From positions 1 through 42,399 of the forward strand of contig PMKP01000221.1 in NCBI GenBank assembly GCA_003157775.1: DNA of 42,399 bases, in the 5' to 3' direction. A model generated the notes under the pieces. It had not been told where the DNA came from and ran no database searches. It saw only the letters and a program-made list of their open reading frames with translations. Source of the DNA: Myxococcales bacterium. Its GTDB lineage: Bacteria; Myxococcota_A; Polyangia; Fen-1088. Made by a program: the position numbers and the translations under genes. Positions 1 to 42,399 of this stretch are shown in pieces. How positions within the stretch are numbered: position 1 is the first letter of the stretch; each line of letters opens with the position of its first letter.

Positions 1-795
1 CTGTCGCCCGTGGATCGCGGCATTCTGGCGCTGGTCACGCCCTTGCAGTCACGCATGGCTCGGCTGGCCCGCAGCATCGGTCACGCCGCCGGCCAGTACG
101 TCGATCTCGTGCACGTGCGCGCCGAGAACGAGGCCTTGCGCGACGAAAACGGCCGCCTGCGCGCCGAGCTGCTCGAGGCCAAGCGCGGCGCCGCTGAGAG
201 CGTGCGCTTCCAGAGACTGCTCGGCCTGCGCAACGCGGTTACCGCGGAGACCCTGGTGGCGCGGGTCATCGCCATCGACGTCTCGCCCTACTTCCGCGTG
301 GCGCGCATCCAGCTCGACCGCGGGGAAGGCCTGGTCAGCCGAGGCATGCCGGTCATCACGCCCGACGGTGTGGTGGGTCGGATCAACCGCGTCGCAGGCG
401 ACACCTCGGACATCCTGCTTTCGGTGGATCCGCGCTCGGCCATCGACGTGGTGCTGCCGCGCACCGGCGGTCGCGGCATTCTGCGCGGCAAGCCCGGCGA
501 GAATGGCTACCGCTGCGCCATCGAATACCTGATGCAGGGCGAGCAGGCCAGGGAGGGCGACCTGGTAGTCACCAGCGGCCTGGCCGGTTTTCCGCGCGAT
601 CTTCCGGTGGGCAAGGTCAGCCGAGTCACCCGCAACTCGGCCGGGCTGTCGCAGGAACTGGAGGTTTCGCCCGACGTGGACTTCGCGCGCCTCTCCGAGG
701 TGCTGGTCGTGGTGGCGCCCGCGCCGCCCGCTGACCCTGAAGCGAGCACGCACAAACCCCTGGTCCCCAGCCACGGATTGGGGGTGTATCGCTAA
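1..795 (+). CDS. mreC: Rod shape-determining protein MreC (5' partial)
   Basis: MreC is the periplasmic scaffold of the elongasome, linking MreB/MreD/RodA/PBP2. The frame is open from base 1, and the only in-window start (GTG at 10) would leave the protein without the N-terminal membrane anchor MreC needs, so the true start lies upstream. Visible are the coiled coil at about residues 35-60 (RAENEALRDENGRLRAELLE) and the beta-rich MreC core, with SPYFRVARIQLDRG, GMPVITPDGVVGRI and GDLVVTSGLAGFPRDLPVG. It overlaps mreD by one base (TAATG), the start of a co-directional mreCD-mrdA-rodA operon. mreB is probably just upstream, outside the window. Confidence 0.95.
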   Translation: MSPVDRGILALVTPLQSRMARLARSIGHAAGQYVDLVHVRAENEALRDENGRLRAELLEAKRGAAESVRFQRLLGLRNAVTAETLVARVIAIDVSPYFRVARIQLDRGEGLVSRGMPVITPDGVVGRINRVAGDTSDILLSVDPRSAIDVVLPRTGGRGILRGKPGENGYRCAIEYLMQGEQAREGDLVVTSGLAGFPRDLPVGKVSRVTRNSAGLSQELEVSPDVDFARLSEVLVVVAPAPPADPEASTHKPLVPSHGLGVYR

Positions 796-1349
796 TGCGC
801 TCTCTCGCCACCCTGATCGTCGGCCTGCTGCTGCTACTGCTGCAGTCAACGGTGATGGAATTCGCTCCCGTGCACTTGGTAACGCCGACCCTGGGCCTGC
901 TCACCGTGCTCTATATCGGCCTGTCGCCGCTCAAGTGGGCGCCGGGCGCGGCCGCGCTGGTTGGGCTGTCGCTGGGCTATCTCTTCGACCTGGTGTCAGG
1001 GGCGCCACGCGGAGTCCACGCCTTCGTCTTTCTGGTGATGGCACTCTTTGCTCGCGTCCTGGCTTCGCGCCTCGCGGTGCGAGGCGTGGTACTCAAGGCG
1101 GCGGCGGCCTTCGTGGCCAGCCTGCTCTCCGCCGTGCTTATCGTCGTGGTGCGCGCCCAGGTCAGCCCAGAAACCGGCTACGGCGGTCTCCGCCTGGCAC
1201 CACTGGAAGCCCTGCTCACGGCAGTTTTTGGACCGCCCGTGCTGTGGTTGCTAGGACGTCTCGACGGCCGCCTGGACCCGGCGCTGCTGCGGGTCGGGCT
1301 GTCGCGCCGACGTGCGCGCGCGCTGGGGTCAGGACTGCCACCGCGGTAA
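795..1349 (+). CDS. mreD: Rod shape-determining protein MreD
   Basis: This 184-residue, very hydrophobic inner-membrane protein has about five predicted membrane segments (LIVGLLLLLLQSTVMEF, LGLLTVLYIGLSPL, AALVGLSLGYLFDLVSG, VFLVMALFARVLASRL, AAAFVASLLSAVLIVVV). GYLFDLVSGAPRGVHAF matches the conserved MreD segment (G-x-x-x-D) of the family. MreD binds MreC and tethers the cytoskeletal MreB to the wall-synthesis machinery. Its ATG overlaps the mreC stop codon by one base, implying translational coupling, and mrdA follows after 9 bases. Length is slightly above the usual ~160-170 residues because of an Arg-rich C-terminal tail. Confidence 0.92.
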   Translation: MRSLATLIVGLLLLLLQSTVMEFAPVHLVTPTLGLLTVLYIGLSPLKWAPGAAALVGLSLGYLFDLVSGAPRGVHAFVFLVMALFARVLASRLAVRGVVLKAAAAFVASLLSAVLIVVVRAQVSPETGYGGLRLAPLEALLTAVFGPPVLWLLGRLDGRLDPALLRVGLSRRRARALGSGLPPR

Positions 1350-1358
1350 TCCCCAGTC

Positions 1359-3407
1359 ATGGATATCGCCGGCCAAGATGCAGAACTTCCTGAGATCCGG
1401 CACCGGGCGCGCTACCTGTCCGCCTTGGTGGGCCTGTTGTTCTTAGGCCTGGCCGCGCGACTTTTCTACCTTCAGATCGTTGAAGGCGACAGTTACTACC
1501 GCATGACGGCTGATAGCATCGTGCGCACCGCGGTCCTCCCTGCGGTCCGCGGCCAGATCCGCGACCACAAGGGCCGCGTGCTAGCCACCATGGTTCCCTC
1601 CTACGATGTTCAGGTGCTGCCCTCCCAGCTCACCCACGAAGCCTACCTGCGCTTGCGCGAGATCCTCGGCCCCGATGTGGAAGGCGTGCCGACCTGGGAA
1701 GCCATTTCCGAAGAGGCGCAAAAAGGCAAAGATCGCACCATGGTAGCGGCCGAGGACATCAAGCGCGAGGTGATGGCCCAACTCGAAACCGCGCTCGACA
1801 AGCCCGGCATCAAGGTGGTGGCAGTGCTCCGACGCCACTACCCCTTCGGCACGCTGGCCAGCCACGCCATCGGCTACATGAACGAGGTTTCGGCCGAGGA
1901 GCTGCGCACGCGCAAGGACGATGGGTACAGCTCGGGTGATTCCGTGGGCCGCACCGGTGTCGAACGCCAGTGGGAGCCCTATTTGCGCGGCCAGAAGGGC
2001 TTTGAACGGATGGTGGTCAACCGGCGCGGTCTGCGCCGCACCGACGTGCGCATCGCCGATTTGGTGGATGGACCCATCAGTCAGACACCGGTGCCCGGCA
2101 ACAACCTGGTGCTGAGCTTGGATATGGACCTGCAGCGCATCGTCGAACGCGCGTTGCGCGGCTCGCCGGCCGCGGCCGCCGTGGTTCTCGACGTGGAAAC
2201 CGGCCGCATCCTGGCGCTAGCGTCCAAGCCCAGTCTAGACCCAAACTTGATGTCGCGTGGCCTCTCCCCGGAAGCGGTATCGCGCATCCTGAGCGATCGA
2301 TTGCGCCCTTTCCGAGACAAGGCTCTGGCTGACACCTACAACCCCGGCTCGACCTTCAAAGCCGTCACCGCCTCCACCGCTCTGGAAGAAAAGCTCATCA
2401 CTCCCGAGGACAAAGTGCGCTGTGCTGGCTACATCCAGGTGGGCCGGCGCCGCTTCCGCTGCTCCAAGGTGCACAAGACGGTCAACCTGCACGATGCCAT
2501 CGTGCAAAGCTGCAACGTCTTCTTCTACGACCTGGGCGCGCGGCCGGGCATGATGAATCGCATGGCCAAGTTTGCCAACGAGTTCGGGCTCGGCGCACCC
2601 TCGGGCCTAGGACTCAACAACGAGCAGGCCGGCTTTGTGCCCACGGAGGACTGGCACCGAGCCCAGGACAGCCGCGGCGGCAAGAGCGAAGGCTTCATGA
2701 TTGGGCACGCGCTCAATACCGCCATTGGCGAGGGCGCCACGCGCGTCACCGCGCTCCAGATGGCGCTCGCCTACGCCGCCATCGCCAACGGCGGCAAGCT
2801 GTGGTTGCCACAAATCGTGGAACGGGTGGAATCGCCGGATGGTAAGGTGGTCGAGGAGTTTCCCCCGCGCGTCCGCCGGGACCTGGCCGTGTCAGCCGAA
2901 TCGCTGGCCATCATCCGCAGCGGGCTGTACGGTGTCGTCAACGATTCCAAGGGGACGGCCTACAAGGCGCGATCACACCACATCGAGGTCGCCGGCAAGA
3001 CCGGGACCGCGCAGGTCTACCGAGGCGGGCGGGTCGGCAAGGACGATCCTCCCCTGCCCTACGAGCGCGTCGACCATGCCTGGTTCGTGGGCTATGCCCC
3101 AGCCGCCAAGCCCCGCATCGCCTTCGCCGTGTTCGTCGAACACGGCGGACACGGCGGCGCAGTGGCGGCGCCGGTGGCCATGGAGATTGTCGACAATTAC
3201 TTCGAAAGCGTCGCACCGCCAGAAGATCGGTCACCGCCCCGTCTGGCGCGCCACGCGGGGTACGGCCCGGCCAAGGGAGACTCTCGCCTGCCCTCCACCG
3301 TCGGCGAGTCGCGGCCCGATCCTCTGCCTGTCCCGGGCTCGCCGAAGCCGCCTGCGAGAAATGACCCTGCTCTACCACCGGACTCAGTCCGCAAGGAGAA
3401 TCGCTAG
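1359..3407 (+). CDS. mrdA: Penicillin-binding protein 2 (elongasome transpeptidase)
   Basis: This 682-residue class B PBP cross-links peptidoglycan during cell elongation in partnership with RodA. It has one N-terminal membrane anchor (ALVGLLFLGLAARLFYLQIV, ~25-45), the PBP dimerisation/pedestal region (VRGQIRDHKGRVLA onward) and a C-terminal transpeptidase domain. All three penicilloyl-serine transferase motifs are visible: STFK with Ser331, SCN at 384-386 and KTG at 547-549. The C-terminal ~60 residues are Pro/Ser-rich and low complexity. It lies 9 bases after mreD and overlaps rodA by one base. The start ATG follows the mreD stop closely and no better start is visible. Confidence 0.96.
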   Translation: MDIAGQDAELPEIRHRARYLSALVGLLFLGLAARLFYLQIVEGDSYYRMTADSIVRTAVLPAVRGQIRDHKGRVLATMVPSYDVQVLPSQLTHEAYLRLREILGPDVEGVPTWEAISEEAQKGKDRTMVAAEDIKREVMAQLETALDKPGIKVVAVLRRHYPFGTLASHAIGYMNEVSAEELRTRKDDGYSSGDSVGRTGVERQWEPYLRGQKGFERMVVNRRGLRRTDVRIADLVDGPISQTPVPGNNLVLSLDMDLQRIVERALRGSPAAAAVVLDVETGRILALASKPSLDPNLMSRGLSPEAVSRILSDRLRPFRDKALADTYNPGSTFKAVTASTALEEKLITPEDKVRCAGYIQVGRRRFRCSKVHKTVNLHDAIVQSCNVFFYDLGARPGMMNRMAKFANEFGLGAPSGLGLNNEQAGFVPTEDWHRAQDSRGGKSEGFMIGHALNTAIGEGATRVTALQMALAYAAIANGGKLWLPQIVERVESPDGKVVEEFPPRVRRDLAVSAESLAIIRSGLYGVVNDSKGTAYKARSHHIEVAGKTGTAQVYRGGRVGKDDPPLPYERVDHAWFVGYAPAAKPRIAFAVFVEHGGHGGAVAAPVAMEIVDNYFESVAPPEDRSPPRLARHAGYGPAKGDSRLPSTVGESRPDPLPVPGSPKPPARNDPALPPDSVRKENR

Positions 3408-4507
3408 TGCCGCGAGTCGTCTCCTGGCGCAAACTGCGCTTCCGCTTCGACTGGATGCTCACCGTGGCCACCCTGGTGTGCATCTCGCTCGGGCTGCTCA
3501 ACTTGTGGAGCGCCGTGCTCGAGCGCCAGTTTCACCTGTTCGCGCAGCAGCTCTCTTGGGCCGCGGTTGGCGGTCTGCTGTTTCTGGCGGTGGCCAGTTT
3601 CGACTACCGGGTCATTGCGCGAATGGGCTACGTGCTCTACGGCATCGGCATCGCGTTGCTGGGGACCGTGCTCATTCACGGAAAGATGGTGGGCGGTTCG
3701 CGGCGCTGGTTCGATCTGGGCGCCTTTCACCTGCAGCCATCCGAGCTCATGAAAGTTCTTACCATCATCGCTCTGGCCAAGTACGTGCACGAGACCCCTG
3801 CGCTCGACGGGCGGACCCTGCGCCACATCTTGGTGCCCATCTTTCTCGCCGGCCTACCCTTCCTCCTCATCGCTGCGGAACCAGATCTGGGCACCGCCCT
3901 CATCGTCGTGCTGATCTTCGCCACTGTCATGCTGACCGCGCGCCTCCGCCTCAAGACCATGGCCGGGATCGTCCTGGTGGCGGCGCTGGCCGCCACGCCC
4001 TTGTGGGAATACGCCCTGCACGACTATCAGCGCAACCGCATCCTGGCCTTCATCAACCCAGCGGTCGACCCTGCCACGGCGTGGCAACCACGCCAAGCCA
4101 TGAATGCCGTGGGTTCGGGACGGCTCATCGGCAAGGGATTCTTGCAGGGGACGCAGATTCGGCTGCGCTCACTGCCGGCGCTGTGGACCGACTTCCCGTT
4201 TGCCGTGTGGGCCGAGGAATGGGGCTTTCTCGGTTGCATGGTCGTCTTGCTCGCCTATGCCCTGCTCGCCCTTTGGGTGATCAAGATTGGGCGCGAGGCC
4301 CGCGATCGATTCGGCATCACGGTCTGCGTGGGCGTGGCGGCCATGCTCTCGTGGCAGGTGGTCGTCAACATCGGCATGGTGACCGGCCTTCTGCCGGTGG
4401 TCGGCGTCACCCTGCCCCTGCTGAGCTACGGCGGATCGAGCGCACTCACCGTCATGTTGGCGCTGGGCTTGGTGATGAACGTGTCGGTGCGACGGTTCGC
4501 GTACTAG
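3407..4507 (+). CDS. rodA: RodA, SEDS-family peptidoglycan glycosyltransferase
   Basis: RodA polymerises lipid II into glycan strands in the elongasome. The 366-residue protein is a polytopic membrane protein with about ten hydrophobic helices. It carries SEDS signature blocks: GGSRRWFDLGAFHLQPSELMK around 90-110, AAEPDLGTALIV, and near the C terminus PLLSYGGSSALTVMLALG. The GTG start overlaps the mrdA stop (TAGTG), and AAGGAG lies about ten bases upstream, inside mrdA, supporting this start. It is the last gene of the operon and converges on ddl, whose stop is 21 bases away. No strong terminator hairpin is visible between them. Confidence 0.96.
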   Translation: MPRVVSWRKLRFRFDWMLTVATLVCISLGLLNLWSAVLERQFHLFAQQLSWAAVGGLLFLAVASFDYRVIARMGYVLYGIGIALLGTVLIHGKMVGGSRRWFDLGAFHLQPSELMKVLTIIALAKYVHETPALDGRTLRHILVPIFLAGLPFLLIAAEPDLGTALIVVLIFATVMLTARLRLKTMAGIVLVAALAATPLWEYALHDYQRNRILAFINPAVDPATAWQPRQAMNAVGSGRLIGKGFLQGTQIRLRSLPALWTDFPFAVWAEEWGFLGCMVVLLAYALLALWVIKIGREARDRFGITVCVGVAAMLSWQVVVNIGMVTGLLPVVGVTLPLLSYGGSSALTVMLALGLVMNVSVRRFAY

Positions 4508-4528
4508 CGTTGTGGCGATAAGCAGCGA

Positions 4529-5635
4529 TCAGATCTGCGTCTTCAATTTGCGTCGCTCCGCACGCCGCTCGATGGCCAGGTCGATGAGGCGCGCGATCAG
4601 CTCTTTCTGCGACACGCCCGATGCCTCCCACATCTTGGGGTACATGCTAATGGCGGTGAAGCCTGGGATGGTGTTGACCTCGTTTACGTAGAGCGTGCTC
4701 GACTGCCGGTCGAGGAAAAAATCTACCCGCGCCATACCTGCCAGCTCCAAGCAGCGGAAGGTCTCCACCGCCAGTTTGCGTACCCGTAGGGTCAGTTCAG
4801 GTGGAAGGTCGGCCGCGATCTTGGCGTCCGCGCCGTCCGCGTCCACGTACTTGGCGTTGTAAGAATAGAAGCCATCTCTGTGATGAACTATGATCTCCGC
4901 CGGCACGGAGGCCTGGGGCTCGTCGTTGCCCAGCACCGCGCACTCGATCTCGCGGGCATTGACCGCCGCCTCCACCAGGACCTTGCTGTCGAACCCCAGC
5001 GCGGCTCGCAGCGCCGGTTCCAGCTCGGCGGCGGACTTGACCTTGCTGACACCGACCGACGATCCGGCGTTGGCCGGCTTCACGAACACTGGAAAACCCA
5101 GCTCCGAGGCGTACGCCAGCGCAGCCGCGCGGTTTCGGGAGAATTCGCGCGCGCTGACTAGTCGCCAGGGCACGACCAGGATCCCGGCCTGCGCCAAGAG
5201 GCGCTTGGCCACGTCCTTGTCCATGCCGATGGCCGAGCCGAGCGTCCCCGGCCCGACGTAGGCGATGTCGGCCAACTCCAGCAGACCTTGCACGGTTCCA
5301 TCCTCGCCGTAGGTTCCGTGCAAGACCGGGAACACCACGTCGTCGTGGCGAAGCAAGGCACGCGGCGTGGTCACCGCCCCGCCGCTGTCGGGATAAACCG
5401 GCACTTGCAACGCGCGCCCTACTGCCTTCAGGCTGAGGGTGCGCGGATCACCTGTGGCGCCCAGCAGGGTCTGTTCAGCCTCAGGCCGCCAGCGGCCCTG
5501 CTTGTCGATGCCGATCAGAACCGGTTCGAAACGTTCGCGGTCGAGTGCGACGAAGACGTTGCGGGCCGACAGCAGCGACACCTCGTGCTCCGCCGATCGG
5601 CCACCAAAGAGAATGATGACGCGGGTCTTGTTCAC
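4529..5635 (-). CDS. ddl: D-alanine--D-alanine ligase
   Basis: An ATP-grasp ligase of 368 residues that makes the D-Ala-D-Ala dipeptide of peptidoglycan precursors. The N-terminal domain starts with IILFGGRSAEHEVSLLSARN, typical of the DdlA-type branch. The substrate loop FYSYNAKYVD keeps the tyrosine expected for D-Ala specificity rather than the histidine of D-lactate ligases. ATP-grasp segments include FVKPANAGSSVGVSK, ARVDFFLD and YVNEVNTIPGFTAISMYPKMW with metal ligands. The start is a GTG at 5635; no upstream ATG fits. It faces rodA tail to tail and belongs functionally to the neighbouring wall-synthesis genes. Confidence 0.95.
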   Translation of the reverse strand: MNKTRVIILFGGRSAEHEVSLLSARNVFVALDRERFEPVLIGIDKQGRWRPEAEQTLLGATGDPRTLSLKAVGRALQVPVYPDSGGAVTTPRALLRHDDVVFPVLHGTYGEDGTVQGLLELADIAYVGPGTLGSAIGMDKDVAKRLLAQAGILVVPWRLVSAREFSRNRAAALAYASELGFPVFVKPANAGSSVGVSKVKSAAELEPALRAALGFDSKVLVEAAVNAREIECAVLGNDEPQASVPAEIIVHHRDGFYSYNAKYVDADGADAKIAADLPPELTLRVRKLAVETFRCLELAGMARVDFFLDRQSSTLYVNEVNTIPGFTAISMYPKMWEASGVSQKELIARLIDLAIERRAERRKLKTQI

Positions 5636-5673
5636 GGCCTGACCCTACTACCCGTCGCCGTTCGCCGCCAGAT

Positions 5674-7764
<2,091 letters not shown>

Positions 7765-7796
7765 GAGAGTGCTCAGCAAGAACGCCAGCACGACCT

Positions 7797-9134
7797 CTAC
7801 GCCCTTCCGCGCATCAGCCGTTTGACCGTGCCCGAAAGCGCAAACAGCGCCGCGCCGGCAATCAGTGTGACTACCACGAACATCAGGAAAAAGTCTGCCT
7901 GGCCGCCCAGAATGCGAAACACCTCGCCGCGCTCGACCTTTTCCACCTGTCCGGCCAGGATGCCGGCGCAGCGATCGGAGACGAAGAAGGCCAAGAACCA
8001 AATGCCCATCATGAGTGAGGCGAAGCGCGCTGGCGCCAGCTTGGTCACCATGGAAAGCCCGACCGGCGAAAGGCACAGCTCGCCGCAGGTCTGCAACACG
8101 TAAGTCGCAATCAACCACAGCGGGCTCACGCGAACCCCGGCGTCGGAAAGGCGCGCAGCCACCACCATGATGGCGAAGCCTGCGCTGACCAGGAACAAAC
8201 CGGTGGCGAACTTGACCGGCGTGCTCGGCTCGCGACCGCGCGCTGCCAGCCGGCCCCACATCCAGGCAAACACCGGCGCCAACACGATGATGGCAACCGG
8301 ATTCACTGACTGGAAGTAGGGGGCAAGGAAGTCAATGCCGAGAAAGTGCCGCCCGGTGCGCTCCTCGGCGAAGAAATTCATGGACGAGCCCGCCTGCTCG
8401 AAGGCGATCCAGAAGAAAATATTGAAGAAGGCCAGGATGGCGATGGTGGCAATGCCGCGCCGGTCGTCAGACGAAAGCGGCTGACGGGCCGGCCCGTCCC
8501 GCGCAGGGGCTCGACCGGCGGGTACGTCGCCAATGCCGGGCAGGTAGCGCTTCTTGAAGACGAGGTAGGTCACTAGGCCCGCCACCATGCCCACCCCGGC
8601 CGCGCCAAAGCCCCAGTGCCAGCCGAAGCGTTCGCTCTTGGCCAAGTAACCGCAAATGATGGGCCCCAGCGCGGCTCCGGTGTTGATCCCCATGTAGAAG
8701 ATGGTGAAGGCCGAATCGCGACGGCGGTCGCCGGGTCGGTAGAGCTGCCCCACCATGGTCGAGATGTTGGACTTGAAGAATCCAGTTCCGAGAATGATGA
8801 GCGCCAGCCCGAGAAAGAACGTCGGCCGGGCGGGCACCGCCAGGCAGAAGTGGCCCGAGGCGATCACGATGCCGCCAATGATGAGGGCACGGTGGGTGCC
8901 CAAGAACCGATCCGCCAGGTAGCCGCCGAAGAGAGGGGTCAGGTAAACCAGCCCCGTGTACCAGCCGTAGAGATTGGCGGCCTCTTGCTTGGACCAACCG
9001 AATCCGCCCGCCGTGCTGACCAGGAACAACACCAAGAATGCCCGCATCCCGTAGTAGGAGAATCTCTCCCACATCTCGACCCCGAAAAGTAGGAAGAGCC
9101 CGGGCGGCTGCTTGGAGGTGCTTTTCTCCAGCAA
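7797..9134 (-). CDS. POT/PTR2-family proton-dependent oligopeptide transporter (MFS)
   Basis: An inner-membrane symporter importing di/tripeptides with protons. The 445-residue protein has about 12 hydrophobic segments. It shows the family motif ExxERFxYYG (EMWERFSYYGMRAFLV at about 20), the MFS loop GYLADRFLGTHRALI and the PTR2 signature region GTGFFKSNISTMVGQLY. It is somewhat shorter than common family members (~480-500). The start used is a TTG directly after the stop of the Omp85-like gene; no clear Shine-Dalgarno sequence is seen, so the exact start is uncertain. It precedes the prolyl oligopeptidase by about 30 bases, a plausible operon for peptide import followed by hydrolysis. Confidence 0.93.
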   Translation of the reverse strand: MLEKSTSKQPPGLFLLFGVEMWERFSYYGMRAFLVLFLVSTAGGFGWSKQEAANLYGWYTGLVYLTPLFGGYLADRFLGTHRALIIGGIVIASGHFCLAVPARPTFFLGLALIILGTGFFKSNISTMVGQLYRPGDRRRDSAFTIFYMGINTGAALGPIICGYLAKSERFGWHWGFGAAGVGMVAGLVTYLVFKKRYLPGIGDVPAGRAPARDGPARQPLSSDDRRGIATIAILAFFNIFFWIAFEQAGSSMNFFAEERTGRHFLGIDFLAPYFQSVNPVAIIVLAPVFAWMWGRLAARGREPSTPVKFATGLFLVSAGFAIMVVAARLSDAGVRVSPLWLIATYVLQTCGELCLSPVGLSMVTKLAPARFASLMMGIWFLAFFVSDRCAGILAGQVEKVERGEVFRILGGQADFFLMFVVVTLIAGAALFALSGTVKRLMRGRA

Positions 9135-9135
9135 G

Positions 9136-10504
9136 TTACACGCCCAGAATCAGGATCAGGCGCACGTCCTTAGTGCCCAGGCCGTTGCCCACGTCCAGGC
9201 CCACCAGAGGTATGGCCACGGTCCGCAAAAAGAAGCGCAGACCCGCGCCGGCCGAGCTATGCAAATCTTGCCCCACCTGGAACCCCTGGTGGAGCAAACT
9301 GGGTGGCAGAAACTGGCGGCCATCGGATCGGAGGTCGTAGGTGTCGCCGGTCTTGGCTGGAAGTTTGCGATACCAGATGGCCGCGGCGTCGTTGAAGACC
9401 AAGCCGCGAACGTCAACACCCCACAGCGAAAAGAGGGGGAAGTGGTACTCGACCTGGGTACGCAGGTGCGTGTCGCCTTGGAACTGTCGATAGAGATAGC
9501 CGCGCAGATTGGTGCCGCCGGCCGAATTCTCCGCCCACAGCGGCAAATTGTCGCCCGCATTGGCGCCTGCGCGCATGATCAAGTTGTGGCGGCGAAAGAA
9601 GCGAATCCCATGCTCGTACCCAACACCGGCCTTCCAGTAGTTGGTCTTGTCGTCGCTACCCCACCGGGTACCCCCAACCTCCAGGGAAAAGCCCAGCGCA
9701 TTGCCGTACATGACCGCTTGCTGGCGGGCGCGAAAATCGAAGGTCACGTTGGCGGTGGCGGCGCCCCGCCGTGCGCTTTCCGCGGCTTTCGGCAGAATGA
9801 TGCCGGTGTCTTGCACATAACTGTCGTCGGTATTGGCGCCTGACCACATCACGTCGTTCTGATCAAGCATCCATCCCACCGAGGTACGGACCCTGCGGAA
9901 CCAGGCCACACCCACGTTGATCTCACCGCCGTAGGTGCGCAGCTTGGTGTTGCGCAGAGCCGCCAGGGGCATGTCGGGCTGGTTGCTGTATTCGGGAATG
10001 ATCTGCAGTTGGAACTTCCCCTTGACGGTGAAAAAGATCCACGATCCCCACACCGCCGGGTCCTCGTAGGCCACCAAAGCGCCTGAATCGACATTGGAGA
10101 TGGCGCCCCCCGATGACCCCGCGCTTGCCTCTGCCAAAGAGGTTGCCGTGGCCGACGACCGCCCCGCCCGAAATATTGCCCGGCGAATAGGAGAAGGTGG
10201 GCAGCGGCGCCCAGGGGAATTTCTCCTTGACCACGATGTTGACGCGCACGCCGTCCTGGTGCGGCTCCCAATAGACATTCACGTCCGCAAACAACCCGGA
10301 GGTGTGCAGCCGCTCGCGTACCATGTCCAGCGTATCCGGCTGCAAGAGTTGGCCGATGGAGATGCCGGCAATGGAGCGGATGGTTTCCTCGTTGGTGCGA
10401 ACCGCGTTCTGAACCCGAACGTCGGTGATGACCTCGTCCATTGCCCACGCCTGCGCGGCGGTCAGGCTGACCGCAAGCGCGGCGAGACAAACTAGGAAGC
10501 GCAT
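9136..10504 (-). pseudogene. Omp85/BamA-like outer-membrane barrel protein, interrupted by a one-base frameshift
   Basis: The 5' part (ORF 9923-10504) starts with a signal peptide MRFLVCLAALAVSLTAAQAWA and one POTRA-like domain (DEVITDVRVQNAVRTNEETI to VNIVVKEKFPWAP). It then reads SPGNISGGAVVGHGNLFGRG, as in Omp85 barrels. It loses the frame at a G6 run (C6 at 10106-10111 on the plus strand). The rest continues in the other frame (ORF 9136-10278) from AISNVDSGALVAYEDPAVWG through a barrel-like sequence to LILILGV. Removing one G restores a continuous protein of about 455 residues. One POTRA plus barrel resembles short Omp85/surface-antigen proteins rather than full BamA. The break may be a sequencing error, true decay or slipped-strand switching; the sequence cannot tell. 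Confidence 0.85.
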
Positions 10505-10611
10505 GCGGCCGCCATCTTATCACCGTCCGAGCCGTTCCTTTGCTTCCGCCGTACGAAATCCCACGCTCGGAGTTGTGCCCATCGCGGTTGCCGAGTAGCT
10601 TACTTCCGCCG

Positions 10612-13050
10612 ATGGTTCCCCAAGAGTCGTTCCCGGCCCGCTACTGTCGTTTCGTCTCCCGCCACGCCCGCACAATCTTGGCTGCGGCGACCGCCTTGTT
10701 CATCGTCGCCGCGGCACTGGCCGCGCGCCTGGAGTTGCGCACCTCCTTTGCCGAGCTGCTGCCCAGCGACGATCCAGGCGTGGTGGCACTGAACGAGACG
10801 CAGAAGCGCATGGGCGACATGACCCTGCTTTTCATCGGCGTGCGCTCGCCTGACCGCGACGCCAATATTCGCTACGCCGAAATGTTGACGGGCAAGCTGC
10901 GCGACTTGCCCAAGAGTGTGGTGGAGTTCGCCGCCTACAACGTGCGCGATCTGCGCGCGTTCTTCGAGGCGAACAAGTGGCTCTTCGCCGGCGAGGACGA
11001 TCTGATCGAGATCCGCGACCGTGTACGCCGCGAGATCAGCAAGCGCAAGAATCCCCTGCTGGTCGATCTCGACGACGAGGAATCGGTCGAGCAGATGAAG
11101 GACCGCATGATCAAGCGGGACTGGGTAGATGACCGCTTCCCCGACGGTGTGTTCAGCAGCCAGGACGGCACCTACGTCTGGGTGGCGGCCTTGCCGCCCG
11201 GGGGCCTTCTGGGTGAGCGGGCGGGCGAGGCCATCTTCCAGGCGGCCCAGCAACTGGTCAGGGACAACGACCCGAAGAAGTTTCACGAGCAGATGGTGGC
11301 GCATTTGGGCGGCCCGGTGGCCACCCTGATTGCATCGCGCTCGGCGGTGGAGCGCGACATCCTGTGGGTCACGTTGACCTGCCTGCTCATCGTGGCCGCG
11401 TCGCTGTGGGCCTACTTCCGTCGCTTCCGCGCCGTGCCCCTGGTGGGTGTTTCGGCGATGATCGGCACGGTCATGGCTTTTGCCATGGCCGACCTGCTCT
11501 TTGGCTACGTCAACTCGTCGACTGCGTTCTTGGGCTCGATCATCCTGGGCAACGGCATCAACTACGGAATCATTCTCATTTCACGCTACCAGGAGCTGCG
11601 CGCCGGGGGTCTGCCCACTGAAGATGCTCTGGCAAAAGCCCTGGCCGGCGTGATGCGCGGAACCGGAGTGGCAGCCGTGTGCGCGTCGGCCGCCTATGCC
11701 ACGCTGATGCTGACCAGCTTCCGGGGTTTCTACCAGTTCGGCGTGATGGCGGCCTTCGGTCAGATCTTCTGCTGGCTGCTCACCTTCAGCGTCTTGCCCG
11801 CCCTGTTCCTGGTCATCGACCGTCGGACCCGTGCGAGTGGCGCGCCCGATCGGGCCCCGGCCAGTTTTTCCTTTCTGCGGCCGCTGCTGAGCAAGCACCC
11901 CGGCCGCGTTGCCCTGGCAGCCGGACTGCTCACCGCCCTTTGTGGCTACGGCCTCCTGCACTTCGTAGACGCACCCTTCGAGTACGACTTCCGCAAGCTC
12001 AACGCGCAACTCGCCTCCACCGAGGATGACGAGGCGTTCGCCCACAGCGTCGACTCGCTCTTCGGTCGTTGGCCCTCTCCAACCATCGTCTTGGCCGATT
12101 CACGCGCAGAGACTGAGTCCATCCGCCGGGCGATCCGCAAACAGGATCGGGCCACCGGCGACAGGCAGGTCATCGGTCAGATCGCTACCGTGTATGACCT
12201 TCTGCCGGGCACTCCCGAGGTGCAGACGCGCAAGCTCGCCCTGCTGGCCAACATCCGCAAGCTGGTCCACGACCCCGCTCTCGACGTGCTGACGGCCGAC
12301 GAGCGCAAGAAAATCGACGCTCTCGACCCACCCACGCACCTGCACGTCCTAGTCCCTGAGGAGTTGCCCGCGCTGGCACGACGACCGTTCACCGAGGCGA
12401 ACGGGACGGTGGGCCGCGTGGTGTTGGTTTATCCGATCGACAAAGGCCTCTCGGTGTGGAACGGCAAAGACCTTCTGCGGATTGCCCGTGTTCTGCAGGT
12501 CATCCATCTCGATGAAGGCAAGACCATCGACACCGCGGGCAGCGCGGTGGTTTTCGCCGCCATGATTCGCTCGGTGCTGCACGATGGCCCCCGGGCCACG
12601 GCCGCATCACTACTCGCGGTGCTGGTCCTCATTTTGCTCATCATGCGGCCGATGTCATCCGCGCGCGCAGCGATCGCCACACTTCTGGTGGGCGTGACCT
12701 GGATGATGGGCGTGGCGGGACTGTTTGGCGTGAGAATTACCTTTCTGAATTTCATCGCCCTGCCCATCACCTTCGGAATCGGTGCCGAGTATGGCCTCAA
12801 CGTGGCGGTACGCTACCGGCAGGATCGCGACATGATCCGCGCGGTGATGTCGACCGGCGCGGCCGTAGCGGTTTGCTCGTGGACCACCATCGTGGGCTAC
12901 GGCTCGCTGCTCGCCGCGCGCAACCGGGCTCTGCGGGGTTTTGGCGCTATGGCCATTTTGGGCGAGTTGGCTTGCATCACCGCGGCGATCTTGGCCCTGC
13001 CTGGCATAATGTTGTGGCTGGAGCGGCGCCAGGCACGACGGACGGGTTAG
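10612..13050 (+). CDS. MMPL/RND-superfamily exporter
   Basis: An 812-residue polytopic protein with duplicated RND architecture. TM1 is near the N terminus (TILAAATALFIVAAALAARL), followed by a large periplasmic domain starting LRTSFAELLPSDDPGVV. A TM block follows (VTLTCLLIVAASLWAYF to VLPALFLVIDR), then a second copy beginning GRVALAAGLLTALCGYGLL with a second loop and TM block ending at LPGIMLWLERR. ILGNGINYGIILISRYQELR and ITFGIGAEYGLNVAVRYRQ are the paired TM4-type motifs of MMPL proteins. Such proteins move lipids or hydrophobic molecules; the substrate is unknown here, and an HpnN-like role is only a possibility. The ORF can begin at 10540, but the ATG at 10612 fits the family start better. 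It is divergent from the Omp85-like gene. Confidence 0.88.
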   Translation: MVPQESFPARYCRFVSRHARTILAAATALFIVAAALAARLELRTSFAELLPSDDPGVVALNETQKRMGDMTLLFIGVRSPDRDANIRYAEMLTGKLRDLPKSVVEFAAYNVRDLRAFFEANKWLFAGEDDLIEIRDRVRREISKRKNPLLVDLDDEESVEQMKDRMIKRDWVDDRFPDGVFSSQDGTYVWVAALPPGGLLGERAGEAIFQAAQQLVRDNDPKKFHEQMVAHLGGPVATLIASRSAVERDILWVTLTCLLIVAASLWAYFRRFRAVPLVGVSAMIGTVMAFAMADLLFGYVNSSTAFLGSIILGNGINYGIILISRYQELRAGGLPTEDALAKALAGVMRGTGVAAVCASAAYATLMLTSFRGFYQFGVMAAFGQIFCWLLTFSVLPALFLVIDRRTRASGAPDRAPASFSFLRPLLSKHPGRVALAAGLLTALCGYGLLHFVDAPFEYDFRKLNAQLASTEDDEAFAHSVDSLFGRWPSPTIVLADSRAETESIRRAIRKQDRATGDRQVIGQIATVYDLLPGTPEVQTRKLALLANIRKLVHDPALDVLTADERKKIDALDPPTHLHVLVPEELPALARRPFTEANGTVGRVVLVYPIDKGLSVWNGKDLLRIARVLQVIHLDEGKTIDTAGSAVVFAAMIRSVLHDGPRATAASLLAVLVLILLIMRPMSSARAAIATLLVGVTWMMGVAGLFGVRITFLNFIALPITFGIGAEYGLNVAVRYRQDRDMIRAVMSTGAAVAVCSWTTIVGYGSLLAARNRALRGFGAMAILGELACITAAILALPGIMLWLERRQARRTG

Positions 13051-13082
13051 CTTTTTCACCACAGAGAGCTAGAGTGCCGCCC

Positions 13083-13529
13083 ATGCCCAAGAAGGTGGAA
13101 TCGCGGCGCCAGAGTTTGGGTGCAGAGCAGCCATGGTCTACAAATGCGCCGCGGGTGCCCGCCCGCTTGACCAAACCTGCGGCGAGAGAACCGTCACCTG
13201 CCACGCTGACACAGGCTCCTGCGGCGAGCGAACCCTGCAAGTTGCGTTGCAGGGGCGCGACCCGCTACGGCGATCCATGCCGGTTCTGGGCGTTGCCCAA
13301 CGGCGAGTTCTGCTACTGGTGCGAGCAGGCCGGGCGTCCCCGCTACCCATTGCCCAAACCCACCGGTGAAGCAGCTCGTGCCGCAAGCATCAAGGAGATC
13401 CACAAGAAGCGCTGCCAGGGCGTTACCGTGTTCGGTGACCAGTGCCGCTTCTGGGCTGTGGGCGCGACCGACTACTGTCAGTGGTGTTCCGCAGCTTCGC
13501 TAGGGATGCAAAATCGGGTACAAGAGTGA
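13083..13529 (+). CDS. Small protein with two tandem Cys-rich repeats, function unknown
   Basis: A 148-residue protein. The N-terminal ~55 residues are basic and Pro/Ala/Ser-rich, probably disordered. Two copies of a ~30-residue module follow. The first runs CRGATRYGDPCRFWALPNG and then EFCYWC; the second runs CQGVTVFGDQCRFWAVGAT and then DYCQWC. The shared pattern is C-(R/Q)-G-x-T-x-(Y/F)-G-D-x-CRFWA-x(4,5)-C-x-W-C, four cysteines per unit, which suggests a metal-binding knuckle. It resembles the short C...T..G..C......C..H motifs of small bacterial and phage proteins, with His replaced by Cys. The ATG at 13083 follows the exporter by 32 bases; the longer ORF start at 12873 lies inside that gene. 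No function is recognised. Confidence 0.72.
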   Translation: MPKKVESRRQSLGAEQPWSTNAPRVPARLTKPAAREPSPATLTQAPAASEPCKLRCRGATRYGDPCRFWALPNGEFCYWCEQAGRPRYPLPKPTGEAARAASIKEIHKKRCQGVTVFGDQCRFWAVGATDYCQWCSAASLGMQNRVQE

Positions 13530-13560
13530 CGGTCCGTGGGTTCTTGGTCCCTCGCTGCCC

Positions 13561-13787
13561 CTAGCCCGCATTATTCACCACAATCGGACTGCCGACGATC
13601 ACACCGTAGCAGACTGGTTTGGACGCGCGGAAGGGTGGCGGGCTAGGTCGATCGTAATGGGAACCCTGGGAGGGTTCCCAAACCCTCCCGCGACGCTACG
13701 CTGCCGGCAAAGCCGGCAGGCTCCGCACGCGTTTGCCTAGCCCGCACAGACATCGACTTGGTGCAACTCGTGAATAATGCGGGCTAG
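13561..13787. mobile_element. MITE-like 227-bp element with 18-bp perfect terminal inverted repeats
   Basis: The ends CTAGCCCGCATTATTCAC (13561-13578) and GTGAATAATGCGGGCTAG (13770-13787) are exact inverted complements. Inside are a second inverted pair (GCGGGCTAG at 13638-13646 and CTAGCCCGC at 13737-13745) and two hairpins, GGGAACCCT-ggg-AGGGTTCCC at 13659-13679 and TGCCGGC-aaa-GCCGGCA at 13702-13718. No ORF of note is present. The outermost CTAG may be a palindromic target duplication. A third end-like sequence (TGAATAATGCGGGCTA) occurs at 24918. The right end supplies the stop codon of the adjacent murQ-like gene. A non-autonomous transposon derivative is the likeliest reading. Confidence 0.7.
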
Positions 13788-14713
13788 CCCACAAGATCGA
13801 GATCACCAATAATAGCGCGCAGCAGGCCCTTGTGTTGGATGAGTAGTTCCTTGGCGCGCGCGGCGTTCACCCGCGCATGATGCATGACCAAGGCAACCTT
13901 GGCCCGACCGCCCGCCTTCTTGATCAGCTTGACCGCCTCCTCGGCCGGCAGGTTGGTCAGTCGGGCCACCACCCGGGTGGCGCGCTGCCAGCCACGCGAG
14001 GTGGTGGGCCGCACATCCACCATCAAGCCACCGTAGGTCTTACCCAGACGAACGAAGGCGGTGCTGGAAACCGCCTCCAGCACCAGCTTGAGGGCGGTCG
14101 CGGCTTTCAGCCGTGTGCAGCCGGCGATCATCTCGGGCCCTGGGTCCAAATCGATCACCACGTCAGCCAGGGGCTCGGCTGAAGGGCTCGGCCCCGCGCA
14201 GGTAAGCAAGATGATGGCCGCGCGCCGGAAACGCGCATAGTCGAGCGCGGCTTGCAGAAACGGCGAGATCTCGGTGTCGGCGATCCCAAAAACCACATCC
14301 TGCGGCCCCACCGCCGCCCGCCGCATGCGCTGGTCAGCTTCCCGCGGGTTGTCCTGCGCCGCCTCGGCCACCCGGGCCAGGGCATGCGGGCCACCGGCGA
14401 TGATCGACACCACCAGCGACTGCGGCAGCCCAAAAGCCGGGACGCACTCGGCCGCCTCCAGCGCGCCCAGCCGGCCGGCCGTGCCCACGCCCACGTAGAC
14501 CAGGCGTCCACCTGCCGCGAGCTTGTCAGACATCAACTCTGCCGCTGCAGCCAGCGCCGCGGCGCGCGCGCGCACCGCCTTCACGGCGTTGCTTTCGTCC
14601 TCCAGCAGCAGCTTGACTACCTCCTCGGGGGGAAGCGAGTCCAGCATGGCCGCGCGCGGGTTCTCTGCGTCGTGCAGTGAACTTTCATTGGGCTTGGAAC
14701 CGGATCGCGCCAT
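13784..14713 (-). CDS. murQ: MurQ-like SIS-domain protein (N-acetylmuramic acid 6-phosphate etherase family)
   Basis: About 309 residues, the length and layout of MurQ, which splits MurNAc-6-phosphate into GlcNAc-6-P and lactate in wall recycling. Family blocks: LHDAENPRAAMLDSLPPEEVV, GGRLVYVGVGTAGRLGALEAAEC, SIIAGGPHALAR, GPEMIAGCTRLKAATALKLVL and RLGKTYGGLMVDVRPTTSRG. The Glu in AAEC matches E. coli Glu83. The segment holding Glu114 (EGAED in E. coli) reads EAAQDN here, so that catalytic Glu is Gln. The usual GIAASGRTPYV is GIADTEISPFL. Activity is therefore doubtful, and a sugar-phosphate-binding or regulatory role is possible. The ATG at 14713 is used; a TTG at 14722 is the alternative. 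No murR or murP is nearby. Confidence 0.82.
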   Translation of the reverse strand: MARSGSKPNESSLHDAENPRAAMLDSLPPEEVVKLLLEDESNAVKAVRARAAALAAAAELMSDKLAAGGRLVYVGVGTAGRLGALEAAECVPAFGLPQSLVVSIIAGGPHALARVAEAAQDNPREADQRMRRAAVGPQDVVFGIADTEISPFLQAALDYARFRRAAIILLTCAGPSPSAEPLADVVIDLDPGPEMIAGCTRLKAATALKLVLEAVSSTAFVRLGKTYGGLMVDVRPTTSRGWQRATRVVARLTNLPAEEAVKLIKKAGGRAKVALVMHHARVNAARAKELLIQHKGLLRAIIGDLDLVG

Positions 14714-14759
14714 TGGCCACAATTGTCACCCAGGAGCGGGCGAATGGAAAGATGGAATG

Positions 14760-15854
14760 TCACGCCCAGGGAGTATTCAGGGCCGGCCGGACTCGCAGAG
14801 TGGAGGGAGCGGATCTTGTCGACAAGCCGGCAAGGCCAGTAGACCGCGGGCCGGACGTCATGGGCTTGCGCACCTGCCCGCTGACGTGGACGGTGCAGAC
14901 CTTTCCGTGGGCGAGGACCATTCTGGTCAGCCCAAGGCCGAGGGCAATCCAGACTCCGCTTCGCAACCGGCGCAACAACACCAACGCCATGGCAATGGGA
15001 GCATCTACGCCCAATGCGACGCAGGCGGCGAAGACGGCAGCTTCGACCACACCCATCTGCCCGGGGATCGCAGCGCCCAGCACCGATGCCACCACTGATG
15101 CAGCTCCCAACCACAAAGCAAGTGCCGGGCTCGACCCCAGCAACGCCAGGAGCAGGGCCATCTCGGCAACAATCCACAGCTTGCCAGCTAGATGTAGCAA
15201 CACGCTGCCCAACACGAGCCGCGGCCGCGAGAGCAAGGCGGTGCGGGCGGCATCCAACCCGCGCACCAATCGGGCCGCCCGACCGGATCCCGTGCCCCAC
15301 CGGCGCAGGGGTGCCGCGAGGATGAGAAGCACGGCGACGAGCACGATGGCAAAGCTGGTCGCGCCCGCCCAGGCGCAGGTGCGCCCGCTCACCAGCGACG
15401 TGGAGGCCCAAGGAAGGAACGCCGCCCCGGCCAGGCACAGCGCCGTGGCCGCGATGTGGGTACCGTTGTCGAGCGCCAAGGCGACGATGGTGCGGCTCCT
15501 CACGCTCGGGTGAAACACCAACGCCTTGAGCGGCTCCCCCGCCACACCAGCGCCCAGTTCGTCACCGGCCTGCGACGCCACATAGGCCGCAAGCGCGATC
15601 CCTGGGCGAGGACGCAACGATTTGGGCAAGAGCACGAGCCAGCCCCAACAATGCAGGACCATTGCGACAAAGGGCGCGAGCAGAACCAAGATGAGATTCG
15701 GACCGATGCGCTCGATGCTCCGCCAAACCGTCTCCGCGCCGACCCGCCGTAGCAGGACGACCAGAGCCGCCAGGCCCGCTGCCAGCAGAGCCGCGCTCAG
15801 CCAGCCCGTGCCGCGAGATCGCCTGCTGGAGCCTTCCGCAATTGAACGCATCAC
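14760..15854 (-). CDS. Flippase-like membrane protein (lysylphosphatidylglycerol synthase TM-domain family)
   Basis: A 364-residue integral membrane protein with about eight hydrophobic segments, for example LSAALLAAGLAALVVLL, LILVLLAPFVAMVLHCWGW and IVLVAVLLILAAPL. It matches the YbhN/UPF0104/LPG_synthase_TM (HpnL-like) fold. Conserved features are the early segment ETVWRSIERIGPNLILVLL, a small-residue loop (SQAGDELGAGVAGEPLKALVF) and IPGQMGVVEAAVFAACVALG near the C terminus. No catalytic MprF C-terminal domain is present. Members are thought to act in lipid-linked or polyprenyl substrate handling; the substrate here is unknown. It lies 46 bases upstream of the murQ-like gene in the same direction. 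Confidence 0.8.
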   Translation of the reverse strand: MMRSIAEGSSRRSRGTGWLSAALLAAGLAALVVLLRRVGAETVWRSIERIGPNLILVLLAPFVAMVLHCWGWLVLLPKSLRPRPGIALAAYVASQAGDELGAGVAGEPLKALVFHPSVRSRTIVALALDNGTHIAATALCLAGAAFLPWASTSLVSGRTCAWAGATSFAIVLVAVLLILAAPLRRWGTGSGRAARLVRGLDAARTALLSRPRLVLGSVLLHLAGKLWIVAEMALLLALLGSSPALALWLGAASVVASVLGAAIPGQMGVVEAAVFAACVALGVDAPIAMALVLLRRLRSGVWIALGLGLTRMVLAHGKVCTVHVSGQVRKPMTSGPRSTGLAGLSTRSAPSTLRVRPALNTPWA

Positions 15855-15974
15855 AACCCTGGACTATGCAAGCAGGAGACCAGCGCCTATGGCCTGGCCA
15901 GATGCGGGCCAGCGCGCTGCGGGTGTTGAGAAGCTGACAGACTTGTCCCGCGCCTGGCTGATTCTCAACAGAAC

Positions 15975-16115
15975 TCAGGCGTTGGACCCGCTATCGTTCG
16001 CCCTGGCCTGCCGCAGACGGCCCTCGCAGAAAATCCCGGCGCTTATGGCGGCCGCCACCATCAGCCAGCACGGCAACGGCACACCAAAAAGGGACAGCAA
16101 AGCACTGAAGCGCAC
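15975..16115 (-). CDS. Possible small membrane protein (46 aa), unconfirmed
   Basis: Between dapB and the flippase-like gene (16131-15855) a GTG-started ORF encodes 46 residues beginning MRFSALLSLFGVPLPCWLMV. The hydrophobic stretch continues as AAAISAGIFC and ends with a polar tail EGRLRQARANDSGSNA. It is co-directional with dapB, 16 bases after its stop, and too short for the ORF track. The Shine-Dalgarno match is weak (GTGGTGG). The hydrophobic-then-polar layout suits a small inner-membrane protein, but it may be chance. The remaining ~120 bases to 15855 show nothing recognisable. Confidence 0.25.
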   Translation of the reverse strand: MRFSALLSLFGVPLPCWLMVAAAISAGIFCEGRLRQARANDSGSNA

Positions 16116-16131
16116 TACCACCACTCAATGC

Positions 16132-16941
16132 CTACTTCAGTCCCAGCACGTCGCGCATGTCGTTCAGACCGGGGCCGCGGCCGTGCAGCCAGAGCGCAGC
16201 GCGGACTGCGCCGCGGGCTAGGCATTCGCGCGACGAGGCCCGGTGGGTAATCTCGATGCGGTCGCCTTGCCCGAGGAAGAACACGGTGTGGTCGCCCACC
16301 ACGTCGCCGCCACGGATGGTTTGGATGCCAATCTCGTCGGCGGTGCGCGGCCCAATCTCGCCATGCCGCTCGTAGCGCGCGCTCTTGCCGAGGTCGCGGC
16401 CGGTGGCCTCGGCCACTGCCTCGGCCAGACGCAAGGCCGTGCCCGACGGGGCGTCGCGCTTGGCTCGGTGGTGCGTCTCCACGATCTCAATGTCGTAGGC
16501 CGAGCCCAGCGCGCGGGCCGCGTCCGCCACCAAACGCAGCATCACGTTCACCCCCACTGACATGTTGGGCGCCAGCACGATGGGGATCTTCTTCGCCACG
16601 GAAGCTATCGCTTCCCTATCCTGGGTCGAAAGCCCGGTGGTGCCGATCACCAGGGCAGCGCCTGCCTGGGCCGCGGCGCTGGAATTGGCCACGGCAGCGC
16701 CGGGCGTGGAAAAGTCGATCCATACCTCGGCCGCGCCCCGGCCGGGCCGGTTCGCCTGCAGGCGCACGCCGCTTTCGGGCAATCCCGCCAAACGGCTCGC
16801 ATCCGCACCCAGCTCCGGGAAATCGGGGCGCTCGATCGCGGCCACCAGGCAGGCGCCTGGCGTCTCGGCAATCGCGCGCGCAATGGCGCCCCCCATCTTG
16901 CCGGCAGCGCCGAATACAGCAATACGCACGGGCTCGGCCAT
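16132..16941 (-). CDS. dapB: 4-hydroxy-tetrahydrodipicolinate reductase
   Basis: A 269-residue NAD(P)H-dependent reductase, the second enzyme of the lysine/meso-diaminopimelate branch. The N-terminal nucleotide-binding motif is GAAGKMGGAIARAI, the acidic loop follows in AAIERPDF, and IGTTG and APNMSVGVNV are standard family blocks. The catalytic/substrate motif is ETHHRAKRDAPSGTALRLAE, with the His-His pair, Lys and the SGTA loop that binds the dipicolinate product. The ATG at 16941 is 10 bases from the dapA stop, with GGGAAAG upstream. It forms a dapAB operon with the preceding gene, feeding the peptidoglycan precursor pathway represented elsewhere in the window. Confidence 0.97.
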   Translation of the reverse strand: MAEPVRIAVFGAAGKMGGAIARAIAETPGACLVAAIERPDFPELGADASRLAGLPESGVRLQANRPGRGAAEVWIDFSTPGAAVANSSAAAQAGAALVIGTTGLSTQDREAIASVAKKIPIVLAPNMSVGVNVMLRLVADAARALGSAYDIEIVETHHRAKRDAPSGTALRLAEAVAEATGRDLGKSARYERHGEIGPRTADEIGIQTIRGGDVVGDHTVFFLGQGDRIEITHRASSRECLARGAVRAALWLHGRGPGLNDMRDVLGLK

Positions 16942-16951
16942 GACTTTCCCG

Positions 16952-17824
16952 TCAGATGAGCTTGAGGTCAGCGAGAATCTTGCGCACCTTCTCGCGATTG
17001 GCCCCAGCCATCGGGTAGAGCGGCGCCCGGATCTCGTCGGTGATCTTGCCCATCATGGCCAACGCGGCCTTCACTGGAATGGGATTGGCCTCGATGAACA
17101 GTCCTTCCGAAAGTGGAAAGACACGGTAGTGCAGCTCGCGCGCCTTTTTCCAGTCGCCCGCGGCCGCCGCGTCCCACATGGCCGCCATCTCAGCCGGCGC
17201 CACATTGGACACGACGGAAATGCAGCCCTGCGCGCCCAGTGCGTACAGGGGAAAGGCCGTCGCATCATCGCCCGACAGGACCACCATACGGTCGCCCACC
17301 CGCGAGATGATCTGCGCTGCCCGCTGGGCCGAACCCGTGGCCTCCTTGATGCCCTTCACCAGCGGCACCTCGCACAGGCGCTCCATCGTCTCGGGCAGAA
17401 GGTCGCACCCCGTGCGCCCGGGCACGTTGTACACCACGATGGGCAGCCCGGCTGCGTCGGCCACGGCCTTGAAGTGACGAAAGAGCCCATCCTGGGTGGG
17501 CCGGTTGTAGTAGGGCGTGACTTGCAGGGTGCCGTCGGCACCCACCGCCCGCGCCTCGAGCGTCAGCTCGATGGCCTCGCGGGTCGAGTTGGCGCCCGTG
17601 CCAGCGATCACCGGCACGCGCTTGCGGGTTTCTTCCACCACGATCTTGATGATGCGGATGTGCTCCTCCACCGAGACCGTGGGCGATTCGCCAGTGGTTC
17701 CCACCGGCACGAATCCGTCGATGCCCGCGCGGATCTGCTCGTTGACCAGGCGGCGCAATGCCTCCTCGTCGACGGCGTCGCCGCGAAATGGTGTGACCAG
17801 GGCCGTGATGACTCCCTTGAACAT
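16952..17824 (-). CDS. dapA: 4-hydroxy-tetrahydrodipicolinate synthase
   Basis: A 290-residue TIM-barrel lyase condensing pyruvate with aspartate semialdehyde. Family signatures are FKGVITALVTPFRGDAVDEEA at the start, GTTGESPTVSVEEH, the tyrosine-containing VVYNVPGRTGCDLLPE and the Schiff-base lysine in VKGIKEATGS. Length is typical. It is the first gene of dapAB, with dapB starting 10 bases downstream. The short upstream gap to the HlyD-like gene's stop (51 bases) leaves little room for a promoter, so the promoter may lie within that gene's 3' region or transcription may read through. Confidence 0.97.
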   Translation of the reverse strand: MFKGVITALVTPFRGDAVDEEALRRLVNEQIRAGIDGFVPVGTTGESPTVSVEEHIRIIKIVVEETRKRVPVIAGTGANSTREAIELTLEARAVGADGTLQVTPYYNRPTQDGLFRHFKAVADAAGLPIVVYNVPGRTGCDLLPETMERLCEVPLVKGIKEATGSAQRAAQIISRVGDRMVVLSGDDATAFPLYALGAQGCISVVSNVAPAEMAAMWDAAAAGDWKKARELHYRVFPLSEGLFIEANPIPVKAALAMMGKITDEIRAPLYPMAGANREKVRKILADLKLI

Positions 17825-17875
17825 ACGCCGGAACCTAGCACGTCTTGGCCATTGAGGTGAGTCGCGCTGGACTAG

Positions 17876-19930
17876 CTACTCGCGCGTTGCCTCGGTGATC
17901 CGTACCCGTGCCCCTGCCACGACGGGCTGGGAAGTCTCGACGATGACGGCGTCGCCGGCGTCCAGGCCCTGGGTGATGACGGCATCGGCCGCGGTTCGAT
18001 CCGCTACCGTCACGCTGCGTGCCTCGGCCCGGCCCGTGGGCGCCACCACCAGAACCCGGTCAGTGCTACCCACGCGCGACAAAGCCGAAGCCGGCACGAG
18101 GAACGCCTCGGCAAAACGCGCGCGCACCAGACGCACCGGCTGGCCGGCCACCGTTGCCGCTTCGGGCGCCAGTTCGATGACCACGTGGTTTTCGTCGCCA
18201 CCATCGGGAGCAAGGCCGCACGCGACCGGCCGCCCTTCAATCTCGGCCCCGCACCAACCCTGCTTGCGGAAACCTGCGGCCGGCGCGCGCGGCAGCTCGA
18301 AACTGGCGCGCCATCCTGCCAGGCGCATGCGCACCGCCGGCGCGCCCGCCTGCACGGTCCGACCCAGGATAGCCAAGGTTGCCTCGATTTGGCCGGCTGC
18401 CTGGGCCACAACTGCCACGCGTGACAACGCCGCCTGCGTCTGCCCGACCAAGCCAGCGCTGATCTGCACCTTGGCCTGGGCCGCATTCGACCGCTTGTCG
18501 TCGCCCGTGTCTCGCACGCCTTGTGCAAGTTGCTCAAAGTACGCGAGCCGTTCTTGCTGCCGGGCCAGGTCGGCCAGTACCCCCCGGGCCGCGTCGGTCG
18601 CGGCCACCACGTCACCGGGCCGCAGCGAGATCCCCGGGGATGCGAGACGAATCACCTTGCCGCCTGCGGGGAAGCTCAGGACCTGACTGGGCAGTGCCTC
18701 CACCGGCGCGCTGCCGTCGAACCAGCGCACAACTGCGGCAGGTTTGGCGACAAGAACGCGTGCGCGCACGGCTGGGGGTGCGTGCGGGCTTAGCGCCACA
18801 GGCACCACCAGCACGCCAACAACCAAGGCCGTCAGAATGCCCAGCAGAGCGTAGAGAATCCATGGGCCGCTGTGCACCGTCGCGGAGCGCGCAGGTGCCG
18901 GCGTGACCAGGGGAGGGGGCGTCGGAATCGGCGGCGGAGTCACTATCCGGCGGGGCCCAGGCGTCGACATGCGAGCCCCACCCTGGATGGAATAAGGCCG
19001 GCTGGTGCTGTCGATAGCCTCTCCGTCGGACACGCGGTTTGCAGACCGTGGCTCCGCAAGTGGGGGTGGCGTCTTTGCCGAAGGCGACGGCGCCTTGTCC
19101 GGCACGGCAAGGGGCTGCGTCTCGGGCGGAACCGGCGCCAGCTCCGTGTCCGGCACGGCAAGGGGCTGCGGCTCGGACGGAACCGGCGACGGCTCGGGTG
19201 GGCTGGCCGCAGGAGGAGTCTCGACCGGCAGGGGCGTCGCGTCTGCGGATGGCAGAGACGTCTGGTCCTGCGACGGACGATCTGGCGACGTGCTTACTGC
19301 GGCTGCGGGCGGCTCGGCCCCAGGCAGCGCTTCCAATGAGGCCGTCTCGGTCGATGCCGTCTCCGCCTCGGGAAGAGCTGGCTCGGCTGCTAGCTCCTCC
19401 GTAGCCGGGCGTGATTCCGTCGCAGGAGGCGCCTCCGGGAGCGTAGAGGGCGGCGTCGGCGCGTCGTTCTCAACGGCCGCGGGTGGTTCGGGAACCGGCA
19501 AGGGCGCCTCGACTGGCACGGTCGGCAACGGGACCGGCAACGGCGTCTGCAAAGTCACCGGTTGCGGCGGGACCGGCGAGGGCGTCTGCGGGACCTCGAC
19601 AACCGGGCGGGTAGAGAGCGCCGGCGTTTTTTCCGGCGCGACCTCCGGTGTACTCTCCTTGTCTGACGCAAGAAAGCCAAGCTGCTTGAGACGTTCGGCG
19701 AAAGCCATGAGTTGCTCTTCCGTCAGCTCAAGCCCGGTCGAAAGCCGCACCCAAGGGATGACCTTGCCCAGAGGCCGGCCATCAAACGCGAGGGCGACCG
19801 AATACTCGTAGTCGAAGAGACGGAAGCTCGAACCACGCCTGGGATCGTGGACGTCGACGCATCTGACGCCATCTTCCTGCAAGATGGTCGAAACTAAATC
19901 GCGCCGCAGGCGCGGCCCGTCAAACGCCAT
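17876..19930 (-). CDS. HlyD-type membrane-fusion (adaptor) protein with PqqD-like head and Pro-rich linker
   Basis: About 684 residues from the ATG at 19930. Residues ~1-90 resemble a PqqD-like fold (DLVSTILQEDGVRCVDVHDP, FRLFDYEYSVALAFDGRPLG, AERLKQLGFL). A ~250-residue Pro/Ala/Glu/Ser-rich linker with internal repeats follows. Then come one membrane helix (ILYALLGILTALVVGVLVVPVAL) and a periplasmic adaptor part: lipoyl-like strands, a coiled-coil hairpin (LADLARQQERLAYFEQLAQG to LSRVAVVAQAAGQIEATLAIL) and a beta-barrel tail. Such adaptors bridge inner-membrane transporters to outer-membrane channels, but neither partner lies nearby. The ORF track starts at 20158 by running into a glycosyltransferase gene fragment; that extension is probably spurious. 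Confidence 0.75.
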   Translation of the reverse strand: MAFDGPRLRRDLVSTILQEDGVRCVDVHDPRRGSSFRLFDYEYSVALAFDGRPLGKVIPWVRLSTGLELTEEQLMAFAERLKQLGFLASDKESTPEVAPEKTPALSTRPVVEVPQTPSPVPPQPVTLQTPLPVPLPTVPVEAPLPVPEPPAAVENDAPTPPSTLPEAPPATESRPATEELAAEPALPEAETASTETASLEALPGAEPPAAAVSTSPDRPSQDQTSLPSADATPLPVETPPAASPPEPSPVPSEPQPLAVPDTELAPVPPETQPLAVPDKAPSPSAKTPPPLAEPRSANRVSDGEAIDSTSRPYSIQGGARMSTPGPRRIVTPPPIPTPPPLVTPAPARSATVHSGPWILYALLGILTALVVGVLVVPVALSPHAPPAVRARVLVAKPAAVVRWFDGSAPVEALPSQVLSFPAGGKVIRLASPGISLRPGDVVAATDAARGVLADLARQQERLAYFEQLAQGVRDTGDDKRSNAAQAKVQISAGLVGQTQAALSRVAVVAQAAGQIEATLAILGRTVQAGAPAVRMRLAGWRASFELPRAPAAGFRKQGWCGAEIEGRPVACGLAPDGGDENHVVIELAPEAATVAGQPVRLVRARFAEAFLVPASALSRVGSTDRVLVVAPTGRAEARSVTVADRTAADAVITQGLDAGDAVIVETSQPVVAGARVRITEATRE
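19096..19188 (-). repeat. Tandem repeat in the Pro-rich linker of the adaptor gene
   Basis: Two 42-base copies 51 bases apart (19096-19137 and 19147-19188) differ at two positions and encode the linker motif PETQPLAVPD / SEPQPLAVPD. This is coding-level duplication that could change linker length by slippage. Confidence 0.65.
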
Positions 19931-20094
19931 GCCTGCATCTTTACCCGTGGATCGCGCCGGAGCCAACCCCCACAGATCAGTTTCGCCAATCGAGATGGAC
20001 GCCGTGGCCGTGGTCGCGACGGGCGCGCGCGAAACGCGCGGGGGAGGCGGGCTGGGCTGTCCGTCAGCCCCCGAAGGGGGTGGCTGTGGCCGGG

Positions 20095-20142
20095 CAGCCA
20101 CCTGACGAATGAGATTGAAGTAGCGGATAGCGCCGCGATCAG
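20095..20142 (-). pseudogene. Glycosyltransferase gene fragment 1 (N-terminal piece)
   Basis: CGAATGAGATTGAAGTAGCG is shared exactly with the intact glycosyltransferase gene at about 26203-26222, and the similarity extends over about 48 bases with a 3-base deletion. Translated on the minus strand it reads DRGAIRYFNLIRQVA, against DRGGAIRYFNLIRQVA in the intact protein (residues ~29-44). It is fused in frame to the 5' side of the HlyD-like ORF and abuts the DUF1566 stop codon. Confidence 0.75.
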
Positions 20143-20536
20143 CGCACACAATGAACACTGCTCACGTTGGACACGTCGAAGCTGTACGCCTGGCCGGAAT
20201 CGAGATAGACGGCCCACGCGTGGGACGGCGAGCCAGCCAACGGAGACGAAGACCAGAAGCGAGTCGCCGGTGTCGACGGTAAGGCTATCGAATCTATCGA
20301 TGGGTCAGCCTGCAATTTGTCGACCATAGTTTCTAGTTCCTCAATCGTCGGGAGGCGCCAGCCCATGCCTCCCAGGCTCCTGCCCACACCTGCACAGTAT
20401 GTCTTGGCATCGAGCCACGTGTACGTGGTTGACGATACTGTCTGTTGCCGGGTCAGTGCCGGCGGAGGATCTGCAGAGGCGTGCCTCGACCACGAGGCGT
20501 AGTCTATCCCATCGCGTCCCCGCCGACGTCGCCTGG
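20139..20536 (-). pseudogene. Truncated DUF1566 (Lcl C-terminal-like) gene
   Basis: The minus-strand reading carries the hallmarks of DUF1566 domains: TYTWLDAKTYCAGVGRSLGG, WRLPTIEELETMVD, a PSIDSIALP segment, TRFWSSSPLAGSPSHAWAVY and a terminal VHCVR before the stop. These domains are normally the C-terminal part of exported lipoproteins. Here the 5' end is missing: the open frame continues upstream into a second glycosyltransferase fragment (QAQRLRDVAVGTAVSLVP) instead of a signal peptide. The ORF at 20139-20600 is thus a chimera and probably not a functional gene. Confidence 0.65.
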
Positions 20537-20596
20537 TGGGGACCAGCGACACCGCGGTGCCGACGGCCACGTCGCGTAGGCGCTGGGCCTGGATTG
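20537..20596 (-). pseudogene. Glycosyltransferase gene fragment 2 (central piece)
   Basis: About 60 bases match 25658-25718 of the intact glycosyltransferase gene with roughly 10-15% mismatches. GGGGACCAGCGACACCGCG and GGCGCTGGGCCT are identical blocks. It encodes QAQRLRDVAVGTAVSLVP, against EAQRLRAVAAGSAVSLVP in the intact protein. Similarity stops sharply on both sides. Confidence 0.72.
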
Positions 20597-20659
20597 CCAT
20601 TTGCGTCTACTCCGCGACCCGCTACGCTTTGTTGTTCACAAATCGACAGGAGAGGCGAC

Positions 20660-21586
20660 ATGCACAAAAACGATCGCCGCGCGTTCATGAAGGCTGGCCT
20701 CGCCATCGGCGCGGTCGGCTTGGTCGAGTCCATGGGAATCGGGCGCGCTTTCGCGGCCGCTGCGGCCAGACCCGACATCGTCGCGGTCAAGGGGGCAGAC
20801 GCCTTTGCCAGCACCACCAAGGCGCTGGAGGCGCTGGGCGGAATGAAGCGATTTGACACCCAGGGCCGCCGCGTGGGACTGCTCATCAATGCCCCGCCGC
20901 ACTGGAAACTCGAGGGAAGCCACACCCGGATGGAAGTTGCACTCGCTGTGGCCAAGATGTGCCTCGATGCCGGAGCCAAGGAGATCATCACCCTACCGGT
21001 GCTGGGGCCCAAGTTCTGGACCGGCTCGCCGCTCGGCGAGACTCATGCCAAAGTGATCAAGTCGCTCAAGCAGTGCTCGGGAAGGACGGTGGAGACGAAG
21101 ATCCCCAAAGGTGTCCTGCTCAAGTCGGGGAAGGTTCGGCCCGAGCTGCTCGACGTGGATGTCCTGGTGAACATCCCGATCGCCAAGCACCACGTCGGAA
21201 CCATGTTCAGCGGCAATCTCAAGAACATGATGGGCGGCCTCGATCACGAGACAAACGCGTTCTTCCACAACGGCTCCGGCAAGACCGGTTATGAGGATGT
21301 GGACTTCCTCTCACAGTGCATCGCCGACCTGAATACGTTGCGCAGGCCGAACCTGTGTGTCGCTGACGCCACCGTCGTGCTCGGAACCAACGGCCCCGCG
21401 GGCCCCGGCGATCTACTGCAGCCGCAGAAGATCGTGGCCGGCATGGATCCGGTCGCAGTCGACGCGTACTGCGTGACCCTGCACAGCCGCAAGCCGCAAG
21501 AGGTGGTGATGCTCGCCAAGGCCGCCGCGGCAGGAGTCGGGCGCGCCGACTTCCAGAAGCTCAACCTCCAGGAGATCGCAATCTGA
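20660..21586 (+). CDS. Tat-exported DUF362-domain protein
   Basis: A 308-residue protein with an N-terminal twin-arginine signal (NDRRAFMKAGLAIGAVGLVE to GRAFA), implying folded export. The body matches DUF362: HTRMEVALAVAKMCLDAGAKEI, VDVLVNIPIAKHHVGTMFSG, NLKNMMGGLDHET and a C-terminal VVAGMDPVAVDAYC. No 4Fe-4S ferredoxin domain, present in some DUF362 proteins, is seen. The ATG at 20660 is preceded by CAGGAGAGG; the ORF track's earlier start at 20399 lies in fragment sequence. The enzymatic role of the family is not established. It stands alone between two glycosyltransferase fragments, suggesting a transferred or rearranged block. Confidence 0.85.
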   Translation: MHKNDRRAFMKAGLAIGAVGLVESMGIGRAFAAAAARPDIVAVKGADAFASTTKALEALGGMKRFDTQGRRVGLLINAPPHWKLEGSHTRMEVALAVAKMCLDAGAKEIITLPVLGPKFWTGSPLGETHAKVIKSLKQCSGRTVETKIPKGVLLKSGKVRPELLDVDVLVNIPIAKHHVGTMFSGNLKNMMGGLDHETNAFFHNGSGKTGYEDVDFLSQCIADLNTLRRPNLCVADATVVLGTNGPAGPGDLLQPQKIVAGMDPVAVDAYCVTLHSRKPQEVVMLAKAAAAGVGRADFQKLNLQEIAI

Positions 21587-21656
21587 GCAAGGGGCTCGGT
21601 ACCCCGAGAAGCCGGAGCAACTGACCGGTCGTTGACCGGCCATCGATGAGATCCTC

Positions 21657-21998
21657 CTAGCTCGACGAAGCCGACCTCGGCGAGTCCGCGGCCGCTCGCC
21701 GTTCATCGCCCGCCGCAGCTGCGGGAATCTCGTGGGACGACCCACCGGGCATTTCGCCCCTGCTGGCGGTGGCGCCAACCGCGAGCCCAAGCTCGTCCAT
21801 GCGCTCGGCTTCGCCCGCTAGCCGCTTCGCGCAGGTCATCCACCGTTCCGTCACGCAGTCGGTTTCTCGACAGGACTCGCAAGCTTCAAGACTCGGAGGA
21901 ACATCTTGAATGACTTCCTGTCGAAGACGAGTCCAAATTGCACTGAGCCGGAGACTAGCGCTCATGTCTTGAACCTCTACTTCTCTGCTTGTCGACAT
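21657..21998 (-). CDS. Small Cys-rich protein of unknown function
   Basis: A 113-residue ORF with a folded-looking N-terminal half (MSASLRLSAIWTRLRQEVIQ) containing CESCRETDCVTERWMTCAKRL. This is a C-x2-C-x4-C-x7-C arrangement with a Trp that could bind a metal. The C-terminal half is Ala/Ser/Gly-rich and likely disordered. The first ATG (21998) and a second at Met12 are both usable; GTGGA lies five bases upstream of the first. It has no overlap with a better ORF, converges on the DUF362 gene and lies beside a glycosyltransferase fragment. I do not recognise a named family. Confidence 0.5.
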   Translation of the reverse strand: MSTSREVEVQDMSASLRLSAIWTRLRQEVIQDVPPSLEACESCRETDCVTERWMTCAKRLAGEAERMDELGLAVGATASRGEMPGGSSHEIPAAAAGDERRAAADSPRSASSS

Positions 21999-22052
21999 GA
22001 TCCACGAAAAACCTTACGACGGCAAAATTTTGCTGATAGTTTTTCGTGGCTC

Positions 22053-22152
22053 TTGATGGTGACGGTGCTGACCAGGTCGCGCAGCTTCGTTTCCAGGGAA
22101 CGCGAGCAATAGGGCCAATTGACCAGCGGCCTACCGCGCTGAAGCTGTTCCC
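22053..22152 (-). pseudogene. Glycosyltransferase gene fragment 3 (residues ~92-125)
   Basis: About 100 bases align without gaps to 25952-26051 of the intact glycosyltransferase gene, with roughly 12 mismatches. GGTGCTGACCAGGTCGCGCA is an identical block. Reading frame sense is minus strand. It ends about 95 bases before the start of the lipoprotein gene at 22247. Bases 21999-22052 and 22153-22246 show no further recognisable coding sequence. Confidence 0.78.
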
Positions 22153-22246
22153 CGCCCCAGTCCTACGCGCAGGCTGGTACTCTTCGGCTTTTCACGTAGA
22201 ATTGGTCCTTCTCGCGAATTTGTCTACTGGACCGGAGGATTGACAT

Positions 22247-24823
22247 ATGCCCAACTTTTTCCGAACAGGCTCCTGGATTTTCGCTGTCATCGCGTTGTTG
22301 TCCTTGCAAGCATGCTCCGGCAGCAGCAGCAGCAGCAACGCAGGAGACGCGGCCAGTGCCCATCTCGGTCGCGACGGCGGAGCACCAACCGGTAGCGTAA
22401 CTCCTCTCAGCCTTCCGGCCTTTTCGCCGCCAGATCAGAACGTCATTATCGGGCGTGTGGTCGACTCAAACGGGAAGGGAGTCGCTGGCGCCACCGTGAC
22501 CTATGTCGGCGGCGGAACCGGCACGGCGAACTACGATGGGTTTTACTACATCGCCGATGTCGCCCCGGCCGATCGCATTGTCCTGACCTTCCAGGCCGAC
22601 GGCTATGTCACCACCACGGGCATCGGCACCATGGTCGCGGGTGGCAATGTCACCGTCAACGCGGTCATGCTCCAGCGTGGCGCGGGTCAGCCGGTCAACA
22701 GCGCAGACGGCGGCACCGTCACCTTTGCCAGTGGCGTGGTGACACTTCCACCCGGTACGGTTACCGATTCCTCGGGCAACAACTACTCAGGCAGCGTCAT
22801 GGTGCACGTCACGCCGGTGACCATCAAGGGTATCGGAATTCAGGCCGCACCCGGTGATTTCAGTGCGACCTCCGCCGCTGGCGCGACAGTGCAGCTTGAA
22901 ACCTTCGGCATGGGCGCGTACGAGCTGGCCGACAGTGCAGGCAACCCTCTGCAGGTAAAGAGCGGAGCCAGCGTGGGGGTCGAGATGCTGCTTCCTGCGG
23001 GTACCAAGCTGGTGGCTGGCCAGACCGTCCCTGCCTGGCATTTCGACGACCAGTCCGGGCGCTGGGTCGAAGAGGGGAGCGGTACGGTCGGCGTGTCGTC
23101 CCTCGACCCGGCTCGTCTCTCCTACAAGTTGAATGTCGGCCATTTCTCCAACTGGAACTGCGACCAACCCTATGACACGACCTGCGTGAGCGGCACCGTC
23201 ACCTCGGCCTGCGACGGCAGTGCCATCGTGGCTGATGTCCGCGCCGGCGGGATTTCCTACGACGGAAGTAGCACTGGATTCGCCAGCGCCAGCGGCCAGT
23301 ACTGTGTCGCGGTCAAGACGGGATCGACTGTCATGCTTACGGTTTCATCGGGATACGGGGCCAATCGTGTCGTGAGTGCGGTCCAGGTGTCGAGCGGCAG
23401 CGCAACCTCCGCGTGCCCAGGGCCGTGCACCGTCCAAGACATCGTCCTGCCTTGCACGCCCGCGGACAATGACGTCGATTGTGGTGACGACTATTTCAGC
23501 GGATGCAAATCTTGCATCCAAGGCCGGGTGGTTGACGATTCGGGCAATCCCGTGGCGGCCATGCTGAAGGTCAAGACCGGCATCAACACCTTGACCGCCG
23601 TGACCGACTCTTCCGGCCACTATTGCTCGTCGGCCGCGCTCAACATACTCACGACCATCGCCGCCAACGCCGAGGGCGGTGCTGGCACCGTCACGACGAC
23701 GCCCACAACGCCGGGTGCGTGCCCGAACTGCAACCAGGCTCCCGACATCGTGATCACCCAGAGTCAGACCACCGGCACCAGCTCGGGAATCGACTTCAGC
23801 CAGTGTCCCACCAGCGTTGGCGGGATTATCATCAACAGGCTTCAGGCCAATGGCACCGATCCGGCGTTGGCTGCTCTCGATTCTGGCTGGATTCTTGCCT
23901 CGAAGGGAGACTCGTCGAGCGGGATTCAATCCTACGTCATCTCCGGCGTTCTCGTTTCCAGCAAGGCCGGCGGGATTTCTTTCGCACCGCAAGCGACCTT
24001 CGAGCTTGACCTGGCCGCCCCGCCGAAGGCAGGTGCGGTGTACGCCGTCCAGGCCGTGTCGGACGACTCGTACCAGATCTCTGGCGACGCGACTTCGTCG
24101 AGCGGCGCGCCGGTCGGAATGGGAAGCGAGTCGTACAAGATCGATACCTCGTCGTCACCCGTGCTCGGCTCGGGACAGATCGCGTTCAGCACGGGCTTTG
24201 CCAACCCCGGCGATCCGGTCAAGGGATCGCTGACGTTGACCTTCGGCGCCAACTGCGCGGCTCCAAGCGCGTCGCTGACCGTGCAAGCGACCATCGACAC
24301 CGTTCTCCAAGACGCCATGGGACTCATGCCGACCGTGCTCGACCCCAATGCCCCGGCTTTCAAGGCCTGGGAATGCAGTCTGTTCAGTCTGATGTCACTG
24401 ACCACGGCGGGATTCTCTACCGGGGCAGTGGAAGTTTCCGTGGACGGCGTGCCCATGGCCGGCAGTAACTCGCTTACATCCGCTGAGTACTCGTGGACCG
24501 AAGACCAGCTCCAGATTTCCTACTACGGCGACACGGGGCTGTTCTCGGCCACGGTCGATCATCCGCAGATCGGGGCCAACGCCGTGAGCTCTGCCACGTA
24601 TTCCGACGACAGCGCGAGCGGTTGTTGGTTCACCCTAGGGCAGGGCACTGTGACCCTTCCCAACTTTGCCGGCGCAGACTCAACCCGCTGGATGACCGGC
24701 TCGTTCGAGGTCGACTTCACCGGGACCAATGTGGGCAGCGCCACTGCGAGCTGCGGGACCCCCAAGGCGACAGGGCAGTTCGGCGCACCAGTTTGCGCCG
24801 GTATGAGCACCCTCTTCCATTGA
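22247..24823 (+). CDS. Large secreted lipoprotein with carboxypeptidase-regulatory-like repeats
   Basis: An 858-residue exported lipoprotein. The signal ends in a lipobox (LLSLQAC, Cys ~23) followed by a Ser-rich tether. Residues ~66-145 form a carboxypeptidase regulatory-like beta-sandwich (IIGRVVDSNGKGVAGATVTY, YDGFYYIADVAP). Next is a region with VTFASGVVTLPPGTVTD, similar to domains of CILP/ZU5-type proteins. Two more sandwich-like copies follow (CVSGTVTSACDGSAIVADV and CIQGRVVDDSGNPVAAMLKV), with paired cysteines. The last third is Ser/Thr-rich beta structure of unknown type. GGAGG lies about 10 bases before the ATG. A cell-surface binding or structural role is likely; no enzyme motif is seen. 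Confidence 0.8.
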   Translation: MPNFFRTGSWIFAVIALLSLQACSGSSSSSNAGDAASAHLGRDGGAPTGSVTPLSLPAFSPPDQNVIIGRVVDSNGKGVAGATVTYVGGGTGTANYDGFYYIADVAPADRIVLTFQADGYVTTTGIGTMVAGGNVTVNAVMLQRGAGQPVNSADGGTVTFASGVVTLPPGTVTDSSGNNYSGSVMVHVTPVTIKGIGIQAAPGDFSATSAAGATVQLETFGMGAYELADSAGNPLQVKSGASVGVEMLLPAGTKLVAGQTVPAWHFDDQSGRWVEEGSGTVGVSSLDPARLSYKLNVGHFSNWNCDQPYDTTCVSGTVTSACDGSAIVADVRAGGISYDGSSTGFASASGQYCVAVKTGSTVMLTVSSGYGANRVVSAVQVSSGSATSACPGPCTVQDIVLPCTPADNDVDCGDDYFSGCKSCIQGRVVDDSGNPVAAMLKVKTGINTLTAVTDSSGHYCSSAALNILTTIAANAEGGAGTVTTTPTTPGACPNCNQAPDIVITQSQTTGTSSGIDFSQCPTSVGGIIINRLQANGTDPALAALDSGWILASKGDSSSGIQSYVISGVLVSSKAGGISFAPQATFELDLAAPPKAGAVYAVQAVSDDSYQISGDATSSSGAPVGMGSESYKIDTSSSPVLGSGQIAFSTGFANPGDPVKGSLTLTFGANCAAPSASLTVQATIDTVLQDAMGLMPTVLDPNAPAFKAWECSLFSLMSLTTAGFSTGAVEVSVDGVPMAGSNSLTSAEYSWTEDQLQISYYGDTGLFSATVDHPQIGANAVSSATYSDDSASGCWFTLGQGTVTLPNFAGADSTRWMTGSFEVDFTGTNVGSATASCGTPKATGQFGAPVCAGMSTLFH

Positions 24824-24900
24824 CCGGGCGGCGTTCTGCGGCCCGCCGCGCAGGCGCCAAACAACCTGGAGCGCTGCCTGTTTGCCGCAAAAATGACGGC

Positions 24901-24933
24901 CCCGCATTCGCCATCCATGAATAATGCGGGCTA
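24901..24933. repeat. Hairpin carrying a copy of the MITE-like terminal sequence
   Basis: CCCGCATT (24901-24908) pairs perfectly with AATGCGGG (24923-24930) around a 14-base loop. TGAATAATGCGGGCTA (24918-24933) equals the inner 16 bases of the right terminal repeat of the element at 13561-13787. It lies in the convergent gap 24824-25077 between the lipoprotein and glycosyltransferase genes. It may be an element remnant, a terminator or both. No other feature is seen in the gap. Confidence 0.5.
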
Positions 24934-25077
24934 ACCGGCCACGCGCTGGCCTTCCTTCGGCCAGCCTATGCCGTCTGCGCGAGTCGGTGCAGTGTGCTCA
25001 ACCCATTTGCTCAACCCATTCGGGGTGCCGGTGAGTCGGGCGGCGGGCACGCTGGGTGTAGCTGCGAAGCCCAAAGG

Positions 25078-26325
25078 TCAGACTGCCAACAACTCGTCGT
25101 AGACGCGGAAAAGCTGCTCGGCGATGCCTGTCCAGTCGTAGTCCCTTTCCACCAGCGCCCGCGCCTGCTGAGTCAGGCGGGCCGCGAGCGCGCGGTCGGT
25201 CAGCAGGCGCGCCACCGCTGCGGCGAAAGCTTCGGCGTCGTTTGCGATGAGCAGGTGCTTGCCGTCCTCGACTGCAAGGCCTTCGCAGCCAAGCGAAGTG
25301 GAAACCACCGGCCGCCCCAACGCCATGGCCTCGAGAATCTTCAGGCGGGTTCCCCCACCGGCGCGCAGCGGCACAACCGCGATATGCGCATTTCCATAGT
25401 AAGGAATGGGCGAGCTGGCGCGGCCGACCAACTCGATGTCGTCGCGCCCAGCAAACTCGCGGAGCGCGCGAGGCGTGCCTTCGCCCACCACAGTCAGGCG
25501 GGCTTCGGGGATGCGGCTGCGCAGAGCGGGCAGGATGTGGCGCGCGAGAAAACGGACCGCGTCTAGGTTGGGCGGGTAGCGCAAATGCCCGACGAAGATC
25601 AGCCGCTTGCCGGCTGCGGCCTCGGGAAGCGGGCGCAAAGCCGCCGTGTCTACACCGTTGGGGACCAGCGACACCGCGCTGCCGGCGGCCACCGCGCGCA
25701 GGCGCTGGGCCTCGATTTCAGAGACCACCAGGCAACGGTCGAAACGCGCGGCATGGCGGGCCTCCCAGCCGCGCATGAGGAACGCCTTTGCCAGCAAGCC
25801 CAGCTTCTCCATTGCCCCCACGTGCATGCTCAGCATGCTGCGGGACTGGGTCTCGCAGAAGTTGTGGAACGATAGGATCGTCCGACAGGGTGAGCCGTCG
25901 GGCACGGCATCGCGGAAATGCGCGAGAAAGGAATGCTCAATCTGAAGAATGTTGATGGTGCCGGTGCTGACCAGGTCGCGCAGCTTGCTTTCCAGGGAGC
26001 GCGAACAATAGGGCCAGTTGACCAGCGGTTGACCACGCTGAAGGTGCTCCCAGAAGTCCCGCGTGCGCGCGATCGCGGAGCCGGAACGCATGACGGCCCA
26101 CTCGACCCGCTCGCAGAATGGCGCCAGCTTGGGCACATGGCGGGCTTCCTCAGCCGACTCAAGCACGGCGAAGAGCAAGACGCGGTATCGGGTCGCCACC
26201 TGGCGAATGAGATTGAAGTAGCGGATGGCACCGCCGCGGTCAGTGGGCCAAGGTAGGCCGTAGGTCAACCACAGAACCGTCTTGCGCTGATCCTGGGCCT
26301 GATCCGGTTTTCCGTCTTCATCCAT
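25078..26325 (-). CDS. Family-4 glycosyltransferase (TIGR03087-like, exopolysaccharide type)
   Basis: A 415-residue GT-B glycosyltransferase. The N-terminal acceptor domain begins VLWLTYGLPWPTDRGGAIRY. The donor domain has the usual GT4 elements: LIFVGHLRYPPNLDAVRFL, LTVVGEGTPRALREF, IPYYGNAHIAVVPLRAGGGT and the EALALG-like KILEAMALGRPVVSTSLGCEG. It resembles the sugar transferases of the PEP-CTERM/EpsH-associated group (TIGR03087), suggesting surface polysaccharide synthesis, though no exosortase is visible. It starts 64 bases after the PilZ gene and is probably co-transcribed with it, hinting at c-di-GMP control. Three short decayed pieces of a related gene lie at 20095-22152. Confidence 0.88.
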   Translation of the reverse strand: MDEDGKPDQAQDQRKTVLWLTYGLPWPTDRGGAIRYFNLIRQVATRYRVLLFAVLESAEEARHVPKLAPFCERVEWAVMRSGSAIARTRDFWEHLQRGQPLVNWPYCSRSLESKLRDLVSTGTINILQIEHSFLAHFRDAVPDGSPCRTILSFHNFCETQSRSMLSMHVGAMEKLGLLAKAFLMRGWEARHAARFDRCLVVSEIEAQRLRAVAAGSAVSLVPNGVDTAALRPLPEAAAGKRLIFVGHLRYPPNLDAVRFLARHILPALRSRIPEARLTVVGEGTPRALREFAGRDDIELVGRASSPIPYYGNAHIAVVPLRAGGGTRLKILEAMALGRPVVSTSLGCEGLAVEDGKHLLIANDAEAFAAAVARLLTDRALAARLTQQARALVERDYDWTGIAEQLFRVYDELLAV

Positions 26326-26389
26326 TTCCGTTCCCAGCTATGCCTGGGAGCCCTTGCAGCCCTTTGGCTTTCTGGCCGGCGCCGGGGCT

Positions 26390-26740
26390 CTAGGCCCAAA
26401 GGCCGCTGCGCTGACGGCGCACGCGGCGGCAGTAGGCGTGCAACATGCGTTGGTGCAAAGACGCCATGGCCGTGAACCGCACGCCCATGCCGTAGAAGTA
26501 GTCATCCATGGTGTCACGGCAGGTCTCGCCTGCGGCCCAAATGGTTTCAGGCATGCCGGGCAGCTTGAATTCCAAACCAACCGGCGTGCGGGGCGGATTC
26601 GGATCCTGCAGCAAGGTGTTGAGGAACAACCCTCGCTCGCTGATGTCGACGGCAAGGCCGCGCTGAGGCCGGTCCAGGACGTAGGCGCAAAGCAGGGTCT
26701 CCAGAGGCAGACGATCATCGAACCGACGGTCCAAGTTCAT
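26390..26740 (-). CDS. PilZ-domain protein (c-di-GMP receptor type)
   Basis: A 116-residue single-domain PilZ protein. Both c-di-GMP-binding motifs are present: RxxxR as RFDDR at the N terminus (NLDRRFDDRLPLE) and (D/N)xSxxG as DISERG (VDISERGLFLNTLL). The start ATG at 26740 is preceded by AAAGGAGAGG, a strong ribosome-binding site. The ORF-track version reaching 27583 runs antisense through the epimerase and is wrong. It precedes the glycosyltransferase gene in the same direction, so a c-di-GMP-responsive partner of polysaccharide synthesis is a reasonable inference. It is divergent from the epimerase gene. Confidence 0.88.
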   Translation of the reverse strand: MNLDRRFDDRLPLETLLCAYVLDRPQRGLAVDISERGLFLNTLLQDPNPPRTPVGLEFKLPGMPETIWAAGETCRDTMDDYFYGMGVRFTAMASLHQRMLHAYCRRVRRQRSGLWA

Positions 26741-26771
26741 GGCAACCTCTCCTTTCGAGATGGTAGGTAAA

Positions 26772-26798
26772 GTGGGTTTATGTAGGATAAGAACCCAC
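26772..26798. promoter_or_regulatory. Inverted repeat in the PilZ/epimerase divergent region
   Basis: GTGGGTT (26772-26778) and AACCCAC (26792-26798) form a perfect 7-bp inverted repeat with a 13-base AT-richer spacer. It sits between divergent genes, 32 bases upstream of the PilZ start. It could be an operator or promoter-proximal site for either gene; no convincing -35/-10 pair is assigned. Confidence 0.35.
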
Positions 26799-26899
26799 AA
26801 AGTGCGCTTCGTCAAGTTTCGCGACCAGGGAGCGTGAGATACTCGCAAGAACGCCGCATGGAAAAGCCCGACGACGACCATCAGCTTCCGGGTCGTGAC

Positions 26900-27880
26900 A
26901 TGAAAGCCGCGCTGGTTACCGGGGCGTCGGGCTTCCTCGGCAGCAGTTTGGTGGCATCCCTTTGCGGACGCGGGGTCAAGGTGCGTGCATTGGTTCGGCC
27001 CTTCAGCGACTTGCGCCGCTTGGCGGGGCTGGGCGTAGAGATCGTGCGCGGGGATGTGTGCGACTCGGCCTCGCTGCGCGAAGCTGCCCGCGGCCAGCAG
27101 GTGGTGTTTCACACTGCAGCCAAGGTGCCTGACTGGGGCCCGCGGCGCGAATTCTTCCGAGTCAACCTGGATGGCACGCGCAACCTGGTGGCGGCCTGCC
27201 AGGATGCCGGCGTCGAGCGCCTGGTGCACGTCAGCTCGCTGACCGTGCTGGGTCTGCCACGCCAGGGCGACGCAGTGGACGAGCAGAGCCCCTACGATTC
27301 GTCGCCGCACGATGCGTACACGGCCAGCAAGATCCAGGCGGAAAAGATTGTGCTTGCGGCAAACGGCCAGCGCGGCTTGCAGACCGTCGCGATCCGGCCC
27401 GGGGCGATCTGGGGACCGGGCGATCCCAGCATCACCCCGCGCATCGCAGCCCTGCTGCGCCGAGGACGCGCGGTCTACATCGGCCGCGCGTCCAACCGCC
27501 TTGCGCTTTCCCATGTCGACAACCTCACCCTTGGGCTGCGGCTTGCCGCCGAAACCCCGGCAGCGGCCGGCCAGGTGTATCACCTGACTGACGGTGAGAC
27601 CGTGACCGCGCGCGAGGTTGTCGATGGCCTGGCCGCGCTTCTGGGCACGGCGCGACCACGGCTGTCTGTCCCGTTTTTTCTCATCTACGCCGCCGCAGCC
27701 GCGATGGAAGGTGTGGCGCGCCTTCTGCGCTGGCGCTCGCCCCCGTCCTTCACCCGCTACGGCGTGCGCCTGCTAGCCAGCGACTGTCGCTACGACAACC
27801 GCAAGGCCGAGCGCGAGTTGGGCTTTCACCCGAGCGTGTCGTTCCAGCAAGGACTGACGGCTCTGGGCGGACATTTGTGA
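26900..27880 (+). CDS. NAD-dependent epimerase/dehydratase (3-beta-HSD-like extended SDR)
   Basis: A 326-residue extended short-chain dehydrogenase. The Rossmann motif GASGFLGSSLV follows the start MKAALVT. The catalytic Ser-Tyr-Lys is visible as VHVSSLTVLG and YTASKIQAEK. IRPGAIWGPGDPSITPRI and YHLTDGETVTAREVVDGL are typical of the 3-beta-hydroxysteroid dehydrogenase/NSDHL-like branch, so a sterol, hopanoid or sugar-nucleotide substrate is possible. The ORF can extend to GTG 26834 or ATG 26858. ATG 26900 is chosen because it places the first beta strand at the N terminus, as in the family. Divergent from the PilZ gene. Confidence 0.88.
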   Translation: MKAALVTGASGFLGSSLVASLCGRGVKVRALVRPFSDLRRLAGLGVEIVRGDVCDSASLREAARGQQVVFHTAAKVPDWGPRREFFRVNLDGTRNLVAACQDAGVERLVHVSSLTVLGLPRQGDAVDEQSPYDSSPHDAYTASKIQAEKIVLAANGQRGLQTVAIRPGAIWGPGDPSITPRIAALLRRGRAVYIGRASNRLALSHVDNLTLGLRLAAETPAAAGQVYHLTDGETVTAREVVDGLAALLGTARPRLSVPFFLIYAAAAAMEGVARLLRWRSPPSFTRYGVRLLASDCRYDNRKAERELGFHPSVSFQQGLTALGGHL

Positions 27881-27901
27881 GGGACGATCGGGCGACCGCC
27901 C

Positions 27902-27924
27902 GTAGGGGCGACCTGCGGTCGCCC
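27902..27924 (+). repeat. REP-like palindromic repeat, copy 2 (intergenic)
   Basis: GTAGGGGCGACCTGCGGTCG plus CCC, one base different from the copy at 6517-6539. It lies in the 130-base gap between the epimerase and ArsA-type genes. A further half-copy (GGGCGACCGCC) directly precedes it, so transcripts could form a strong stem-loop here. Confidence 0.6.
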
Positions 27925-28010
27925 TATCGTCGCCCCCAACGGGTGGTCGCCGGTTCGTCGCCGCCGTCGCAATTCTCAGTTGTCAGCGGCACAGGGAACG
28001 GCCACGATGG

Positions 28011-30059
28011 ATGGCAAATCGCATGCTCGACGTCGCCTCACTTGGGCCGCTGGTTGATCAGCGCGACGTGATCCTGGTCACGGGCAAGGGCGGCACGGGC
28101 AAGAGCACCCTGGTGGCAGCCTTGGCCGCCCTGGCGGCTCAACGCCGCGGAGGCGCCGTTGCCGTCGAGTTTTCCGCATACCGGCGCCTGCCTGACCTGA
28201 TCGCGCCGGAGAGCGGCGTCAGGGTGGTCAAGATCGACCTCGACACCGCTTTGGAGCCGGCCCTGCGGCGGCTGATCAACATCCCCATGTTGACCCAGGC
28301 GATTCTGCGCAACCGCGTACTGCGCCAGTTCATCCGCACCTCGCCGGCCATGCGCGAGATGATCGTGCTCGATGAACTGCGCGCTCTGGTCGACGAGAGC
28401 ACCGCCCGGCGAGTGCCGGTGATCGTCGATCTGCCGGCCACCGGCCATGCGCTGTCATTTCTCGATACGCCGCGCGCCGTGCACCGCATGTTCCGCATCG
28501 GGCCCATCGCCCACGCGGCGGAGCGGGTTCAGCGCCTGCTGCTCGACGGCAAGCGCTGCGAGATGGTGACCATCACCTTGCCCGAGGAATTGCCGGTCAA
28601 TGAAACCCTCGAGCTTCTGCGCAAGGCGCGTCAGATGGGCATCGCGGCCCGAATGGTCGTGGTCAACCAGGTCCCGGCCATGCTTCTGCACGCCAGCGAC
28701 CGTCCCCTGCTCGAAGTCCTGGAACGGGAGAGCGAAGAGGCATTGGCGCGGCTGGCAGTCGCGGCGAAAGGCCAGCTCGATGGGCTGGACCATGCGAGAA
28801 AACAGATCGACCGGCTGCGCGGTCTGGAGAACGCCAATGTGGTCGAGTTCCCGGCCCGGCCTCCGAAGCAAACGCCTGACAACGGGCGTTCCTCGCGCGC
28901 GGTCGAGCCCTCGGTTAGCAGCGCGGCGGATCTGGCGACGCTCATCGCCGATGCGCCGTTGGTGGTGTGCGTAGGACCCGGCGGTGTGGGCAAGACCACC
29001 CTTTCGGCGCTGCTGGCCCTGCGCCAGGCTGCGGCGGGGCAGCGATCTCTGGTGCTGACCATCGATCCCGCGCGCCGGCTGGCCGACGCGCTCGGGCTGG
29101 TCGAGCTGACCAACGATCCCATGGAGTTGACGGGTTTCCGCAAGATGCACCCTGCGGGCACCTTGAGCGCGCTCATGCTCGACCCCACTGCCACGTTCGA
29201 CCACATGATCGCGTTGCTGGTGCCCGATCCGGCACGGCGGGAGGAGCTGCTGTCGAACCGGGTCTACCAGCACATCTCGCGCAGTTTGTCGGGGACCCTG
29301 GAATACATGGCGGTCGAGCGCGTGCACGAGTTGTTCCGCACCGGCCGCTTCGACCGCGTCGTGCTGGATACCCCGCCCACTGGCAGTGCCCTGGATTTTC
29401 TGGAGGCGCCTGATCGGGTGGCCACCTTTTTCAGCGACAGGATCACCCGCTGGTTCATGCCCGCGGCCGCGTCGTCGTGGACCTCACGTCTGTGGACTCG
29501 GGCCGGTAGCGCGGCGACGTCGCTCATTGCCCGGGTGGCGGGCCCCTCGTTCCTGGACGAAACCGTCGGGTTTTTCGCGGCCTTCTCCGACCTGCTCGGT
29601 CACTTCCGCTCGCGCGGCGAACAAGTCGGCCGTTTGCTGCGCGACCCGCGCACCGTGTTTCTGGTGGTGTGCGCGCCGGATCCGGCCCGCATCATTGAGG
29701 CCCAGGTGATCAGTGAGCATTTGGCCGATGAAGGCTGCGTGCCACGCGCCTTCATCGTCAACCGGGTGGAAGAAGCCTTCTGGCCCGGTCCCGACGAAAT
29801 CGAGCGCGCGGTGGAGCGCGCTGCCGCGCTTCTCGGCGGGTTGGAAGAGCGCGAACCGACGCGCGCGTTCATGGATCGCCTGGAAAAACTGCGCCGCCAA
29901 CAGGAGTCAGCCGCCGCGCTCCACGCAGAAGTAGTGGAGGCAGTCCGAAAGTTCGCTGCCCCACGCCCGGTGTTCACTGTGCCCCGGGTCCCGGTGGGCG
30001 AGACCCCACGCGATTCGCTGCTCGCCATGTACTTGGGCTTGTTCGCCCGGGAAGAGTGA
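28011..30059 (+). CDS. Two-domain ArsA/GET3-type ATPase (fusion)
   Basis: A 682-residue protein built from two ArsA-family P-loop domains joined by a ~50-residue linker (about 270-315). The N half has the deviant Walker A GKGGTGKS (25-32), including the signature Lys26, plus TITLPEELPVNETLELL. Its switch segment reads VEFSAYRRL, without the usual Asp-Pro-Ala. The C half has GPGGVGKT (322-329), with Pro instead of the signature Lys, but keeps TIDPARR (Asp352) and VVLDTPPTGSALDFL. The halves resemble the two separately encoded ArsA-like proteins often seen side by side in Myxococcota. Client could be a tail-anchored or other membrane cargo; no arsenic genes are nearby. Confidence 0.85.
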   Translation: MANRMLDVASLGPLVDQRDVILVTGKGGTGKSTLVAALAALAAQRRGGAVAVEFSAYRRLPDLIAPESGVRVVKIDLDTALEPALRRLINIPMLTQAILRNRVLRQFIRTSPAMREMIVLDELRALVDESTARRVPVIVDLPATGHALSFLDTPRAVHRMFRIGPIAHAAERVQRLLLDGKRCEMVTITLPEELPVNETLELLRKARQMGIAARMVVVNQVPAMLLHASDRPLLEVLERESEEALARLAVAAKGQLDGLDHARKQIDRLRGLENANVVEFPARPPKQTPDNGRSSRAVEPSVSSAADLATLIADAPLVVCVGPGGVGKTTLSALLALRQAAAGQRSLVLTIDPARRLADALGLVELTNDPMELTGFRKMHPAGTLSALMLDPTATFDHMIALLVPDPARREELLSNRVYQHISRSLSGTLEYMAVERVHELFRTGRFDRVVLDTPPTGSALDFLEAPDRVATFFSDRITRWFMPAAASSWTSRLWTRAGSAATSLIARVAGPSFLDETVGFFAAFSDLLGHFRSRGEQVGRLLRDPRTVFLVVCAPDPARIIEAQVISEHLADEGCVPRAFIVNRVEEAFWPGPDEIERAVERAAALLGGLEEREPTRAFMDRLEKLRRQQESAAALHAEVVEAVRKFAAPRPVFTVPRVPVGETPRDSLLAMYLGLFAREE

Positions 30060-30061
30060 TG

Positions 30062-31312
30062 CTAGGCGCAGCCGCCTTGTCCCTGACCGCAGGACGAAGA
30101 ATTGTGATAGCATGAGATTGACACACCCGAGGTGAGCGAGTAGCTCCCAGAGCAATTGTCACCCGCGCCGTTCACGCATTGGGGATTGAAGAGCCCCGGG
30201 CCGCAACTGCTGTAGCATCCCGGCGTGACCTGGTAGGCACCGCCGATACTGGTTGTTATGACGCATGCCTGTCCGGCAAGGCAGGTCGTTGTCTGCCCCA
30301 ACAGCGAGGAGCAAGTCACCGGGCCACAAGCTGCAGTTTGAACCGTCCAGGTGCGACCTGAACAGGTAGCCAGCGTGCGCCCGGTGCTAGCGCAGTCTTC
30401 GTAGAAACACGTGAGGCTGCCGCCGCCGCAAGCTGATGCGTTTGCTAGCGGGGTTTGCGGACAGGTAGCAGGCGCGCACTCGCTCTGCAAAACGCAGCCC
30501 TCGTAGCAGTTGTTTGTGTACGACAGAACATAGGGTGTTTCACAGTAGGGCGTCGCAACTGCACACGCAGCCGTTCCGCTGCAATTGGCGTGAACGCCGT
30601 CAGCGCAGCGCTGATAGTGCGTGCAACAACCCGCGGTGGAACATCCGCAATTATTGGCAGACACGAAGACTGAGTGGCAGTCGCTACGGGCGTCACACTC
30701 GGTCTGGGTCGTGACCTGGCTGCAGCTTGCCAAACCATCGTTCGGCCCCCCATCCCGCGAACAGGCGCCGTCCGCACAGCCCGCGTCCGCTCCTGGGCAA
30801 ACCATACCGGGGCATGTTGGTCCGCACGAACCCGTCCCGGGCGTGCACCCTGGACACCATATCTGCCCAGCCGGGCAGCCGCCTGAGCCCATTCCACCGG
30901 TGCCGCGGGCACCGCCGAATGAGATTCCGCCAGCGCCGATTCCACCAGAGGCGACTCCACCAGAGCCAGCACCGCCAGAAACGATTCCGCCAGCGCCAAG
31001 TCCGCCAGAAGCGATTCCGCCGGTACCCGCTCCGCCGGACGCCTTTCCGCCAATTCCGCCAGAGCCAATTCCGCCGGACGCGACCCCACCAGTGCCAATC
31101 CCGCCGGAAACACTTCCGCCGGTACCTGCCCCAATGATGCCGCCACTTGCGCTGCTACCTCCAGATGCCGTGGACCCGGTCCCCGTGCTTCTGCCCGCGC
31201 TACCGCCGGTTCCAGTGAGCCCACCCGACTTGTTATTCCCACACCCGCCTAACGATGTCCCAGCGATCACGGCGCCTACGAAAAGTGCGATAGCGCTCAA
31301 GACTCTTGTCAT
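30062..31312 (-). CDS. Gly-rich, Cys-rich surface lipoprotein, function unknown
   Basis: About 416 residues from ATG 31312, which has GGGAGA seven bases upstream; the ORF-track GTG at 31330 is less likely. A signal with lipobox (GTSLGGC) is followed by ~120 residues of GG-rich repeats (ASGGIGSGGIGG, ASGGLGAGGIVSGG and variants), probably a flexible tether. The remainder is Cys-dense (CPAGQIWCPGCTPGTGSCG, CGCSTAGCCTHYQRC, CYEGCVLQSEC) and likely disulfide-rich outside the cell. This style is common in Myxococcota surface proteins. It lies downstream of the nine-gene mod cluster after a 204-base gap in which I see no gene, so it may be a separate unit. Confidence 0.75.
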   Translation of the reverse strand: MTRVLSAIALFVGAVIAGTSLGGCGNNKSGGLTGTGGSAGRSTGTGSTASGGSSASGGIIGAGTGGSVSGGIGTGGVASGGIGSGGIGGKASGGAGTGGIASGGLGAGGIVSGGAGSGGVASGGIGAGGISFGGARGTGGMGSGGCPAGQIWCPGCTPGTGSCGPTCPGMVCPGADAGCADGACSRDGGPNDGLASCSQVTTQTECDARSDCHSVFVSANNCGCSTAGCCTHYQRCADGVHANCSGTAACAVATPYCETPYVLSYTNNCYEGCVLQSECAPATCPQTPLANASACGGGSLTCFYEDCASTGRTLATCSGRTWTVQTAACGPVTCSSLLGQTTTCLAGQACVITTSIGGAYQVTPGCYSSCGPGLFNPQCVNGAGDNCSGSYSLTSGVSISCYHNSSSCGQGQGGCA

Positions 31313-31516
31313 CACATATCTCCCGATCACATCTTGCGGTTCCCTGCCCGTCTCAGATCGATCCGCCTATCGCCCGGTAGCCCGCCCCATCATTGTGCGG
31401 GTCCGCGTGCGCGAACGCAATTTGCCCGCAGATTCGGATGTGATGCCCGTCACACATGCACTCCGAAATCTCGGACACCGCACGCGCGGCACCACCTTCG
31501 CGCGGTCTGTCGCTTG

Positions 31517-32416
31517 CTAAGGCACGACGGTCAGTGCGTAGGAGGCGAAATCCACGCCACCGCGACTGTCGCGCAATACCAGCCACAAGAATACGACTCC
31601 CGCGGTTGCGGGCGACTGCCATGCGTTTTCGGTCCAGACCGCAGTATCGTCTTCTTCGCGCCCGGTCACGGAGTCGTCAAATGCGCCGGCAGTGACGAAC
31701 CAGGAAAGCCAAAGGGCCTCACGATGATCTACCAGCGTTTGCGACGAAGAATCGAAGACTGGATAGGACTCTGCCGAATCGGGAGACCACGTCGCAACCA
31801 GGCGTATCGGTTGACTCGCAGGAAGCGCATCAAGTGAAGCCGGCGTCTCGCCCACCAGGGCCGACAACGACACCAGGGTTGGGTTCTGGTTTGCGGCATA
31901 GCTTCCGCGGAATTCCTGGGACATGGCGAGCGAAGCGCCTGCCAGACCACAGCTCAGCCGCTCGCGGAAGATCGCCTGCTCCACGCCCAGATCAAGTCGA
32001 AGTGGTTGGTAGTAACCCCCGGTAGCATCCGGGTCAGAGGGTCGCAAAGTTCCACTACTTGAGGGCGGCGCAAATGGCCCGAAATTCGCGCACGCGGCGC
32101 TGGGTGTTTGAATCGCAACCGACCCGCCCTGTGCCGACTGCGCCAGATCGTCAGTCAAGCAGGCTTGGCTCACCGGAGTGTTCTCCGCCACAGGCTTGCG
32201 CAGCTTGCATAGGCTCCACGACAAGTCTTGTGCGTCCACGGTGCCCGAGGGAGAAGCGACCAGACTCGCGTAGTGAACCAAGTCCCCGGGCGCCGCTTCG
32301 CCAGGATTGCCACGCGCACCGATGATCCGTTCCTGCGTGATCAGCGAGGCCGGATTGCCCATCTTCGGCACGCAGCCAGCCAGCAACAAGAAAGCGAAAA
32401 GACGAGATCGACACAT
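31517..32416 (-). CDS. Lipoprotein encoded with the TonB-dependent receptor
   Basis: A 299-residue lipoprotein with a short signal and clear lipobox (FAFLLLAGC, Cys 15). The mature part contains repeated beta-type segments and ends in FLWLVLRDSRGGVDFASYAL, resembling an Ig-like fold, but no family is recognised. Its ATG overlaps the receptor stop by one base (TGATG), so expression is coupled to the receptor. Lipoproteins paired with TonB-dependent receptors often act as surface capture proteins or lids, which is the likeliest role. It is the last gene of the nine-gene cluster. Confidence 0.75.
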   Translation of the reverse strand: MCRSRLFAFLLLAGCVPKMGNPASLITQERIIGARGNPGEAAPGDLVHYASLVASPSGTVDAQDLSWSLCKLRKPVAENTPVSQACLTDDLAQSAQGGSVAIQTPSAACANFGPFAPPSSSGTLRPSDPDATGGYYQPLRLDLGVEQAIFRERLSCGLAGASLAMSQEFRGSYAANQNPTLVSLSALVGETPASLDALPASQPIRLVATWSPDSAESYPVFDSSSQTLVDHREALWLSWFVTAGAFDDSVTGREEDDTAVWTENAWQSPATAGVVFLWLVLRDSRGGVDFASYALTVVP

Positions 32417-34473
32417 CAGAACCTCACTGACAGTCCGGCCACGGCCAAGATCGGCAGGCCGGTTATGTTTGAACGCGACGCGAACTGTTCATCGTAGGCA
32501 AATTCCTCGACGTTGGCACGGTTGGTGAGGTTGAGGATTTCCAGGTAGGGAGCGACGTCCACCCAGCGTCGGCGAAAGTGCTTTTCGACGCGCAGATCGA
32601 GCGCATAGAAGATTGGCAGGCGAATGCTGTTCTGTTGCCCGAAGATTGGCTGGTACTGTCCAGTGGTCGTATCCAGATAGCTGCCAACTACCGGCGTTCG
32701 TGGCATCCCAGTGGCCAAGCGGAATCGCGTGCCTACCACGAAGCCCCTAAAGGACGCATTTCCAACAAAGGTAAGAACTTGCGTCTGGTCCTGGTCGAAC
32801 AGTCGGTAGGAGGACTCGGAGGCATGCCGACGCTCGCTGCGGCTTAGCGTGTAGGCCAGCCAGCCGGAGAGCGCCGGGTGAGGCGAGAATTGCAAGACAA
32901 TTTGCACGCCAAAGGCACGCCCTACCCCATCCTGTACAAGAGCCTGGGCGAGGGGCGGATTTTGCTCTGGATTGCGCATTACCAACTCCCACATGTGCCG
33001 GTAGAACAAGGTTGGTCGCACAGTGAAGTGCCGGCCAACGTCCATGTCTGTCCCTGCCACAACATGCACGGCGTGGGCAACCCCTAGTGTCGGCGAGCCA
33101 AAGACAGCACTCAGGTCGCCTGGCGAAGGGGCTTGATGGTACAGTCCAAGCGCAAGATTTGCGCGCAGCCAGGAACCGGTTTGGTGAGTGATGGCAAGGC
33201 GCGGAGCTGGCGACCACGACAGGCGCGAAGACCCCGCCCTTGGCGTGACGCCATTCTCGGGAGTGCTGCGACTGGGTGAAATCCAGTAGCCGTCCAACCG
33301 CAAGGACGGAGTCAGGCGCCAATGCCCCAGGGTGCTCTCCGAAGCGGCGTAGGGGGCCAGATTTCCAATCGAAGCGCTCCACGTATCCGTGCTGGCTCCC
33401 CCTGAAATCGGCTGGCCAAAAGCCACAATGTCACCCTCCCTTGGTGGCAGGGTCGCTGATCCCGAGCGCTGCACACCCGACAGCGTGAGCAGTCCGTCAA
33501 ACCCCAGAAGCAGAGTCAGCCTCGGCGAAAGCGGAGCGCCATACTCTCCGCGCAGACCCAGCACCGTGGAGGTTATCGACTCGTCCGCCCTGCCCTGCCC
33601 TGCGATTTCTTGCCGTCGGGTTTGCTCCCAGCCAACGAAGGGAATCAGCGACGCGCTTGAACCCTCGGAAAACCTGCGCAGGTACCTGACCCCGAGCCGG
33701 GAGAAGGATTGATTCCGGTCTTGCTCGGCGGACGAAGAAGGCGTCGTGGTGTTGCCAGCGATCGAGCTGGCATCGGACGAGGTAAGGAAGATCACCTCGA
33801 CCTTCTCATCATCGCGCAAAGCAAAGACCACCTTGCCTTGAAAGTCGCGATAGCGTGGAAAAGGAAACAGACGACGCGTGTCCGATGATAGGGCGCCGTT
33901 CAGTATGCGATCGAGATAGCCGACGCGGCCTGCGGCAAGAACGCCTCCACCGTTCCCCACCGCTGTGCCGGCTTCAAACGAGGCATCAAGAACATCCACA
34001 TCCAGCTCTCCTTGATAGCTTTGGGATGCGTAGACTGGCGGCGCCCGACTGGCCAGGCGAACCAGGCCTCCCAGTCCCCGGCCGTACTCCGCGCCATAGC
34101 CGCCAGGCACAAGGGTCACTGTGCGCAAGAAGCCACTGTGAACCACCGAGCGCAGCCCACCCAAATGGTACAACGCCGGTATCTCCATCCCGTCAACCAC
34201 CACCCGCGTCTCCTCGGGTGCCGCGCCCCACACCACCAGTTCGCCGCCGCCCAGTCCTGGCCGAGCCACTCCCGGCAGGTTTTCCAGTGCCTTGCCGGCA
34301 TCGCCCTGCGCGCCGGGAATCTGGCGCAACTCAGGCGTGGAAAGGCCAGCTTCCCCAACTTCCCTCGCAGGCGAAGCAATCACGACTGTCTCGTAGCCGT
34401 CGGTTGCCAAAACCGCAGTTTCGGGCAGAGCCGCAAGTATCGCCAGCGCGAAGACGCTCGCCCGCGCTCTCAT
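32416..34473 (-). CDS. TonB-dependent outer-membrane receptor
   Basis: A 685-residue receptor with a signal peptide (SVFALAILAALPETAVLA) and a TonB-box-like YETVVIASP just after it. The plug domain runs from about 45 to 150 (KALENLPGVARPGLGGGEL, VVVDGMEIPALYHLGGLRSV, VPGGYGAEYGRGLGGLVRL). A beta barrel follows, ending in the outer-membrane C-terminal Phe (LAVAGLSVRF). It is somewhat short for the family. It overlaps both neighbours (ATGA with the upstream gene, TGATG downstream). The other genes of the cluster make an oxyanion or metal ligand likely, rather than the classic siderophore. No tonB/exbBD genes are in the window. Confidence 0.88.
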   Translation of the reverse strand: MRARASVFALAILAALPETAVLATDGYETVVIASPAREVGEAGLSTPELRQIPGAQGDAGKALENLPGVARPGLGGGELVVWGAAPEETRVVVDGMEIPALYHLGGLRSVVHSGFLRTVTLVPGGYGAEYGRGLGGLVRLASRAPPVYASQSYQGELDVDVLDASFEAGTAVGNGGGVLAAGRVGYLDRILNGALSSDTRRLFPFPRYRDFQGKVVFALRDDEKVEVIFLTSSDASSIAGNTTTPSSSAEQDRNQSFSRLGVRYLRRFSEGSSASLIPFVGWEQTRRQEIAGQGRADESITSTVLGLRGEYGAPLSPRLTLLLGFDGLLTLSGVQRSGSATLPPREGDIVAFGQPISGGASTDTWSASIGNLAPYAASESTLGHWRLTPSLRLDGYWISPSRSTPENGVTPRAGSSRLSWSPAPRLAITHQTGSWLRANLALGLYHQAPSPGDLSAVFGSPTLGVAHAVHVVAGTDMDVGRHFTVRPTLFYRHMWELVMRNPEQNPPLAQALVQDGVGRAFGVQIVLQFSPHPALSGWLAYTLSRSERRHASESSYRLFDQDQTQVLTFVGNASFRGFVVGTRFRLATGMPRTPVVGSYLDTTTGQYQPIFGQQNSIRLPIFYALDLRVEKHFRRRWVDVAPYLEILNLTNRANVEEFAYDEQFASRSNITGLPILAVAGLSVRF

Positions 34474-35381
34474 GGGGATGCAACGGTGAATGACAAAGCA
34501 GTGACCCCACTGCCTTTGCCTTTGCTGAAGCGCTGACTGGAAGGAAGCGCCTCGCCCTCGGCCTTGTCTAGCGAAATCCCGTTAAGCAGCGCCTCCACCG
34601 TCCAGCGCGCGGCGGAATTTCCACAGAGCGAAAAGGTGTCGACGCGGGCCACATAGTCGCCGACTGGCGCGGCCAGCGACCAAACCACATTCTCGTTGCA
34701 CCGACCATCGATGACGCAGCCACTGTTGGAATCGAAGTCGAGAATGCCATCTTCGTCCAAGACGCCAGCATCGGGCGCCGGAGTAGTCGCATATCGATCG
34801 TAGGAATTGATATTGCCAGCCCAGATCTCGACCCCATAAGGGTCGACCACATGCAGATCAAGATCGGCTTCCGTGTCCCACCACAGCGAGACAACCAATG
34901 CCCCGGTCGGAGGCAGACTGGGCTCGACGTCCAAAGACACATGCGCCGCAGGCCCAAAGTCATTGGGCGTGGACACAGCACGGACGAGCAGATCGTAGGA
35001 GGTTTGTGGCAGCGAATCCGAAAAGGACAGGCTGGAATGAAAGGTCGGCTGGGTGGGGCTATCTGCATCGGGCACGTCGGCCGCAAGTATCCAGTAGCCG
35101 ATATCGCCAGCAAAACCGATGGCCACAGCCGTGCTCCCTGGATTCAGGCGGCCAGAGAGCTGCTTGTCTTGCAGACCAGGTGTGATCACGTTCTGGCTGT
35201 TCAGCACATCCACCACGCCAGGAGCATCCGCGCTGGCCAGCTTGTCGATCGAGCCGCGATAGAACTGGCCTCCGACAACGCGTACGAGAGCTTCTAGCCC
35301 CGTGTCACAGGGTGCTGCGCCACCGCAGGTGGCCGTGGCGAAGGCCCAGAGCAGAAAGCAGATGGCAAGTCTGCATCGCAT
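34470..35381 (-). CDS. Secreted DUF2135-like protein of the mod-linked cluster
   Basis: A 303-residue exported protein with signal MRCRLAICFLLWAFATATCGG; the residue before the Cys is Thr, so a lipobox is doubtful. The middle part contains LVVSLWWDTEADLDLHVVDP, with a YGVEIWAGN continuation and an Asp-rich loop (DEDGILDFDSNSG). This resembles the DUF2135 pattern in which the DLDLHV strand begins a beta-sandwich that may bind a cation. The start overlaps the porin stop (TGATG) and the stop overlaps the receptor start (ATGA). Its role is unknown; the coupling implies a periplasmic or surface partner of the receptor. Confidence 0.7.
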   Translation of the reverse strand: MRCRLAICFLLWAFATATCGGAAPCDTGLEALVRVVGGQFYRGSIDKLASADAPGVVDVLNSQNVITPGLQDKQLSGRLNPGSTAVAIGFAGDIGYWILAADVPDADSPTQPTFHSSLSFSDSLPQTSYDLLVRAVSTPNDFGPAAHVSLDVEPSLPPTGALVVSLWWDTEADLDLHVVDPYGVEIWAGNINSYDRYATTPAPDAGVLDEDGILDFDSNSGCVIDGRCNENVVWSLAAPVGDYVARVDTFSLCGNSAARWTVEALLNGISLDKAEGEALPSSQRFSKGKGSGVTALSFTVASP

Positions 35382-36676
35382 CAGAAGACCATCTGTCCGC
35401 GCAGGGTCAGCGTGTCCGAAGCCAGGGTTGTGGGCGAGCCATCAGCGGCCACGGCCAGCGCATTGCGATTGTGCTGGTATTCGAGAACCAAACGATTGTG
35501 AGCAAACCCGCCCCAGGAAAGCGTGAACGTCCAGGTGCGAAAGGACATGTCCTTGGGCACGAGAACCGTGGGGGTCTGACGATAGGCATCCACGTCCGGG
35601 TTGTAGAAGTCGTAGCGAACACCAAACCCGGCCCGCGCTGTGAATTCTTGGCTGCCGCCTAGCACCCAGCCGAACTCCCGCAGATCGCGGCCAGACGCAA
35701 CAGGATCGGCGGGCACAAGCCCCCGATCCAGATTGGCGGCCCAAACCACTTCACCAAAGAGCGTAGATTTCCCCAGATGGGGAACTGCGAAGCCCACGCG
35801 GCCATCCGCTCCCACGGCAAAGCGCGAGAAGTTCTGTGAAGGCGTGGCCGCACGGCCAGGGATGACCTGGATCTCACTGAGCTGGACGATGCCGTCCTCG
35901 TTCTGGTCGCGCCAAACCAAAACGTCCTTGGTCGCGGGTGTGCCGGGATGAAAACCGGTCCCTGCAAGCGAGGAAACCCCGGCGCTGACATGGACCTTGG
36001 CCGCGATGGTAAAGTCCATTCCCAGCCTCCCGACGAAATCCTTGGCCGCGTTCGGATCGCGAGCAGGGAAAGACGCATCTCCCAGCGGGTTGCCATTCAT
36101 CACGGCCAGTTGCGCGCGAACAAAGCGCCAGGAAGCCTGTGCACGCCCACCCAGGTCAAAGGTGCCGGGAAACAGCGCCCGGCTGACGTTGCTCCGCTCA
36201 AGAAGAAACCGGTCTGGATCCCATTCCTGGACTTCAAGGCCAAATGGAATGCGCAGAAGACCGAGCCCAATCTCCCAATTCCACCGCGGCCGTGTCCTGC
36301 CCAGCGCGAGCTCGGCCCGGGCCAAACCCAGCGCCATGCCCTTGACCGTGTTTGCATCCAACTCGATTGCGGCCCGCAGGAAGGTTCGGCTGGCTTCGAC
36401 AAAAAGGTGCGCACGTCGAATGAGAAACCGCTCCGTATTGAGTGGCTCTGCCCCGGTTGGAGAGAGCTGATCCTGCGCAGACTGATCCACCAACACGGCG
36501 TCCGCTTGCAGAAACCCTCCAACTGCCAAAGTCGTCTCCCCCACTGCCAGGTGCCCTGCAGAATTGGTCGCCTCGGGAGCCGCCGGTGGCGCAGGCGCCT
36601 CCTCGGCCAGGGCGGTCCGCACCGCCCCGACCAGAAGGAGTCCGCTCAAACTCAACCGGTTGATGCGCGTCTTCAC
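35381..36676 (-). CDS. Porin of the OprO/OprP (phosphate-selective porin) type
   Basis: A 431-residue outer-membrane porin with a signal peptide (SLSGLLLVGAVRTALA). Family features are a first strand with VGGFLQADAVL, then RFLIRRAHLFVEAS, AAIELDANTVKGMALGLARAEL and LLRIPFGLEVQEWDPDRFLLE. RALFPGTFDLGGRAQ and a C-terminal Phe (LRGQMVF) follow. OprO/P porins favour anions such as phosphate or polyphosphate, so an anion-selective pore would suit a molybdate-type oxyanion cluster. The GTG start overlaps the preceding stop (GTGA) and the stop overlaps the next start by one base. The substrate is inferred from context only. Confidence 0.82.
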   Translation of the reverse strand: MKTRINRLSLSGLLLVGAVRTALAEEAPAPPAAPEATNSAGHLAVGETTLAVGGFLQADAVLVDQSAQDQLSPTGAEPLNTERFLIRRAHLFVEASRTFLRAAIELDANTVKGMALGLARAELALGRTRPRWNWEIGLGLLRIPFGLEVQEWDPDRFLLERSNVSRALFPGTFDLGGRAQASWRFVRAQLAVMNGNPLGDASFPARDPNAAKDFVGRLGMDFTIAAKVHVSAGVSSLAGTGFHPGTPATKDVLVWRDQNEDGIVQLSEIQVIPGRAATPSQNFSRFAVGADGRVGFAVPHLGKSTLFGEVVWAANLDRGLVPADPVASGRDLREFGWVLGGSQEFTARAGFGVRYDFYNPDVDAYRQTPTVLVPKDMSFRTWTFTLSWGGFAHNRLVLEYQHNRNALAVAADGSPTTLASDTLTLRGQMVF

Positions 36677-38376
36677 GGAGTGGGAATGGGATCACTCTGG
36701 AAACGCGCCCCAGCAGTGCAGCTATTGTTGATGATCTGCGTAGGGAGCGCTCCACTCGGGAGAGGGCTGCAATCGCTCAGGGACGTGCGGCCATCGTCGG
36801 CTTCGCAGTAGCCATGGTGACAGGTAGTGCCTCCGGTGCAAGACCCGCTTGCAGCACAGGTCACGCAGGCCGCAGGAACCGTGCCGGTGCCAAGCTTGCT
36901 TTCGTAGTAGCAGCCGCAAGGATCAGGGGGTGCAAATAGCGAGAGATCGCCACCCTCGGTCGAGCGTGTCACCGTCATGGCGCACAAAGGAACGATTCCC
37001 TTCTGCGCAACTAAGGCGACCAGATCCAACCCGGACGGAACGCCGGGATTGGCCGTGTTGGTGAGAATATCGATAAACAGCTTGGCGTTTGCATTGACCG
37101 GCATTGGCACTCCTCCGTCGGGCGCTCCTCCGTCGGTAGACGACACCTTGGTCAGGTAGAACACATGCGCCCATGCGACATAGTGGCCCTCACGAAGACT
37201 CCGCTTGTCAAAGGCGGTTGCCGTGGAATCGGGGAGATAGCCGTTGGTCTGGTTCACGGCTTGGAAAGCCAGCGCCTTCAGATTCGCCCGGTTAGTTGCG
37301 CTGTCGTAGGTTTCACTGCCAAGAATGCCGATAGTCTCTTCAGGTTGTGTCGACGTGGCCACGTCGGTGGCAACATCGTTTGATGCGCTGATCTGTTTCC
37401 CGAGCCACTTGGTCGGGTCCAGGCCGATCAACTTGCCAAGGCTCACTTCCACGCCCTTGGTGGGAGTGCGAATGAAGTAGAAGTTTTCGTCGGTCCAAGG
37501 TGCAATGTTGGCAGCGGCGCCTTGGCCAAAAACCTTCAAGGCTTGTTCTGAACTGATGGCCACGGACGAAGCAGCGTGCGGTACCACGAAAAGCATCGAC
37601 TGTACCGGACCCTTGAAAGCAGCGAGATCGGCCGGCGGCGTGTCGCTTGAGCAGGCTGCGGGAAACACGATCGGGATTCCGATGTCCACATTGCGCCCAC
37701 CACTTTCCAGCGCACAGCTCGGCACGGCTCCCGTGGTGGGATCCCAGGTGGCATCACCGGGAATGTAGGACGGGATCTGGGTCAGCGGGGTGCCGTGGTA
37801 AAGGGCGTCGATGATGGTGCAGGATCCGGTTGCGTACCATACCAAGGTTATGGGATTCGCACTTTGCCGGAGGGCCTTTCCCAGGGTCTTCAGCACCGGC
37901 ACCTGTGTGTCGCCGCTCATGACGTAGAGTGGATTCACCAGCGACGAGCAGGCGGTCAGAGGAGCGCCATCGCCAACTGCGCCATCCCCTGCCGGACCAA
38001 CATCACTCGCTATCGCGGTGTCGGCCACGACGTCGGGTTGGGGGCCGTCCGAACCCACACCGGGGCCGGCGCCGTCGACAGCCACCGCAGTGTCGACTGC
38101 CGCGTCCGTCCGGGGTGCGTCCAGCCCTGCATTGGGGGCGGCATCGCCAAGAACCGGCATGTCGACTGTGGTGTCGGGTTGCGCCGCGTCCAATTCCACA
38201 TTGGGGTTGGGGGTATCGATGGCGACTGCCTCGTCGGGTTGGGCGGCGTCCAGGCCGGGGCCGGCGGCGTCAGCAGGCTTGGATGCCGATGAGCTGCCGC
38301 ATCCGGAGAGCGCAGCCGCGAAGACCAAGGAAACCAAACAGGCAAAAGCGGGTCGGATTCTAGGGACCAATGGCAT
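36673..38376 (-). CDS. PstS-like substrate-binding lipoprotein with Asp/Ala/Pro tether and Cys-rich tail
   Basis: A 567-residue lipoprotein: lipobox AALSGC (Cys ~26), then ~115 residues of low-complexity Asp/Ala/Pro/Val with repeats such as LDAAQPD and VDTAV. A periplasmic-binding-protein-like domain follows at about 145-450. It opens LYVMSGDTQVPVLKTLGKAL and contains ITLVWYATGSC, VDIGIPIVFP and SMLFVVPHAASSVAISSEQA. Its TIGILGSETYDSATNRANLK and REGHYVAWAHVFYLTK parallel the PstS-type C-terminal lobe. A Cys-rich tail follows (CGCYYESKLG, CVTCAASGSCTGGTTCHHGYC). A GGAGG site precedes the ATG, 17 bases after modC. The long tether suggests reaching through or beyond the outer membrane; the ligand is unproven. 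Confidence 0.75.
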   Translation of the reverse strand: MPLVPRIRPAFACLVSLVFAAALSGCGSSSASKPADAAGPGLDAAQPDEAVAIDTPNPNVELDAAQPDTTVDMPVLGDAAPNAGLDAPRTDAAVDTAVAVDGAGPGVGSDGPQPDVVADTAIASDVGPAGDGAVGDGAPLTACSSLVNPLYVMSGDTQVPVLKTLGKALRQSANPITLVWYATGSCTIIDALYHGTPLTQIPSYIPGDATWDPTTGAVPSCALESGGRNVDIGIPIVFPAACSSDTPPADLAAFKGPVQSMLFVVPHAASSVAISSEQALKVFGQGAAANIAPWTDENFYFIRTPTKGVEVSLGKLIGLDPTKWLGKQISASNDVATDVATSTQPEETIGILGSETYDSATNRANLKALAFQAVNQTNGYLPDSTATAFDKRSLREGHYVAWAHVFYLTKVSSTDGGAPDGGVPMPVNANAKLFIDILTNTANPGVPSGLDLVALVAQKGIVPLCAMTVTRSTEGGDLSLFAPPDPCGCYYESKLGTGTVPAACVTCAASGSCTGGTTCHHGYCEADDGRTSLSDCSPLPSGALPTQIINNSCTAGARFQSDPIPTP

Positions 38377-38393
38377 GGCGGGAACCTCCTATT

Positions 38394-39194
38394 TCAGTTG
38401 TGACGAACATCTTCATTGCAGAATGGGCCGGCAATCCCCACCGAGCCCGAGACTCTTGACGAGCAAAACATCCTGCTGGCGAACGAAGTGGGCGGAGCGC
38501 TACAGATGTCGCGCAGCAAGGCGCAGGCCACCACCTGACCTTTCTCAAGCACAGCTACGCGGCTGGCAAGCGCCTCGACATCCATCGCGTCGTGGGTGAC
38601 CAGGATGGTGGGCAAGCCGAGCGAGCGAATGGATTCGGCCAAGAACGCGCGTACCTCGACACGGGCTTCGACGTCCAAAGATGCCGTTGGCTCGTCGAGC
38701 AGAAGCGCCTTGGGAGACGAGGCCAGGGCCCGCGCGAGTGCGACCCGTTGCCGTTCACCGCCGGAAAGCCGCGATGGGTTTCGCTCGGCCAGATTGCCGA
38801 TGCCAAAACGATCGAGCCATGTCATGGCTTGGTCGCGACGCTGCCTTGGGTTCACCCGTTCCGACCTGCACGCCAGTGCGAAGGCCACGTTGTCGATGGC
38901 CGAAAGATGGGGGAACAGTCCAAAGTCCTGCGGCAGGTACGCGAGATGGCGCTCTTCCGTGGGACGGTCAATGGCCAAGGCTGCGTCGAAGAGAACCTCG
39001 TCGGAAAGCACGATGCGGCCCCGCTGCAACTGCCGCAGACCCAGAATACTCAGCAGCAAGCTGGTCTTGCCCGATCCGTTGGGACCAACCAGGGCGACCG
39101 GCTCAGCACCAACCTCCAGTGAGGCTTGCAGGCAGAACGGCCCCAGCGCGGTCTGCACCGCGATCGAGAGTCGAGGTACGCAATTGTCCGTCAT
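38394..39194 (-). CDS. modC: Molybdate ABC transporter ATP-binding protein (no MOP domain)
   Basis: A 266-residue ABC ATPase energising ModB. All motifs are present: Walker A GPNGSGKTS, Q-loop YLPQDFGLFPHL, signature LSGGERQRVALARAL, Walker B KALLLDEPTASLD and switch His VTHDAMDVE. E. coli ModC is ~352 residues with a C-terminal molybdate-binding MOP domain. This protein stops about 20 residues after the ATPase core, with an unusual Ser/Cys-rich tail, so the regulatory domain is absent. The ATG overlaps the modB stop (ATGA). The family assignment rests on modAB neighbours, since the ATPase alone could serve sulfate or tungstate. Confidence 0.9.
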   Translation of the reverse strand: MTDNCVPRLSIAVQTALGPFCLQASLEVGAEPVALVGPNGSGKTSLLLSILGLRQLQRGRIVLSDEVLFDAALAIDRPTEERHLAYLPQDFGLFPHLSAIDNVAFALACRSERVNPRQRRDQAMTWLDRFGIGNLAERNPSRLSGGERQRVALARALASSPKALLLDEPTASLDVEARVEVRAFLAESIRSLGLPTILVTHDAMDVEALASRVAVLEKGQVVACALLRDICSAPPTSFASRMFCSSRVSGSVGIAGPFCNEDVRHN

Positions 39195-40024
39195 GGCGTC
39201 GCCGGCTGGCGCGTTAGTTCAACCCCGCGATTGAAGCGCCGCAAAGAGAGCAAGAGAGCAAAGGCGAACACAACCAACAAGAGCGACAGGGCCTGCGCGG
39301 TATGGATGTCGAGTTCCAAAGCGGTGTAGATCGCAAGCGGCAGGGTCTGCGTCTTTCCCGTCATGTTCCCCGCGAACATCAAGGTGGCGCCAAATTCCCC
39401 TAGCGCACGGGCCCAACTCATGGCCGCCCCACCGATCAGCCAGGGACGAGCGAGCGGCAGGGCAACCCGAAAAAGCAGCCGCGGCGGGGAAGCACCCAGG
39501 CTGCGCGCCACTGCCAGCAAATTGGGATCCAGCCGGCCAAACGCCTGCACCGCGGCCTGCAAATAGAACGGGGCTGAGACGAAGACCTGCGCCATGATGA
39601 CTGCGACCACGCTGAAGGCGGGCGTCCAGCCCAGCCGCTCCAAGGTGCCGCCGAAAAGCCCGCGGCGACCAAAGGCAAGAAGCAGGGCAATGCCACCCAC
39701 CGCGGGAGGGATCACCACGGGAAGCTGCAACAAGATCTCCAACCAGCGCGCCGACCGCCAACGCGAGCGCGCCAGCCACCAAGCGAGAGGCGTTCCCCCC
39801 ACGACCACCAGTACGACCGAGACCAGAGTCGTCCCCAGGCTAAGTCGCAGCGCTGGCCAGGTCAAAGCACAGCCAAGTCCGCGCAGGATGGCTGCCGGCC
39901 CACCGTCGAGGACCAGGGCCACAAAGGGCAGCACGATAAAGAGCAGCAAGCAGCCGCCCAGCCCCACCATGGCCGCGCTGTACAGACGACGACTTCTCGC
40001 ACGAGACAGAGCCGCTTGCGTCAC
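39191..40024 (-). CDS. modB: Molybdate ABC transporter permease
   Basis: A 277-residue inner-membrane permease with about six helices (LGGCLLLFIVLPFVALVL, LSLGTTLVSVVLVVVGGTPL and others). The EAA loop that docks the ATPase is ARSLGASPPRLLFRVALPLARPWLIGG. LQLPVVIPPAVGGIALLLAFGRRG and GEFGATLMFAGNMTGKTQTLPL are typical of ModB/CysT-type permeases. It starts with GTG overlapping the modA stop (GTGA) and overlaps modC by four bases. It is longer than E. coli ModB (229) because of an N-terminal extension containing an extra hydrophobic segment. Confidence 0.94.
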   Translation of the reverse strand: MTQAALSRARSRRLYSAAMVGLGGCLLLFIVLPFVALVLDGGPAAILRGLGCALTWPALRLSLGTTLVSVVLVVVGGTPLAWWLARSRWRSARWLEILLQLPVVIPPAVGGIALLLAFGRRGLFGGTLERLGWTPAFSVVAVIMAQVFVSAPFYLQAAVQAFGRLDPNLLAVARSLGASPPRLLFRVALPLARPWLIGGAAMSWARALGEFGATLMFAGNMTGKTQTLPLAIYTALELDIHTAQALSLLLVVFAFALLLSLRRFNRGVELTRQPATP

Positions 40025-40824
40025 TTTGCTCCTTGTGGCTCGGCTCTACTGAAGCCAGCCGCGGCCAACGTCTTTTGCCCTTCCTTGGACAAGACGAGTT
40101 TCACAAACGCGCGCGCCAGATCAGGATGAGGCGCGGCGCTCAGAACTGCGATTGGATACTCGGCCACGATGTTGATTTCACCTGGAATCTCGATGCTCTG
40201 GACCTTGTCGGGCATGGTCAACGCGTCGGTTCGGTAGACAATGCCAGCGTCGGCCTCGCCCAGTGCGACCTTGGTTAGCACCTGGCGCACGTTCAGCTCG
40301 CGCGAGCGTACCCGCGCGAGGAGCTGTTCGCGGAAGGCCTTGCCATAGAGTTTCTCGGCCGACGCAAAAATGGCGTCGGTGTAGGCGCCGATCGGAACCT
40401 CGCTGGCGCCCACCACCAGATGCTTGACCTTGGGCAGATCCGCAAAGCTGCGTACCTGGGCCGGGTTGTTCTTCGGCACCACCACGACCGGCAGATTGCG
40501 TGCGAAAATTGTGGGTTTGACAAACGTGCCCTGGGTTGCCCGGCCATTCATCTGCTTCCAGTCGGCCGAGGCAAACACGTCAACCTTGGCACCTTGCTCG
40601 ATCTGCACGCGTAGATCCTGGCTGCCCGCGAAGTTGAAGCGGATTTTCGAGTTTGGGTGCTGCTTCTCGAATTTCAGCGCCACGCCCTCGAAAACCTCAC
40701 GTAGCGACGCAGCCGCAAACACCACGAGTTCTTGCGCTTCGCCGCCTCTCGCCCGCATTGCAAATAGCGGCGCAATTGCCCCCGTGGCAACCAAAGCGAC
40801 GAAAACGACCTTGCGGAGATTCAT
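40021..40824 (-). CDS. modA: Molybdate/tungstate-binding periplasmic protein ModA
   Basis: A 267-residue substrate-binding protein starting MNLRKVVFVALVATGAIAPL; the ORF-track extension to 40917 lies in the regulator gene. After the signal come ELVVFAAASLREVFEGVALK, the ModA opening whose Ser residues bind the oxyanion, then FNFAGSQDLRVQIEQGAKVD. VFASADWKQMN, GASEVPIGAYTDAIFAS, VLTKVALGEADAGIVYRTDA and a C-terminal FVKLVLSKEGQKTLAAAGF complete the fold. The ATG overlaps the regulator stop (ATGA) and its TGA overlaps the modB start. Molybdate and tungstate cannot be distinguished from the sequence. Confidence 0.95.
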   Translation of the reverse strand: MNLRKVVFVALVATGAIAPLFAMRARGGEAQELVVFAAASLREVFEGVALKFEKQHPNSKIRFNFAGSQDLRVQIEQGAKVDVFASADWKQMNGRATQGTFVKPTIFARNLPVVVVPKNNPAQVRSFADLPKVKHLVVGASEVPIGAYTDAIFASAEKLYGKAFREQLLARVRSRELNVRQVLTKVALGEADAGIVYRTDALTMPDKVQSIEIPGEINIVAEYPIAVLSAAPHPDLARAFVKLVLSKEGQKTLAAAGFSRAEPQGAK

Positions 40825-41957
40825 GCTTGCGGCCCGGTGAAAGCCTCGCCCGTGCGCGCGGTTCGATAGCCGGTCATGCCACCCAGGTCCTGGCGGAAGC
40901 GCGCATTCGACAGGCAATCGAGCAACGCCTGTACGCGGCTGTCCGAGGCAAGAGTCGCGGGGAAGACCAAGTCGAAGCGAGCTTCCGCAAGCGGCTCAAA
41001 GTGCAGGCCGAAGCTGGCTGCAGCCGAGCGGGTGGCCACGCCCACATCGCCCACGCCCATCGCCACCATCTGCGCCACCGCGCGATGCCCGCGTGCCACT
41101 GCCGCTGGCGCCACATTTCCGAACGCGCGGCCCGCTTTGCGAAACAGGCTTTCGAGCAACTCTTGCGCGCCCGCGCCCGTTTCTCGCGCGACCACGCGCG
41201 TGCCTCTTCGTTCCACATCCGCTGCGCTCCTGTACCTTTTCCCGGGCCGACTGACGAACCCCTGCTCCCAGGAAGCCAAGGTCACCAGCACCATCGGTTC
41301 GGTGCCAAACCTCGCGCGGACGGCCACCGCGTTCTCGGCGACACCGCCCTCACCCAGGAGGTGCATTCCCGCCATGTGCACACGACCCAACCCCAGTTCC
41401 TCCAGTGCAGGCCGACTCGCCTTTTCGATCCAGTGCAAGCGGGGACCGCGAAAACGCTCTTCCAGATGACGCCCAAGCAGACCCAGCGCGGGATCACAGC
41501 CCGCGACCAGAAGATTGCGATGGAGCGATTCCAGATCACGCAAAGGACGAATCCGCGCCCTGACCCTGCCCTTCTCTTTCACCAGGGATGCGATTCCGTC
41601 GGCGGGAGTGCCAAGTGCCAAGGCCTCGTCGGTTTCGAGCAAACGAGCTACCCATCGCTCACCAACCCAACCCAGCGACACACGCGCCCTGCGCGCGTCC
41701 CTCGCATTCCGATCCACCTCGCGCACGAACTCGGCGTCGATGACCTGTCTGTTGCTGCGGAGGCTGAAGAGGTCCTCCACCCGGCACTGCAACTCCCGCG
41801 CCAACGCCAAGGCAATCTGGGTGGAAGGGACGGTCTCGCCCGCCTCGATCGAGCTAAGCGTCTGCCGACTCACACCGATGGCCTTTGCCAGATCCCGCTG
41901 CTGCATCTCCAGCCGCTGCCTTATGGCCTTGACGGCGGTGCGCACCGGGGTATCCAT
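40821..41957 (-). CDS. XRE-family HTH regulator fused to a periplasmic-binding-protein-like sensor domain
   Basis: About 378 residues from ATG 41957. Residues ~8-65 form an XRE helix-turn-helix (IRQRLEMQQRDLAKAIGVSR then QTLSSIEAGETVPSTQIALA). The rest is a type-2 PBP-like domain (PF12727-like): LLVAGCDPALGLLGRHLEE, HMAGMHLLGEGGVAENAVAV, GTRVVARETGAGAQELLESL, AVAQMVAMGVGDVGVATRSA and HFEPLAEARFDLVFPA. Such one-component regulators usually sense the substrate imported by the linked transporter, replacing ModE. The ORF may start at 41987, but that codon lies within the palindrome at 41981-42005. It is first in the cluster, overlapping modA by four bases, so autoregulation of all nine genes is likely. 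Confidence 0.88.
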   Translation of the reverse strand: MDTPVRTAVKAIRQRLEMQQRDLAKAIGVSRQTLSSIEAGETVPSTQIALALARELQCRVEDLFSLRSNRQVIDAEFVREVDRNARDARRARVSLGWVGERWVARLLETDEALALGTPADGIASLVKEKGRVRARIRPLRDLESLHRNLLVAGCDPALGLLGRHLEERFRGPRLHWIEKASRPALEELGLGRVHMAGMHLLGEGGVAENAVAVRARFGTEPMVLVTLASWEQGFVSRPGKRYRSAADVERRGTRVVARETGAGAQELLESLFRKAGRAFGNVAPAAVARGHRAVAQMVAMGVGDVGVATRSAAASFGLHFEPLAEARFDLVFPATLASDSRVQALLDCLSNARFRQDLGGMTGYRTARTGEAFTGPQA

Positions 41958-41980
41958 GCGGGCAGCATTCCCGAACCCGA

Positions 41981-42005
41981 CCGTCATGTCAACTTGACAT
42001 GACGG
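41981..42005. promoter_or_regulatory. 25-bp perfect palindrome, likely operator of the mod-linked cluster
   Basis: CCGTCATGTCAA-C-TTGACATGACGG: two exact 12-base inverted halves around one central base, immediately upstream of the regulator's ATG at 41957 and covering the alternative start at 41987. Such symmetry suits a dimeric XRE repressor. It is unlike the E. coli ModE site. On the minus strand a weak -10-like TAAACT lies just upstream, which would put the transcription start inside the palindrome. Confidence 0.75.
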
Positions 42006-42041
42006 GAGTTTAGAAAAGTTTACGTGATGGCTACCCAGGGA

Positions 42042-42399
42042 TCACGACGACCGCTCGCTGCCGCTTGCGAGCCGCCGAAGCTTTTCGGCCACCACGGCGC
42101 CAAATGCCAGCATCGCGCCCCAGCGGGTGACCCTGCGGTCGACCCCGACGACATCACAACCGCTCCCCGAATTCCCGCCGCCAGCCGTCGAACCCTCGCT
42201 TCCGCCGCTGCCGCCTGTCCCGGCTCCCGCGCTGGTTCCGCCTGTCGTCGCCGAGCCCCCTGATGCCGACGCAGAGCTTGTCGCCGCACCGCCGGTTCCC
42301 CCCGCGCCGCCTGAGGCAGCGCCACCGCCGCCGGGCGTGCCGCCGGAAGCGGTCGTACCGCCGCTGCGCGCGCCTCCGGTCCCGCTCATCCCGCCGCTG
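42042..42399 (-). CDS. Gly-rich surface protein, C-terminal part, with MYXO-CTERM-like tail (5' partial)
   Basis: The frame is open to the right edge, so only the last ~119 residues are seen; the ORF-track Met at 42389 is probably internal. It consists of low-complexity Gly/Ser/Ala/Thr repeats (GGTPGGGGAASGGAGGTGG, GGTSAGAGTGGSGGSEGS). A short tail follows: a single Cys (SGSGCDVVGVDR), a hydrophobic segment (GAMLAFGAVVAEKL) and a basic end (RRLASGSERSS). Cys, helix and Arg-rich end recall the MYXO-CTERM sorting tail, though with one Cys rather than the usual pair and a weak helix. It ends 37 bases before the palindrome. Confidence 0.6.
   Translation of the reverse strand, partial: SGGMSGTGGARSGGTTASGGTPGGGGAASGGAGGTGGAATSSASASGGSATTGGTSAGAGTGGSGGSEGSTAGGGNSGSGCDVVGVDRRVTRWGAMLAFGAVVAEKLRRLASGSERSS

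Follow-up and report, generated by a model that had tools for sequence, protein, structure and literature searches.

About 5 kb of DNA has been gained in the window (the whole stretch of 42,399 nucleotides analysed here) between two genes that are adjacent in relatives. The locus shows the turnover of a bacterial genome in progress and is unusual in detail, not in kind. Part of the gained DNA is a strip of about 2 kb in which three short pieces of the neighbouring glycosyltransferase (GT) gene are tiled with pieces of unrelated genes and with dispersed repeats. This strip is a readable record of gene gain and loss at an intergenic site without visible mobile elements, in a little-studied soil lineage of myxobacteria.

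Genomes and sequences compared

The window is contig C85 of the metagenome-assembled genome G000 (5.48 Mb in 485 contigs, 87% complete, 4.8% contamination). The comparison set consisted of six genus mates (G001-G006), with one genome per species, and other genomes of the family were searched too. Identities and E-values of the GT pieces come from independent searches, the E-values referring to the whole genome G000, and local short repeats were surveyed in a 0.92-Mb sample of the genus. No tRNA gene lies within the window, and neither integrase nor transposase domains were found among the insert proteins tested. Ku and ComEC were found in all seven genomes of the genus (7/7); ComEC is widespread and is weak evidence. 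Elsewhere in the window, about 150 nt (15970-16131) are missing from the same junction in most of the genus mates compared.

Table 1. Features of the window at and around the acquired segment.
Feature	Position	Strand	Remarks
Left flanking gene, RND periplasmic-adaptor-like	17876..19930	-	Pro-rich N-terminal half
Acquired segment	20017..25067		5.05 kb; missing from this junction in G003, G004 and G006
Dispersed repeat 1, REP-like, G+C-rich	20017..20090		GCGACGGGCGCGCGCGAAGCGCGCGG...CCCCCGAAGGGGG; intergenic; 43 matches in G000, many in genus mates
GT piece A	20091..20142	-	GT codons ~29-46; 85% identity; E 1e-9
Inner piece of DUF1566/Lcl_C gene	20142..20457	-	Corresponds to residues ~51-156 of a paralogue (452 aa; contig C83)
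Dispersed repeat 2, ~80 nt	20456..20534		Across the genus and in genus g5
GT piece B	20537..20595	-	GT codons 203-222; 90% identity; E 4e-15
DUF362 gene, complete	20597..21586	+	Start 20660, 63-nt leader; same ends elsewhere, unrelated flanks
Aldo/keto reductase gene tail	21587..21640	+	Last 16 codons and stop, QGARYPEKPEQLTGR*
Orphan ORF with Cys pairs, 113 aa	21657..21998	-	One relative (48%), in G015 (another genus)
Inverted repeat	22002..22051		CCACGAAAAAC...GTTTTTCGTGG; adjoins GT piece C, upstream of orphan ORF; folds well, z -4.1
GT piece C	22053..22152	-	GT codons 92-125; 88% identity; E 4e-29
Lipoprotein-like gene	22247..24823	+	Carboxypeptidase-regulatory-like domain; remainder of acquired segment
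Intact GT, group 1	25078..26325	-	Nearest NCBIfam model TIGR03087, score below the model's cut-off

The junction between the GT and adaptor-like genes

In alignments with the window, the GT stop codon and the adaptor-like gene are about 97 bp apart in G003, 10 bp in G004 and 290 bp in G006, and this near-empty junction identifies the 5-kb segment of the window as acquired. At the same place G002 carries 3.6 kb of cargo (an RCC1-repeat protein and two lipoprotein-like ORFs) and G005 carries 4.1 kb (one YidD-domain and one TPR-like protein, and a PIN-domain toxin-antitoxin-like pair), in both cases unrelated to the content of the window. Three near-empty sites versus three different cargoes between the same conserved neighbours make the junction a recurrent insertion site and, as far as sequence comparison can tell, it appears to be an insertion hotspot. 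The lipoprotein-like gene of the window has no relative among the 17 genomes of the family that were searched for it. On the other side of the junction, the adaptor-like ORF extends to 20158 through GT piece A, and relatives keep a start that corresponds to the Met codon at 19930; the counterpart ORF in G005 (L029) starts MAFDGPRL.

Tiling of the strip and its joints

A DNA search of the family resolves 20017-22152 into tiled pieces, which follow one another in the order repeat 1, GT piece A, inner DUF1566 piece, repeat 2, GT piece B, DUF362 gene, aldo/keto reductase tail, orphan Cys ORF and GT piece C (Table 1). The sequence-only reading from which this analysis started had described a mosaic in which GT fragments alternate with a truncated DUF1566 gene and with a block made of the DUF362 gene and a Cys-rich gene. 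All of these components are present, and the DUF1566 gene is indeed truncated, being cut at both ends. The strip is nevertheless more of a patchwork than had been noted, as that description missed the two dispersed repeats, the reductase tail and the absence of 20017-25067 from three relatives. From repeat 1 to the reductase tail the gaps between neighbouring pieces measure 0-6 nt. Among the joints for which both parents are known, that between the DUF362 gene and the reductase tail is blunt, and those between repeat 2 and piece B and between piece B and the DUF362 gene contain 1-2 filler bases. The joints of the strip are private to G000 and, since they are old, the exact breakpoints are approximate.

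The G015 relative of the orphan Cys ORF does not adjoin a DUF362 gene, and the inverted repeat at 22002-22051 is possibly a terminator or an operator. The chimeric ORF at 20139-20600 joins GT piece B, repeat 2 and the DUF1566 piece; together with the ORF at 17876-20158 it carries a warning for annotation, since such read-through frames can pass as chimeric or extended genes although they are patchwork.

Three pieces of the GT gene

Fragments of the GT gene had been reported at 20095, 20537 and 22053, all in the same orientation and with roughly 85-90% identity to the intact gene, and our searches confirmed the position, orientation and identity of each. Pieces A, B and C are all direct relative to the intact GT. 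With E-values from 1e-9 to 4e-29, and with states in piece C that are specific to the GT of the window, the matches are neither due to chance nor confined to widely conserved codons. The genome-wide look for the same fragments that had been proposed yielded a single other match to the GT in G000, a 34-nt stretch on contig C120, which was ruled out as a further piece because it belongs to a response-regulator-like gene with a common codon run. When the other genomes of the family were searched at the DNA level, the GT pieces of the strip matched the GT gene and nothing else. Similarity to the GT was also sought between pieces A, B and C, and no trace of it was found. Every known GT is 10-15% divergent from the pieces, which have no long identical words in common with other copies.

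On the minus strand the order of the pieces is C (codons 92-125), B (203-222) and A (29-46), so that C and B follow the order of the gene, from which A departs. As the sequence-only reading had held, this is not the order of one decayed gene; a single decayed copy is insufficient, and a minimum of two additional GT copies or acquisition events is required. After polarisation against five genus mates, piece C and the GT of the window have in common two derived nonsynonymous states that are absent from the mates, and none is common to the GT of the window and piece A or B. Since the two derived amino-acid states are otherwise found only in the GT of the window, piece C was copied inside the lineage of the window. 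Changes private to the pieces number 2, 3 and 5 at codon positions 1, 2 and 3, respectively, which are too few to weigh heavily; such a spread would be expected of DNA released from selection. We infer that the GT scraps are functionless, and that the working genes of the locus are the intact GT, the DUF362 gene and perhaps the lipoprotein-like gene.

The earlier proposal of repeated recombination or insertion into a former tandem copy holds insofar as broken-up GT duplicates are concerned, given the direct pieces, the copying of C within the lineage and the abutting non-homologous joints, and falls short in that one copy is not enough. Nor could a former tandem copy be traced in the relatives, none of which keeps a tandem array; in G003, G004 and G006 a single GT stands directly beside the next gene.

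The DUF362 gene and its constant ends

In several genomes the DUF362 gene has constant ends, which reach from just upstream of a promoter-like TTGCAG-N16-TACGCT to the stop codon plus 0-2 nt (copies compared: L114:7075-8064, L115:1090-2079, L116:127-1113, L117:6967-7956, L118:9034-9839, L119:158-1146 and L120:1388-1582). The flanks, compared over up to 3 kb as contigs allow, are unrelated in all pairs except on the left side of G004/G006. The copy of G015, which belongs to another genus, shows 86% amino-acid identity versus 88% for the genus mates. The gene is mostly single-copy per genome; it has an internal deletion in G005, and all that is left of it in G003 is the final ~197 nt, at a distance of about 4 kb from the site where G004 and G006 carry the gene. 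DNA that has moved may be trimmed by selection down to the transcription unit; alternatively, genes may travel singly, as units, by some route. These constant ends may be of more interest than the GT strip.

A flanking-gene scrap in a second lineage

The cargo of G005 contains, in direct orientation, a 51-nt piece from the C-terminal end of a PilZ gene, the source of which lies just upstream of the GT. The PilZ piece is abutted on one side by a 42-nt dispersed repeat and on the other by a VapB-like antitoxin frame, which is followed by an intact PIN toxin frame (arrangement at L029:6983-7687). At the joint with the VapB-like frame 3 nt (CTG) are in common, and the piece replaces the first codons of that frame, which are still present in G000:C72 and G004:C93. 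The PilZ piece of G005 and the GT pieces of the window indicate that direct scraps of flanking genes arose independently in two lineages. Two further PilZ-like matches were rejected as scraps: that on G003:C206 falls within a long ORF of a different type, whereas that on G001:C319 is the PilZ gene itself.

Nearly all of the short, low-copy local repeats in the 0.92-Mb sample are direct, but many of them are tandem paralogues or intragenic repeats. Several other local repeats turned out to represent tandem paralogues, repetitive lipoprotein genes or dispersed repeats and were discarded as scraps. What remains is a weaker, isolated piece of a gene on G006:C165 (~83929-83975; 85% identity to the neighbouring gene). 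On G000:C475 (15556-19740), a repetitive lipoprotein-like gene stands beside collinear decayed pieces of itself, which is likely a decayed tandem duplicate.

Discussion

The history that we prefer, and to which we give about half of our confidence, is repeated insertion, anchored on one side by GT homology and closed on the opposite side by an illegitimate join, with deletion thereafter. DNA, incoming or duplicated, would have entered the junction more than once in the lineage of the window, one end being anchored by homology to the GT gene and the other sealed by a join of the end-joining type. Each event would have displaced part of a GT copy while keeping its orientation, bringing or trapping the DUF362, DUF1566, aldo/keto reductase and lipoprotein sequences, and later deletions would have trimmed the redundant GT copies to scraps of 50-100 nt. 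The involvement of incoming DNA and the role of the GT as anchor are both putative. We favour such homology-anchored insertion because of the contrast between near-empty junctions and varied cargo, the all-direct GT pieces, the PilZ piece of G005, the abutting joints of poor homology with 0-2 filler bases, the copying of piece C within the lineage and the presence of Ku and ComEC. Against it, no donor was found, nor any intermediate that retains a complete second copy of the GT. Moreover, homology-facilitated illegitimate recombination (HFIR) would be expected to spare 3' parts of its anchor; the three pieces derive from other stretches of the GT codons, so that further deletions must be assumed. 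The main rival, nearly as good although somewhat doubtful in itself, accounts for the orientation equally well: plain tandem duplication would have supplied at least two extra GT copies, which would then have suffered deletion and, as they decayed, would have been invaded independently by unrelated genes. The pieces lie near their source, C and B could be one copy split by the DUF362 block, and intact tandem paralogues as well as a collinear decayed neighbour occur elsewhere in the genus (G006:C72, G002:C163, G000:C475). However, other species that lack GT duplicates also have unrelated cargo at the junction, the misplaced piece A requires a third copy, and every piece is cut back to the very edge of an unrelated one. 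The extra copies may have come from tandem duplication or from homology-anchored insertion of incoming DNA.

The remaining explanations are considerably weaker. Patches of 50-100 nt, copied from neighbouring genes into break-repair joints much as in double illegitimate recombination of short segments, would explain the piece sizes (46-100 nt), the blunt or 1-3 nt joints and the lack of any GT trace between the pieces; we nevertheless think this unlikely, as the same neighbour gene would have been picked three times in one orientation, and PilZ likewise in G005, which is not to be expected if any genomic DNA can serve as source. Chimeric joins made by the metagenome assembler might be suspected in a bin as fragmented as G000, to which the joints are private, but such an artefact would require at least eight joints in 2 kb, the divergent pieces offer no long identical words to cause a false join, and the separate bin G005 has its PilZ piece at the same junction; we hold this to be very improbable. 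Least probable is an integron-like or other site-specific cassette system that would move DUF362-type single genes with defined ends and leave the GT scraps as collateral. In an integron gene cassette the stop codon is followed by an attC site some 60-140 nt long, and the DUF362 gene was rejected as such a cassette since similarity between its copies ends 0-2 nt past the stop codon, with no attC-like stretch beyond. Its constant ends in several settings would suit a cassette, but the insert proteins that were tested revealed no integrase domain, the gene is rarely present in more than one copy, and its ends coincide with the transcription unit, so that selection alone would keep them.

As an unlikely extension, the genus might move single genes (DUF362, VapBC-like and others) as promoter-to-stop units into intergenic sites, the same process pasting 50-100-nt scraps of neighbours; if this is true, the GT strip is one record of it. 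The near-empty sites in three relatives and the flanking-gene scraps in two lineages make the joining mechanism testable, as scraps from anchor genes only would point to homology-anchored insertion and scraps from anywhere to templated patching.

Comparison with known systems

Stepwise displacement by HFIR has been described for Vibrio T6SS immunity arrays and Rhs loci (Kirchberger et al., 2017; PMC5361080). The locus resembles these systems in its one-sided conserved anchor, in new genes beside the anchor and in older leftovers pushed back in the same orientation; it differs in that toxin-immunity logic is absent, the leftovers are non-functional scraps of 50-100 nt and no intermediates are seen. 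Non-homologous joints are visible, and the homologous end is putative. By analogy the locus may work like the displacement model, of which it is a candidate member.

Decayed tandem duplicates likewise consist of direct, diverged pieces of an adjacent gene, whereas in the window the order is not collinear overall and the pieces are interleaved with unrelated gene pieces and dispersed repeats; collinearity fails for A and fits only with two or more copies. In Acinetobacter, Harms and colleagues are said to have described in 2016 short double illegitimate recombination patches, in which short heterologous segments are joined at poor homology. The segments and joints of the window are similar, but here the segments stem from adjacent genes and keep their orientation.

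Hotspots of gene turnover that lie between core genes and lack recognisable mobile elements are known from strains within a species (Oliveira et al., 2017; PMC5635113). Here, too, the same two flanking genes enclose different accessory genes in relatives, with no tRNA gene inside the window and the tested insert proteins free of integrase domains, and the locus shares with hotspots this testable feature, varied accessory genes between the same neighbours. It differs from them in that the comparison spans six related species instead of strains of one, and scraps of the flanking genes inside the cargo are an added feature of the locus.
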